The notes below the pieces were generated by a model, which was not told the DNA's origin, ran no database searches, and was given only the letters and a program-made list of their open reading frames with translations. Below are positions 1 to 64,000 of a stretch of 64,000 nucleotides of DNA, in pieces. The stretch is taken from the NCBI GenBank assembly GCA_019651435.1, contig BOYI01000004.1:1-64000 (forward strand), in the 5' to 3' direction. Source of the DNA: Pelagibacteraceae bacterium. GTDB lineage: Bacteria > Pseudomonadota > Alphaproteobacteria > HIMB59. Each line of letters starts with the position of its first letter. The stretch's first letter is position 1. The translations under genes were made by a program, and so were the position numbers.

Positions 1-1499
1 CTGCCCCCCATGGAGGCTGAAATCAAAAAGGGTTTCCCGCGAATTAAATCGGAGTAGTCTTGCTGGACCTGGGGTCCAGTGCGGGTTGGGGCTCGGCGGG
101 CCCTGACAGCATCGTGATTGCCGGGGAGTATTATCGTGTCCACCCAATCTGGGAGATCCTCCACCATTCTGGCCAACCCCCCGTACTTTTTAGAGGTCCT
201 TTATCTAAAAGATGGTCTTCTTGTCCGGGGTATATCCGTCCCCTTCACCGTCTCCAGTCATCAGGGTAGCGGATATTCTTCGCCGGGGGATTTTCCCCGG
301 AACCATTAAAACCCATTTTTCTGCCACGGGGGGGCGGGGAAAGGGCCCCTGCTGCCCACATGTATGCCCCAAAAGGAATGCCCCCGGAACGGCTGCGTGT
401 GAGCCTGACCGTGTTTTTTCATGGTGTTTTCCCAAACTTGGACGATTATTGGTCGCCCTAAACCCGGGCCACCCCCTTTGAAATATCCGGTTACTCCGAT
501 CACATCGTCACCCAGAAGTCCATCTTTAACGGGGGTGATACCCCTGTACCCCCTGGTTTTTCCCCACTCTGTTTTTGAAAAAGAGTCACATTCTCCGAGC
601 CAGACTAAAACCCCCCAAATGGAAAAATTGTATATCGCCATTCTTTCCAAATCTTTTTAAATTCGAAAACCCCTTATCAGAGTGACCCCTGAGGCTGAGG
701 AGTTTCTTGAACTTTCTCTCTGCCCATGCTTCCGATATTGGGATTGGTTTTTGGGAATCTCCGGTTTCCGTTTCATATCTTTCAATTTTTGGGATAATCT
801 GTCCAAAAACATGACTGCATATCGTTAGTTCCCCTCGGTAAGGGAAGTTGCCGTTATGTGGAAATGAATCTCGATCCCCGGCATAAACATCTCTGGCTTG
901 AAATGGAAAATCTTGGATTGAATGGGCCCGGCCCCAGGGCCTTGGAGGAGGGGCAATATCGTTCTTTTTTGATTGGTTTTTACTCGGCCTGATTCTTTTT
1001 TTGGAGGGGTTTTTGTGTACATCAGGGGGGGTGCGGAGGTTTTTTTTTATCGATTTCAGCACCAGAGGATTCCCCCAAAATTTTGAGACCCGGTTTCCCC
1101 GAACCCATTTCGATGAGTCTCTTTTTCGGCATCGTAAACCAACAATCGTTTTGGAGTTTTAAAGGGCTCTTTCGATAAGAAAAATCCAAATCTGATACTG
1201 ATTAAACCCAATGGTATCGGGGAACGCCTAATGGGGAATTCCCTTCGACTGAGTCGGGGGCTGAATCGGCACCGGATCGGATGGCATAAAAAAGGGGAAG
1301 TTAGAGGGATGCTCATCATGGTATCGGGCGCGATTACGGGACATTGGCATCCAATATTCAGTCCCAATGTGTTTCTGATGCGAAATCAACTGACGAGGGT
1401 TTGGCCCCGCTTGCCCCCCGGGGGGCCCCGCCAGTGCGCCATCCCACTCATCCCCATTCTGGTCAGCCTTTTCCTCATTCTTTGACGCTCTTCGGCCCT

Positions 1500-2030
1500 G
1501 CGCCTCCCATCATCGATCATCGCTATGGTCTAGAATCTCCGGGGGCCATGCGCAAAGCAAATTTAACGAATGAACGCTTATTCTCAATTCGGTCGTTGGT
1601 TTCCAAAAACATTCCCCCCGTACGTGTTTTTCTTCCATCTGCAGTCGTGACTGCGACATAAACCCCAACCCACTTCCTTTTGACTCTGGTTTCCCAGTCG
1701 GGCCAGCAATCCCTGTTATTGACAAACTGATGTCAGTTTCCAGTGGTGACGCGCACCATGTTTCCATCTGCGGGGCCCTTTGGGAACTGCCCCCCCCTCT
1801 TCATCGAAAAAAGAAAAACGATACATCTACTTTGAGATTTTTGAAAAATTGGAATAGACCACCCCTCCCCGTTTGAACCACTCAGAGCATCCCGGAGATG
1901 TCTGTGAATGTCGAACATATGAGGCCCCCTGTACAGGATTCGGCCACAGAAATGGTCCATTGCCTCTTCTTCAATCGTCTTCCATTCTCGAAGCCAGGCC
2001 TGCGATCTCCTCGACCATGGGTTTCCTACG
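1500..2030 (-). CDS. CinA C-terminal/PncC (nicotinamide-nucleotide amidase)-like protein, frameshifted
   Basis: Minus-strand translation contains AESCTGGL, then (other frames) PGCSEWFKRGGVVYSN and TDISLSITGIAGPTGKPESK..GLGF; these are PncC/CinA motifs in the expected order, split by indels. Confidence 0.7.
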
Positions 2031-2055
2031 ACGTCTCCCCTTTATTTGCATTGAT

Positions 2056-2127
2056 GGGGTCCGGCAGGAATTGAACCTGCGATCTTCGCTTTGTAAGAGC
2101 GACGTCATAACCCTAGACCACGGACCC
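2056..2127 (-). tRNA. tRNA-Val (anticodon UAC), archaeal-type D-arm, no encoded CCA
   Basis: Minus strand GGGTCCGTGGTCTAGGGTTATGACGTCGCTCTTACAAAGCGAAGATCGCAGGTTCAATTCCTGCCGGACCCC; acceptor, anticodon (TAC) and T arms pair; GTGGTCTAG(x)GGTTATGAC is typical of archaeal tRNA-Val; one base may be missing from the D-loop. Confidence 0.85.
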
Positions 2128-2364
2128 TGTCCATCCGCTGTGCGTATATGGCTTGAACAACACGGTTGTTTGCGGGGTTCAAGCGGGACCTCTGTGTCCG
2201 AGACACGTGTTGACGAAGGAGGTAACACGACTCGGGGAAAAGGATGTTCGTAAAAGAAAAGGGAAAGAGGCGGTTAGAAAGCTCTTCGAAGACGGGCGAC
2301 CAGCCGCAATGCCTCATTTTCTTCCTTTTCTTGAGATGACGACGAATGGTTCGTCAAGCGGTGA

Positions 2365-3010
2365 TTGCAGTTGAACGCTGGTAGACGGCAAGGACCCCGG
2401 AATTGCGGAGTCAGGCTTCGAGTGGGAACAACGATCGACGTTTTCCTCGCAGCGAGAATTGCATCGCGAACGTCATCTCCCGAGGGTGTGCTGAGGGATT
2501 TATGCGAAGACAGTGATGCGAAAATCAGGCTGGCTGCGTGGTTAGTCTGATTCGTATGACCCGAAAGCGGCTCAGAGGGCCTGAAAAATGTAGATCGTGC
2601 AGTGAGGAAGTTGTCAGCTCAGCGCTATTGATTCAGGAAAAGTCAGTGAGGAAGACATACGAGCCATAGCATCAGACTCCTCATCCGCAGTTCGTAGGAC
2701 ACTCAGCAATAGCATGTCAGATGACCGGGGAGAAGGCCTCTACCGGACTGCCAGAGGATCTCCTCGAGGAGGTGACTGGTGTGTCGGACGCGTTAAGAAA
2801 TATCCGTCTCTGCGTCTTCTGCACTAGAAAGACCCCGGATACAGGATCTCGAGATCCGTGCCCGAGGTTGTTACGATACTGACTGCAGGATTCGAGAAAG
2901 TTCCTGGATGGAAGACCCGGATGTTGTGGATTCAGTTGTGAAAATTGTCTCTGACCCACTTCTGAAGAATTCTTCGAAGAGGGGGGGGATATGTTGAAGC
3001 CGCTTGTATT
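2365..3010 (+). CDS. HEAT/leucine-rich-variant-like repeat protein, frameshifted fragments
   Basis: Fragments such as LRDLCEDSDAKIRLAAWLV, EEDIRAIASDSSSAVRRTLSNSM, LEDPDVVDSVVKIVSDPLL across plus frames. Confidence 0.4.
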
Positions 3011-3689
3011 AAAGGGAATCATGGATGAAAATAGATCGAAACAACCCGCTCCAGATTGGTTCTTGATAGAATCGGTAGGAGTCCTTCTTCCGACTTTTTG
3101 AGATGCTTGATTCTATAGACGCCCGTCAGGGAGAGCTTGGATGGCGATATCCCCTTGTTTGAAGCCGGGATCGATGGCAGGAAGTAGAAGTCTCAAAAGG
3201 GGACCGATAGGCGAGGTCTCCGATAACAGGTGTCTACTTGTCTTCGGAGGGATGCTCCCGAAGACGTGTTCCAGGACATCCGCCTTGATATTCCCGATGA
3301 TGCTCCCAGCCAGGTAATGATGGTATCGAGTCGTCCAGATGTAGTCAACGACCCAACAAGGGAACAGCAGGCCCATTCCGTATCTCATAGCGATGTTTCC
3401 CATCGAGTATGGTCCGTTTTCTCTATCAAAGTAAGGGCTTTGTGTATGCATTCCAGGGATGGTCATACGTTCAAGGTCCCCTTTTTAATGAATGCTCATG
3501 CGGCCTAAAAATCTCAAGGGGTACGGTTTGGGACCTGCAACCCGAAGTATAGGCCCCCTCGTTCCCCCGCTAAACGGCACATAAAACCAGGCCGTTTTGC
3601 CAAATTATGAGAGAGCCTGGGCCCCGCTGAGCGATTTAAAAAGTACCGGGTTAAAAAATTTGGGTTTGAAGGAGGGCTTGGATGTAGGC

Positions 3690-5130
3690 GGGTGGATAAG
3701 GGCGGGTTGATCGGAAGGAAGGGAGCTAGATATCGCAAAGATTTCCCCCGAGGATTTGTCAAAATTTTCCCCAAAATTTGTTAACTCACGGAGCAAATAT
3801 GGGGCAAATAGTAGGGTTCCCGGATCGATTTGAATGGAGGTAACCACCCCAAGGACTGAATCCCATAAACGATGGTCGACCCCTGATGTCGTTAATTTCG
3901 GGGCCGATCGGAAGACATCTAGACGTGATTTACTGTGAATGCTATGGCCGTATCTTATCCAGATGGTGAGTTTATCGATCCCTTCGGAGGTCTTTCTGAT
4001 GCGGCTCTAAGATAATTGGGCCTTTGGGTCCGCTTCTGAGCGTTTCTCAGAAGATGGTTTGAGAATACTCAGAGCGTATCGATTTGTTGCCGTTTCAGAG
4101 GGTGGGGGAGATTGAAGAAGAGACGGAGGCGTGAGTCTGGGCGATAACTTACAGATGTTAGACTCAGTGTCTGCCAAGGGAAGATCGGTACAGAGTTTAG
4201 AAAGATGCTTGAGCTGCCAGGATCGGGTCGGTCTATTTCGATAATGGCTGAACAAGGTGCTCTTCAGAAAGATTCTGCCCGGTTCACGCCCTCAGAGGGG
4301 TATTCGCCTACTGGAAAACTAGCAGTTGACTTGGCAGTCATGTTCTCAAATGGGTGTTTCAAGAAAGAACTTTGATGTTGCGATAAAGCAGGAGCCTCAA
4401 GGCGACTAATGCCGAGATTAGTTCTCTCTCGAGCTCCTGATGGGCATAGAGCGGAAACGTCCCTAATCCCGGTGTCGAAGAGGTCAGAAGATTTCATGCT
4501 GCAATTAGTCCGCCTCAGAGAAGACGTGCTGGATTATCTGGAAGTAATTGGACATAGTAGACGTCAGTATGTCGATGCCGTAAAACAGCCGGATAACAGA
4601 GGAATCATGCCCCGCGCCCGTATTGACGGACGTATGCTTGCAGCAGAACTCTCCTCCAACAGGGTTTAAACTTGGCAGGCTCAAGAATTTCCTCTACAGA
4701 ATGCAAATTGAGAGGGGGCTATCAGATAGAAGAAGCGAGATACTTGGCTTATTTCGGAAATAGACTGGGAAAACAAGACCCCTCGTCATGGCCAAAGATG
4801 ACTTGGCGGCGATCGAGAGCCCCTCAGCGAGGAATTCGATATATTCCTCGGGGGACAAGAAGTGATGCTATCGTAGTCATGTGGTCTGGCAATCATTAGC
4901 CATCCATGCCCATATGCTTCCGTGTTGACATATCTGGCGAGTCTTCGACTTCGCCATTCAATTTAATACCGCAAGGAAAGGGGCTGTCAAGAGGACCACG
5001 TCATCACTCGTTCTCAATGTGACGAGTATCTTCAGCGGCCAACTCGCCCTCGAAAGAGGATTTCTTCTCGGTCTGTAATTTTTCTGACGGATCTTCGAAG
5101 CCCTCGAGCTCCTGTAAGCTTCATGCGTAA
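3690..5130 (+). CDS. Class II CCA-adding enzyme / poly(A) polymerase family tRNA nucleotidyltransferase, frameshifted
   Basis: Plus frames give LDIAKISPEDLSKFSPKFVNSRSKYGANSRVPGSI, MEVTTPRTES, RRDFTVNAMAVSYPDGEFIDPFGGLSDAAL, ERFSEDGLRILRAYRFVAVS in canonical order. Confidence 0.75.
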
Positions 5131-5142
5131 CTGTGCTTTCAA

Positions 5143-5306
5143 TTTTTGACCATGCTCATCAGTGCCTGTTAGAAAATAAACTTTAAAACCATTAATTTTT
5201 TAAATCTAGCAAAAAAATCAGCAACTATACTAGAGTAAGCATGACCCATATGTGGTTTAGCTGATGGATAATAAATAGGTGTTGTTATATAATAATTATT
5301 TTTCAT
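5143..5306 (-). CDS. metG: Methionyl-tRNA synthetase N-terminus, truncated at the apparent chimeric junction
   Basis: Minus strand [55 protein letters not shown]; MetRS similarity then stops. Confidence 0.85.
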
Positions 5307-5536
5307 TAAAAACTTTATTTTTCAATTCAATTACAAACTATCAAAATCTAAATTATATTTAATTAAATCGTCAAATCTTTTTATAAAATAGAAAATAAGT
5401 CATAATAATTATCTTTATTTTGTTGTTTTGAATTTTATATAAAAAATTTTGAATTAGAAAAAATAAATAATCATTAACAAAAGAATTTCTTTTGTAATTT
5501 TTTTTTATAAAATATTTTCTAATAATAAATTTATAT

Positions 5537-7625
5537 CAGTTTTCGACCTCTATATCTAATTCATTCGTCTCACAATATTCAAAATAATCTAAATAAAATT
5601 TCGGTAAAAAATAATTATTTTTAAAATCACTGTGAAAAATGTCATAATTAGACTGAGTAATATTGTTAGTTATTTTTTTTTTGCTTTCTTTGATCTAGAA
5701 AAATTTTAAATTCGAGGTGCTTTGAAATTTTTTGAAATCTCAAATTAGAGGAGTTAATTAATAATTTTTCATCAAGATGAATATTAGCAGTTAATCCCGA
5801 AGATTTATATATCACCCTAAATGGGATGCGAGTCCAAAACCACTAATAATAAGTCATTTGACTTGGTTTGGTGTTTTTTAACTATCTCTGAAGCATTTTA
5901 TTACTTAATTTCATATTAGATAAAACCTCATTAAAATCTTGATAGTCCAAAAGATTACTATTTTGAAATATGCAGCCAAGAGATACCCAACTCCTAAAGG
6001 TTTTGATAAATAGATTAAATTATTTTCTCTAGCTAAAGTTTTTTTGACTCAAACTCATATATACCGTTCATATTGATTGTAATTATGGCTCGAAAGTTTG
6101 ATAACTGTGACCTGAGATTATTGAGAGGCATTGTCAAATTTGGAAAAATATAATACAACTTCCATAAAGATTTTAAATAAAATATTTCAGTGTTTCCATC
6201 CCCAAATGGTACCCCCTACTGAGATATTTAAAGAGTGAACACTTCCTCCTGCTGCAATAATATCATTTTGTGAGTGTAAATAGCTAATGATACCAAAATC
6301 AAAAGGTCAATAGAATTAAAGAGCTTGATATGATCAACAGTTTGTAAAATTTGATTATTAGAAACTTTACAATACTAGAGTCAGCTAATTCATTATTATT
6401 AGAGCTTTCTGACAAGTAGTCCAATAGTGTTACTTTTAGAGATCTTCGAACCACAGCCTTGACAATACATTTCTTGATTTGAATTTTAAAATTATCTGAA
6501 ATTATTTTTTTTTCATACTTAATTTATTTGGAAAGGAGAATTTTTATAAAAGATTTATCAATCCATTTTTTAGAACCAACACCACTTTACCATGAAATGA
6601 AAAATCAAGTAATTTATTAAAGCTTTGTTAGGATAGGTGCCTATAATAAAAAAGCCAATTTTTTGTGGTCGAAATTTTTTAGTTTTTTACCTGAATTTTT
6701 AAAAATATTTTCTTTTTAATATCTGCCCTTGTCGAACAGCCATCACACCTGATTTGGGCCTTCGAAAGTCTAGAATGTTTGCCACATCACCTGCAGCAAA
6801 TATATTTTCATCAGTAATACTTTGAAGATTTGTTTTTACTCCAATAAATTCATCTATTTTTTCAAGAGAGCTATTTTGTATCCATGCAGGTAATTGTGCC
6901 CCAGTTGAAATTAAGTTTAGATCTGATGGAAAAGTTTCTCCATTTGAAAGCAACAACTCATTTTTTTTTATCTCTATAACATCACTTTCTTTTAAAAAAT
7001 ATTCATGTTTTTTGCTGTTTTTTTAATTCACTAATACTTTTGGTATTTAGGTTTTTCTAAGAGAATATTTTTTTGAAATTATATTTATTAAAACTTTATT
7101 CTTGAAAACGTAGGCGTAAGGCAAAGCTGATTTCAAAACCCTGCCACACCACCACCAATGATATTTATCTTAATATTATTTGTGTTTTTGTAAGCTCATC
7201 TAATGTTTTTAAATTTTTAATTAAATTATTAATAGGTTTTATAAAAATATTTTTGAATTTTCATGAATTTTAATATTATTTCTTTTTGAAATACATCCTG
7301 TGTTAATAGAAAGTAAATCATAATGGATTGAAGGATGATTTTTTTAAATTACCTTTTTCTTTTCAGTTTGGAGTTGGATAACTTCATCATTACAAAAGTT
7401 ACTCCAGCATTAAAGCAAAGTCTCTGAAGGTCAATCATAATCTCATTTTTTTATAAAAATCTTGAATGTATGCTGGTGTCATACCTGAATAAGCAGACTC
7501 TAGAGAGTCATTGACTAATATTACATGGAGTCCCTCATAAAATTCATACATAATTTTCTTAAAACTTGGACATGTGCATGTCCCCACCTAAAAGAACTAA
7601 TTGTTTTTTATAGTAAGTTTGTTGC
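5537..7625 (-). CDS. selD: Pyridine nucleotide-disulfide oxidoreductase fused to selenide, water dikinase (NDH-SelD), heavily frameshifted
   Basis: KKQLVLLGGDMHMSKF, PYSGMTP-like (AYSGMTPAYIQDFY), NIIGGGVAGFEISFALR, ENIFAAGDVANILDFRRPKSGVMAVRQGQIL, then MYCQGCGSKISKSTLLDYL, IIAAGGSVHSLNISVGVPFGDG, MT(D)ISGFGLASHLG. Confidence 0.75.
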
Positions 7626-7639
7626 AAAATTAATTGAAT

Positions 7640-8203
7640 GAACCATTAACTGGATCTATATAATTTATCATCAATACTTTAGCTTTTTTTTAGAAATATT
7701 TTTCAAAGTATGATTTCTATTTGATTGAAAACGAAACGTATCACCCTTTGATAATTTTTTTTTGACTCACCGCATGAAACTTGAATTTGACCATCAATGA
7801 CAGTCAAATTTTCGAAAGTTTTGGACCGTGAGATCTAGAGTCTAATACTCCTTTTGGTTTCATTTCTAAATATACCACTGAAGCCAGTTTACTGTTTCTC
7901 AGCCCCTAAAATATTTAGTTCACACAAACCATCTTTGGAAGTTTTTGGGAGGAGTCTCTTTAAACCCTTCAAATGAGTTAGTTTCTTCTATTTCAATTTT
8001 AAAAAAAAGTCTGATAGGTTTTCATCGAGACCCTCCGCTATTCTGGAGACAGTAGTAACAGTGGGATTAGATAAATCTCTTTCAATCTGAGATAAAATGA
8101 TTTTGATACACCGGATTTAGCTGACAACTCATCTAAGGTCATATTTTCCTTTTCGAAGCAAAGATAATCGATTACCTAGTTTTAGAGCTTTTTATTAGCC
8201 ATT
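7640..8203 (-). CDS. XRE-family HTH transcriptional regulator with C-terminal cupin, frameshifted
   Basis: Minus strand MANKKALKLGNRLSLLRK..., LDELSAKSGVSK, SNPTVTTVSRIAEGLDENLSDFF, then cupin-like ...LTVIDGQIQVSCGE. Confidence 0.6.
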
Positions 8204-8367
8204 AATAGAGGGAAATAATCAATTATTCTTATGAAAAGTGCAATATTTAATGTATTTTTAAATTAATTAAACCTTGAAACCTAAGCATAGATGATTATGT
8301 ATATACAAGATTTAGCATTTAAAGGTTATAGAGTGCAAATTTGGGATAAAATATATAGAGGTACAAA

Positions 8368-8657
8368 ATGAATTTAAACCCTTACAGATCGAGTCTTAGT
8401 CGAAAGAGTCAATTCTGAGATAAGACAAAAGGCGGTATCATTATCCCTGATACGCTCAAGAAAAACCTATGGAAGGTAAAGTCCTTGCTGTAGGGGTGGT
8501 GCTAGAAATGAAAAGGGCCCAAAAATTGTTGCTTTAGATGTAAAAAGGTGACAGAATTTTATTTGGTAAGTGGTCTGGCACTGAAGTTAAAATTGATGGT
8601 AAAGAATTTCTGATTATGAAGGAGTCTGACATCAGGGAATTATTGAAAAGTAATTGA
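8368..8657 (+). CDS. groES: Co-chaperonin GroES (frameshifted)
   Basis: Reconstructed reading [84 protein letters not shown]. Confidence 0.9.
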
Positions 8658-8671
8658 AAGGAAAATTTTAA

Positions 8672-10317
8672 ATGTCAGCAAAATTAATTCAATTTGGCAC
8701 GACGCTAGAGCTAAAATGCTTAAAGGGTTAACATCCTTGCAGATGCTGTCAAAGTTACATTGGGTCCCAAAAAGGGAGAAACGTTAGTTATGATAAATCT
8801 TTTGGTTCTCCAAGAACCACAAAAGATGGTGTTACAGTTGCAAAAGAAATTGAGCTAGCCGATAAATTTGAAAACATGGGGCCCAGATGATCAAAGAAGT
8901 TGCAAACAAAACTAATGACCTGCAGGTGATGGAACTACAACATCAACTGTATTATGCCAAGCCTTGGCACTGGGAAAGGGATGAAAGCTGTTGCAGCTGG
9001 ATTAAACCCATGGATCTTAAAAGAGGATGGAAACGCAGCAGATGCAATCATAAAAAAACTTCATAAGAAAATTTTAAAGCGGGAAATCTGAAAAGAAGTG
9101 CAACAAGTAGGTACTATCGCCTTTTAAGGTGATACAGAAGTTGGTGGAATGATATCAGAAGCATGCAAAAAATAGGTAAAGGGTGTGATACTGTTGAAGA
9201 AGCAAGAGTAGATACAGAATTAGAGTGTTGAAGGAATGATTTTGATCGGGATATTTAAGCCCTTATTTTGTTACTAATGCGATAAAATGAAAGGGTGAAA
9301 TGGATGATTGTTTAATTCCCTTTTTTCATGAGAAAAACTGTCAAGCTTACAGCCAATGCTACCATTATTAGAGTCCGTAGGGACAATCAAATAAGCCTCT
9401 TCTTATTATATCGAAGATGTTGAGGGTGAAGACTTGCACACTCGTAGTTAATAAATTGCGAGGTGGTTTAAAAATTGCTGCGTAAAGCCCTGGTTTTGGT
9501 GATAGAAGAAAAGCAATGTTGGGGGGATATTGCTTTTTTTAACAGGTGGTCAGGTAATCAGTAAAGGACGGGGGAAATTTAAAATTAGAGTCAGTAACAA
9601 TGGAATGTTTGGGAAAAAGCAAAGAGAGTTGTTGTTGAAAAAGAAAACCAACTATCTTTGGTGGTCCGGAAGAAAAAGATTTTGAAAGCACGTTGCGATC
9701 AAATCAAAAAAAGCAAATTGAAGAAACAATTTCCCGACTAGACAGAAAAAAATTGGGGGGAAAGATTTTTGTTTTAAGCTTGGGGGGTTTTGTTGCTGTA
9801 ATTAAAGTGGTGGCGCTTCTGAAGTTGAATTTAAAAAAAAGAAAGACCGTTTTGGAAGATGCATGCAGGGCCAAAAACTGCTGTAGAAGAAGGGATACTT
9901 CCTGGTGGGGCCCGCTCTTTTATTACGCAACTAATTTTCCAAAACCCCTAAAGGTTGAAAATGATGACCAAAAAAGGGGTTGATATAGTAAAAAAAAGCC
10001 CCATCTGCCCTCTTAAGCAAAAAGCACAAAATGCAGGTCATGATGGGCTGTGATTGCAGGGAAAAAACATAGAAAGCAAAAAAAATTCTTATGGTTTTTT
10101 TGCTCAGTCAGGAAAATTCTGTGATTTAGTAAAAGCTGGTATCGTGGATCCAACTAAAGTTGTAAGAACTGCTTTGATTGATGCTGTATCTGTTGCTGCA
10201 TTATTAACTACTACTGAAGCAATGATTACAGATAAGCCAGAAGATAAGTCATCTGCACCGCAATGCCTGATATGGGCGGCATGGGTGGCATGGGTGGCGG
10301 CATGCCAGGCATGATGT
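8672..10317 (+). CDS. groEL: Chaperonin GroEL (many indels)
   Basis: [62 protein letters not shown]...; C-terminal [14 protein letters not shown]. Confidence 0.95.
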
Positions 10318-10340
10318 AATCTAAGAAAATCTAAAAATAA

Positions 10341-10364
10341 AAAGCCGCTTTATGCGGCTTTTTT
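10341..10364 (+). terminator. Rho-independent terminator after groEL
   Basis: AAAGCCGCTTTATGCGGCTTTTTT. Confidence 0.9.
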
Positions 10365-10388
10365 AATCTAATATCCGAACTAAATCTT

Positions 10389-11488
10389 ATGTTAATATTC
10401 GACAATTTTTCACTCAAATTAAGTCTGTTTTTATAAATGGAGTATTTGGTTTAAGTCTTGGTGAGCTCGGTTTCATCTTGGTTGCCTTTATTTTAGCTTT
10501 ACTGTCAGAGGACTTATCGCTAAATTTTATGTAAATAAAGTCAAACTAATTGTATTAAAAACAAGTACCTCTATTGATGATAAATTATTTGACTCTTTAA
10601 TTCCTCCAATAAGACTTTTTACCCATTGTTATCGTTTTTTTAATTATTACTCTTTACTTTGATGTTGACTCAACTTTAGGTCTTTATTTTCAAAAATTAA
10701 TAACACACTCTCTACTATTTTTGTTTTTTTGGCTGATTCACCAAGCTGTAATTCCTTTTCTAATCTTTTCATAAACTAGAAGATATACTATCGAAGGCTT
10801 TAGTCTTATGGATTATAAGATCACTCAAATATTTAATTATTTTTTAGGATCAGTAGCTGTCCTTGAAGTTTGGGTATTAAAATTGGTCCCGTTATAGCTG
10901 GATTAGGTTTATTTGGTGTAGCTGTTGCATTGGGGCTCAAGATTTATTTAAAAATTTAATTTCAGGAATTATGATTTTATTAGAAAAAGATTTCATATTG
11001 AGATGTAATCAATGTTCCTGGACATACGGAAGGTACTGTCGAACATATTGGTTCAGATCTACATTAATCAGAAATTTGACTCAACTCCAATAACAATACC
11101 AAATTATATATTTGCAGAAGCCCCAATCTTAATTATTCGAATAGAACAAATAGAAGGATAAATTGGGTAATAGGTTTAGAGTATAATTCAACTTTAGAAC
11201 AAATTAAAAACTTTACAGAAACAATAAGCGATTACATTAAAAATAGTAATGACTTTTAGGGAAATGATAACTTTAAATCATTTGTAAGATTGGGTAAATT
11301 CAATGATAGTTCTGTTGATATACTTGTATATTGTTTTACTCTACAAATGATTGGGAAGAATTTTTAACATTAAAAGAAAACTTGGCTTTAAAGATTAAAA
11401 AGAAGTGAGAAAATTGGATTAGGATTTGCTTTTCCTAGTCAATCAGTTTACATCGAAAATGTAAAAAAGAGGACATATCTAAAATTTG
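10389..11488 (+). CDS. MscS-family mechanosensitive ion channel (frameshifted)
   Basis: GPVIAGLGLFGVAVALGAQDLFKNLISGIMILLEK.FHIGDVINVPGHTEGTVEHIGFRSTLIRKFDSTPITIPNYIFAEAPILNYSNR. Confidence 0.85.
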
Positions 11489-12346
11489 AAAAATTTATTA
11501 AATATTTCAGACTTAAGCAAAAATGATTTTGACTCTATATTAAATTTAGCAAAATCTATAAAGCCTAATACTGAGGATTGTTTAAAAATAAAATATCGGT
11601 TTAATTTTTGAAAAACTCAACTAAAAACCAGACTTTCTTTTCAGGTTGGAATAAATCAATTAAATGGAAAATATATTGATATCAAGCTTGAAGAGTTAAA
11701 TTTACAAAGAGTTGAGTCTTTTGAAGATACTTTCCAAATTATGTCTTGTTATCTTGATGCTTTAGTATTTAGAACAACTAATCATGAAAATTAAAACTAG
11801 CATCAAAATATTTTAATAAACCAATTATCAAATGCTTTATCTGATATTTCACACCCATGCCAGGCAATTTCTGATATTTATACCTTAAAAGAACATTTTC
11901 AAAAAGAAGATGGTTTCAAGGTTGTTTGGTGTGGAGATTTAAATAATGTTTTATTTAGCTTATTAGAGTCTATGAAATATTTAGTCACATCAAAAATAGA
12001 TATATTTACTAATAAAAAAATTTATGAAAAAAATCATAATAATTTTCCAAAATCAGAAATATTTCTTATCATTTTGAATTTGATGAAAATTTTAAATAGC
12101 AGATTGTGTCATGACTGATGTTTTCAATTCAATGAATGATAAAGATAAAAAAAAGAAGCCAATTTAAAAAAAATTTATGGTTGATCAAGAATTAATGAAA
12201 AAACTTCTACTCTGCAGTTTTTATGCATTGCCTGCCTGCAAAAATAGGTTCAGAAGTTTCAAATGATGTAATAAAGGACCAAAATCCATTGTTTTGAAAC
12301 AAGCAAAGAATAGGATGGTAGCTCAGAAGGAATCATGAAATGGTTA
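11486..12346 (+). CDS. argF: Ornithine carbamoyltransferase (frameshifted, TTG start possible)
   Basis: KNLLNISDLSKNDFDSILNLA, FQVGINQLNGKYIDIKLEELNLQRVESFEDTFQIMSCYLDALVFRTTNHE, ALSDISHPCQAISDIYTL, VMTDVF, QAKNRMVAQK. Confidence 0.85.
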
Positions 12347-12389
12347 AATTATAAGTTTATTTTTATTTTTTTTTTTTATTGGGGTTTTG

Positions 12390-12815
12390 AAATGAATAGT
12401 AAACAAATAATCAAGCCTGAAATTTACATATGATACAATTAAATTCAATACTGTTTCAAAAATACTTGTAAATAAATTTGAAACTGAAAGTCCCGATCAT
12501 GAAATTATGAGTGAGATTATTCAGTATTGGTTTGACAATAGAATAAAAACAGATGGGTTTGATGGCAATTTATCTGTAAAGTAAACAAATTCAATATGAT
12601 AGAGAAAAAAAAAGACTATTACAAATTTTCTATTTCATTATCCTTAGAGTTTATGAAAAAAAATCCTCAACGAACATTAAAACTTATAATGTAAACACAA
12701 AAAAATATGGTGAAATAGTTGGAAATTTGCTATTAAAGATCAAGATAATCTTGATATAAACTTGATGCATAAGTCTCTTGAGAGCATTTCTTCAAAGCTT
12801 AAGGAAATAAATTAA
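12390..12815 (+). CDS. Hypothetical, possibly exported protein (frameshifted)
   Basis: Fragmentary plus-strand reading FTYDTIKFNTVSKILVNKFETESPDHEIMSEIIQYWFDNRIKTDGFDGNLSVK...ESISSKLKEIN*. Confidence 0.4.
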
Positions 12816-14225
12816 TTTTTCCAGAAAGAGGAAGAAATAAAATTAAAATAGTAAGCATTTCAAGTCTCCTAAAAACATTGTGAGTTAAAATTGTTTTAGA
12901 ATAATCACTAAAGGTTGAATAATTCCTTTCTGGCCAATAATATCTCCAACTGGCCAACATTTGAAATAGCTGGAAGGCGGCTGAAATACATGTTAAAAAA
13001 TCAAACCACTAAATGATATAATAGTGCTGAAGAAGCAAAGTAAAAATATATAAAAAGAAAAACTCATCCCGACTCATAAGTTGATTCAGGAATACTTTTA
13101 TTAAATTTAAATATGCAATAACAGCATGAGGGTTTAAGCATTTTTTAAAATGCAAGCTTAATATTTAAAAAGTATTTGAAATCTGAATACCTTCAACCCA
13201 CCTGTTGTTGATCGGCAACCTCCAATAAACATCAAAATTAAAAAATAAAACAAAAGCAAAATTTTCCCCAAACTTTCAAAGTTTTCCTTACATACCTTCC
13301 TGAAATGATGAAATAGTATTAAAGAAATAGTTATTATTTTTTGAAATAAATTTCCATCAATACATTTCAGCAAAAAAATAAATAATGAATATAGATAAAA
13401 ATAATATTAATAAAATATTCTTATTTGGGTGTTTCTTTAAGTTGAAAAAATATTATTGATACTGTTTGGGCTTTTAACAAAAATGGAAACTACCTATAAT
13501 CATAAAAATAATAGCTATAAATAATATTGAATTACTTTGAAAATAAGCAAAAGATTGATCATGGTTGAAAAACCACCTGTAGAAATTGTTGTAAAGCTAT
13601 GAGCTAATGATCAAAAATTCCCATCCATAGAAAAATAAAAAATTATCAAAATCAGGTCAGAAGAATATACAAAATAACTATCTTGATATACAGATGAAAT
13701 TTTGGGTAAAAATTTTCAAAAGGATCATCACCTTCTAGATGAAAAAGTTGCATTCCACCAACTCGCAAAAAGGGCAAGATAAATAATGCAATTACTATAA
13801 TTCCAATACCTCCTAACCATTGAAGCATTGCCCTCCAAATCAGAATTCCTTTTGGAAGATAATCAAGATTATTAATTACAGTTGATCCAGTGGTAGTAAT
13901 ACCACTCATAGACTCAAAAAGAGCATCTACAACACTTAAGTTTACTTTTGTGTAAATAAAAGGGACGGCACTAAGGAAGGCAAGAAGTATCCATGATAAA
14001 ACTGTAATAATAAAAGCCTCCTTTATAGATATTTTGAGCTCAATATTTCGATTAGTTATAACAAAAGATCCACCTACAATAAGATAAATAAGAATAGGTA
14101 CAGCATAGGATTGCCAAGACTCAGATTGATAAAATATTTCAGTTATCAAAGGAATAAAAAAGTAAAAAACCTACAGCACATACAACTGTTCCTCCGACTA
14201 GAGCAATTGGTTTTAAATTGAGCAT
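12812..14225 (-). CDS. trkH: Trk-type potassium uptake protein TrkH (frameshifted)
   Basis: MLNLKPIALVGGTVVCAVGFL, VDALFESMSGITTTGSTVI, WRAMLQWLGGIGIIVIALFILPFLRVGGMQLF, GGCRSTTGGLKVFR. Confidence 0.9.
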
Positions 14226-14231
14226 TTAAAT

Positions 14232-14624
14232 TTAATGAAGATTTTTTTTATTATAAGGACTATCTAGAGAGAATGTTGGAATATCAATTTTTATTTGTTC
14301 CCCATTATCTTGAGACATAAGATAAAATCCCTGCATTATCCCATTAGTTGTTTTTAGTGGAGTACCACTAGTATATTCAAAACTCTCACCAGGTTTAAGT
14401 ATGGGAAATTCCCCAACCACGCCTTCACCTTGGACGTTAATAATTTTTCCATTCGCATCAATAATCACCCAATTTCGATGATTTAACTTTATTGTTATGG
14501 GACTAGTATTTTTTATATTTACTTGATAGGCCCAAACATAGTGACTTTCCTGGGGTGAGGATTGATCATCAAGAAAGTATGGAGTTACAGTAACGGTCAC
14601 TCCGCTAGTGGTTTTAGAATACAT
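14232..14624 (-). CDS. apaG: ApaG protein
   Basis: Intact 130 aa; YVWAYQVNIKN, NHRNWVIIDANGK, GVVGEFPILKPGESFEYTSGTPLKT..GIMQGFY. Confidence 0.9.
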   Translation of the reverse strand: MYSKTTSGVTVTVTPYFLDDQSSPQESHYVWAYQVNIKNTSPITIKLNHRNWVIIDANGKIINVQGEGVVGEFPILKPGESFEYTSGTPLKTTNGIMQGFYLMSQDNGEQIKIDIPTFSLDSPYNKKNLH

Positions 14625-14720
14625 GTTAGAAATTATACCCCAATTAAGGGGTATAGTTAATTAAATTTGGAATATTAAAAATTAAAATAAGCCTTGAATT
14701 AACCTTTTCATCAAGCATAT

Positions 14721-16346
14721 TTAATTAGCACTTGGAACTCTTGGTAGACCAGGCATTGTCATTATGGCTCCGGGTTTCAACTACTATAAATCCTGCACCT
14801 GCTGAAACCTCACCTCTCTTACAGGAACCGTAAATCCTGTTGGCGCACCTCTAAGAGCTGGATTAGTAGAGAAACTGTATTGAGTTTTTGCAATACAGAT
14901 TGGGAGTTTTCCATATCCGCCTTTCTTCAAAACCTTTAAGCTGATCGCTAACTGCTTTATCAATGACAATATCATCGGCACGATAAATTTTTTGTGCTAC
15001 CGCCCTGATTTTATCTTCTAATGACATGTCGTCATCATAGGTAAAAGTAAACTTTGACGTATCACTTGACTCAGCAATTTTTACAACTTCTTCTGCTAAT
15101 TCTTTTGTGCCTTCACTGCCATTTGCCCAGTGTGAGCAAACTACCGCTTTTACACCTAATTTTTCACAACCTTCAGAGATGACTTTACCTTCCGCTTCTG
15201 TATCTAGAGTAAAGCTATTGATAGCAACAATTGTCTGCAATCCAAAAGATTGGATATTTTCAATATGACGCTGAAGGTTAGAAAAACCTTTTTCAACAGC
15301 AGATACATTTTCATTATTGAGATCAGCTTTTTCTACTCCACCATGAGATTTAAGCGCTCTTACAGTTGCAACAATTACTACTACATTAGGAGTTAAGCCA
15401 GCCTTACGGCATTTAATATCAAGAAACTTTTCTGCACCAAGGTCGGCGCCAAAACCAGCTTCAGTTACAACATAGTCAGCAAGCTTAAGTCCAGTTTGAG
15501 TAGCTATAACTGTATTACAACCATGAGCTATATTTGCAAAAGGTCCACCATGAATAATTGCAGGGTTATTTTCAAGAGTTTGTACTAAGTTAGGCATTAA
15601 TGCATTTTTCAAAAGAACAGTCATTGGACCGTCGCCTTTAACATCTCTAGCATAAATCGGTGACTTATCTCTTCGATAAGCAATAATAATATCACCAATT
15701 CTTTTTTGTAAATCTTCGATACTTGTGGCTAAACAGAAAATAGCCATGATTTCAGAAGCAACAGTAATATCAAATTTATCTTCTCGAGGGAAACCATTTG
15801 ATATACCGCCTAAGTTGACGTTAACTTTTCTAAGTGCTCTATCACCCAAGTCAACTACGCGACCCCAAGTAATTCTTCTTTGATCTATACCTAATTCATT
15901 GCCCCAATAAATATGATTGTCAATTAATGATGAGAGAAGATTATGTGCAGAAGTAATAGCATGGAAATCTCCTGTAAAATGTAAATTAATTTCTTCCATT
16001 GGCACCACTTGAGCATAACCGCCACCAGCAGCTCCACCTTTCATACCAAAATTAGGACCAAGGCTTGGCTCTCTTAAACAACGATTGATTTTTCCAATTG
16101 CATTTAAGCCGTCATTAAGGCCAACAGATGTAGTTGTTTTACCTTCGCCAGCTGGAGTAGGGCTAATTGCGTTACAAGGATTAGCTTACCGTCAGGATTA
16201 GATTTACTTTTTTCAATAAAATCAAAGTTAATTTTAGCTATATCATGTCCGTAAGGGACTAAACTTTCTTCTGGAATATCTATTTTGGCAGCTACATCAC
16301 GAATATGTATTTTACTGGCAGCTCTTGCAATTTCTATATCTGACAT
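14721..16346 (-). CDS. fhs: Formate-tetrahydrofolate ligase (frameshifted near both ends)
   Basis: [76 protein letters not shown]; ends at PSAN*. Confidence 0.95.
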
Positions 16347-16472
16347 TTGAACTTAAGTTCCTTTCTCCTCAATATGTGGTATACAATATACCAGTATCTT
16401 TAAAATTTATTAAGTATTTAAATCAAAAAATTTGAATATTTCCTTAATAATTTTAAGCCCATGTGTCGCATT

Positions 16473-16501
16473 TTGACATCATGGTGATGCTATGTTTTAA
16501 T
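16473..16501 (+). promoter_or_regulatory. Putative sigma70 promoter for the downstream SBP gene
   Basis: TTGACA (16473-16478), 17-nt spacer, TTTAAT (16496-16501); SD AAAGGAGA upstream of ATG 16521. Confidence 0.55.
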
Positions 16502-16520
16502 GATTAAAAGGAGACTGATA

Positions 16521-17294
16521 ATGTTTAAAAAAATACTTGTTGTGATCGGTTTATTGGCCTTTGCTGGATTTGCCAATGCTGAATCAAGACTCCAAAAAAT
16601 CCAAGAATCAGGAAAGTTGCGTGTGGGAACCACTGGAGACTGGAATCCTATGTCGATGATTGATCCTTCTAATAACTCTTATGAGGGATTTGATATTGAT
16701 GTTGTAACGCAATTGGCGTCAGACATGGGCGTCGAATTAGAATTAGTTCCAACCGATTGGAAATCTATTGTTGCTGGTATAACTGCAGATAAATATGATA
16801 TCTCTACCAGTGCTTCTTTAAGCCCAAAAAGAGCTTTAGTTTCTGGTTATACTAATTCCTATTTCAAGCTCGCTACTGTCCCACTAACTCTAAAGAAAAA
16901 TTTAGATCAGTTTCAAAGCTGGGATGATATCAACCAAAGTGAAGTAGTGGTAGCAGTTACCCTTGGTACAACACAGGAAATGCAAGCCAAGTCTTATTTT
17001 CCAGATGCGCAGATCAAGGCTATTGAGTCTCCTGCTCGAGACTTTCAAGAAGTTTTAGCAGGTCGTGCAGATGCACATATTACCTCAAATGTTGAAGCGG
17101 CCACATTAGTGGAAACTTACCCAGAACTTGCAATTGTACCAGTTGAAGAACCAAAATCACCTACACCTTTAGCATGGTTGATCGATCAAGATGATCAGGT
17201 CTGGATAAACTACATTAATCATTGGATTGAACTTAAAAAAGCCCAAGGATTTTTTAATGGGTTAATGAATAAGTGGAATTTGAAAAGCCTGTAG
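16521..17294 (+). CDS. Family 3 solute-binding protein, cyclohexadienyl dehydratase (PheC)-like
   Basis: Signal peptide MFKKILVVIGLLAFAGFANA; LRVGTTGDWNPMSMIDPSNNSYEGFDIDVVTQLASDMG; ORF-track start at 16500 lies on or before the promoter/SD. Confidence 0.85.
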   Translation: MFKKILVVIGLLAFAGFANAESRLQKIQESGKLRVGTTGDWNPMSMIDPSNNSYEGFDIDVVTQLASDMGVELELVPTDWKSIVAGITADKYDISTSASLSPKRALVSGYTNSYFKLATVPLTLKKNLDQFQSWDDINQSEVVVAVTLGTTQEMQAKSYFPDAQIKAIESPARDFQEVLAGRADAHITSNVEAATLVETYPELAIVPVEEPKSPTPLAWLIDQDDQVWINYINHWIELKKAQGFFNGLMNKWNLKSL

Positions 17295-17317
17295 TTTAAT
17301 AAAAAATTCATAAATCA

Positions 17318-17345
17318 AAATTAGGGGCTTTAAAGCCCCTAATTT
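17318..17345. terminator. 28-bp perfect palindrome, terminator-like
   Basis: AAATTAGGGGCTTTAAAGCCCCTAATTT. Confidence 0.75.
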
Positions 17346-17412
17346 AACTAAATTTATAATCTTCAAAAAATAATTATTGAGCGAGTCTAATTTTGAACTA
17401 AATTGATAGTTC

Positions 17413-18577
17413 TTGAAGATACTTGTATTAGGGCTTGGGTATGTAGGCACAGCTAATGCTGTTTTGCTGTCTCAACAAAATGAAGTTGTTTGTTATGACC
17501 TTAATGTTGATCGTATCAATTTAATTAATGATAAAAAATCTCCTATTGAAGACAAGAAGGCATCTGAATATATCTCTCAAAAAAATTTAAATCTTAAGGG
17601 GAGTTGTAAAATTTCCATCACAAAATGATTTTGATTTTGTTGTCATCGCTACTCCAACTAATTACGATCCTGATACAAATAATTTTGATACCTCTACAGT
17701 AGAGTCATGTATTGAAAATTTGATCTCACAAAATTCTAAAGCTACAATTATTATTCGATCAACTCTTCCAGTAGGTTTTATTGAACGCATCCAAAAAAAA
17801 TACTCTTATCAAGAAATTATATTTGTCCCTGAATTTTTACGAGAGGGTAAAGCCTTGTATGATAGCCTTCATCCATCGAGAATTGTTGTAGGTTCTCATT
17901 CTGATCAAGCTAAAAAATTCGCTCAATTATTATTAGAGGGAGCTACCAAAAAAGACGTTGAAGTACTTTATACCAAGCCCACAGAAGCGGAGTCCTCTAA
18001 GCTTTTTGCAAATGCTTTTTTAGCTATGCGGGTAACATTTTTCAATGAACTTGATACTTTTGCCATGGCAAGAAATCTTGATACCAAAGAGATAGTAAAA
18101 GCGGTGAGTCTAGATCCACGAATAGGAGATTATTATAACAACCCTTCTTTTGGTTATGGGGGCTACTGCCTTCCTAAAGACACCAAACAACTTTTACGTA
18201 ATTTTGAACAAGTTCCTCAAAAAATTATGGAAGCAATTATTGACTCTAATACAATGCGAAAAGATTTTTTAGGTATAGAAATTGCTAAATTAAAGCCAAA
18301 AAAAGTTGGGGTTTACAGATTGGCTATGAAAGAGGGCTCTGATAATATCCGTGAGTCAAGCATGCAAGGTATAATGAAAAGGGTAAAAGCCAAAGGAATA
18401 CCAATGATTATTTATGAACCTTTAATAAAAGAAGAAACATTTTTTAACTCACCTGTATATAATGATTTAGAGAAATTTAAAAAAGACTCAGATTTAATTA
18501 TATGCAATCGTAATTCATCTGAATTAAGTGACGTACAAGATAAAATCTTTACCCGAGATATATTTCAGCAAGATTAA
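17413..18577 (+). CDS. UDP-glucose 6-dehydrogenase (one frameshift near 17,600-17,630)
   Basis: MKILVLGLGYVGTANAVLLSQQNEVVCYDLN; EFLREGKALYDSLHPSRIVVGS; FGYGGYCLPKDTKQL. Confidence 0.9.
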
Positions 18578-21111
18578 TTATTTCTAATTATTGGATAAAC
18601 TTTAGGGCTTAAGTTTTTATAAGTATCTAAGATAATCAATGCCATTGTAAAAATACCCGTTAACAAGTAAACCAAGAAAATATTTAACAAGTCAAAGTGC
18701 CATTGAATATTAAAAATATAATGAACCACTAGATATGAAGCGGTAAAGCTAATGAGCAATGTGAGTATAATTGTATTGAAAAATAAAATAATAAATTCTA
18801 ATAAACTGGTTTTGATAATTTGATTTTTATTCAGTCCCAAAATTTTAAATACTAAATTTTGATAAATTTTATTTTTGCCTTGAACTAGTATTGCACTGCT
18901 AATCACCAATAAACCAATAAAGATAATGATTGCCGCTAAAGCTAATACCGCAATATTCACTTGATTTAAGAGTTGGTTGATTTTTTGAGCGTAGTTTGCA
19001 ATCTTGATAGAAGAAATATTTGGAAAAATTTTTAAAAGTTCATACTCTTGAAAATTATTTTGTTCAGATAATTTTACTGTAGCTAGATACTCATGAGGTA
19101 TCGAATTGGCATAATTTGTATTTAAAAGTATCGCAAAGTTGATGGTAAAATCTGCATAATCAACATATCGGAAGTTTTTAACGATACCCGTTACATCTCT
19201 ACCATAGATAGATAAAGTGATGGTATCATTGATTTTAATCCCTAAATCTTGAGCTGCATCATGGTCAAAGGAGATATACATCTGATCTGAGGGGTTATCT
19301 TCCCACCATTGACCTTCTACTATGGGATTATTGGAGGCCGGCTCATCAACCCAAGAAATTCTTCTTTCTTCTTGAATAACCCAGTATGAGGGGTTTTGAC
19401 GTTCGATATAAGTTCTAGGATCAATACCGTTGATCGACTGAATTTTAGCGGTAGCTATGGGCACGACTACCAAATCACTCAGAGAGTCAGCACCCATTAC
19501 GAAATCTTGAAAATCTTTTTTTAATGATTGGTCAATACCAATAAAAAAGAAATCAGGAGCTTTTGTATCCACATTTTTTTGAATTAAGTTTTGAAAAGAC
19601 CCTGCAATAGTTAAAATTGTAAGCAAAAGGGAAATGCCTATACCCAAAGTAGTTAAAATCAATGGCCCTACTGAACTAGGACTGGTTATATTTCTCTTAG
19701 CTAATAAAATATTTAGTTCTTGGATAAATTTTAATTTACTAAAAAAATAATTAAATAATTTAAAGACGTAATAAAAAAGGCTGATAGCAACCAAAAATCC
19801 AAAAAGAAAAATTACATTATAAAACCACAAGCTATTGCCAAGAGTGAATATACCAATCAACATTAAGATTAGGATAATGATTAAAATAACAGTCTTTATT
19901 GAGAAACGAAAACTAACAAACTCATAGGTGTTACGAAATAAACTATTAGCAGAAAGTTGTTGAATTGAATTGAGAGCTGGAAGAAGAAAAATAGTAATCG
20001 CTATAAATGCTACTGAAGTTATTTTTATAAAAATTAAAAAACTACTTGAGTTGGATAAAGAAAAGTTAAGTCCTGAAGGAAGAAGAGTATTGACCATACC
20101 AGGTGCCAGGCTACTTAAAAAGAAGGCAATGATACAAATGACCAGTGTTATAAAAAATATTTGGTATCCAAGGATACCTTGAATAATTCTCGTATTTAGT
20201 CCTAGTGATTTTTGCACGGCAATTGCATTATAATTTTGATTGATATAAGCGATAACTGTGTTGGAGATGCCTATGCCAGCAATCAAAATTGCAGCTAAAG
20301 AGATTAAACTCAAAAAATTTGCAAAATTATCTAAAGTTCGTTGAATGAAGTTGGATGTATTTTCAGGAAAGCGAACTCTAATTTCTGGCTCAGAGGAAAA
20401 TATATTTTGTAGTTTTTGTTTTCCAAGATCTTCACTAATACTATCAAAATATTTCACACGATATTCAAACTCAAAAAAATTCTCTGAAGATGGAATTGAT
20501 AAATTATTAAGTCCTGATTGAGAAATAACAACCAAATCTCCAAATAAACCAGCCCCTCCTAAATCAGGCATTTGTTCAATGATGGAATGAACAGTAAAAT
20601 TTTGATCTCTTATTTTTAGAACATCGCCCTCCTTTAGTTGAAGATTGGCTGCTAAATTTTCGTTGATGATGGCTTGATTTGAATTTTCAAAAAAGTCTAT
20701 ATCTACTTTACCTCTTGTTGTGATGAAATCACCGTAAAGTGGATACAGATTATCAACAGCTCTTAATTGTACAAAAGATGTTTTAGGTGTACTAAGATTT
20801 TCATTAGCCACCATGGAGGCAATCGTGGTATTTATGGAGACTTCTGCAAAACTCTTAATTGATTTCACTATATCTTCATTTAATTCTTTATTATTAACTT
20901 CAATTTCTGCATCTCCCCCTAGGATAGATTTAGTATTTGATCTAATTTCTTGAAGTAAAGATTGATTTAAGGTGCTTATGACAAATAAAATAAAAACACT
21001 GATAAAAATCGTTATAAAAATTGTTATTTTTTTTTGAAGACTTCGCTTTAAGTCCTTGAACGCTTGACGATGGATAAAAAGTAATTGATTAAATAATTGT
21101 ACCATTATCAA
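18574..21111 (-). CDS. FtsX-like ABC transporter permease (YbbP family)
   Basis: 845 aa with FtsX-like TM architecture, adjacent to ybbA-type ATPase and tesA. Confidence 0.85.
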   Translation of the reverse strand: MIMVQLFNQLLFIHRQAFKDLKRSLQKKITIFITIFISVFILFVISTLNQSLLQEIRSNTKSILGGDAEIEVNNKELNEDIVKSIKSFAEVSINTTIASMVANENLSTPKTSFVQLRAVDNLYPLYGDFITTRGKVDIDFFENSNQAIINENLAANLQLKEGDVLKIRDQNFTVHSIIEQMPDLGGAGLFGDLVVISQSGLNNLSIPSSENFFEFEYRVKYFDSISEDLGKQKLQNIFSSEPEIRVRFPENTSNFIQRTLDNFANFLSLISLAAILIAGIGISNTVIAYINQNYNAIAVQKSLGLNTRIIQGILGYQIFFITLVICIIAFFLSSLAPGMVNTLLPSGLNFSLSNSSSFLIFIKITSVAFIAITIFLLPALNSIQQLSANSLFRNTYEFVSFRFSIKTVILIIILILMLIGIFTLGNSLWFYNVIFLFGFLVAISLFYYVFKLFNYFFSKLKFIQELNILLAKRNITSPSSVGPLILTTLGIGISLLLTILTIAGSFQNLIQKNVDTKAPDFFFIGIDQSLKKDFQDFVMGADSLSDLVVVPIATAKIQSINGIDPRTYIERQNPSYWVIQEERRISWVDEPASNNPIVEGQWWEDNPSDQMYISFDHDAAQDLGIKINDTITLSIYGRDVTGIVKNFRYVDYADFTINFAILLNTNYANSIPHEYLATVKLSEQNNFQEYELLKIFPNISSIKIANYAQKINQLLNQVNIAVLALAAIIIFIGLLVISSAILVQGKNKIYQNLVFKILGLNKNQIIKTSLLEFIILFFNTIILTLLISFTASYLVVHYIFNIQWHFDLLNIFLVYLLTGIFTMALIILDTYKNLSPKVYPIIRNN

Positions 21112-21754
21112 TTTTCATCAATCGATCACATTTATTTGCTAATTCTAGATCGTGGGTGACAAGGCAAAGGCTTTTTTGATATTTATGAGAAACATTAAAT
21201 AATAAGTCAGCAATAACTTGAGAGTTTTCTTCATCAAGATTACCTGTGGGTTCATCAGCTAAAATTAATTCAGGTTTGTTTATAATAGCTCTTGCGATCG
21301 CTACTCGTTGTTGTTCACCTCCAGAGAGCTGATTTGGGAAATGATAAAGTCGATCTTTAAGCCCTAAATCTGTTAATATTTCTTCAGCTTGTACAAGAGC
21401 ATTTTTTTGAAAATTTATCTCTAGAGACAAAGCAACATTTTCCAATGCTGTATAACTAGGAATTAAATAGAAAGATTGAAAGACGATTCCTATATTTTTT
21501 TTTCGAAAGTCTGTTAACTGGTCTTCAGAGTATGTTGTTAATTCTTGATTTTGAAACTTAATACTACCCAATGTAGGTTTTTCTAAACCAGCCATTAACA
21601 TGAGTAATGAAGTTTTTCCTGATCCACTTTTTCCAACAATAGCTAATCTTTCATTTTGATTAATCGAAAAATTAATACCTTTAATTACCTCTGTTAGGTT
21701 TTGTCCATTTTGATATTGTAAGTGGACATCTGAGAATTGAAGAAGTGTATTCAT
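21089..21754 (-). CDS. ABC transporter ATP-binding protein (YbbA family)
   Basis: [50 protein letters not shown]; likely start MNTLLQF at 21754. Confidence 0.9.
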
Positions 21755-22358
21755 GAAAAAAATAATCTTTATTTTAGTTTTACTTATATGTCCATTCATT
21801 ACGCAAGCTCAAGACCTTAAGATTATTCTTTTTGGCGACTCTTTAATGGCTGGTTATGGTCTTGATCAATCAAGCCATTTAGATCGACTTTTAGAAAAAG
21901 ATCTTTTAGACAGAGGTATTGCAAGCAAGATAACCAATGCATCAGTTTCAGGAGACACTTCTAATGGAGGTCTCAACAGAATTAACTGGAGCCTGCAAGA
22001 TGACTATGATCTTTTCATCTTGGGCTTAGGCGCAAATGACATGTTAAGGGGTATTTCACCTGAGAATACAAAAACAAACTTGGAAGAAATAATTAAATCT
22101 GTGCAAAAAAAAAATATTCCTATTCTTTTAACGGGAATGCAGGCCCCTAGTTCTTATGGACAAGACTATCAGTCTTCTTTTAACTCTATTTATCCCGAGT
22201 TAGCAGAGGAATATGAAATTTTTCTTTATCCATTTCTTTTAGAGGGCGTAGCTTTAAATGCAGAACTGAACCAATCTGATGGAAAGCACCCTAACTCAAA
22301 AGGAATAGCTTTGATAAGCAAAAAAATAGCTGAAAAAATAAAAAATATCTTAAATTAA
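21753..22358 (+). CDS. tesA: SGNH-hydrolase, TesA-like arylesterase/lysophospholipase
   Basis: GDSLMAGYGL, NASVSGDTSNGGL, LGLGANDMLRG, DGKHPNSKG. Confidence 0.9.
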   Translation: MKKIIFILVLLICPFITQAQDLKIILFGDSLMAGYGLDQSSHLDRLLEKDLLDRGIASKITNASVSGDTSNGGLNRINWSLQDDYDLFILGLGANDMLRGISPENTKTNLEEIIKSVQKKNIPILLTGMQAPSSYGQDYQSSFNSIYPELAEEYEIFLYPFLLEGVALNAELNQSDGKHPNSKGIALISKKIAEKIKNILN

Positions 22359-22430
22359 TGACTGTTTAACTTCATATCTGCTCAAGAATAGTCTATATTG
22401 CAAAAGCTTATAATTATAAGGAGGAAAATA

Positions 22431-23456
22431 ATGACAAAAATTAAGTCTTTATTTGTATCTCTTCTTTTAACACTAGGTGTTTCAACAGCTATCGCTGGTA
22501 GCCACGGAAGCACTCTAGATCTAGTAAAAGAAAGAGGAAAACTAATGTGTGGTTCCAACACAGGTCTTGCGGGCTTTGGTGCTCCTAACGATGCTGGTGT
22601 TTGGGAAGGCATTGACGTGGACGTATGTAGAGCTGTTGCAGCTGCTGTATTAGGTGATGCTTCAAAAGTTGAATACGTACCAACAACATCAAAAGTACGT
22701 TTTACTGTTCTTCAGTCAGGTGAAATTGATATGCTTTCAAGAAACACAACTTGGACTTTATCAAGAGACGTTGATCTTGGTTTAGAATTCGTTGGTGTTA
22801 ACTATTATGATGGTCAAGGTTTTATGGTTAGAAAAGACCTTGGTGTATCAAGTGCTATGGAATTAGATGGTGCATCTGTTTGTATCCAAGTTGGTACTAC
22901 AACAGAGATGAACCTTGCTGATTTTTTTAAAGCAAATGGTATGAGCTATGAGTCAGTTCCAGTTGAAACAAACTCTGAAGCAGATGCAGCTTATTTAGCT
23001 GGTAGATGTGATATCTACACTACTGATGCATCAGGATTATATGCAAGTAGAGCTGGTTATCCAGATCCATCTGCTCACGTTGTTTTACCAGAAATTGTAT
23101 CTAAAGAGCCTTTAGGCCCTGCAGTTCGACACGGTGATAGTGAGTGGGCAGACATCGTAAGATGGTCTCTGAACGCTATGATCATTGGTGAAGAGCTAGG
23201 TATCACTTCAAGTAATGTTGAAGAGATGAAAGGTTCTAATAACCCTGAGGTTCTAAGACTTTTAGGTGTTGAGTCAGGATATGGCGCAATGCTTGGTCTA
23301 TCTGATGACTGGGCTGCTAACATCCTATCTCAAGTAGGTAACTACTCAGAGAGCTTTGAAAAACATATTGGTCCAAACACACCAATTAACATTCAAAGAG
23401 GCTTAAACGCGCTATACAAAGATGGTGGTATATTATACGCACCTCCATTTAGATAA
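22431..23456 (+). CDS. aapJ: General L-amino acid ABC transporter substrate-binding protein AapJ
   Basis: LCGSNTGLAGFGAPNDAGVWEGIDVDVCRAVAAAVLGDASKVEYVPTTSKVRFTVLQSGEIDMLSRNTTWTLSRD; SD AAGGAGG before ATG 22431. Confidence 0.9.
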   Translation: MTKIKSLFVSLLLTLGVSTAIAGSHGSTLDLVKERGKLMCGSNTGLAGFGAPNDAGVWEGIDVDVCRAVAAAVLGDASKVEYVPTTSKVRFTVLQSGEIDMLSRNTTWTLSRDVDLGLEFVGVNYYDGQGFMVRKDLGVSSAMELDGASVCIQVGTTTEMNLADFFKANGMSYESVPVETNSEADAAYLAGRCDIYTTDASGLYASRAGYPDPSAHVVLPEIVSKEPLGPAVRHGDSEWADIVRWSLNAMIIGEELGITSSNVEEMKGSNNPEVLRLLGVESGYGAMLGLSDDWAANILSQVGNYSESFEKHIGPNTPINIQRGLNALYKDGGILYAPPFR

Positions 23457-23463
23457 AAAATAT

Positions 23464-23490
23464 AGGGTATGGGCTTAACGCCCATACCCT
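23464..23490 (+). promoter_or_regulatory. Intercistronic hairpin between aapJ and aapQ
   Basis: AGGGTATGGGC-TTAAC-GCCCATACCCT, 11-bp perfect stem, no downstream U-tract. Confidence 0.75.
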
Positions 23491-23509
23491 CAAACAAGGA
23501 TTTCCACTG

Positions 23510-24678
23510 ATGCAGACCAATTTTCTTAGAAGGTTAATATTTGATGAAAAATCAAGATCCCTCCTAATTCAAACTCTTGTCATTGGTCTTTTTGCTTTAT
23601 TTATTTACCTAATAGCCCAGCAAACTGCCTATAACCTTGAAAAGAGAGGAATTAGCTCAGGTTTTGATTTTTTAAATATAGCTGCTGGTTATGATATTAG
23701 TATCAGTTTAATTCCATTTACAAGTGAAGATACTCATCTTAGAGCTTATTTTGTAGGATTACTAAATACCCTTATGATTGCTGTATGTGGGTGCATACTA
23801 GCAACCATTATAGGATTTTTAGTTGGTATAATTAGATTATCAAGTAACTGGTTATTTAGAAATATTGCTTATGTTTATGTCGAATTTACAAGAAATGTTC
23901 CAGTTCTTCTTCAAATAATTTTGTATTATAGCATCTTACTAAATCTTCCAAAAATTAAACAAGCATTTGTAATTTTTGATACTTTTTATTTAACTAATAG
24001 AGGTTTATTTTCTCCTTCACCTATATTTAAAGAAGGCTTTTCTATAGTTCTTTGGAGTTTTATTTTTGCAATAATTTTTTCAATTTTACTAAAAAGATTT
24101 TTAAAGAAAAAACAAGAACAAACAGGTAAACAGTATCCAATTTTTTTAATAAATAGTGCTATTATAATTTTTACCCCAATTTTTTTTTTTATGTCATGGG
24201 AATGCCATTAGAGTTTGACTCTCCTGTCTTAAAAGGTTTTAATTTTAAAGGTGGTATGGTTATCCGACCTGAATTCCTTGGCATGCTTTTTGGTTTATCT
24301 ATTTATACTGCAGCCTTTATATCTGAAACAGTAAGATCTGGAATTATCTCTGTATCAAAAGGACAAAGAGAGGCCTCACAAGCACTGGGTTTGAAGAGTA
24401 GTTTTGTAATGAGATTAATCATTATTCCACAAGCCTTAAGAGTAATAATTCCTCCTTTAACATCTCAATATCTTAACTTAACCAAAAACTCATCACTTGG
24501 TATTGCAATAGGTTATGCAGATTTAGTTCATGGTTTTGGTGGTATATCTCTAAATCAAACAGGTAGAGCAATTGAGATTATGCTTATAGTGATGTTAACT
24601 TATCTTTCTATCAGTCTAACTATTTCTTTATTTATGAATATTTATAATAAGTCAGTTCAATTCAAGGGTAACGCATGA
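23510..24678 (+). CDS. aapQ: General L-amino acid ABC transporter permease AapQ (frameshift in poly-T at ~24,180-24,190)
   Basis: Two abutting ORFs with AapQ features; RNVPVLLQIILYY, KGQREASQALGL. Confidence 0.9.
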
Positions 24679-25784
24679 GTATAGTTACTCAAAATTTTTC
24701 TAGAAATAAATACTTCAATTGGTTAGTAAAAAACCTGTTTTCATCATGGGTAAATACTATTTTAACAATAATTGCCCTCATTTTTGTTTATCAGGTTGGA
24801 AGTTTTTGCTTGAATTGGGCATTCTTTTCAGCTGATTTTAGATACAATTTTCAAGGAGAGCTAATTACTGATCGCGGACTTTGCTCAAAGAATATCATGC
24901 CTGGAGAATATGGAGCTTGTTGGGCTATCATTTATGCTCGATGGGATCAGTTTATGTATGGTCTTTACCCCATTGAAGAAGCTTGGAGAGTAAATTTAGT
25001 TTACGCTCTTTTACCCCTAGCAATAATCGGTATCCTTTTTGATAAAATCCCATTTCGTAAATATTTTATTTATTTTACTTTTGTTTATCCCTTCCTTGCT
25101 TATTTCATGCTTTATGGTGGACCTGGTTTAAGTGTTGTAGGAACAAATAAGTGGGGTGGTCTTTTAGTAACGCTTTTTTTGGGAGTTACTGGCATAGGTT
25201 TAGCCTTTCCCTTAAGTATTCTTCTAGCGCTAGGTAGACGATCGAAGATGCCTATTATCAAATCTCTTTGTGTTGTTTTTATTGAATTTATTCGAGGCGT
25301 TCCTTTGATCACTTTGCTATTTACTGCAAATGTAATGCTCCCATTATTTCTTCCTGATGGTGTTAACCCAGATAATTTATTAAGAGCCTTGGTTGCAGTT
25401 ACATTGTTCCAATCAGCTTATATGGCAGAAGCAATAAGAGGAGGTTTACAGGCTATACCTCGAGGTCAAGTAGAGGCTGCTCAATCATTGGGTTTAAGTT
25501 ATTGGCAGACCACTAGAAAAATTGTTTTACCTCAAGCTCTGAAGATAGCAATACCTCCAATTGTTAATACTTGTATCGGGCTATTTAAGGATACATCGCT
25601 AGTATTAATTATTGGTCTATTTGATCTATTGGGAATAGGTAGAGCAGCTTTAGCTGATATGACTTGGACTAAATTATATTATGAGGTTTATGTTTTTATT
25701 TCTTTAGTTTTCTTTATATTCTGCTTTGGTATGTCGAGGTATAGTTTATATTTAGAAAAGAAATTGAAGACGGATAATAGTTAA
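24675..25784 (+). CDS. aapM: General L-amino acid ABC transporter permease AapM
   Basis: [78 protein letters not shown]. Confidence 0.9.
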
Positions 25785-25785
25785 A

Positions 25786-26526
25786 ATGACAGAGCAAGTA
25801 ATCCAGCTAGAGAAAGTCAATAAGTGGTATGACGACTTTCATGTTCTCAAAGATATTGATTTATCTGTTGATAAAGGTCAAAAAATTGTGATTTGTGGTC
25901 CTAGTGGCTCTGGTAAATCAACCATGATCCGTTGTATTAATCGTCTTGAAGCTCATCAAGAAGGTAAAATTGTAGTTCATGGAACTGAGCTTACTAATGA
26001 CCTCAAAAATATTGATTTAATTAGAAAGAACGTTGGAATGGTTTTTCAGCAGTTTAATCTTTTTCCTCACTTATCAGTTTTGGATAATATTTCTTTGGCT
26101 CCAATTTGGGTTAAAAAAATGCCTAAAAAAGAAGCTGAAGAAATTGCCATGTCATACTTGGAAAAGGTAAAAATTCCTGAACAGGCAGAAAAGTTTCCTG
26201 GACAATTATCAGGTGGTCAGCAACAGCGTGTAGCTATTGCGAGATCTCTTGCGATGAACCCAGATATCATGCTATTTGATGAGCCTACCTCGGCTCTTGA
26301 TCCTGAAATGATTAAAGAGGTTTTAGATGTGATGATCCAATTAGCGGAAGAAGGTATGACTATGCTGGTGGTGACTCACGAAATGGGTTTTGCAAAAACC
26401 GTAGCTGATCAAATGATATTTATGGATGAAGGGCGTATAGTAGAGCAAGCAAAACCAGACGAATTCTTTAACAATCCAAAAAGCGACAGAACAAAACTTT
26501 TCCTAAGCCAAATTTTGAATCACTAA
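25786..26526 (+). CDS. aapP: General L-amino acid ABC transporter ATP-binding protein AapP
   Basis: [53 protein letters not shown]. Confidence 0.93.
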
Positions 26527-26539
26527 AAATCTTTTTTAG

Positions 26540-27166
26540 ATGCATGAAATATTTTTAGCTCTTCTTTCGGGCTGGATTGTATTTTATTTTGCAGTTTTCC
26601 TTCCAGGACCAAATACTTTTTTTGTTGCCTCAGTGGGCATGGGTGGAAATAAATATCAAATTTGGGGAGCCGCTATAGGAACTGCCGTTGGATCTTTTAC
26701 TTGGTGTCTATTAGCTACTACCGGAATATCCTTTTTAATCTCTCAATTAATGGGCTGGGGTTTTTATGCTTTAAAAATATTGGCTAGTGCTTACATGCTC
26801 TATCTGGCTTACCAAATAGGAAAGCAATACTTCAACTCTCAAAATGAATTAATTAAGTCGACTAATGAAAAAAACTTCTTCTACAGTATGCGAAAAGCTA
26901 TCATCGTTGCCTACACTAATCCCAAGGCTTTTGCTTTTTGGTCAGCCTTAGCAACAATCAAATTCAGTGAGAATTTAACCTTTCAAATAGCTTTGATTTT
27001 TTCGATTGGGTCTTTTTTTATTTCGGCAATGAATTACTCTATTATAGGGCATTTTTTTGGGTTGAAGAAATTTTCAAATTACTTTAGTAGACCTAAAAAT
27101 ATCGTAAATTTAATCTTTTCTGGATTATTTATATTTGTGGCTGTGGAGATCTGGCTATTGGGCTAA
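26540..27166 (+). CDS. LysE/RhtB-family amino acid exporter
   Basis: Polytopic; FLPGPNTFFVASVGMG, YTNPKAFAFW. Confidence 0.8.
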   Translation: MHEIFLALLSGWIVFYFAVFLPGPNTFFVASVGMGGNKYQIWGAAIGTAVGSFTWCLLATTGISFLISQLMGWGFYALKILASAYMLYLAYQIGKQYFNSQNELIKSTNEKNFFYSMRKAIIVAYTNPKAFAFWSALATIKFSENLTFQIALIFSIGSFFISAMNYSIIGHFFGLKKFSNYFSRPKNIVNLIFSGLFIFVAVEIWLLG

Positions 27167-27195
27167 AGGCCCTTTCTTTTCAGAAAAGGGCTCTT
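27165..27195. terminator. Terminator-like hairpin between convergent genes
   Basis: AAAGGCCCTTTCTTTTCAGAAAAGGGCTCTTT. Confidence 0.65.
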
Positions 27196-27359
27196 TAAAA
27201 TTTTCTTGTAAAACGAGTATCGATCTCTTTTTGTCGACGCTCCAAATCGAACAAGTCTGCTGACCCTGCAAGATATAATTCATCTCGATTGAGAACTTTG
27301 GAGTCTTTCACCTTTTTAATCAGGATCACTTGTTGAAGAGTTTTGAAAATACTATTCAT
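27195..27359 (-). CDS. 54-aa small protein, DUF3563-like
   Basis: MNSIFKTLQQVILIKKVKDSKVLNRDELYLAGSADLFDLERRQKEIDTRFTRKF*; start overlaps upstream ORF stop by 1 nt; absent from the ORF track. Confidence 0.65.
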   Translation of the reverse strand: MNSIFKTLQQVILIKKVKDSKVLNRDELYLAGSADLFDLERRQKEIDTRFTRKF

Positions 27360-27550
27360 TAAGCAGCTTGTTTTAAAGGTGATGGGAATGATTTATTCTT
27401 TTGATAGTGAGAATATGCCCACTGCCAATCAGTGCCATATTCAGTTTTGCAAAAGTTCTCAATTCCATCTTCTTTTGTAGATGTAATAAAGTCAAAAAGA
27501 CCAAGCCAAAACTTGATTGATCTTCCTGTGAATGCATAAGATTTGTTCAT
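27359..27550 (-). CDS. Small protein of about 63 aa
   Basis: MNKSYAFTGRSIKFWLGLFDFITSTKEDGIENFCKTEYGTDWQWAYSHYQKNKSFPSPLKQAA*. Confidence 0.6.
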   Translation of the reverse strand: MNKSYAFTGRSIKFWLGLFDFITSTKEDGIENFCKTEYGTDWQWAYSHYQKNKSFPSPLKQAA

Positions 27551-27629
27551 TTTTGTATTTCCTTTCAAACATATATATATGCTCAATTAAAAAATTTACT
27601 TTTGCTAATATAGAACAGCTAATGTCTCT

Positions 27630-28241
27630 TTATGAGACCACAAGCAATAATCCGACCAAAACCATCACACTGCCTGTAATTTGATTTAATCTTTTAGCAG
27701 CTGAAGGTTTCGTTACCCAAGACTTAATTTGATTTCCCGCTCCGCAAACAACTACCAAAGAAGCAAAAACGCTAAAATAAACAGTAAGAATAATTTGAAT
27801 ACCTGTCATCAAACTAATATTTGATAGGTCTAAAAAAAGAGGAATAAAAGAAAGATAGAATAAAATTACCTTTGGATTTGTTCCTCCAATTAAAAATCCC
27901 ATCAAAAATTGTTTAACTGTATTTGTTGGGATCTGATTGGAAGAGTCTAACTCAAGTTGAGATAGTCGAAATTGCATAACTCCTAGATAAATTAAATAAC
28001 CTGCGCCAATCCAACGAACAACATACATGACTGGCTCAAGGTAAACTGATAAATATCCCAAAGAAAGGATAGCCATAGTCAAATAAACAACATCTCCAAC
28101 TGCCTCTCCAGCTCCTAAAATTAAACCGGAGCGAAGTCCTTGGGATGTGGAAACAGAAAGGGCGGCTAAAGTCCCTGGACCCGGAGAGATTCCAAAAACA
28201 AAAGCTGCTCCAGCTAAAGATAAAAAAGTCGCCAAATCCAT
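27630..28241 (-). CDS. LysE/RhtB-family exporter
   Basis: GISPGPGTLAALSVSTSQGLRSGLILGAGEAVGDVVY, GGTNPKVILFYLSFIPLF. Confidence 0.85.
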   Translation of the reverse strand: MDLATFLSLAGAAFVFGISPGPGTLAALSVSTSQGLRSGLILGAGEAVGDVVYLTMAILSLGYLSVYLEPVMYVVRWIGAGYLIYLGVMQFRLSQLELDSSNQIPTNTVKQFLMGFLIGGTNPKVILFYLSFIPLFLDLSNISLMTGIQIILTVYFSVFASLVVVCGAGNQIKSWVTKPSAAKRLNQITGSVMVLVGLLLVVS

Positions 28242-28302
28242 CGAGCGAACATTAAACTTTTCCTATATGGTCACAACTACAAAATGTTATTATGAAATTT
28301 AA

Positions 28303-29372
28303 ATGAATTATTCCATTTTTGATGGCCATAACGATGTGCTCTTTCGTTTATTTTTAAAAAATAAAATCAATGCTCATGAAGATTTCCTCTTAGGAGATAA
28401 TGAGGGTCATTTAGATTTACCTAGAATGGAAGAAGTAGATTTTAGAGGGGGGTTTTTTGCAATTTATGTTCCTTCACCTGAGGCTGAAGTTAGCACCAGT
28501 GATAAACCTATCCGCTATGACGATATGGAAAAAGATGAATATTCCCTTCCATTACCTGACTTAATCGGAAGCGATCAAGCCCTACCTATTGTAATAAGAA
28601 AAATATCTCTTTTATCTCAAATCGAAAAACACTCTCAAGGAAAAGTTAAAATCTGTCTTTCTGGCTCAGATTTGGAAAAAAGCTTTCAACAAAGAAGTCT
28701 CTCTATTCTAATGCACATTGAGGGGCAGAGTGTATTGATGATAATTTTTATAATTTAGAGGCCCTTTATCGATCAGGCCTTCGTTCGATCGGGCCCGTGT
28801 GGTCGCGTCCAACTATTTTTGGAGAAGGGTACCTTTTGCCTTTCCACATTCACCTGATACAGGAAAAGGACTTACAAGCAAAGGAGTAGAGTTAATCAAA
28901 CATTGTAATGATTTAAAAATCATAGTTGATAATTCTCATTTAAATGAAAAAGGTTTTTGGGATATAGCCAAATATCTCATAATCCTTTAGTGGCAACTCA
29001 TAGCAATGCCCATCAACTATGTCCTCATACTAGAAACTTAACGAATAAACAACTTGATGCGATTAAAGAGACTAAAGGAATGGTTGGAGTAAATTTTGCT
29101 CCAGCTTTTTTAAGACCTGATGGGAAAATGATTGCGGAAACAGATATTCAACTAATAGTCGATCACTTTAAATATTTTATTGATTATCTGGGAGAAGAAT
29201 ATGTTGGATTTGGCTCAGATTTTGATGGCGCCATGATGCCGAAGAACCTATCAAGTGTCTTGGGGATGACACTTTAATTGAATTAATGGTCAAGCAAGGT
29301 TTTAGTGAAGATTTAATGAAAAAACTTTGTCATCAAAATTGGCTATCTCTAATAAAAAGAACTTTGACATAA
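28303..29372 (+). CDS. Membrane dipeptidase (peptidase M19), frameshifted
   Basis: FDGHNDVLFRLFL, MHIEGQ, LKIIVDNSHLNEKGFWDIA, PLVATHSNAHQLCPHTRNLTNKQLDAIKE, VGFGSDFDGA. Confidence 0.9.
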
Positions 29373-29423
29373 AAAATTTAATCAGAAACTTTAGTCTTAT
29401 ATTTTATATGCTATAATTTTGTT

Positions 29424-29609
29424 ATGGGACTTCATTTTGACTATAAATCTAAAGCGGGTGAGCGTGCGATGGAAAAAGAACGCAAACGCCAAGAGAAGTT
29501 AGCAGCTAAAAAGGCTAAGAGAGAAGCTAAAAAAGAAGCTGAAGAATTGGCTGAATTAGAGCGTTTAACTAATCCTAATGCATCACCTGAAGATAATCAG
29601 GAAACTTAA
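29424..29609 (+). CDS. Small charged hypothetical protein
   Basis: Intact 61-aa ORF, Lys/Glu/Ala-rich helix. Confidence 0.6.
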   Translation: MGLHFDYKSKAGERAMEKERKRQEKLAAKKAKREAKKEAEELAELERLTNPNASPEDNQET

Positions 29610-29657
29610 AACTGATTATTTTCAAAAAAATATTTTTTTTCGATCACTAGTATCGAC

Positions 29658-30371
29658 TTACCCATCTTTTGTCTTGTATGCTTTTTGCTCTAAGCTCATT
29701 GATTTTATCTGACCTTGATACCATTTTTTGAAATCATCTGAGGTATCGGAATAGAGCATCACTTTTTTTCTGATTAAAAACAACCCTAAGTCCGCTTCAG
29801 GAATTCCGACAAAAGTTTGTCTTTCGGTATGCATAACTTTAGTAGAGGAGGGCAGTGGTTCCTCTTTACAAAGAAAATATCCATAATGTTCTCCCCACAC
29901 ATAACGAATAATAGGAGTTGTTGCTTCCACCATCATGGAAACATACTTTTGCTCATTTTTAAGAAAAGACTCCATCCCTGGAACTGGCTGGTGAATGGCA
30001 GCAAAGGTTAAACCAATTTTTTCTTTGGGCACCCATACTGAAGGAAAAGAGACATGAAGAGCGATTAATTTATTACTTCGATGAAAAACTGCTAAATCTT
30101 CTTGAATAACAAAACCCAATTCTTGAAAATTATTAAAGGATGTTAGTTTAGAAGGATATTCTTTTGATAGGATAGTTTGAATTTTTTTACAAATGATCTG
30201 ATCGTGATCAGATGTATACATTTCGTCAAAGTATATATTCTCTTTTGCTTTTCTTTTTAAATTTAAATAACGATTTTCTTCTTCATCAAATTCAATAATT
30301 GGCAATTCCCCAATTTTTTTTATTCCAGGAGCAACTGTATAAATAGGTCCATAGGATTGCCAATCAATCAT
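29658..30371 (-). CDS. DUF3445 (heme-dependent oxidative N-demethylase-like) protein
   Basis: SFPSVWVPKEKIGLTFAAIHQPVPG, TERQTFVGIPEADLGLFLIRKKVMLYSD; start MIDWQSYG. Confidence 0.75.
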   Translation of the reverse strand: MIDWQSYGPIYTVAPGIKKIGELPIIEFDEEENRYLNLKRKAKENIYFDEMYTSDHDQIICKKIQTILSKEYPSKLTSFNNFQELGFVIQEDLAVFHRSNKLIALHVSFPSVWVPKEKIGLTFAAIHQPVPGMESFLKNEQKYVSMMVEATTPIIRYVWGEHYGYFLCKEEPLPSSTKVMHTERQTFVGIPEADLGLFLIRKKVMLYSDTSDDFKKWYQGQIKSMSLEQKAYKTKDG

Positions 30372-31081
30372 TTTGTAACTAAAATTATTATTCCTATAAA
30401 TAAAATAGCAATAATTATTAATTTTTTGAATAAAACCTCTGAAATTTTTCTGTGAACCAGATAACCTAACCAAACACTAATCATCACCATAAAAGCAATT
30501 GGATAGTAAGTAGATACAATTTCTAAATAGCTTCCACCCAATAAAATATAAAATATTACCCGAAGACTATTGATAATAAAAAAGTAGCCTGCCATTGTAG
30601 ATCGCAGTTCTTGCTTTGAAGAAAAATGATCTTTGTATCCCATTAACACAAAAGGACCACCTATGGTGTACACCCCTTGAATAAAACCTCCCAAAATGAC
30701 CAGAGCTTTTTTGAGAATTTCTGGGATGAGTAGATTTGGTAAAAATAAATTAAAACAAGCGTATACGATCAATAGTAACGCAAAAAATTTGATCAACCAC
30801 TCAGAGGTTATTGAAGAAATCAATAGCGTTCCTACTAAGGCACCTGGGATAGTATAAGCTAAAATTTTTACTAAATGACGCCAAGATAGATGTTTGTAAG
30901 ATTGAATTAATACTGCTAGCCCAGAGGAGAGGCCTACAATCATTGCTAGTTTTAGCAACGAATTAAAATCAAAAAAAAGCCCACTAAGACCAAGGAATAT
31001 GATCGTTCCCCCAAAACCAAAAATACTCTCAATTCCATAGGCAATACAAGCAATCGTAGCGATAATAGGGAAACTTGGCAT
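30368..31081 (-). CDS. TauE/SafE-family permease
   Basis: Polytopic, IESIFGFGGTIIF, LVILGGFIQGVYTIGGPFVLMGY. Confidence 0.8.
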   Translation of the reverse strand: MPSFPIIATIACIAYGIESIFGFGGTIIFLGLSGLFFDFNSLLKLAMIVGLSSGLAVLIQSYKHLSWRHLVKILAYTIPGALVGTLLISSITSEWLIKFFALLLIVYACFNLFLPNLLIPEILKKALVILGGFIQGVYTIGGPFVLMGYKDHFSSKQELRSTMAGYFFIINSLRVIFYILLGGSYLEIVSTYYPIAFMVMISVWLGYLVHRKISEVLFKKLIIIAILFIGIIILVTK

Positions 31082-31131
31082 AGTGAATAAATCTCGAATT
31101 AATTTAGAGTGTTTTATGTTAAAAGTAATCT

Positions 31132-31713
31132 ATGTATTTCAAATCACTTATTATTCTGATTTGTATTTTCATATTTAAATTCAATACTGTGATCGCGCTA
31201 ACTCAAGATTTATCTCTGACAATTTTAGTTAAATCTCCCATTACAATGGAATATGTTTTGGCAAAAAGTGTCTGTAAATTACTTGATCGTGAGTTAAGAA
31301 TATCTCATAGTTTTGGCGGATCCAACACCCTTGACTGTTTCACGCGCTTAGACGATAGCGTAGATGAAATAATAAAAAAAATTGAACAAAACCAATTTCA
31401 ATATGCCATTATCAAGAAAGCAGACCTTGCAAACAGACCCTTAAATCTTGCAATAAGATCTATTTTATATTTTCCAGCTGGTGAAGATTATGTCTTTATC
31501 ACTAATCAAAACGTCGACCCCACAATAATTAAAGATATCAACTACGGCATCCTCAATCATTTATTAGAATTTCGTTATTTGCATGAAGCCTTCTATAACT
31601 TTGATGAAGAAAATTTAATTGTTAAGCAAGATATTCCTATGCATATGGGAACCTTGAGATTTAGTGATGAATGGAAGACTGATAAAAAAAGAAGATTTAT
31701 AGAGGTAGACTGA
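31132..31713 (+). CDS. Exported protein with partial TAXI-type TRAP solute-receptor resemblance
   Basis: Signal peptide; AKSVCKLLDRELRISHSFGGSNTLDCFTRL and C-terminal PMHMGTLRF recall TAXI motifs, but only 193 aa. Confidence 0.4.
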   Translation: MYFKSLIILICIFIFKFNTVIALTQDLSLTILVKSPITMEYVLAKSVCKLLDRELRISHSFGGSNTLDCFTRLDDSVDEIIKKIEQNQFQYAIIKKADLANRPLNLAIRSILYFPAGEDYVFITNQNVDPTIIKDINYGILNHLLEFRYLHEAFYNFDEENLIVKQDIPMHMGTLRFSDEWKTDKKRRFIEVD

Positions 31714-31786
31714 TTTTTGTGAAACCTTCAGTTACAACATAAATAAAAAACAAAGCAAAGAAAACGGCTCCTATAAATACTCTCAT
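31697..31786 (-). CDS. Possible 29-aa single-TM microprotein
   Basis: MRVFIGAVFFALFFIYVVTEGFTKISLPL*; no clear SD. Confidence 0.25.
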   Translation of the reverse strand: MRVFIGAVFFALFFIYVVTEGFTKISLPL

Positions 31787-31844
31787 AAGGGAAACTTACT
31801 AAATAGATTTTAAGAGTAAAGTCTATAAACTGTGCAAAATTGTC

Positions 31845-32456
31845 ATGAGCGAATTTCTATTTGGTTTTACTACTGGCCTGAGCTTCATTCTGGCTATTGG
31901 AGCTCAAAATCTTTTTGTTATCGAACAAGGTATTAAGAAAAATCATATATTTCTGGTCACCACAATCTGCGCATTCAGTGATTTTTTATTAATTTTTCTG
32001 GGTATTTTTATTTTTTATTCAATCCAATCAATAATGACCACTAAAGTAACTTTGTTTCTCAATTTAGCCCTAATTGCATTTTTACTGCATTTTATATGGG
32101 GAAAAATTAAATCATTTCATACACCATTAGAGGTAAATACTTCAAAAGAAGCTATTCCTAAATCAGCCATAATAGCTCAAACATTAGGCTTCACCTTTTT
32201 AAATCCCCATGTGTATTCTGATACAGTTTTTATTTTAGGTAATCTCTCTAAATCTTTTGATTTCTTAAATCAAAAAATTTTATTTGGATTGGGCGCTACC
32301 TTGGCTTCTTTTCTCTTTTTTTATTTTATTGGTTATATGGGATATTTTCTTAGGCGTTATTTTCTAAATAAAAAAATCTGGAATATTGCTAATGTTATTA
32401 TCATTATCTACCTGATTGGTTTAGTTATCTTTCTAGTTTTTTCAGAGTTTTTCTAA
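31845..32456 (+). CDS. LysE/ArgO-family exporter
   Basis: ILAIGAQNLFVIEQGIKKNH, LGFTFLNPHVYSDTVFILG. Confidence 0.85.
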   Translation: MSEFLFGFTTGLSFILAIGAQNLFVIEQGIKKNHIFLVTTICAFSDFLLIFLGIFIFYSIQSIMTTKVTLFLNLALIAFLLHFIWGKIKSFHTPLEVNTSKEAIPKSAIIAQTLGFTFLNPHVYSDTVFILGNLSKSFDFLNQKILFGLGATLASFLFFYFIGYMGYFLRRYFLNKKIWNIANVIIIIYLIGLVIFLVFSEFF

Positions 32457-32677
32457 AACCATCTAATCATTCCAATAATTCCTGCACTAGCATAAAAGAA
32501 TTGTAAAAATAAAATCCCTTTGTGTTTTCCTAGATAGGCCCAGACTCCAATAGCTATCGCAGATATTAAAAGTAATGTAAAACCTAAAAACTCAGCACCT
32601 ATATTGAATGCGACTAACAATGAGTAAACAATAGCTGTAATCACACCAAACCACTCTAATGATTTTTGTAGATTCAT
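32453..32677 (-). CDS. Small PnuC-like membrane protein
   Basis: 74 aa, three predicted TM helices; EWFGVITAIVYSLLVAFNIGAEFLGFTLLLISAIAIGVWAYL. Confidence 0.5.
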   Translation of the reverse strand: MNLQKSLEWFGVITAIVYSLLVAFNIGAEFLGFTLLLISAIAIGVWAYLGKHKGILFLQFFYASAGIIGMIRWF

Positions 32678-32725
32678 AAAAAATACTTTACTGTCTAAAA
32701 AATTAATAAGCTAATGGTATTTAAC

Positions 32726-32886
32726 TTGCGCATACTTATTGTGCAAACTTGGCAATACTCATTTTAAATAATTTTAGTAAGTTACTTATTGAGAAGAGTG
32801 GAAATAACAAATTTTATTAAGTTTAACATAAGATTCTCAGCTATTCCCTCCTAAAAAGATAACTGACCGCTCTTCTCTTTTAACTT
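32726..32886 (+). ncRNA. Candidate structured RNA / 5' leader of DUF2721 gene
   Basis: Hairpin TTGCGCA/TGTGCAA (32726-32746); long-range helix AAGTTA..GAGAAGAGTGG (32779-32801) with CCGCTCTTCTC..TAACTT (32867-32886); inner CAG.TAT/ATA.CTG hairpin. Confidence 0.35.
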
Positions 32887-32891
32887 CAAAC

Positions 32892-33305
32892 ATGAGTAAC
32901 TTCACTACACTTTATCCAGCATTACTCTTCCCTGCTATTCCATTAATGATGATCTCATTTGGAAACAGATACACTTCTCTTGCTTCCTTAATTAGAAAAA
33001 TTCATGATTTAATTGTACTTAATAAACACTCCAAAAAAACCGCAGGGCATTATTTTGATCAAATTCTAATATTAACAAAGCGTTTAAATTTAGTTAGATC
33101 TGTACAAACTCTATCAGGGCTAAGTTTCCTTTGTAATCTTTTTAGTATCTTTGCTAGTTATTTAGAGGAATACCAGTTGGCATTAAACTCCTTTGGTCTT
33201 GGTGTTTTAATATTTGCTATCGCAATTTTAATGTTCATTTACGAAATTCAATTATCTACTAGCGCTCTTAGTAAACACTTAGAAGATTTAAAAGACCTGA
33301 GTTAG
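32892..33305 (+). CDS. DUF2721-family membrane protein
   Basis: TLYPALLFPAIPLMMISFGNRYTSLASLIRKIHD. Confidence 0.7.
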   Translation: MSNFTTLYPALLFPAIPLMMISFGNRYTSLASLIRKIHDLIVLNKHSKKTAGHYFDQILILTKRLNLVRSVQTLSGLSFLCNLFSIFASYLEEYQLALNSFGLGVLIFAIAILMFIYEIQLSTSALSKHLEDLKDLS

Positions 33306-33347
33306 ATCTGGTTTTCTAACCTACTTCCGCTATTTTATTGATTATTA

Positions 33348-34088
33348 ATGAAAAGATTTACTCTTTTATTTTCGGCTTTTTTTTTAACTAGCTGTGCTGG
33401 AACATATAATTTTGCATGGTTTTCTATTAATCCTTTTCATCCCCAAGGATCATCTAACATTGAGTTTTTAATTGGAGGACTTTGGACTACAATTTGGATA
33501 TCATTAGTCAGTTTAATTTTAGCGGCGATATTAGGACTTATAGTAACTCTTCCCAACTTTAGCTCAAAAAAATCTATTCGATCAATAAATCTTATATATG
33601 TAGAAATTTTTAGAGCAATACCAGTATTGGTTCTTTTGCTCTGGATTTATTATGGTTTACCATCCATATTTGGTGGAGGCTTATCTTTTAATCCTTTTGT
33701 TGCTGGTGTCATTACTCTAGTTTTGCATGAGTCAGCTTTCATCTCTGAAATTTATCGATCAGGCATTCAGGCAATTAAAAAAGGTCAAATCGAAGCTGCA
33801 CGATCTTTAGGTCTTAAACCTAGTTTGGTTTTTTTAAAAGTGACTTTACCTCAAGCGATTAGAATTATCACACCTGCACTAATGAATCAGGGTATCTATA
33901 TTTTGAAAATGAGCTCACTTATATCAGTTATAGGTTTAGGAGATCTTACAAGAAGAGCTAATGAATTAATAGTTACTACGTATCGTCCTTTGGAAATTTA
34001 CTCATTCTTAGTTTTAGAATATCTAGTCTTAATCTTAATAGCCTCTTTTTTTGTCCGTAAATTAGAGAAGAAATTTGAAATTAAGTAA
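33348..34088 (+). CDS. Polar amino acid ABC transporter permease with N-terminal lipobox-like sequence
   Basis: LLFSAFFLTSCAGTYN then permease; SGIQAIKKGQIEAARSLGLKPSLVFLKVTLPQAIRIITPALMNQ. Confidence 0.85.
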   Translation: MKRFTLLFSAFFLTSCAGTYNFAWFSINPFHPQGSSNIEFLIGGLWTTIWISLVSLILAAILGLIVTLPNFSSKKSIRSINLIYVEIFRAIPVLVLLLWIYYGLPSIFGGGLSFNPFVAGVITLVLHESAFISEIYRSGIQAIKKGQIEAARSLGLKPSLVFLKVTLPQAIRIITPALMNQGIYILKMSSLISVIGLGDLTRRANELIVTTYRPLEIYSFLVLEYLVLILIASFFVRKLEKKFEIK

Positions 34089-35439
34089 CAGGATTAGTCT
34101 TAAGAGCTAATCCCTCTTTTTTAATTAAATATCGCATATGAAAGAAAATTAAGAAGGCGGCGATGATATTACTGCAAAGGATAGCCCACCAGATACCATT
34201 CAACCCAAGCCCTAAAGTTTGAGAAAAAAAGTAAAAAGTAAAGGGAGGAATAATTGCGAGTCTTAAGAGAGTATAAAAAGCATTAATTGTAGGCTTTTTC
34301 ATACCCGATAGAACTGAGCCGCTTTGATGTATCACCTGATAGACAAAAGTAAGAAACGCAGCCATGAATAAATAGCTTCCAGCTATTTTAATTACTTCAG
34401 TATCTCGAGTGAATAAATATGCCATTTGTTCACCTGCGAGAAAGAGAATGGCTGAGCCAAAGACCATTAGTAATAAAGCTAATTTAAGCGAAGTAACAAA
34501 GGCCTCATAAATTCTGTCAAAATTTTTAGCCCCATAGTTTTGGCCTGTCATACTTAACATTGCTGTATTAAGACCAATAGCAGGTAAAAGGATAATTTGT
34601 TCTATTCTTAAAGCTATACCATATCCGGCACTAGCACTTGCTCCATAACCTGTCACATATTTTTGAATAATAAAAAAACCTATTCCAATAAGTAACATGT
34701 TCATACTTGCTGGAAGAGCCTGCTTGAAAATATCAATAGCCATCTTAATTTGGAGTTTACAGTAGCTAAATTGAAATTTTTTGGACAAAGGACTTTTAAG
34801 AACAAAATATCCTAAATAAATGACATTAAATATTTGGCAAAGAATGGTGGCAATTGCAATGCCCATTGTTCCCAATGCAGGGAAAGGACCAATACCTAAA
34901 GACAGAATAGGGTTAAAGATCAAATTTATTATAAAACCAATAATAAGAGCATTTCTATTTTTTTTTGTATCACCTTGTGCATATAAAAAAGAGTTGATGA
35001 CATTGGCAAAAATAAAAAAAGGAGCACCATATGCTAGAGTTTGCATATAGCGAAGACCATTTTCCAAAAAAAGATCACTAGCTCCAAAAAATATAAAAAC
35101 AGGTTCTGAAATTTTATAGGTGATATATCCAATTAAAACTGAAAGAATTAGAGAAATCGTTAAAGATTGAATGTATATGTAAACAGCATCTTCTTCTTTT
35201 TTTGCTCCTAGTAAGTTTGAAACTAACGCTGTTGTTCCTTGTCCAAAACCTACTGCAAAAGCTAACAGTATGAAATAGACTGGGAAAGAAATGGCAAGTC
35301 CTGCTAAAGCCTCGGTGCTAATAAGACCAGCGTAAAATGTATCAACGACATTATAAAGCGTGTAAAAAAGCATCCCAATACCAGCTGGCACGGCCATGCT
35401 TATCAACTGCTTTCGAATATTACCCTGTGTGAGATCCAT
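34081..35439 (-). CDS. MATE-family multidrug efflux transporter
   Basis: 452 aa, repeated MATE TM architecture; LISMAVPAGIGMLFYTLYNVVDTFYAGLIS. Confidence 0.9.
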   Translation of the reverse strand: MDLTQGNIRKQLISMAVPAGIGMLFYTLYNVVDTFYAGLISTEALAGLAISFPVYFILLAFAVGFGQGTTALVSNLLGAKKEEDAVYIYIQSLTISLILSVLIGYITYKISEPVFIFFGASDLFLENGLRYMQTLAYGAPFFIFANVINSFLYAQGDTKKNRNALIIGFIINLIFNPILSLGIGPFPALGTMGIAIATILCQIFNVIYLGYFVLKSPLSKKFQFSYCKLQIKMAIDIFKQALPASMNMLLIGIGFFIIQKYVTGYGASASAGYGIALRIEQIILLPAIGLNTAMLSMTGQNYGAKNFDRIYEAFVTSLKLALLLMVFGSAILFLAGEQMAYLFTRDTEVIKIAGSYLFMAAFLTFVYQVIHQSGSVLSGMKKPTINAFYTLLRLAIIPPFTFYFFSQTLGLGLNGIWWAILCSNIIAAFLIFFHMRYLIKKEGLALKTNPVT

Positions 35440-35442
35440 AAA

Positions 35443-35859
35443 TTAAAAAGGTTTCACTACTACAAGTATAACAATTAAGACAAGAAGGATAGTTGGAACT
35501 TCATTGATTATTCGTAAATATCTCGAGGTATAATCTCTGTAATTATGCTCTAAGTTTTTTCTGATTTTTGCTAAGTACATGTGAAACCAAGTTAAAATAG
35601 CGACTAATATTAACTTCAAAATCAACCACCAAGCAAAACCAACATAGTGAATTAACCCCAAGCCAAAAACCCAAGTTAAGATCATGGCTGGATTCATGAT
35701 AATTCGAAGAAGCTTGTATTCCATTTTTTGAAAAACTTCATTCATTTCTTTATTGGTGTTATTTTCAATGTGGTAAACAAATAATCTTGGTAGATAAAAG
35801 AGTCCTGCAAACCAAGAGACAAAAGAAATAATATGAAGTATTTTTAATGTCTCATACAT
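35443..35859 (-). CDS. hemJ: Protoporphyrinogen oxidase HemJ
   Basis: LKILHIISFVSWFAGLFYLPRLFVYH; downstream of hemF. Confidence 0.9.
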   Translation of the reverse strand: MYETLKILHIISFVSWFAGLFYLPRLFVYHIENNTNKEMNEVFQKMEYKLLRIIMNPAMILTWVFGLGLIHYVGFAWWLILKLILVAILTWFHMYLAKIRKNLEHNYRDYTSRYLRIINEVPTILLVLIVILVVVKPF

Positions 35860-35862
35860 TGT

Positions 35863-36687
35863 TTAATTCCATTTTGCCTCTGGAGGCATTGACATAAGTA
35901 TGGCATCAATATTACCACCTGTTTTTAAACCAAATAAAGTTCCCCGGTCATATAATAGATTAAATTCCACATAACGAGATCTTTTTTGAGATAGGGTTCT
36001 TAAATCATCTTTGTTGTAATCAAAATCTTTCTTTCGATTTACATTATCGATAATGAAGTTAATAAAATACTGACCAATGTCTTTAATAAAAAATAAATCT
36101 TTTTCAAAATTATTACTAATATAGTCGAAAAAAACTCCTCCAACTCCCCTCGGCTCTTTTCGATGTTTCAAATAAAAGTATTCATCACATTGTTTTTTAA
36201 ATTTTTCGTAATATTCTTTATCATGAGGGTCGCATGTTCTTTTTAAGCCCTCATGAAAATTTTCAGTTTCTTTATCTTCCGGAATAGCAGGTGTTAAATC
36301 ACATCCTCCGCCAAACCACTGTTTTCCTTTTGTGGTAATATAGCGAGTATTGAAATGAGCAGCTGCAATTTTAGGATTTTTCATGTGAGCCACGACGGAA
36401 ATGCCACTAGCCCAAAAACTTGGATCTTCCTCAGTCCCCGGCATATTACCTCTAAATTCTTCACTAAATTCACCATGTACTGTAGAAATATTCACACCAA
36501 CTTTTTCAAAGATCTCGCCCTTAAGAATAGACATTAATCCACCTCCTCCTCCAGGTCTTTGCCATTCATTTTCCTGAAAAGTTGAACCATCAACTTTTTG
36601 GATAGCGCCAACCATTTGATTACGTAGTTCTTTAAACCATTTTTCAGCTTGTTTTTGTTGATTTTGTACTAGTTCGCTCATACCCAT
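35863..36687 (-). CDS. hemF: Oxygen-dependent coproporphyrinogen III oxidase HemF
   Basis: WQRPGGGGGLMSILKG, FWASGISVVAHMKNPKIAAAHFNTRYI, WFGGGCDLTPAIP, YVEFNLLYDRGTLFGLKTGGNIDAILMSMPP. Confidence 0.97.
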   Translation of the reverse strand: MGMSELVQNQQKQAEKWFKELRNQMVGAIQKVDGSTFQENEWQRPGGGGGLMSILKGEIFEKVGVNISTVHGEFSEEFRGNMPGTEEDPSFWASGISVVAHMKNPKIAAAHFNTRYITTKGKQWFGGGCDLTPAIPEDKETENFHEGLKRTCDPHDKEYYEKFKKQCDEYFYLKHRKEPRGVGGVFFDYISNNFEKDLFFIKDIGQYFINFIIDNVNRKKDFDYNKDDLRTLSQKRSRYVEFNLLYDRGTLFGLKTGGNIDAILMSMPPEAKWN

Positions 36688-37700
36688 CCATGCAATTCGT
36701 TTTCCAATAACGAAGTTAGGAGGAGTATATGATCATCTCGATCATTAAGACAGGGGATATATCCAAATTTTTTCCCACCATTTTCCATAAAAATTTCTCT
36801 ATTTTCTTCATTTAGTTCTTCAATGGTCTCTAGGCAATCAGAAGAAAAGGCAGGGCTAATAACATGGATATCATCGGTACCTTCTTTAGCTAAACTTTCA
36901 ATTGTCTTATCAGTATAGGGTTGTAGCCACTCTGCAGGACCAAACCTTGATTGAAAAGTTGTCATATAACTATCTTCAGGTAAGTTCATGGACTCTGCAA
37001 CTAGTCGTGTTGTTTTCCTACAGAAGCAGTGATAGGGGTCTCCTTTGTCTAAATATTTTTTTGGAATTCCGTGGTAACTAAAAAGTAGTTTTTTTGGTTT
37101 ATCATTTTTACTCCAAAATTCTTCAATACTATTTTTCAGTGCTTGAATATAGAGAGGTTGATCATAATAACTTCCAATAAATCTTAAAGAAGGAACCCAA
37201 CGCCATTTTTGAAGCTCTAAGGCAACTGCGTCAAAAGTTGAACCCGTTGTAGCGGCACAATATTGAGGGTAAAGGGGAAGAACAATAATGCGATCACAAT
37301 TTTGTTTTCTTAGATTATTTAAACCTTCTGCAATACTAGGATTGCCATATCTCATCCCAATATCAAAAACTAGATTGGAATATTTTTTTTCTAATTTCTC
37401 TTTGATGAGGCTTTTTTGTTTTTTTGTGTAAAGCAATAAAGGTGAACCATCATCTGTCCAAACTGATTGATAGGCCTTTGCAGATTTAGCGGGCCTTGTG
37501 CGAAGAACTATACCATTTAAAATTAACCACCAAATTGGTTTTGGAGTTTCGATTACCCTCTCATCACTTAAGAATTGTCGGAGGTATGTTTTCAAAGAAG
37601 GAGCTGTTGGTTCATCTGGCGTTCCTAAATTTGTCAAAAGGATACCTGTTTTTAAACCAGATCCGTGGATATACAGCTCGTTGCCTTTGAAGTTTGCCAT
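36678..37700 (-). CDS. hemH: Ferrochelatase HemH
   Basis: ILLTNLGTPDEPT, LPLYPQYCAATTGS, LLFSYHGIPKKY, TTFQSRFGPAEWLQPYTD. Confidence 0.97.
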   Translation of the reverse strand: MANFKGNELYIHGSGLKTGILLTNLGTPDEPTAPSLKTYLRQFLSDERVIETPKPIWWLILNGIVLRTRPAKSAKAYQSVWTDDGSPLLLYTKKQKSLIKEKLEKKYSNLVFDIGMRYGNPSIAEGLNNLRKQNCDRIIVLPLYPQYCAATTGSTFDAVALELQKWRWVPSLRFIGSYYDQPLYIQALKNSIEEFWSKNDKPKKLLFSYHGIPKKYLDKGDPYHCFCRKTTRLVAESMNLPEDSYMTTFQSRFGPAEWLQPYTDKTIESLAKEGTDDIHVISPAFSSDCLETIEELNEENREIFMENGGKKFGYIPCLNDRDDHILLLTSLLENELHGWV

Positions 37701-37718
37701 TGAAAAAAGGTACGTTTT

Positions 37719-38732
37719 TTAGGCTAATTTAGTTCTTATTTGTTCGATAAAAAGGTGAATATTGGTCTCAGGTGTGATCTTTTGCACTCCATGATCTAAG
37801 CTTGCAATCCAGCCAGAGCGTTGACTGACATCAAAGGATTGACATAAATCAATGTATTCGTTAAGTGCCATTAGAAAATCAGATTTTTCAGGAATAGCTA
37901 AAAGTTCATTGGAAAAATTACCCTGTAAGGATAGGTGGGTTTGAGAAAGTTCCTTAAAAATATTATGCTGTGTTCCAAGAACAGTTAATTGTAAATTTGA
38001 TATTCCTTTAAGAAGTTCAAACTTAGAGTGAGAAATATTTTTCGTGAAATAACCAATACGATTAGGATATTGATCAGCTATTTGTTCGATAAAGGGAAGA
38101 CAATAGTCCTCGAACTCCTTATCCGTTAGCTGATTAGCCTCAGTGTCAAAGATCATTAATAGATCAATGTCATTTTGAAATTGGATATCAATATTTTTTT
38201 AAAATCTTTTCTAATACTGGTAGGGCTTCAATTAATAAATTATCAGTAATTGGATTATTGCGAACTGCAAAGTGGTATAAAGTGATAGGACCCCCTGTAA
38301 ACCCAATGAGAGATTTATTTTGAGGAAGAGATGAGCGAATATTTTGAAGAGCTAGGTGCTGGAATTGGATGTATTCTTCAAAGGCATCTAAGTGAATATT
38401 ATCGAGCATCGATCTAGATAAATTTTTCTCAAAGACTGGACCAGGACTAAAAGATAGTCCCATACCTAAAAATCAAGTGGGAAAAGTATATCGCTAAACA
38501 GAATGGCAGCATCAAAATCAAATTCTTGAATAGGACCTAATGTTACTTCACAAGCTAGTTCAGGCTCACGACATAGCTGTTCAAAAGTATATTTTTGTTT
38601 GAGTTGTTGATAGTGATTATGATACCGACCAGCTTGGCGCATCATCCAAATAGGGGGAACAGCTTGATCTACTTTTTGAAGAGCATTGCTGAATGATTGA
38701 TTATAAATGTGAGACAATATCTCTAGCTCCAT
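37719..38732 (-). CDS. hemE: Uroporphyrinogen decarboxylase HemE (two homopolymer frameshifts)
   Basis: [32 protein letters not shown] | [21 protein letters not shown]; a missing T at ~38,464 would join the first two ORFs. Confidence 0.95.
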
Positions 38733-39621
38733 AGGTGATGATGTAATCTGCCTTAGCGCGACTAAACACATTCAAAGACTCCATTAATAAATCAGGGTAT
38801 TTGCCCAGCCCTTGGGAGTCTAATAATTTTAAACTCGCGAATTCTCCACTGACTTGATAGGCCCCTGTAGGAAGTAAGGTTTCCGCCTTAATTTCTTGAA
38901 TTAAATCAATTGAAGTCATTCCGGGCTTCACCATTAAATAATTAGCTCCTTGAGCAGCATTAATAATTGAACTTTGAATAGCTTTAGATCGATCATTGAC
39001 TGGAAGTTGATAAGAGGATCGGTCATAGCCTTTAGGCGTTGAATTAGCAGCCTCACGAAATGGACCATAAAATCCACTTTTGAATTTAGAGGAATAGCTC
39101 ATTATCTGAGCAGCATTAAAATTATTTTCATTAAATATTTTTCTTAAATACTTGGTTGTATCTTTCATCATATCACTCGGAGCAATAATATCTGCCCCTG
39201 CTTCTAGATAAGTGTTTGCAGCTAATCCCAAAGCATAGTGAGTTTCTGGTAAATTAATTTTTTTATTATGAGATATGCCACAATGACCATCTGGAGTAAT
39301 AGAACATAAGCAAGTATCGATCAACAATGTGAGATCTTTTTTAAACTGTGTTTTTAATGATCGAATAACCTCATAATGAAAACTAAAATCTTCTGGCAGT
39401 TTTTGCTTTTCTTTTGGAACTATAAAGAAAAGAAAATTACGCAAACCTTTTTTTAAGTCTTTTTCAACCGCTTTAAGGATAGTGGATTGAGGCCAACTAT
39501 AGTTTTCTCCTAAGCCTTTAATTTTTTTTGGAGATTTAAGCCTTTGATCAACAAACATTGGTTGAATTAACATTTGTTTAGAGAGTTTATTTGTTTTTCT
39601 AATTGGAAAATAGGATTTCAT
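38701..39621 (-). CDS. hemB: Delta-aminolevulinic acid dehydratase HemB
   Basis: [68 protein letters not shown]. Confidence 0.97.
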
Positions 39622-41095
39622 TTAAGTTCATATTTTTTAAAGTCTTCATAACTAAGATATACATTTAATTGTTCTTTAGGAATAATTTTAGAGATTTCTT
39701 GATAGGTATTACCTGGCCCACAAGCATTCTTTTTATTTAAGATATCAGGACGAAGTTGAATAGCCAATTTAAAGGCTGAATAACTCATCCAATAAAAACT
39801 CTCTGCTAGAAAAAGATTATCAATCGTCTGCTCATTTAATGATGGAACTAATTGATAATGAGCAAAAGGCTGAAAGGAATTAGATACCTTATTCTTTTTA
39901 TAAGTCAGTTTAATAGGTTTTGATTTGGATTGAATATAATAGCTTTCAATAGGCCGATATTTTTCCCCAAAACCATCAAAGCTATAGTTGACCTTGACTC
40001 CAGTTTTATTGAATTTTCGCCAACTAGTTACACCAGCAGTTCCCAAAAATCCAGCTTTAGAAATCTTTGATTTGGGCAAATTTTCTGTTCTTGTTGCAAG
40101 AATATGTTTATGAGAGAGGTCTTTTTTTAGAGGTAATGGCTCCCGATTAAACATTTTATAATTTTTAAGATTAGCAGGAAAAATATACTTTACTTTTTTA
40201 GTTCTAGGTTTTGATAAGTATTTTTTTTCATGAAAATATTTTTTAGTATGTTCATCTTTTCCTCTAGCAAAAAGAATTTGTTGATCTAAAAAACTTTCAA
40301 CCGTCACACCAATATCTAACGCACATCCTCCACCCCATCGTGATAAAAATTTCCTTTCTAACTGAGCTTGATGAAAAGAATGAGGGTCATTGATTGATTG
40401 TAGAATATTATCTAATTTTCTATTTTTTGCTGAGTACTCTAAAGCAATACATCCTTGTGCTGCGGCAGCTGGAAAATTGGATAAAGGTAAAATGATATAC
40501 TCAAACTGATTAAAATATTTTCTAAATTTTTGAAATTCTTTATTATTAATTTTCTGACCATATTGAAAAACACGATCAATTGCAGCTTTTGCCATAAAAA
40601 CTCCATCATGTTTGTTTGATAAAATTATTTTTTCTAATCGAGTGGTAATATTTCCACGAATGCTATTCGATTTAAATTTTTTGTTTGGTAAGAATTCACG
40701 CAAATGGCGGAGATAAAATCTTCTCCTTGGCGAGGATGTGGCGATTGTGAGAGAAGATCGGTGAATTGATTTTTTTTTGATCAATAAAACATCACGAGGA
40801 TCGTCTCGATTCAAGCAAATAAATTTGGATTTTTTTGAATGTTTGACAGGCAGGTCTTTAAAGGAATGAACAACTAAATCAGTTTTATTTAAATGAAGTT
40901 GTTTGCTGAGAGAGTTAGTAAAAACTCCAAAACCATGTTTTTCCCATGACTTTGAAGAAGTATCGTATCCCCAATTGACTCAGTGTATTGGATAGAAATT
41001 GGACCTTTGAAAATAGTTTTAATTTTTTTAATGGCTAAATGAGTTTGTATTTGAGCAAGAAAGCTTGATCGAGATAAGACTTTAATTTCTTTCAT
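39618..41095 (-). CDS. hemC: Hydroxymethylbilane synthase HemC with ~200-aa C-terminal extension, putative HemD-equivalent (one frameshift ~40,930)
   Basis: MKEIKVLSRSSFLAQIQTHLAIKKI, HSFKDLPVK, CLNRDDPRDVL, ATSSPRRRFYLRHLREFLPNKKFKSNSIRGNITTRLEKI, cofactor Cys in RWGGGCALDIG; extension has SFYWMSYSAFKLAIQLRP...ACGPGNTYQEI. Confidence 0.88.
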
Positions 41096-41148
41096 TTAAA
41101 CTAAACTATAGATTATTCGTATTTTAACTAAATCTTTTAGACAAAAAA

Positions 41149-42159
41149 ATGGAAATTGGAATAGATAGTTTTGCTGGCTTAAGAGAGGGTGAACATGATG
41201 GCGCCGCAGCCATTAATGAACTTCTTGAGCGCATTCAATTTGCTGATCAAGTAGGCCTACACACTTTTGGAATAGGAGAGCATCATCGTCAAGAGTTTCT
41301 TGACTCCTCCCCATTTAATATTCTATCAGCGGCAGCGGCAAAAACTGAAAAAATTAAGTTGATCAGTGCTGTGACTGTTTTAAGTGCTTCAGACCCTGTG
41401 CGAACTTTTCAAAGTTTGTCTACTCTTGATCTGATTTCAAAAGGAAGAGCTGAAATGGTTGCGGGCAGAGGTTCTTTCTCTGAGGCATTTCCTTTATTTG
41501 GTTTTGATTTTAAGGACTATGATGATCTCTTTATTGAGAAATTAGATCTCTTACTTCAAATTCGTAATAATGAGTTTGTGAATTGGTCAGGAAAATTTCG
41601 ACCTGCTATTAATAATCTTCCAATCTATCCTCGTCCTATACAAGATCCACTTCCCATATGGCTAGGAGTAGGAGGAACACCTCAATCTTTTGCTAGGGCA
41701 GGTGTTTTAGGATTGCCTTTAATGGTAGCTATCATTGGGGGAAATACCCATCGTTTTAAACCCTTGGTAGATATCTACCGAGAAGCTTGGATGCAAGCGG
41801 GCCATCCTCCAGAAAAACTACAAGTTGGATTACATTCATTAGGATTCGTAGGAAAAACTATGGAAGAGGCTATTGACCTTTATTATGAGGGTTATGCAAA
41901 AATGTTTACTAAAATTGGTCGAGAGCGAGGTTGGGGACCAGTGACTCGAGAACAATTTGATCAACTAATTGGCCCATTAGGAGCTATAGTTTTAGGAAGC
42001 CCAGAGCAAGTTGCAGAGAAAATACTAAGACATAGTGAGGCACTAGGTGGAATTACCCGTTTCCAATTTCAAATGGATATTGCTGACATTACCCATCAAA
42101 AACTCCTTAATTCTATTGAATTAATTGGTAAAGAGGTAATACCTCTTATTAATAAGTAG
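41149..42159 (+). CDS. LLM-class flavin-dependent oxidoreductase
   Basis: FADQVGLHTFGIGEHHRQEF, SKGRAEMVAGRGSF, PLPIWLGVGGTPQSFARAG. Confidence 0.9.
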   Translation: MEIGIDSFAGLREGEHDGAAAINELLERIQFADQVGLHTFGIGEHHRQEFLDSSPFNILSAAAAKTEKIKLISAVTVLSASDPVRTFQSLSTLDLISKGRAEMVAGRGSFSEAFPLFGFDFKDYDDLFIEKLDLLLQIRNNEFVNWSGKFRPAINNLPIYPRPIQDPLPIWLGVGGTPQSFARAGVLGLPLMVAIIGGNTHRFKPLVDIYREAWMQAGHPPEKLQVGLHSLGFVGKTMEEAIDLYYEGYAKMFTKIGRERGWGPVTREQFDQLIGPLGAIVLGSPEQVAEKILRHSEALGGITRFQFQMDIADITHQKLLNSIELIGKEVIPLINK

Positions 42160-42235
42160 TAAGAATTTTATTTTTGATGCCTTATGCGTCTAATTTTCTA
42201 TTTCTTTTGGAAAGGAAGCTACATATTTTAAATTT

Positions 42236-43504
42236 GTGAAAACACATAATTGGAAATCAAATTATTTTAGCACTCTTGAGACAGAGATAGATAAGATCAA
42301 AGAAGAGGGTCATTACCGAGTTTTTAATAATATTGAGAGAAAAGCTGGTCAATATCCTAAAGCTACTCGTCATCATGAGGGAAATACAGAAGAGATAGAT
42401 GTTTGGTGTTCAAATGACTATCTGGGTATGAGCCAAAACAAACACGTCATCTCAGCAATGCAATCAGCTGCAGAAAAATTAGGTGCAGGTAGTGGTGGAA
42501 CTAGAAATATCTCCGGGACAACAAATTTCCATATTCAATTAGAAAAAGAAATTGCAGCTCTTCATCAAAAAGAAAGAGCTCTTGCTTTTAACTCAGGATA
42601 TAGTGCTAATGAGTCAGCACTTAAGTCAATTATATCTGCCTTTGATAATTGCTTAGTATTAAGTGATGAATTAAATCATGCCTCTTTAATAGAAGGTATT
42701 CGTGGAAGTAAAAAAGAAAAAGCTATTTTTAGACATAATGATGTCAAACATCTAAAAGATATTTTACAAGGGGTTGAATTTTCTCGACCAAAGATAATTG
42801 TATTAGAGTCAGTTTATTCAATGGAAGCAGACTTTGCACCCTTAGAGGATGTAATTGAAGTAGCTCAGGATAATGGTGCTTTAATTTACTTAGATGAAGT
42901 TCATGCAGTAGGATTGTATGGTCCAAATGCAGCTGGAGTTGCGGAACAAAAGGGTGTTGCAGAACATATAGATATAATTAATGGCACCTTAGCTAAAGCT
43001 TTTGGACTAGCAGGCGGTTATATTGCTTCATCAAATACCATTATTGATTTTGTTCGAAGTTTTTCTAAAGGTTTTATTTTTACTACTTCTATGTGCCCAG
43101 CAGTAGCGGCAGGAAGCCTAGAAAGCATTCAACAAGTTAAGCAAAATGCAGAAGTAAGAGACTCATTTTTTGAGAACGTTAATTTTGTGAAATCTCAATT
43201 ACGATCTGCAGGTATCCCATTTCTTGACTCAGGTTCGCATATCATCCCTGTTTTGATTGGAGATAGCAAACTATGTAAGCAAATCAGCGATTATTTACTT
43301 GATGAACATCAAGTTTATGTTCAACCAATTAATTATCCCACTGTCCCCAAAGGAACAGAACGTATTCGTATTACTCCTACCCCTTGTCATTCAGAAGAAG
43401 CTACAGAAAAGTTTGTTGAAGCATTAAAAGATGCTTGGTTAAAATTTATGCCTCTTTTGTCTAAATTTGAAAATGACTTTGCTGGTAAAGTAAAATCCAT
43501 ATAA
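42236..43504 (+). CDS. hemA: 5-aminolevulinate synthase (GTG start)
   Basis: VWCSNDYLGMSQNKHVISAM, AGSGGTRNISGTTNFHIQLE, YLDEVHAVGLYGPNAAGVAEQ, GTLAKAFGLAGGYI, YPTVPKGTERIRITPTPCH. Confidence 0.97.
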   Translation: MKTHNWKSNYFSTLETEIDKIKEEGHYRVFNNIERKAGQYPKATRHHEGNTEEIDVWCSNDYLGMSQNKHVISAMQSAAEKLGAGSGGTRNISGTTNFHIQLEKEIAALHQKERALAFNSGYSANESALKSIISAFDNCLVLSDELNHASLIEGIRGSKKEKAIFRHNDVKHLKDILQGVEFSRPKIIVLESVYSMEADFAPLEDVIEVAQDNGALIYLDEVHAVGLYGPNAAGVAEQKGVAEHIDIINGTLAKAFGLAGGYIASSNTIIDFVRSFSKGFIFTTSMCPAVAAGSLESIQQVKQNAEVRDSFFENVNFVKSQLRSAGIPFLDSGSHIIPVLIGDSKLCKQISDYLLDEHQVYVQPINYPTVPKGTERIRITPTPCHSEEATEKFVEALKDAWLKFMPLLSKFENDFAGKVKSI

Positions 43505-43522
43505 AATAATTTCTATTCTACT

Positions 43523-44395
43523 ATGAAAAATGTATCTGTAATTGCGTTTTATAGCTTTTTTAGGATAGATAACCTTGAATTACTGGAAAATCAAATTCAG
43601 GATTTTTTACAACCCATTGATATTAAAGGAACTATTTTAATTGGACCTGAGGGTCTTAATGGAACAATCGCTATTCCCTTAAATGAAGAAAAAAAAACTA
43701 TTCAGTATTTAGAAAAACTTGGAGTGCAATCTCAAAATATTAAAGTATCTAAATTTGATGGAAAGAGAGTCTTCAATCGTTTCAAAACAAAAATTAAAAA
43801 AGAAATTGTTACTTCAGATTTTGATTTAAGTATTGAAGAAATTGAACAAGGTCAATTTATTGATCCTGATCAGTGGGATAATTTTATTAATCAAGATGAT
43901 GTTGAGATTATTGATACCCGAAATGATTATGAATTTAAAGTTGGACATTTTCAAAATGCTACTAACCCCGATATAAAAACTTTTCGAGAGTTTAAAAAAT
44001 ACATCGAAGGGCGAAAAGAGGAACTTCAAAATAAAAAAGTAGCAATTTATTGCACAGGAGGCATTCGTTGTGAGAAGGCAGGGCCTTTAATGCAAAAATA
44101 TGGAATCGATACCTATCAACTCAAAGGAGGGATCCTCAAATATTTTGAAGATACACCAGCATCTAAATGGAATGGAGAGTGTTTTGTGTTTGATTATCGA
44201 GTTTCTGTAGATAAACAACTTCAACCTGGCTCCAACGAGCTTTGTTTTGGATGTAATATGCCCCTTACACCAGAGGAGAAAAAATCACCTCATTATGAAG
44301 AGGGATTTACATGTCCTGACTGCTACGACCAATTGACGGAGAAGAAGCGACGCTCATTGACAGATAAAAGAGATCATTGGAAGCGAATTTTATGA
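43523..44395 (+). CDS. trhO: Rhodanese-type tRNA uridine(34) hydroxylase TrhO/YceA
   Basis: EIIDTRNDYEFKVGHFQNATNPDIKTFREF, IYCTGGIRCEKAG, LKGGILKYFED, GECFVFDYRVSV, C-terminal Cys motifs. Confidence 0.92.
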   Translation: MKNVSVIAFYSFFRIDNLELLENQIQDFLQPIDIKGTILIGPEGLNGTIAIPLNEEKKTIQYLEKLGVQSQNIKVSKFDGKRVFNRFKTKIKKEIVTSDFDLSIEEIEQGQFIDPDQWDNFINQDDVEIIDTRNDYEFKVGHFQNATNPDIKTFREFKKYIEGRKEELQNKKVAIYCTGGIRCEKAGPLMQKYGIDTYQLKGGILKYFEDTPASKWNGECFVFDYRVSVDKQLQPGSNELCFGCNMPLTPEEKKSPHYEEGFTCPDCYDQLTEKKRRSLTDKRDHWKRIL

Positions 44396-44448
44396 TTTTT
44401 TTTGACAATCAATCTTGACCAAATGATAAATTAGTTTATTTTACGCCA

Positions 44449-44643
44449 ATGGCAAAAAAGTCGACTTATCAATTAAAACAGCTTATTCCTGAAGAAAAAC
44501 CAGAAACAGGAACCAAGTATATTGTCCGTAAACCAACAAAAGGAATGAAAGTTTCTGATAAATTAAGACAAAGAAAGTACGATCCCGTCTTAAAACAACA
44601 TGTTTGGTTTGTTGAAAAGAAAATGCCTCCTCATAGCAAATAA
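44449..44643 (+). CDS. rpmG: Ribosomal protein L33-like protein
   Basis: C-terminal RKYDPVLKQHVWFVEKK matches L33; N-terminus divergent. Confidence 0.65.
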   Translation: MAKKSTYQLKQLIPEEKPETGTKYIVRKPTKGMKVSDKLRQRKYDPVLKQHVWFVEKKMPPHSK

Positions 44644-44670
44644 TTTTGCTAAAATCTTATCATCGAACAT

Positions 44671-46065
44671 AAATCATTATATTGGCTACGCCGAGACCTT
44701 CGTTTAGAAGATAATCCCGCTTTACTCTCTTTACAAAAAAGCCAAAACCCAGCTTTATTTGTTTATATCTACGACTCAGTGGAATGTCATGCGACAGGGG
44801 AGGCAGGGCATTGGTGGCTCAATGAGTCTTTAAAAAGACTGCAAGAATCTTATCGCTCTCGTTTTGGAGCATCACTGATCATCTTAGAGGGCGAGGCACT
44901 AGAGGTTTTACAAAAATTAGTCAAAAAATATAAAATCAATCAAGTCTTATGGAATCGTCTTTATTCACCTGAGACAATAAAAAGAGACACGATCATCAAG
45001 AAAACATTTCAAGACCAAGGAGTTGATGTTGAGACATTTAATGGACATCTATTAAATGAGCCTTGGGAGGTTCAAAATAATTCTGGACAATATTTTAAAG
45101 TATTTACTCCATACTGGAGAAAAGCTTTTGAAGTTTATCAATCAAAAAAAGAGAAATTAGAAAAACTCAAATCTATAAATGTAATAAGTCATCAAGAAAA
45201 TCTTACCTTTAATTTTTTACCAAAAAAAAATTGGTATCAAAAATTTTCAAAATATTGGACTCCAGGTGAAAAAGCTGCTCAAGATCAACTCTCGCAATAT
45301 TTAAAAACTAATATCGATATCTATAAAGAGGCGAGGGATCGACCTGACTTAGATCAGACCTCAAAACTCTCCCCCTATTTGCGGTTTGGAGAAATTTCTC
45401 CTCGAACGATTGTATTAAATATTTTAAAGTCCAAAAAATTATCAGCTTCTGTTTTAACCTATTTATCAGAAATTGGCTGGAGAGAATTTTCATACTCTTT
45501 GTTGTATTATTCTAAAAATTTAGCGTCTGTTCCTATCAACATGAAGTTTCAAAAGTTTCCATGGAGGAAAAGCAGTAAAGACTTAGATTTGTGGAAAAAG
45601 GGTAAAACCGGTATTCCCTTAGTAGATGCTGCTATGAAGCAAATTTATGAAAAAGGTTGGATGCATAATCGTCTTCGTATGGTGGTTGGAAGCTTTTTAG
45701 TTAAAAACTTATTATTGAACTGGACTTTAGGAGAGCGGTACTTTCAGGAAACCCTTCTAGATTACGACGAAGCTAGCAATGCTGCTGGTTGGCAATGGAT
45801 TGCAGGATGTGGAGCTGATGCATCTCCTTATTTTCGTGTGTTCAACCCGATCTTGCAGTCAGAGCGATTTGACCCTCAAGCAAAATTTATTTTGCAGTAT
45901 TTACCCCAATTACAAACTTTACAAAAACCCTCCTCAATTTTTCAACCACATTTACAAGAACAAGCATTCCAATCCTTGATCAATCAAAGCCTATATTATG
46001 AACCTCTTGTTGATTTAAAGGACTCCCGTAATCGAGCCTTAGAAGCCTATCAAAAGATAAAATAA
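44671..46065 (+). CDS. phrB: Deoxyribodipyrimidine photolyase
   Basis: KSLYWLRRDLRLEDNPALLSL precedes the ORF-track start in frame; GWREFSYSLLYYSKNL, GIPLVDAAMKQIYEKGWMHNRLRMVVGSFLVKNLLLNW, NAAGWQWIAGCGADASPYFRVFNP. Confidence 0.93.
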   Translation, partial: KSLYWLRRDLRLEDNPALLSLQKSQNPALFVYIYDSVECHATGEAGHWWLNESLKRLQESYRSRFGASLIILEGEALEVLQKLVKKYKINQVLWNRLYSPETIKRDTIIKKTFQDQGVDVETFNGHLLNEPWEVQNNSGQYFKVFTPYWRKAFEVYQSKKEKLEKLKSINVISHQENLTFNFLPKKNWYQKFSKYWTPGEKAAQDQLSQYLKTNIDIYKEARDRPDLDQTSKLSPYLRFGEISPRTIVLNILKSKKLSASVLTYLSEIGWREFSYSLLYYSKNLASVPINMKFQKFPWRKSSKDLDLWKKGKTGIPLVDAAMKQIYEKGWMHNRLRMVVGSFLVKNLLLNWTLGERYFQETLLDYDEASNAAGWQWIAGCGADASPYFRVFNPILQSERFDPQAKFILQYLPQLQTLQKPSSIFQPHLQEQAFQSLINQSLYYEPLVDLKDSRNRALEAYQKIK

Positions 46066-46069
46066 TAGC

Positions 46070-47335
46070 GTGAAAAAAAAATTAGCAATTATCGGTTCAG
46101 GAATTGCAGGACTATCGTCTGCTTATTTTCTCCAAAATGATTTTGATGTAACATTATTTGAAAAAAATGATTATCTCGGTGGTCATGCAAATACTCGCAA
46201 GGTCCAAGACTCTCAGGGAAATTCAATTCCAATAGATACGGGGTTTATTGTCTATAATGAATTAACATATCCAAATCTAACAAAGTTATTTCATCAATTG
46301 CAGGTCCCGATTGCTAATAGCGATATGTCTTTTAGTTTCTATAATCCTACTAACCAATTTGAATATGGGGGAGGAAGCTTAAGAGCTTTGTTTGCCGATC
46401 CTAGCAATCTAATTAATAAAAGATTTTATAGAATGGTAAAAGATATCGTTAAGTTTTATAAAACCTTTCAAACTGGTAAACCAGATCAAAAAATTTCTAT
46501 TCGAGAATATTTAAAAAGTCATCGTTATTCTAAGGAATTTATTGATTTTCATTTTATCCCTTTGATTTCCAGTATTTGGTCTACACCTGATCAAAATTCT
46601 CTTGATCAACCTTTAACCAGTATTGTGAGTTTTTTTCAAAATCATAAACTTTTTAATTTTTTCAACCGACCTCAATGGAAAACTGTTCGTGGTGGTTCCC
46701 GAAATTATATCGATTGTTTAATGAACACCTCTCATTTTCAGGTTCAACTATCATCTCAGATTACTTCCATTTATCGAAGTCCTCAAATTCAAATACAAAC
46801 TCGTAATGACAAACAATCTTTTGATTATTTAGTTTTTGCTTGTCCACCTAATATGTTTTTACCTATATTAATGGATAAGACCGCACAGGAAATTGAACTA
46901 TTTTCGTCTTTTCGATTTCAATCTAATCTTACACAGCTTCATCAAAATCAAGACCTCATGCCACCTCATCGTGCAGCTTGGTCGAGCTGGAATTTTCACA
47001 CCAATGAAGATCAGTTATGCACATTAAGTTATTGGATGAATAGATTGCAGCCTTTAAAAACAAACGATCAATTCTTTGTCTCTTTAAATCAAAATCAAAA
47101 AAACCCTTTATACCAAACAGTTTATGATCATCCCATTTTTTCTATGTCGACTTTGCAAGCCCAAAAAGATATTGGTCGTCTTCAGGGTAACCAACAAACT
47201 TTTTATGCAGGGAGTTATTTGGGTTATGGTTTCCATGAAGATGGTATTCAGTCTGCTTTAAAAATATGTCAACAATTACAAATTCAACCCAAAGGCTTTG
47301 TTAACCCGGATACCTCACGAATATTATGGAATTAA
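46070..47335 (+). CDS. FAD-dependent amine oxidase-like oxidoreductase (GTG start)
   Basis: LAIIGSGIAGLSSAYFL, DVTLFEKNDYLGGHANT; linked to DUF1365 and cfa. Confidence 0.9.
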   Translation: MKKKLAIIGSGIAGLSSAYFLQNDFDVTLFEKNDYLGGHANTRKVQDSQGNSIPIDTGFIVYNELTYPNLTKLFHQLQVPIANSDMSFSFYNPTNQFEYGGGSLRALFADPSNLINKRFYRMVKDIVKFYKTFQTGKPDQKISIREYLKSHRYSKEFIDFHFIPLISSIWSTPDQNSLDQPLTSIVSFFQNHKLFNFFNRPQWKTVRGGSRNYIDCLMNTSHFQVQLSSQITSIYRSPQIQIQTRNDKQSFDYLVFACPPNMFLPILMDKTAQEIELFSSFRFQSNLTQLHQNQDLMPPHRAAWSSWNFHTNEDQLCTLSYWMNRLQPLKTNDQFFVSLNQNQKNPLYQTVYDHPIFSMSTLQAQKDIGRLQGNQQTFYAGSYLGYGFHEDGIQSALKICQQLQIQPKGFVNPDTSRILWN

Positions 47336-48078
47336 TTCCTCATCATAGTTTTGGCCAAGGATATATAATCCACAAAAGAACTTGGGATACTGAAAACTTT
47401 TTTCAATACAATGCACCTTACCTCAGCCTCAATCTAAATGACTCACGCTCATTACCTTGGTTTATTTCTTTTAATAAATTTAATTGTTTATCAATTTTTT
47501 ATCGACAACATGGCTATCGCCAAAAACAAAATTCTCTTTTGCAGTTTGCAACCGATCTAGCAAAAAAATATCAAATTGATTTTCACCAGGTGAATTTGAT
47601 TACAATCCCATCTTTTTTTGGATATTCATTTAACCCGATTAGTTTTTACTTATTTCTAGATCATAACAACCAATTAGTATCTATTTTATATGAAGTAAAA
47701 AATACATTTGGCGATCAGGTTCATTACCTCTCTTTAAAAGATTTCAATCAAAAAAAATTTAAAAAAAATATGTACGTCTCACCTTTTATCCAAATGGACT
47801 GCACTTATAAGATAACAGTCAAAATTCCAGACCCCCATCGGTTTCAATGTTTTATCAATCAATTTGATGAGAATGAGAATCAGATCTTTTATGCCTCTAT
47901 TGATTTACCTTTAACTGAATTAACGGCTTATAAGGGTTTTTTATTTTTTTTTAGTAATATTTTTGGAAGTTTGAAGGCTATTATCCTAATTCATTTTCAA
48001 GCGATGAAACTATATATGAAAAAAAGTCATTTCTTTAAATATTCCAAACGCATCAAAGATAAACTATACTTAGATTAA
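47326..48078 (+). CDS. DUF1365 family protein
   Basis: SFFGYSFNPISFYLFLDHNNQLVSILYEVKNTFGDQVHYL, KNMYVSPFIQMDCTYKI. Confidence 0.9.
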   Translation: MELIPHHSFGQGYIIHKRTWDTENFFQYNAPYLSLNLNDSRSLPWFISFNKFNCLSIFYRQHGYRQKQNSLLQFATDLAKKYQIDFHQVNLITIPSFFGYSFNPISFYLFLDHNNQLVSILYEVKNTFGDQVHYLSLKDFNQKKFKKNMYVSPFIQMDCTYKITVKIPDPHRFQCFINQFDENENQIFYASIDLPLTELTAYKGFLFFFSNIFGSLKAIILIHFQAMKLYMKKSHFFKYSKRIKDKLYLD

Positions 48079-48098
48079 TCTGTTGGAGGATTAAGGTA

Positions 48099-49261
48099 TT
48101 GATTTTTGACCGCTATATAAGACGGGTGTGTTCGAATATAGTTTTTGGAGAGCTATATCTGAATGTCAAAGGCACCCATTATCATTTTCAAGGGTCTAAA
48201 CCAGGACCCACTGTTTCCCTGACTGTTAATAAGCTCAGTATGCTATGGGATTTGTATTTTCGAGGTTCTGTTGGATTGGGAGAGGCTTACATCAAACAGA
48301 AGTTTGAAGCAGATGATTTAAGTAAATTCTTAGAATTTGGCGCCCTCAATGAACAAGCTTTTGGTGGAGAGATGAGCGGATCATGGGCTTACCGACTTTT
48401 ATCTAAGCCTTATATGAGCCAAACTGAAAATTCTGTAAAACAAAGTAAAAAAAATATTCACGCACATTATGATTTGGGAAATAAATTTTATGAGGAGTGG
48501 CTTGATGATACCCTAACTTATTCTTCTGGTTATTACAAAACAGGAGAGGAAACTCTAACTCAAGCACAAGAAAATAAATTTGAGAGTTTAATCAAAGGTA
48601 ACGAACCCCAACCAGGAGACCATATTTTAGAAATCGGTTCAGGATGGGGTAGTTTTGCTTTTTATCTTTTATCTCGTTTTCCAGATATAAAAATTGACAC
48701 CTTGACTATCTCTCGTGAGCAACATGATTTTGTTCAAAACAAAATTCATCAATTAGGACTAGAGGATCGTATGCAAGTTATTTATCGAGACTATCGAGAT
48801 CATATTGGACAATACTCACGTATCTACTCTATTGAAATGTTTGAAGCAGTTGGCATGCAATATTGGCAGACATATTTTGATAAGGTTAAAGATCTATTAA
48901 AGCCCTCTGGTGTTTTCTCAATGCAAACAATTGTTATTTTTGATGGACTATTTGACCGATATGCAAAAAAAATTGATTTTCATTCAAAAATACATTTTCC
49001 TGGAGGATGTTGCCTAGCCCATCCACTTTGGAGAAAATAGCTGAAAAAATAAATTTAATTTCTCGATAAAAATCAAATGGCCGACAGTTACCATCAAACT
49101 TTGGAAGCATGGAGAGAAAATTTTAATAAAAATGGTTCAGATAAAAATTAGGCTATTCTGATGAATTTAAAAGAATGTGGAATTTTTATTTATCTTATTG
49201 TTCCGGTGGTTTTAAAGCCAAAACGATCGATGTATATCAAATAGACTTTAGTAAAAAATAA
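48099..49261 (+). CDS. cfa: Cyclopropane-fatty-acyl-phospholipid synthase (frameshift ~49,000-49,080)
   Basis: NIHAHYDLGNKFYEEWLDDTLTYSSGYY, HILEIGSGWGSFAFYL, YSIEMFEAVG, then HQTLEAWRENFNKN...TIDVYQIDFSKK*. Confidence 0.93.
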
Positions 49262-49333
49262 ATAAGTATTTTCTAGCAATTGCTTAATACAAAGAGATCT
49301 AGTTTAAAAGGTCTTCGTAGTTAGTCATAGTGC

Positions 49334-49861
49334 ATGTTCAAAAAAGGCTTAATACTGGGGTTTTTGGTTCTAATCGTAACAGGATGTTCAAATATGAAAC
49401 TTGAAGATTTCGCAGACAAAAAACCTGAATTTAAATTAGAAGAATATTTTTTAGGAAAAACAACAGCCTCTGGCTTATTCATTGACCTCTTTGGTAAGGT
49501 CAAACGTCAATTCACAGTTGAAATGGAAGGTATTCAACAAGGAGATGTCTTTATACTCAATGAGACATTCCTTTACGACAATGGGGAAGAAGAATTTCGC
49601 CGTTGGGAGATTACTAAAACTGGAGAGAAAACCTATGAGGGTAATTCTTCAGATATCATTGGCGTAGCGAAAGGTGAAAGATCAGGCAATGCTGTTAATT
49701 GGCATTATACCCTTAAACTTAAATACGGCGATGGCATCTTGAATGTCAAATTTGACGACTGGCTGATCATGCAGGATGAAAAAAATGTCTTCAATAAGGC
49801 TACTATGAAAAAGTTTGGCTTACGTTTAGGAGATGTTTATTTATTCTTTAGGAAACCGTAG
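49334..49861 (+). CDS. DUF3833 lipoprotein
   Basis: Lipobox LIVTGCSN; ASGLFIDLFGKVKRQFTV, LNETFLYDNGEEEFRRW. Confidence 0.85.
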   Translation: MFKKGLILGFLVLIVTGCSNMKLEDFADKKPEFKLEEYFLGKTTASGLFIDLFGKVKRQFTVEMEGIQQGDVFILNETFLYDNGEEEFRRWEITKTGEKTYEGNSSDIIGVAKGERSGNAVNWHYTLKLKYGDGILNVKFDDWLIMQDEKNVFNKATMKKFGLRLGDVYLFFRKP

Positions 49862-50435
49862 TTGAAGAAAGCTGAGCAGCTTTTTCTTTAGCTTTTTTTT
49901 CTTTTTCCGCTTTGCGCTGTCCTTTTTCAACTAACAATTCAAGATCTTCATAGGAACATAGACCTAAATCCATAGGATTGCGAAATTCGGTAATTGGTTG
50001 AGATTGGTTACCCGCACGAATATTAGCAACGGTCGGCTTAGTTGAACTAGTTAGTTTTGCAATTTGAGTATCTGTTAAAACCTTGCCGTACTCGCGGATT
50101 AACCAAGCAATGGCCTTAGGCCTTTCTTGTCTAACAGATAAAGGTAAGTATTTTTTAGCTTTAATATTAGTTTGAATAGACTCTGATTTTTTATTTTGCA
50201 ATTGGAGAGCAGCAGTTGGATCTTGTTCACAGCGCTTAATTTCATCCATAGTGAGCTGACCACTTGCTATAGGATTAAGACCCTGCATTTTGTAAGCATC
50301 TTCACCATCCGCAATACTTTGAACCTCTAATTCATGTAACTGACAAAACTGAGAAATTTGTGAAAAACTTAAGGCAGTATTATCAACTAACCATACGGCA
50401 GTTGCTAAAGGCATTAAAGGTTTGTTATCAGACAT
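49848..50435 (-). CDS. trcR: DUF1013 / TrcR-type cell-cycle regulator
   Basis: MPLATAVWLVDNTALSFSQISQFCQLHELEVQSIADGE. Confidence 0.85.
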   Translation of the reverse strand: MSDNKPLMPLATAVWLVDNTALSFSQISQFCQLHELEVQSIADGEDAYKMQGLNPIASGQLTMDEIKRCEQDPTAALQLQNKKSESIQTNIKAKKYLPLSVRQERPKAIAWLIREYGKVLTDTQIAKLTSSTKPTVANIRAGNQSQPITEFRNPMDLGLCSYEDLELLVEKGQRKAEKEKKAKEKAAQLSSTTVS

Positions 50436-50450
50436 TTTTAAAAGCAGATA

Positions 50451-50672
50451 TTATATCTTAAAAGATTTGTACTTATTTTTAAATCTTGCTACACGACCGC
50501 CGGAGTCTACCATTTTGCCAGAACCTTGGCTCCAAGCTGGGTGTGATAGGGGGTCAATTTCTAATTTCATTGTATCGCCGGCTTTTCCCCAAGTTGAGCG
50601 TGTTTTATAAGTAGAACCATCAGTACGTTCTACGGTAATTTCGTGATAATCAGGGTGTATCTTTTCTTTCAT
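50451..50672 (-). CDS. rpmE: 50S ribosomal protein L31
   Basis: [71 protein letters not shown]. Confidence 0.93.
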
Positions 50673-50718
50673 GGTGTAGAGAAAATAGTGATCAAAGATA
50701 TAAAAATCAAGTAAATAT

Positions 50719-51513
50719 TTACAGATTTTTAAGCAATTCACTACTAATAGCTGCACTGGATGCTATAAGACAGTCATCTTCAATAGCATCAAAATCATTT
50801 CCTTTATCGTTTAAACAAATTCCTCCAGCTTCTCTAACTAGAATTAGTCCCGCGGCAATATCCCATAAATTTAGTCTTTTACACCAAAAACCATCAAATT
50901 TACCAGCAGCAACATTGGCTAGGTCAAGAGCAGAGGATCCTAAAATTCTAACGCTAGTTTTTCTTTGTAAGTTTCCAATTTGAGATATTCCTTCATCAAG
51001 GACATCTTGATGCTTAATTTGAACCCCAGAGGTAAACATACAGCCATCTAGTTTATCTCTTTGAGAAACTCTTAAACGTTGATTATTTATCCAAGATCCT
51101 GACCCTTTGTGTGCCCAAAATAATTCATTCAATATTGGGTTATATGTAACTCCAGCTATTACTTCTTTCTTATGAACCAATCCAATAGTTACTGCAAAGT
51201 AACCATTACCATGTATAAAGTTTTTGGTACCATCCAGTGGATCTGAGATGAAAACAGGAGTGTCGCCTTTCAATTTTTCTGAGTCTTCTTTTTTAAAAGT
51301 TTCTTCATCTATTTGTAAAAAATCAGGCCTATCTTTATTTAAATGATAACTAATACTCTCTGATGCACGTAAGTCAGCTGAAGAGACAAAGTCATTTTTA
51401 TCTTTCTTAGAAATTTGTAACTTTTCTAGCTCACCAAAATCTCGCACCAATCCCTTTGCAGCACTTCGACATGCTTTTTCCATAACAAAAATAATTGGAG
51501 GGATGATAGCCAT
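50719..51513 (-). CDS. suhB: Inositol monophosphatase family protein (SuhB)
   Basis: [57 protein letters not shown]. Confidence 0.9.
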
Positions 51514-51520
51514 GAGAAAC

Positions 51521-52087
51521 TTACTTAGATTTTTCTATGTAAGTTAATTCTTTCGTATTAATTTTTATTTTATCTCCTGTCTCAATGTGAGGAGGAACTG
51601 TAACTCGAACTCCATTTGTTAAAACAGCAGGTTTGTATGATGAGGATGCAGTTTGGCCTTTAACAACAGCTTCTGTTTCAGCAATTTCTACAACTAAATT
51701 TTCTGGAGGGTTAACGGTCATTGGTTTTTCATCATAAAACTCAATAGATACCTCCATGCCATCTTGCAAAAACTTAGCAGTTTCTTCATTGACCTGATTT
51801 GTATTTAAAACAATTTGCTCATAGGTTTGATTGTTCATAAACGTGAAATCATCTCCACTTCGAAAAAGAAATTGATGATCAATTTCCTCAGCTCTGATCT
51901 TTTCAATAGACTCTGCGCTTCGAAACCGTTCGTTTAACTTTGACTGGTTTGTAATATTTTTCATTTCTGCTTGAATATAAGCGCCACCTTTACCAGGCTG
52001 TGTATGAGAGAGCTTAGTTACTTTCCATAAAGCATTATTATGTTGGATGATATTGCCTATTTTTAAATCAATAGCGTTTATTTTCAT
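51521..52087 (-). CDS. efp: Elongation factor P
   Basis: KINAIDLKIGNIIQHNNALWKVTKLSHTQPGKGGAYIQAEMKNI. Confidence 0.95.
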   Translation of the reverse strand: MKINAIDLKIGNIIQHNNALWKVTKLSHTQPGKGGAYIQAEMKNITNQSKLNERFRSAESIEKIRAEEIDHQFLFRSGDDFTFMNNQTYEQIVLNTNQVNEETAKFLQDGMEVSIEFYDEKPMTVNPPENLVVEIAETEAVVKGQTASSSYKPAVLTNGVRVTVPPHIETGDKIKINTKELTYIEKSK

Positions 52088-53001
52088 TTAGATTTATAAA
52101 TTTGAATCATTTGATCAAGAAGAGCTAAAGAGTCTTCTCTGGTTCGTTGAAAACAATTACGTCCGATAATTGAACCATTACCACCACCGAAGTGAATAGC
52201 TTTAATCTCTTCCATGAGGGCTTTATCATCTTTTGCATCACCTCCAGAGAATACAACTAGGCGCTTTCCTTCGAAAGCAACTTTTTTGATATGAGCCACT
52301 CTCTCTTGAAGAGTGCCTATAGCAATATTATTATTTTCAAAAGCAGCTTTAGTTGGATCTTCTTCCAGAAAATCACTTGGTAATTTCACTTTAATAATAT
52401 TTGCTCCTAACAAAGCAGACATATGTGCAGCATAAGAAATTATATTCATTGCTGTCTCACCTTTTTTGCTAATATTTGATCCACGCGCATATGCCCAAAG
52501 AACAACCGCTAGACCCTTTGCTTTTGCCTCAAGGCTTAGTTCCCTATATTCTTCCATTAAGGAGAAATTATGATCTGAACCAGGGTAGATGGTAAATCCT
52601 ATCGCAGCACAACCTAATTTGAGTGCATCATCAATACTACCTGTAACTGCTTGATCGAGAGAGGTAGCGAGAGTATTAGAGCTATTAATTTTTAAAATTG
52701 TTGGTATCTGTCCATGAAAGCTATCTGAACTGGTTTGTAATAAACCCAAAGGAGCTGCATAAGCTGAGAGACCTGCATCAATAGCTAATTGATGATGATA
52801 ATTAGGATCATAGGCTGGAGGGTTAATTGCAAAGCTTCGATCTGGACCATGCTCGAACCCTTGATCAACTGGAAGAATGATCATTCGACCAGTGCCACCT
52901 AATTTTCCTTGACCTAACATGCGCATTAAATTGGAACGCACGCCTACATTCTCATGTGTGTAGTGAGAAATAATTTTTTTTGTAGTTGATGTTACTTTCA
53001 T
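52084..53001 (-). CDS. Class I (DhnA-type) fructose-bisphosphate aldolase
   Basis: GRMIILPVDQGFEHGPDRSF, WAYARGSNISKKGETA, IIKVKLPSDFL. Confidence 0.93.
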   Translation of the reverse strand: MKVTSTTKKIISHYTHENVGVRSNLMRMLGQGKLGGTGRMIILPVDQGFEHGPDRSFAINPPAYDPNYHHQLAIDAGLSAYAAPLGLLQTSSDSFHGQIPTILKINSSNTLATSLDQAVTGSIDDALKLGCAAIGFTIYPGSDHNFSLMEEYRELSLEAKAKGLAVVLWAYARGSNISKKGETAMNIISYAAHMSALLGANIIKVKLPSDFLEEDPTKAAFENNNIAIGTLQERVAHIKKVAFEGKRLVVFSGGDAKDDKALMEEIKAIHFGGGNGSIIGRNCFQRTREDSLALLDQMIQIYKSK

Positions 53002-53009
53002 ATCTTCTC

Positions 53010-54029
53010 CTATAATTTACAAACCTGTTGCGAAGTCTCAAGCATTCTATTGGAAAATCCCCACTCATTATCATACCAAGTAAGAATTCTTCCAAAAGTA
53101 TCGGAAACTGTGGTTGTTTCGGTCAAATCTAAAATAGAACTACGAGAATCATGGTTATAATCGCTAGAAACCTTTGGATCTGTATCTACGCCTAATATTC
53201 CTATTAAGGGACCATTAGCATATTCTTTAAATTTAGCATTCAAAGTATCAACGGATATAGGTTTTTTAGTGTTAAATTTAAAATCCACCAAAGAGACGTT
53301 TGGAGTAGGAACACGAATTGCGGTGCCATCTAGTTTTCCTTTAAGATGAGGTAAAACTAAACCCACTGCTTTTGCAGCACCTGTGCTTGTGGGAATAATG
53401 TTACTAGCGGCTGCTCGCGCTCTTCTCAAATCTTTATGAAATGTATCGACTGTGCTTTGATCACCTGTATAAGAATGAATAGTAGTCATATAACCATTTT
53501 CAATACCAAATTCTTTATCAACTACATAAGCTACAGGAGAAAGACAATTTGTAGTACAGGATGCATTTGAAATTACTACATGGTCATTATTTAAATCTTG
53601 ATGATTGACACCCTGCACAACAGTAAAGTCAGCATTTGTACAAGGGGCAGAAACGATTACTTTGTTCGCACCACTCTCAATTTGACTCATTGCTTTTTCT
53701 TTTGATGCAAATACACCCGTACACTCTAGAATAATATCAACTCCTTTATCGCCCCATTTGAGATCAACGGGATTGCGCTCTGAGGTAACAATGATCTCAT
53801 TATCACCAATTGAAAATTTATTTTCAGCTGTTTTGTTGATTTCTTGGTTTAATGCACCATGGACACTGTCATATTTTAACAAGTGAATGTTTGAGTCAAT
53901 ATCAGCTAAATCATTGATATAAGCAATTTCAAATGTTTCGTTAAATTCTTTTACTCTCTCTATGTAAGCACGAAAAACTAATCTACCTATACGACCAAAA
54001 CCATTAATCGCAATTTTCTTTTTTGACAT
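53010..54029 (-). CDS. gap: Type I glyceraldehyde-3-phosphate dehydrogenase
   Basis: INGFGRIGRLVFRA, SNASCTTNCLSPVA, WYDNEWGFSNRM. Confidence 0.97.
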   Translation of the reverse strand: MSKKKIAINGFGRIGRLVFRAYIERVKEFNETFEIAYINDLADIDSNIHLLKYDSVHGALNQEINKTAENKFSIGDNEIIVTSERNPVDLKWGDKGVDIILECTGVFASKEKAMSQIESGANKVIVSAPCTNADFTVVQGVNHQDLNNDHVVISNASCTTNCLSPVAYVVDKEFGIENGYMTTIHSYTGDQSTVDTFHKDLRRARAAASNIIPTSTGAAKAVGLVLPHLKGKLDGTAIRVPTPNVSLVDFKFNTKKPISVDTLNAKFKEYANGPLIGILGVDTDPKVSSDYNHDSRSSILDLTETTTVSDTFGRILTWYDNEWGFSNRMLETSQQVCKL

Positions 54030-54033
54030 ATTT

Positions 54034-55971
54034 TTATTTAATCCTCTTTCTAATAGTCGATGATATTTTTTTTGGTGTTAATCCAAATTTATGAAAAACA
54101 TCCTTGGCAGGTGCACTGGCACCAAAATCATCAATTCCAAAGATATTTTCTGATGATGTAAATTTATTCCAATACATTGTTGAACCGGCCTCAATTACAA
54201 AGATTTGACTCAATTTAGATTGAAATAATTTTTTTTGAAAAGATGCTGGTTGTTGATCAAAAAGTGAAGTACTAGGCATGGAGATAACCCTAGCTGAAAC
54301 ATTCTCTTTTTGAAGAAGGTCGGCAGTTTCTATTGCAAGGGAAACTTCAGAACCAGTAGCAATAATCGTAATGTCATTATTTTTAGCTGTTTCATATATG
54401 ACATAGGCACCTTTAAAATTTTTAAGATTGATCTTTTTATTTGATATTTGGGGTAAATTTTGTCGAGAGAGACATATAAAAGAGGGAGCATTTGAAATCT
54501 TTAATGCTTCTTTCCAACAAATAATAGTCTCCATCATATCACAAGGACGAAATACAAAACTGTTAGGAATTAAACGAAGCATATTTAATTGTTCAATAGG
54601 TTGATGAGTAGGTCCATCTTCACCCAAACCAATAGAGTCATGAGTGAAAACTTGAATTGGATCAATTTGCATAAGAGCGGCTAATCGGAGACTTGGCTTC
54701 ATATAATCTGCAAAACTCAAAAAAGTTCCTGAATAAGTTTTGAATAGTTTTGTTGCAGCTATTCCATTCATGATCGCAGCCATTCCATGTTCGCGTACGC
54801 CATAATGGATATACTGACCTAGAAAATTATTCTGATTTAAAACATCCATACCTTTACCTTTAGTATTATTTGAGCCTGTTAAATCTGCAGATCCTCCCAA
54901 GATCGGCATAGAGGTATGAAGATAATTTAAAACACCCTCGGATGATTTTCTAGTCGCTTGAGGTGTATCAAAAGATTTAAAATCAGAAGCGATTATATCA
55001 AAAAATTTGTCCATTTGATTTTCAAATTTTTTAATAGAGTTTTTAATCTTTATGGATTTTTGATATTGAGTATAAATTTTTTGATTTCTATTTGCAGATT
55101 TTCTCCACGCAGATAATAAGTTGGACGGAATAGTAAATGGTTTTGCATTCCATTTAAGTTTTTGTTTTGTGAGTAGAATTTCATCTTTACCCAGAGGGGA
55201 TCCATGAGAAGACGCCTTAGCGGATTTATTTGGTGAACCAAAACCAATGATGGTTTTGAAATTCATCAAAATTGGTTTTTTAGAGTTCTGTGCTTTTTTA
55301 AAAAGTTGATTAATGTTTTTATGATCATGCCCTTTTCCATTGAGAACGCTCCAATTTACAGATTGAAAGCGAAGATTAGTATCATCGCTAAAAGCTAAGT
55401 CAGTAGAACCATCGATACTGATTTTGTTGTTATCATAGACTAAAATAAGGTTATCTAGTTTAAGATGACCAGCAAGACTGATCGCTTCTTGACTGATACC
55501 TTCCATTAAACATCCATCTCCACAAAAAACATAAACTTTCGGGGTCCTTTTAAGTTTATTTTCTTGGCAATATTTTTTGAGAGCTAGTGCCATGCCTACA
55601 CCATTTGATATGCCTTGACCAAGCGGTCCTGTTGTAATTTCAATCCCTGCATCAGGCTCATACTCAGGGTGTCCTGCGGTTATTGCTCCTAGTTGTCGAA
55701 AGTTTTTTATCTGACTTATGGTCATTTTTTTATAGCCAGTCAAATAAAGTAGTGAGTATAAGAGCATCGATCCATGACCGTTTGAGAGAACGAATCGATC
55801 TCGAAGATTCCAAGTTGGATCTTTTGGATTATGAACTAAAAAGTCATGGAATAAGACGGTTGCAATATCTGCCATACCCATTGGCATTCCAGGATGACCT
55901 GATTTTGCTTTTTCAACTGCCTCAACTGACAAAAATCGGATACAGTTGGCAAGGTCTGTGTAATTTTTCAA
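54034..55971 (-). CDS. tkt: Transketolase
   Basis: AKSGHPGMPMGMADIATVLF, VFCGDGCLMEGISQEA, THDSIGLGEDGPTHQPIEQL. Confidence 0.97.
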   Translation of the reverse strand: MKNYTDLANCIRFLSVEAVEKAKSGHPGMPMGMADIATVLFHDFLVHNPKDPTWNLRDRFVLSNGHGSMLLYSLLYLTGYKKMTISQIKNFRQLGAITAGHPEYEPDAGIEITTGPLGQGISNGVGMALALKKYCQENKLKRTPKVYVFCGDGCLMEGISQEAISLAGHLKLDNLILVYDNNKISIDGSTDLAFSDDTNLRFQSVNWSVLNGKGHDHKNINQLFKKAQNSKKPILMNFKTIIGFGSPNKSAKASSHGSPLGKDEILLTKQKLKWNAKPFTIPSNLLSAWRKSANRNQKIYTQYQKSIKIKNSIKKFENQMDKFFDIIASDFKSFDTPQATRKSSEGVLNYLHTSMPILGGSADLTGSNNTKGKGMDVLNQNNFLGQYIHYGVREHGMAAIMNGIAATKLFKTYSGTFLSFADYMKPSLRLAALMQIDPIQVFTHDSIGLGEDGPTHQPIEQLNMLRLIPNSFVFRPCDMMETIICWKEALKISNAPSFICLSRQNLPQISNKKINLKNFKGAYVIYETAKNNDITIIATGSEVSLAIETADLLQKENVSARVISMPSTSLFDQQPASFQKKLFQSKLSQIFVIEAGSTMYWNKFTSSENIFGIDDFGASAPAKDVFHKFGLTPKKISSTIRKRIK

Positions 55972-56006
55972 TGGAATAACTCTGTGTAATACTTAATAAT
56001 TAATGT

Positions 56007-56267
56007 ATGAACGAATTTCAACAACAAATACTGCAAAAAATCGAGCAAATTGCCCTAAAACTAGAAAATTATAAAACCAATAACCTAGAATTAACTAAAT
56101 CGAAAGATGAGCTTGAAGCAAAAGTCAATTATCTCGAAAGAAGAGAGCAAGAATTAAAAAATCAATTGGAACAAAAGCAAATGGAACTTTCTGAGAAATC
56201 TGAACTTATTGATAAAGCCACTAATAAAATTGAAGATCTTTTAGGATCAATCGATATAGATGCCTAA
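56007..56267 (+). CDS. Small coiled-coil protein upstream of zapA
   Basis: 86-aa predicted coiled coil overlapping zapA start by 8 nt. Confidence 0.7.
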   Translation: MNEFQQQILQKIEQIALKLENYKTNNLELTKSKDELEAKVNYLERREQELKNQLEQKQMELSEKSELIDKATNKIEDLLGSIDIDA

Positions 56268-56590
56268 TCTTACCTTAAGCATAGGCGGCAGACCCTTAAA
56301 AATTCAATGCTCTGACCATAATGTTGAAAGAGTTAAAGAAATTGGGCAGACAATAAGCAAGCTTATTGATGATGAAAAAAAAGAAAATGTTCCTTTTTTA
56401 ACTTCCACACTGATCGCTTACTTAAAATCTATGGAAGATATTTTAAAAAAGAGAAATTTTACAAGACTCACTTAATCAGAAATTATTTTATGAAAGCCGT
56501 ATCCAGGAACTTCAAAATGAAAATCAAAATTTAAAATCTGATATTGAACAAATTTTCCAAAAATTAAATCATCAATTATCAATTGAATAA
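56260..56590 (+). CDS. zapA: Cell division protein ZapA (frameshift ~56,455)
   Basis: LTLSIGGRPLKIQCSDHNVERVKEIGQTISKLIDDEK; other frame QDSLNQKLFYESRIQELQNENQNLKSDIEQ. Confidence 0.8.
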
Positions 56591-56629
56591 AAAGAAATTC
56601 GCAAACACCATCTCAAAATTCGCCAAGAG

Positions 56630-57145
56630 ATGTCCCTAACTAATGTAAAGGATAATTCATTATTAATTAATGATAGAATTTTAAATTTACTTAATGAATT
56701 TGATTCAGCTAAGAGTATTGGTCTTTTTTATCCTTATAAAAATGAAGTTGATGTAATTTTGATGGCTTTAGAATTAGAAAAGAGGGGATTGGCTTGTTTG
56801 CTACCTAAAGTGATTGATGAGCACAATCCACTAAAATATTTTTTCTATTCTCCAAATTCCTCAAATCTTGAAAAAGGATACGGTGGGATTATGGAACCCA
56901 CTGGTAATGAAGCTAAAGATCCAGATATTATCATTGCTTCATGTTCTGCTTTTAATGAAAAGGGCTATCGAGTTGGATATGGAGGAGGGTTTTTTGATAG
57001 AACCCTTAGTCAGTTAAAACATAAAAAGAAAATTATTTCTATTCTTGCTGCTTTTGAAAACCAAAAAACTACGTATCAATTTCAAGATAGTTATGATGAA
57101 AAAGTTGATTATATCTGTACAGAGAATAATACTTATCAAATATGA
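56630..57145 (+). CDS. fthC: 5-formyltetrahydrofolate cyclo-ligase (N-terminus probably extends upstream)
   Basis: IGLFYPYKNEVDV, GYRVGYGGGFFDRTL; upstream in-frame KEIRKHHLKIRQ. Confidence 0.85.
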   Translation: MSLTNVKDNSLLINDRILNLLNEFDSAKSIGLFYPYKNEVDVILMALELEKRGLACLLPKVIDEHNPLKYFFYSPNSSNLEKGYGGIMEPTGNEAKDPDIIIASCSAFNEKGYRVGYGGGFFDRTLSQLKHKKKIISILAAFENQKTTYQFQDSYDEKVDYICTENNTYQI

Positions 57146-57934
57146 ATTTTTTTAATTATTGGAGATGTCGTTGGACGTACTGGCAGAAATGCTCTTCAAA
57201 ATAATTTAAAAAAAATCCAAAAGAAATTCTCTATTGATTTTACAATCATCAATGGCGAAAATTCTGCAGGAGGTTATGGAATTACAGGAAAAATTTATGA
57301 AGATATGGTGAGTTGGGGTGCGGATGCAATTACCTTAGGCAATCATGCATGGAAACAAGAAGAAATTATCACATACATGAAAGATAATCCCGATCACAAT
57401 ATAATAAGACCGCTAAATTTCACTGAAGACTCTCCTGGTCAAGGATATAAGATTTTTACTCATTCTAATGGAGAAAGAATACTAGTCTCACAAGTACACG
57501 GAAAACTTTTATGATTTACCTTTAAGTAATCCTTTTGAAGCAATCGATACAAAACTTTTATCCATAATCAACGATCACCAAATCAACTATTCTTTTTAGA
57601 GGTTCATGCTGAAGTTACCTCGGAAAAAAATGGTATAGCTCAAAATTATGATGGAAAATTTACAGCCATTTATGGAACACATGTCCATATTCCCACTATG
57701 GACGCGAGAGTTCTAGATAAAGGTACATGCTTTCAAACTGATATTGGTATGACCGGTGATTACAATTCAGTCATTGGTATGAAAAAAGAGAATGCCATTA
57801 AAAGAATGAGAGCAGAGTCCAATACTCCTCGATTAGAGCCAGCGGAAGGAGAAGCTACAATTTCTGGAGCAATTATAACCTCCAACAAGGGACAAAAAAT
57901 ACTATTCAATCGATTCAAATTGGTGGTGTTTTAG
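57146..57934 (+). CDS. ymdB: YmdB/TIGR00282-family metallophosphoesterase (frameshifted)
   Basis: IIGDVVGRTGRNAL, FTIINGENSAGGYGIT, DAITLGNHAWKQEE, DARVLDKGTCFQTDIGMTG. Confidence 0.9.
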
Positions 57935-57957
57935 ATCGTAATTTACTATCTTAAGTT

Positions 57958-58698
57958 ATGGCAGGACATTCCAAATTTAAAAATATTCAATATCGAAAAG
58001 GTGCCCAAGATAAGAAAAGAGCAAAACAGTTTGCTAAAATTGGAAGAGAAATTCAAATAGCTGTCAAAATTGGAGGTACTGATCCTGAGTCTAATCCCCG
58101 TCTTCGTCTTGCAATAAATAATGCGCGAAGTGTGAATATGCCAAAGGACAATGTTGATCGAGCAATAAATAAAAACAATTCTGATACTACTGATTACACA
58201 GAAGTTCGTTATGAGGGTTATGGCCCTTTTGGAACAGCATTTATAGTTGAGGCTTTAACTGATAACAAAAATAGAACAGCTTCTGAAATTAGATCCATTT
58301 TTTCAAAAAATGGAGGAAATTTAGGAGAAACTGGAAGTGTAAGTTTTAATTTTGACAAAGTTGGTGAAATTCAAACTAAAGGTAACATGGATGACTCAAC
58401 CCTGGAGCAGTTACTAGATTGTGGTTTGGATGATTATATCTCAGAGGATGGCATGACTTATATATATTGTAAATTTGAAGATTTAGCCTCATTAGAAAAA
58501 GCAATGAGAGAAAAAAATATGGAAATTGAAAGTGCATCAATTATTTGGAAACCAAATATGACAGTCAATATTGAAAAAGAAGATGAATTAAATCGTTTGA
58601 TAAAGTTAAACGAAGACTTAGAGGATAATGATGATGTACAAAATTGTTTCTCCAACTTAGATTTTGATAGCTCATTATTGGATAGTTCTAATGCCTGA
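57958..58698 (+). CDS. yebC: YebC/PmpR-family regulator
   Basis: MAGHSKFKNIQYRKGAQDKKRAKQFAKIGREIQIAVKIGG. Confidence 0.95.
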   Translation: MAGHSKFKNIQYRKGAQDKKRAKQFAKIGREIQIAVKIGGTDPESNPRLRLAINNARSVNMPKDNVDRAINKNNSDTTDYTEVRYEGYGPFGTAFIVEALTDNKNRTASEIRSIFSKNGGNLGETGSVSFNFDKVGEIQTKGNMDDSTLEQLLDCGLDDYISEDGMTYIYCKFEDLASLEKAMREKNMEIESASIIWKPNMTVNIEKEDELNRLIKLNEDLEDNDDVQNCFSNLDFDSSLLDSSNA

Positions 58699-59032
58699 TA
58701 AAGCTTGGAAGAATAGAGAGCGATTAGTTGCTAGATTTTTTGGTGGAGTTCGTAACGCTTTAAGTGGAATTAATTCTAAAGTCACTCACTCTGATGTTGT
58801 ACATGATAGCCTATTTATTGAATGCAAATTAAGAGCAAAACACACCGCTATAAAACTTTGGGATGACACTAAAGTATTAGCTGATAAAGAAAAAAAAACC
58901 CCAGTTATTGCATTATGTGAAAAAAATAGACCTGGTTTTTGGATAATGGTACATTCAGATGATTTTGTTGAGGTTTCTAAAGAGCTAAAAAATAAAATAA
59001 ATTCTGACGAAATAGAAAATAACGAGGATTAA
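58691..59032 (+). CDS. PD-(D/E)XK nuclease, Holliday-junction-resolvase-like
   Basis: WKNRERLVARFFGGVRNALSG...THSDVVHDSLFIECKLRAKHTAIKLWDDTKVLADKEKKTPVIALCEKNRPGFWIMVHSDDF; D-(x)n-ECK core. Confidence 0.7.
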   Translation: MPDKAWKNRERLVARFFGGVRNALSGINSKVTHSDVVHDSLFIECKLRAKHTAIKLWDDTKVLADKEKKTPVIALCEKNRPGFWIMVHSDDFVEVSKELKNKINSDEIENNED

Positions 59033-59035
59033 ATA

Positions 59036-59734
59036 ATGGAAGAAGTTGTAAACTTAGCAGCACTAGAAGGGTCGATTGATTTTTCTATGTTCGGGATGTT
59101 TTTAAAGTCTGATTGGGTTGTAAAATTAGTAATCATTTTACTTGTCATTTTCTCCATTCAATCATGGAAAATTATTATCCAAAAGATTTTGCTAATTAAT
59201 AAGCAAAAAAAAATTTCTAAACAATTTGAAAATCATTTTTGGTCAGGCATCTCTTTAGATGAACTGCATCAGCAAATAGATGACTTTGATCAAGAAAGTT
59301 ACTCTAATATTTTTAGAAATATAATGGGAGAGTATGAAAAGTCTCGTTTACAAAAAAATAAAATAGACTCTGCATTTATTCAAAGATTGTACACTTCATT
59401 AGATCTTTCAATAGCAACAGAAGACACAAGTCTTAATAAAGGTCTTTCATTTCTTGCTTCTTCGGGTTCTGTTGCGCCATTTGTTGGACTCTTTGGAACT
59501 GTTTGGGGAATCATGAATAGTTTTCAAGCTATAGCTATTGCTCAAAATACTAACTTAGCGGTGGTAGCCCCTGGAATAGCAGAGGCACTTTTCGTAACTG
59601 CTCTTGGCTTGTTCGTGGCTATCCCCTCTACCGCATTTTATAATATGATTACCTCTAGAATTGATGCTTATTTATCAGAGGCGGAAAGTTTTGGAAAGGA
59701 CTTGGTAAACATTATTTCTCGTCAAGTTAACTAA
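59036..59734 (+). CDS. tolQ: TolQ proton channel subunit
   Basis: GLSFLASSGSVAPFVGLFGTVWGIMNSFQAIAIAQNTNLAVVAPGIAEALFVTALGLFVAIPSTAFYN. Confidence 0.95.
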   Translation: MEEVVNLAALEGSIDFSMFGMFLKSDWVVKLVIILLVIFSIQSWKIIIQKILLINKQKKISKQFENHFWSGISLDELHQQIDDFDQESYSNIFRNIMGEYEKSRLQKNKIDSAFIQRLYTSLDLSIATEDTSLNKGLSFLASSGSVAPFVGLFGTVWGIMNSFQAIAIAQNTNLAVVAPGIAEALFVTALGLFVAIPSTAFYNMITSRIDAYLSEAESFGKDLVNIISRQVN

Positions 59735-60130
59735 ATGAGAAAAAAAAATCGTCCAGTCTCCAATATAAACGTTACTCCAATGGTTGATGTAATGTTAGTG
59801 TTGCTTATTGTTTTTATGGTCACCGCGCCACTTCTTACCGTAGGAGTCCCAGTTAACCTTCCTAAAGTTGAAGCTAATTCACTAGATGCTCAAAAGGAGC
59901 CATTAGAAATATCTATAAATGAAAGTAATGAAATTTATTTAGGTGAGGATTTGATTGCTTTCGAAGAATTAATTTCCAAAGTTAAAATTATTGCTGGTTC
60001 CAATAATGACATTCGTATTTTTCTTAGAGCAGATACTTCAATTAATTATGGTGAGGTAATGAAAGTTTTGGGAGCTTTAAATACATCTGGATTTTTAAAA
60101 ATAGCTCTTGTAACTAAAAAACCAAGTTAA
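59735..60130 (+). CDS. tolR: TolR
   Basis: SNINVTPMVDVMLVLLIVFMVTAPLLTVGVPVNLP. Confidence 0.95.
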   Translation: MRKKNRPVSNINVTPMVDVMLVLLIVFMVTAPLLTVGVPVNLPKVEANSLDAQKEPLEISINESNEIYLGEDLIAFEELISKVKIIAGSNNDIRIFLRADTSINYGEVMKVLGALNTSGFLKIALVTKKPS

Positions 60131-61182
60131 GTGAGCACAATCTCTCTTTATAATCCTTTTCGCAGATTATTTTTATTTTTTGAGGACTTTTCATATAGAA
60201 AAGGTGATCTTTTTTTTCAGTTTTTATCTTTCTTAATCCATCTTTTGATACTAATTCCAATGATTAATTTCACTTTTCAAAAAGAAGTGAGTGATATTCC
60301 AATGATATTACCTGTTGAAATGTTCATTGTAGAGGAAGAAACAGCTGCGCCTGAGTTTCAAGAGGAGGTCAATGAAATAATCCCAACTTTACAAGAGGAA
60401 GTGATCGAAGAAGTAATAGAAGTTGAAAAGGCTCCTGAAATAACCGAACCAGTTGTAGAAGAAACTTTGCCCGAGGTATCTGAGCCTGAACCACCAGTAA
60501 AAGAGATAGTTTCTGAAATAGTAGAACCTGAAATAAGTGAGGTTGAGGAAATACTGTTAGATAATTCTTCTGATCAGGCAAATGAATTCGTAATTGAAGA
60601 AGTTCCTGAAGAAAAAATTAAAGAACCAGAGGAGGTTGCTCCAGCGCCTATTGAAAATGACTTTGAAATACAGTTAAAGAAAAAACCGGAACCAAAAGAA
60701 ATTGAACAACCTTTTGATAATTTACAAATAGTAGTTAAGAAAAACCAAATAAAAAATCATTCAATGTTAGTACAGTTTTAAAAGATTTAGAAAATGTCGA
60801 TCAAGATTTTAAAAAAGTACAAGAAGAAACAGAAGTTAAACAAGAAGAGGTCTTTACAGAAAAAGTTGCTGCAACTATGACTATTTCATGAAATTGATCT
60901 TTAAGACAACAGCTTCATCTTGTCTAAATTAAATGTTGGTGTGCTAATCCTAAAGAATTAAACCAGTTATTTTCATTGAGGTAAATCCAGACAGAACTGT
61001 AAAGAGTAGCGAAAGTAGTGAATCAAGAAAGATTGATTGATCCATCTTTTAGAACAGCGGCAGAGGCTGCAATGAGAGCGGTTAACAACCCTGATTGTAG
61101 TCCCTTACTTCTTCCAGAAGATAAATATGATTTGTGGAAAGAAATCAATTTTACTTTTGATTTCAGCTGGATGTTTGATTAA
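60131..61182 (+). CDS. tolA: TolA (GTG start; frameshifts after 60,770)
   Basis: TM segment + Glu/Pro/Val-rich region; C-terminal VNPDRTVK..., LIDPSFRTAAEAAMRAVNNPDCSPLLLPEDKYDLWKEINFTFD. Confidence 0.85.
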
Positions 61183-61236
61183 TAAATAATTAATATATCC
61201 ACCCTATTAGTATGTTATTATTCAACTGGAAATATA

Positions 61237-62547
61237 ATGTTTAAATATTTAATTATTTTTATATTTTTCGCTCTCAAATCTCATGGAGCTCTAGAAGTTA
61301 CTATTGCTCAAGGTAAAGTAGAACCAACGCCTATAGCCATAACACAGGTTTTTGGAGAAGATGCAGATACGTCTAGATATGGCAACACTATTAGACAAAT
61401 AATTTCTAATAATCTTACTAACTCAGGACTTTTTTATACTGTAAATGAGGACTTATATATCCAATCGGATAACCTTGTAGAAAAAGTTCCTAGATTTGAA
61501 GATTGGAAGTTAATTAAAGCACAATTTTTATTAAGTGCGGATGTTACCAAAACTGACAAAGGTATTCGCTAAGAATGAGGTTGTATGATGTTTTTAATGC
61601 TAAAGAGATTGAAAAGTTACAGCTTACTATTCCTGATGAAGGATTGATTAGAAGAGTAGGCCACACTGTAGTGATATTGTTTATGAAAGGATCACTGGTG
61701 AAACGGTTATTTGATACAGAATAGTTTATGTTCTGAAGTAGGGCCTTTAGATCAAAGAATTAAAAGATTAGCATCATGGATCAAGATGGACATCTTGATA
61801 GTCATCAATTTTTAACTGATGGAAAAAACCTAGTTCTCACCCCAAGGTTTGCACCTAATAATCAAACTATTACATATATGGAATACAAAAACAATCTTCC
61901 AAGAGTTTATATTTATGATTTAAAAAACTGGTGAAAGAGAAATCGTTGGTGATTTTCCTGGTATGACCTTTGCTCCACGTTTTTCACCTGATAGCAAAAG
62001 TGTTGTAATGTCTTTTTCAGACTCAAAGACAGCAAATTCAGAAATTTATTCTATGGATCTAAATACTAGATCCATAACAAGGCTTACTAATGACTCAGGA
62101 ATAGACACTTCACCATCTTATTCACCAGATGGAGAGAAAATAGTTTTTAACTCTGATCGTAGTGGTAGCCCGCAGCTTTATATTATGGATAAAGATGGAA
62201 GCAATATTAAAAGGATTTCAAAAGGTAAAGGTGTTTATGGAAATCCAGTTTGGTCTCCAAGAGGAGATTTAATAGCTTTTGTTAAAAATAGAAAACCAAA
62301 TTTTTATATAGGTGTCATGGATACGAATGGAGATAATGAGAGAATTATTGTTCAAGACTTTGCACTAGAATCACCAGCATGGTCGCCTAATGGAAGATAT
62401 TTAATTTTTTATCGTCAGCAAAAATCAAATTTGGATGGAACCGGTGGTGAAACTACTATCCATTTTATTGATATAACAGGCTATAATGAGAGAATCATTC
62501 CAACCCCGCGAGATGGAAGTGACCCAGCCTGGTCACCACTTTTATAA
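61237..62547 (+). CDS. tolB: TolB (frameshifts 61,570-61,960)
   Basis: [75 protein letters not shown]. Confidence 0.95.
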
Positions 62548-62678
62548 ATAAATTACTAAATTAGCTAATTTTCTAAACTTAAATTGGGTAATTATTAACA
62601 AATATTAACTTGATTTCCCAGAAATTCAGTGTTTATGTATCACAACTATAGTTAAAATATATTTACGCGGAGATAATA

Positions 62679-63173
62679 ATGTTAAAAAAATTACTACTTT
62701 TAGTTGTAACTGGCTTTTTCCTAGCTTCATGTGCGGCTACAAATACCCAACAAGGTGGAGACGTAGATGCTGCTTCTTCCAGCACTAGCTCTGGATCAGA
62801 TAGTAGTATTACTGCAGGAACCCAAGAAGATTTAATCGTAAATGTTGGCGATAGAGTATTCTTTGAGTTTGATAGCTCAGAATTGACTGTTGATGCTCAA
62901 GCTACGCTTGATGCTCAAGCTGCTTGGTTAATGCAATACGCTGATACTAATATAACAATTGAAGGTCACGCAGATGAGCGTGGAACTAGAGAATACAACT
63001 TAGCTCTTGGAGATAAAAGAGCTTTTGCTGTCTATTCTTATTTAGCTCAAGCTGGAATTGATACTAATAGAATGGAATATATCAGCTGGGGTAAAGAAAG
63101 ACCTGAAGTTGTTGGATCAGATGAAACAGCTTACAGTCAAAATAGACGTGGCGTTACTACAGTAACCAACTAA
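62679..63173 (+). CDS. pal: Peptidoglycan-associated lipoprotein Pal
   Basis: Lipobox LASCAA; RVFFEFDSSELTVDAQATLDAQAAWL, IEGHADERGTREYNLALGDKRA. Confidence 0.95.
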   Translation: MLKKLLLLVVTGFFLASCAATNTQQGGDVDAASSSTSSGSDSSITAGTQEDLIVNVGDRVFFEFDSSELTVDAQATLDAQAAWLMQYADTNITIEGHADERGTREYNLALGDKRAFAVYSYLAQAGIDTNRMEYISWGKERPEVVGSDETAYSQNRRGVTTVTN

Positions 63174-63188
63174 CTTAAATTTCTTTAA

Positions 63189-63210
63189 GGTGCCCAGTAT
63201 ATTGGGCACC
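63189..63210 (+). promoter_or_regulatory. Intercistronic hairpin between pal and cpoB
   Basis: GGTGCCCA-GTATAT-TGGGCACC, no U-tract. Confidence 0.7.
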
Positions 63211-63221
63211 AAAATCTAAAA

Positions 63222-64000
63222 ATGTTTTTTGTTAAAATTATTTTTTCAACATTTTTTATTTTTTTAAGCTCATATTCTTTCTCACAAAATCACAATAAAA
63301 TTGAAGTTGAAATTGAAAGAGTCAAAAAAGACATAATCGATTTACAAAAATTTGTTTACCAAAACAATTCTCCCGATACTGTTGACTCGACTAATCAAGA
63401 TTTAGAGAAAATAAATAATCAAATACAGCTCTTGCTAGAAAAATTTGATTCTTTTGAAAAGCAAATTAAAGATATGAAAGATGATATAGCAAATTTATAC
63501 CAACTTTATACATCTCCACAATTTGATCAAAATAAATCAATTTCATCTTCTAATGAATTAACTATAGATGAAAGCTCCTCCAACATAGTTACAGAAAAAT
63601 CAAATGATACTGATCAATTAGAGGAATTTGAAATTACCAATTCTGATATTCAAAATGAAAATATATCAGAAGTAAAAGAGGATTTGCCTGAACAAACTTT
63701 AGGTAAGCTCTCAATATCTAGTTTAGAGGAACAAGAAATCATAAACTTAGAACCGAGTGAAGAGGGCCTTGCTACATTGTCCGAATTAGAAGTTTTACTT
63801 GAGGAAAAAGAAATTGAGCTTAACAAGCCCAAAATTAATGTAGAAGTACAATTACAACTAGCAAAACAAAGCTTAGCAAGTTTAGAAAATCAAAAAGCTA
63901 TTGAGAGTTTATTGTTAATTATTGACTCTGACTCAGATAACAAGGAGATGCTATCAGAGGCATACTACCTTTTAGGTAGAACAAACTTTATCGAAAACAA
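63222..64000 (+). CDS. cpoB: Tol-Pal system protein CpoB/YbgF (runs off window end)
   Basis: Signal peptide MFFVKIIFSTFFIFLSSYSFS, N-terminal coiled coil, start of TPR region LLLIIDSDSDNKEMLSEAYYLLGRTNF; open to window end. Confidence 0.75.
   Translation, partial: MFFVKIIFSTFFIFLSSYSFSQNHNKIEVEIERVKKDIIDLQKFVYQNNSPDTVDSTNQDLEKINNQIQLLLEKFDSFEKQIKDMKDDIANLYQLYTSPQFDQNKSISSSNELTIDESSSNIVTEKSNDTDQLEEFEITNSDIQNENISEVKEDLPEQTLGKLSISSLEEQEIINLEPSEEGLATLSELEVLLEEKEIELNKPKINVEVQLQLAKQSLASLENQKAIESLLLIIDSDSDNKEMLSEAYYLLGRTNFIEN

Follow-up and report, generated by a model that had tools for sequence, protein, structure and literature searches.

In the HIMB59 clade, to which the genome studied here belongs, heme biosynthesis is encoded by one cluster, and this is the locus described here; it is real, clade-wide and compact. 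It was studied in a stretch of 64,000 nucleotides (the window, by which the whole stretch is meant). We consider it highly probable that the reading developed below is correct as a whole, i.e. that HIMB59 has one heme cluster, that this includes a fused HemC/HemD of the type found in Leptospira, and that its descent is mosaic. What can be read directly from the sequences comprises the genes, their order and conservation, the catalytic residues of HemC and the fact that the HemC extension is homologous to the Leptospira enzyme along its whole length; function and ancestry are argued from these.

Results

Organisation of the cluster

Six co-directional minus-strand genes, hemC (with its extension), hemB, hemE, hemH, hemF and hemJ, are followed by a gene for a MATE transporter, as a sequence-only reading of the window had proposed. 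Proteins were identified by Pfam and NCBIfam profile matches, as follows.

34081..35439, minus strand: MATE-family efflux transporter, 3' of hemJ (PF01554, TIGR00797)
35443..35859, minus strand: hemJ, protoporphyrinogen oxidase (TIGR00701, 150.8 bits against a cut-off of 138.05)
35863..36687, minus strand: hemF, oxygen-dependent coproporphyrinogen III oxidase (PF01218, E 3.5e-91)
36678..37700, minus strand: hemH, ferrochelatase (PF00762, E 1e-117)
37719..38771, minus strand: hemE, uroporphyrinogen decarboxylase (PF01208 on all three ORF pieces; start codon uncertain)
38701..39621, minus strand: hemB, porphobilinogen synthase with a Zn-type active-site motif (PF00490, E 8e-83)
39618..41095, minus strand: hemC/D, hydroxymethylbilane synthase (HMBS) with a C-terminal extension of ~177 residues (PF01379 on both frame pieces)
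about 39621-40151, minus strand: the extension, forming the C-terminal part of hemC/D
41149..42159, plus strand: luciferase-like monooxygenase (Atu2307/SP_0267 family), in the hemC-hemA interval (TIGR03858, 468.6 bits against a cut-off of 462.25)
42236..43504, plus strand: hemA, 5-aminolevulinate synthase, on the opposite strand to hemC-hemJ and divergent from them (TIGR01821, 578.6 bits against a cut-off of 338.55)

The junctions are also as first described, with overlaps of 4 nt (hemC/hemB) and 10 nt (hemH/hemF) and gaps of 18 nt (hemE-hemH), 3 nt (hemF-hemJ) and 3 nt (hemJ-MATE); these overlaps and short gaps, together with the conserved order, suggest that the cluster is transcribed as an operon. 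The genes had been taken to be contiguous, and whilst their order and junctions stand, hemC and hemE are each frame-broken in the assembly, at three points that the sequence-only reading did not see. It also overlooked hemA, which encodes the first step of the pathway and lies 1.1 kb upstream of the hemC-to-hemJ cluster. Its claim that the locus encodes every step from ALA to protoheme, if the HemC extension supplies HemD activity, is supported, and with hemA present the locus would cover the whole route from glycine and succinyl-CoA to protoheme, provided that the extension is a uroporphyrinogen III synthase (UroS). In this scheme HemA would make ALA, from which HemB would produce porphobilinogen; the Leptospira-type fused HemC/HemD would then form hydroxymethylbilane and close it to uroporphyrinogen III, and HemE, HemF, HemJ and HemH would complete protoheme. 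No role in heme synthesis is implied for the luciferase-like monooxygenase by its place between hemC and hemA. In the closest complete relative (G030), hemB, hemC, hemE, hemF, hemH and hemJ each have exactly one match, all inside the cluster.

Frame breaks in hemC and hemE

As assembled, hemC is not one open frame, having a break near 40964, and hemE consists of three ORFs (38771-38466, 38463-38188 and 38156-37719), the frame being lost in a stretch of T near 38470 and again in a stretch of A near 38195. Three frame breaks within two adjacent genes could be read as real pseudogene mutations in a pathway that is decaying in this genome. However, two of the three sit in homopolymers; all frames are single and intact in relatives at 90-98% identity (L031-L033), where hemE is continuous; hemC is an intact frame of 492 aa in relatives; and six unrelated genes of the window are broken likewise. 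The last figure comes from gene queries taken from relatives: of the 80 that the window covers, 11 matched in more than one frame, and these correspond to hemC and the six other genes. Decay was rejected on the intact relatives and the six other broken genes, and we find it scarcely credible; the breaks in the two genes almost certainly arose in the assembly, an explanation far likelier than gene decay. The six other genes, multi-frame when compared with G030 or G009, lie at 14685-16367, 17413-18574, 23510-24675, 28147-29366, 56260-56587 and 60131-61179. The genome itself (1.35 Mb) is in seven contigs with a CheckM-type completeness of 69%, which fits indel errors of the long-read style, the likely cause of the breaks. 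Misassembly or chance as the origin of the cluster itself, the former allowed for in the sequence-only reading, is ruled out by the same order recurring across many independent assemblies.

Conservation and variants

Gene-order comparison places the cluster beyond the window's genome: it is conserved throughout the genus, is for the most part kept in the sister family, and is present in other streamlined alphaproteobacteria. hemC, hemB and hemE are adjacent and in the same order in 29 same-genus genomes, and the longer loci of relatives read hemC-B-E-H-F-J-MATE, save that in two members of the genus (G044, G013) hemJ is swapped for hemG, a HemG-type protoporphyrinogen dehydrogenase occupying the usual slot of hemJ between hemF and the MATE gene. 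The same swap in a sister-family genome (G075) brings the number of such relatives to three, and all three HemG proteins score above the NCBIfam cut-off (190-205 bits vs 142). Wherever hemG replaces hemJ, an unnamed membrane-like protein of ~130 residues is encoded beside it (L040 15068-15475, L039 15281-15670, L049 5586-5981), the L040 copy being without a Pfam or NCBIfam match. Loci of the sister family (f2) read hemC-E-H-F-J; just two of its genomes, G053 and G054, keep hemB in its place after hemC and before hemE. The divergent arrangement of hemA is found also in G196, G470 and G147. The hemC-hemA interval is variable in content: a luciferase-like gene is present in HIMB59, other genus members have an SDR gene as well, and sister-family loci (L042 10809-11378 and similar f2 loci) have a cytochrome b561-like gene.

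The HemC of AG-896-P05 is 98% identical to that of the window. The hemC of AG-333-O11 (L033 8001-9344) is 60% identical to window positions 39621-40979, the neighbouring hemB, hemE and hemA being 95-96% identical; this is an allele exchange confined to hemC. The MATE gene had been put forward as a possible member of the operon, and it does keep its position 3' of the cluster in all HIMB59-family loci that extend far enough; it is absent there in other lineages, so that it is a putative and lineage-specific member. Its product may export a product of the pathway, or may be unrelated.

The statement that heme genes are mostly dispersed in Alphaproteobacteria holds in a survey of 39 alphaproteobacterial genomes from different families, in each of which five or more of the six genes are present: all six are together only in HIMB59 (1/39) and five in G147, whilst the largest set is three in 27 genomes and fewer in 10, although a hemE-hemH-hemJ trio is common. 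Alphaproteobacteria with this trio resemble HIMB59 in the co-localisation of hemE, hemH and hemJ, but differ in having hemB, hemC and hemF elsewhere, a separate hemD (PF02602), a Mg-type HemB and a HemE of a different clade.

The order hemA / hemC-B-E-H-F-J is the same in G470 (family f99), apparently strain HIMB114 of SAR11 subclade IIIa, as in HIMB59, and the two are sisters in the HemA, HemB, HemE and HemF trees; unlike HIMB59, G470 has neither a luciferase-like gene between hemA and hemC nor a MATE gene after hemJ. An FTR1-like gene was called close by from the sequence of G470, and HIMB114 is reported to carry such a gene (PMC4771312). A further genome, G268 (family f47, L123 5370-13807), has hemH-hemA-hemC/D-hemB-hemE followed by HemN-like and flavin oxidoreductase genes, a cluster in which the fused HemC/D accompanies an oxygen-independent style of pathway.

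The HemC extension as a candidate HemD

The proposal that the extension is the missing HemD gains support from end-to-end homology to the Leptospira HemC/HemD and from the lack of a canonical HemD in the order. The extension (177-182 residues) begins after a reduced HMBS domain 3, and the catalytic and cofactor residues of HMBS are kept invariant (HSxKDLP Asp81, Arg124/125, Arg147/153, GGGC Cys258). A tblastn search of plasmid records with HemC gave one end-to-end match, that of Leptospira interrogans (98% query coverage, E 1e-51), in a record annotated as a bifunctional porphobilinogen deaminase/uroporphyrinogen synthase. The homology takes in both the HMBS part and the C-terminal domain, identity to the Leptospira protein being 32% for HIMB59 and 42% for G147, and invariant residues of the extension (W, D, G, Y and GPG.T) are shared with Leptospira. 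The L. interrogans HemC/HemD is a fusion for which both activities have been reported (PMC8698207, PMC11426443), the former source citing Guegan et al. 2003 for the bifunctional enzyme. A separate canonical HemD (PF02602) scored above cut-off in 0/100 relatives, the complete G030 included, some having weak matches below cut-off and outside the hem locus; in a class-wide sample, such a protein was above cut-off in 86 of 115 genomes.

Neither Pfam nor NCBIfam names a family for the extension. The HEM4 profile (PF02602) matched none of 15 proteins, and Pfam HEM4 likewise misses the extension of Leptospira. Profile-profile comparison with classical and alphaproteobacterial HemD returned an hhalign probability of 0.1, where the positive control, which recovered E. 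coli HemD, gave 96.6; the extension had no match among the sequences of solved structures, and structure prediction for the full protein from four sequences yielded a poor model (mean pLDDT 45). A profile of the extension matched 12 of 385 alphaproteobacterial genomes, its carriers being HIMB59 and the sister family, families f50 and f99, and one genome each of f33 and f47; when 398 genomes from across the phylum were searched, only G196 and the window's own genome were returned, and no other donors were identified.

The lack of any likeness to classical UroS could mean that the extension is not a UroS at all, the activity residing in an unrecognised separate protein or being absent from organisms that live on imported heme or coproporphyrin. 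Such a life would accord with PMC10308909, which states that HIMB59 members have heme transporters and that Kim et al. 2021 classed them as heme auxotrophs, and there is a precedent for misassignment in the Plasmodium HmbS, once wrongly credited with UroS activity (PMC8698207). The Plasmodium enzyme, however, is without an extension, whilst it is the Leptospira protein with a homologous extension that is reported to be bifunctional; moreover, every intact relative has the extension, which occurs in genomes that encode no PF02602 protein and adjoins genes for every later step. We therefore judge this alternative unlikely, and regard UroS activity as the probable function of the extension, which would then represent a HemD of extreme divergence or else another kind of UroS.

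Ancestry of the genes

In trees, the cluster's HemC, HemB and HemE fall together with those of Leptospira at 98-100% support, set apart from 16-28 other alphaproteobacteria and other outgroups, and a single alphaproteobacterial clade is rejected by AU tests (HemC p = 2e-14, HemB 1e-6, HemE 5e-9) from which one odd, actinobacterium-like row (L105) was left out. That row (G173, family f76) represents a separate heme cluster with a classical hemD, a HemC that groups with an actinobacterium and a Zn-type HemB, and is possibly an independent acquisition. In alignment, the HemB of the HIMB59 family has the CxCx7C motif of a Zn metal site, from which zinc dependence of the cluster HemB may be inferred; this Cys-rich motif is shared by operon and Leptospira HemB, whereas the Asp-containing Mg motif is found in nearly all other alphaproteobacteria and in the unlinked HemB of f2.

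Among the records searched, those of Leptospira were the best matches to the HemB and HemE of the cluster. The Leptospira heme gene order is hemACBLENG (PMC11426443), which resembles HIMB59 in that hemC, encoding a HemC/HemD fusion homologous end to end, is followed directly by hemB, of Zn type in both, and then by hemE. The two differ in the formation of ALA, by GluTR and HemL (the C5 route) in Leptospira and by ALA synthase in HIMB59, in the use of HemN and HemG/HemY-type oxidases rather than HemF and HemJ, and in the presence of hemKR inside the Leptospira cluster.

The remaining genes have other affinities. HemF, HemA and HemJ have alphaproteobacterial best matches in the plasmid collection and look alphaproteobacterial, and HemH is of a type common to gammaproteobacteria and a few alphaproteobacteria. 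Within the trees the HIMB59 family groups with f99 and its sister family with f50. A clade uniting the two families of the HIMB59 order is rejected by the HemC, HemE and HemA data, and is not rejected by those for HemF, HemH or HemJ.

Vertical descent within Alphaproteobacteria, with dispersal of the genes in most lineages and a likeness to Leptospira produced by convergence or long-branch attraction, has in its favour the trio common in the class, the alphaproteobacterial look of HemF and HemJ, and the length of the relevant branches; the HIMB59 sequences are fast-evolving and AT-rich, so tree distortion is possible. Against it, three proteins concur with strong support, the AU tests reject it, and the Cys/Asp motif of HemB and the fusion architecture are shared discrete characters. 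We regard it as highly improbable. Between vertical descent and block transfer, which the sequence-only reading had left to phylogeny, the latter finds support for the HemC/D-HemB-HemE part only. hemC/D, hemB and hemE appear to have an ancestor in common with those of Leptospira from which the genes of most alphaproteobacteria do not descend; transfer may have run in either direction, and as spirochetes were sampled from a single genus and few other phyla were covered, a group other than Leptospira may be the true donor. On balance we read the cluster as a mosaic heme operon spread by horizontal transfer, which, wholly or in parts, seems to have moved between streamlined aquatic alphaproteobacteria (HIMB59, SAR11-IIIa and others).

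Discussion

A search of the open-licence literature found no prior description of the cluster or of its link to Leptospira, although it may have been described elsewhere. The gene order shared by HIMB59 and SAR11-IIIa brings together lineages of disputed kinship, yet it should not be taken to show common descent, since transfer is what the gene trees indicate. The findings also set an early-pathway module common to HIMB59 and spirochetes beside the occurrence, in a single order, of HemB of both Zn type and Mg type.

How these abundant ocean bacteria obtain their heme is an active question, and here an apparently missing HemD would be concealed in a HemC fusion to which neither Pfam nor NCBIfam gives a label. 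The complete pathway predicted from the genes argues against auxotrophy for cluster-bearing genomes. It is conceivable, though we put it forward tentatively and think it rather doubtful, that the C-terminal domain common to HIMB59, SAR11-IIIa and Leptospira represents a second class of UroS, of ~177 residues and without the two-domain HemD fold, which has spread between phyla together with hemB and hemE. Were this so, the label of heme auxotroph would be mistaken wherever it was given to a genome because it lacks hemD.
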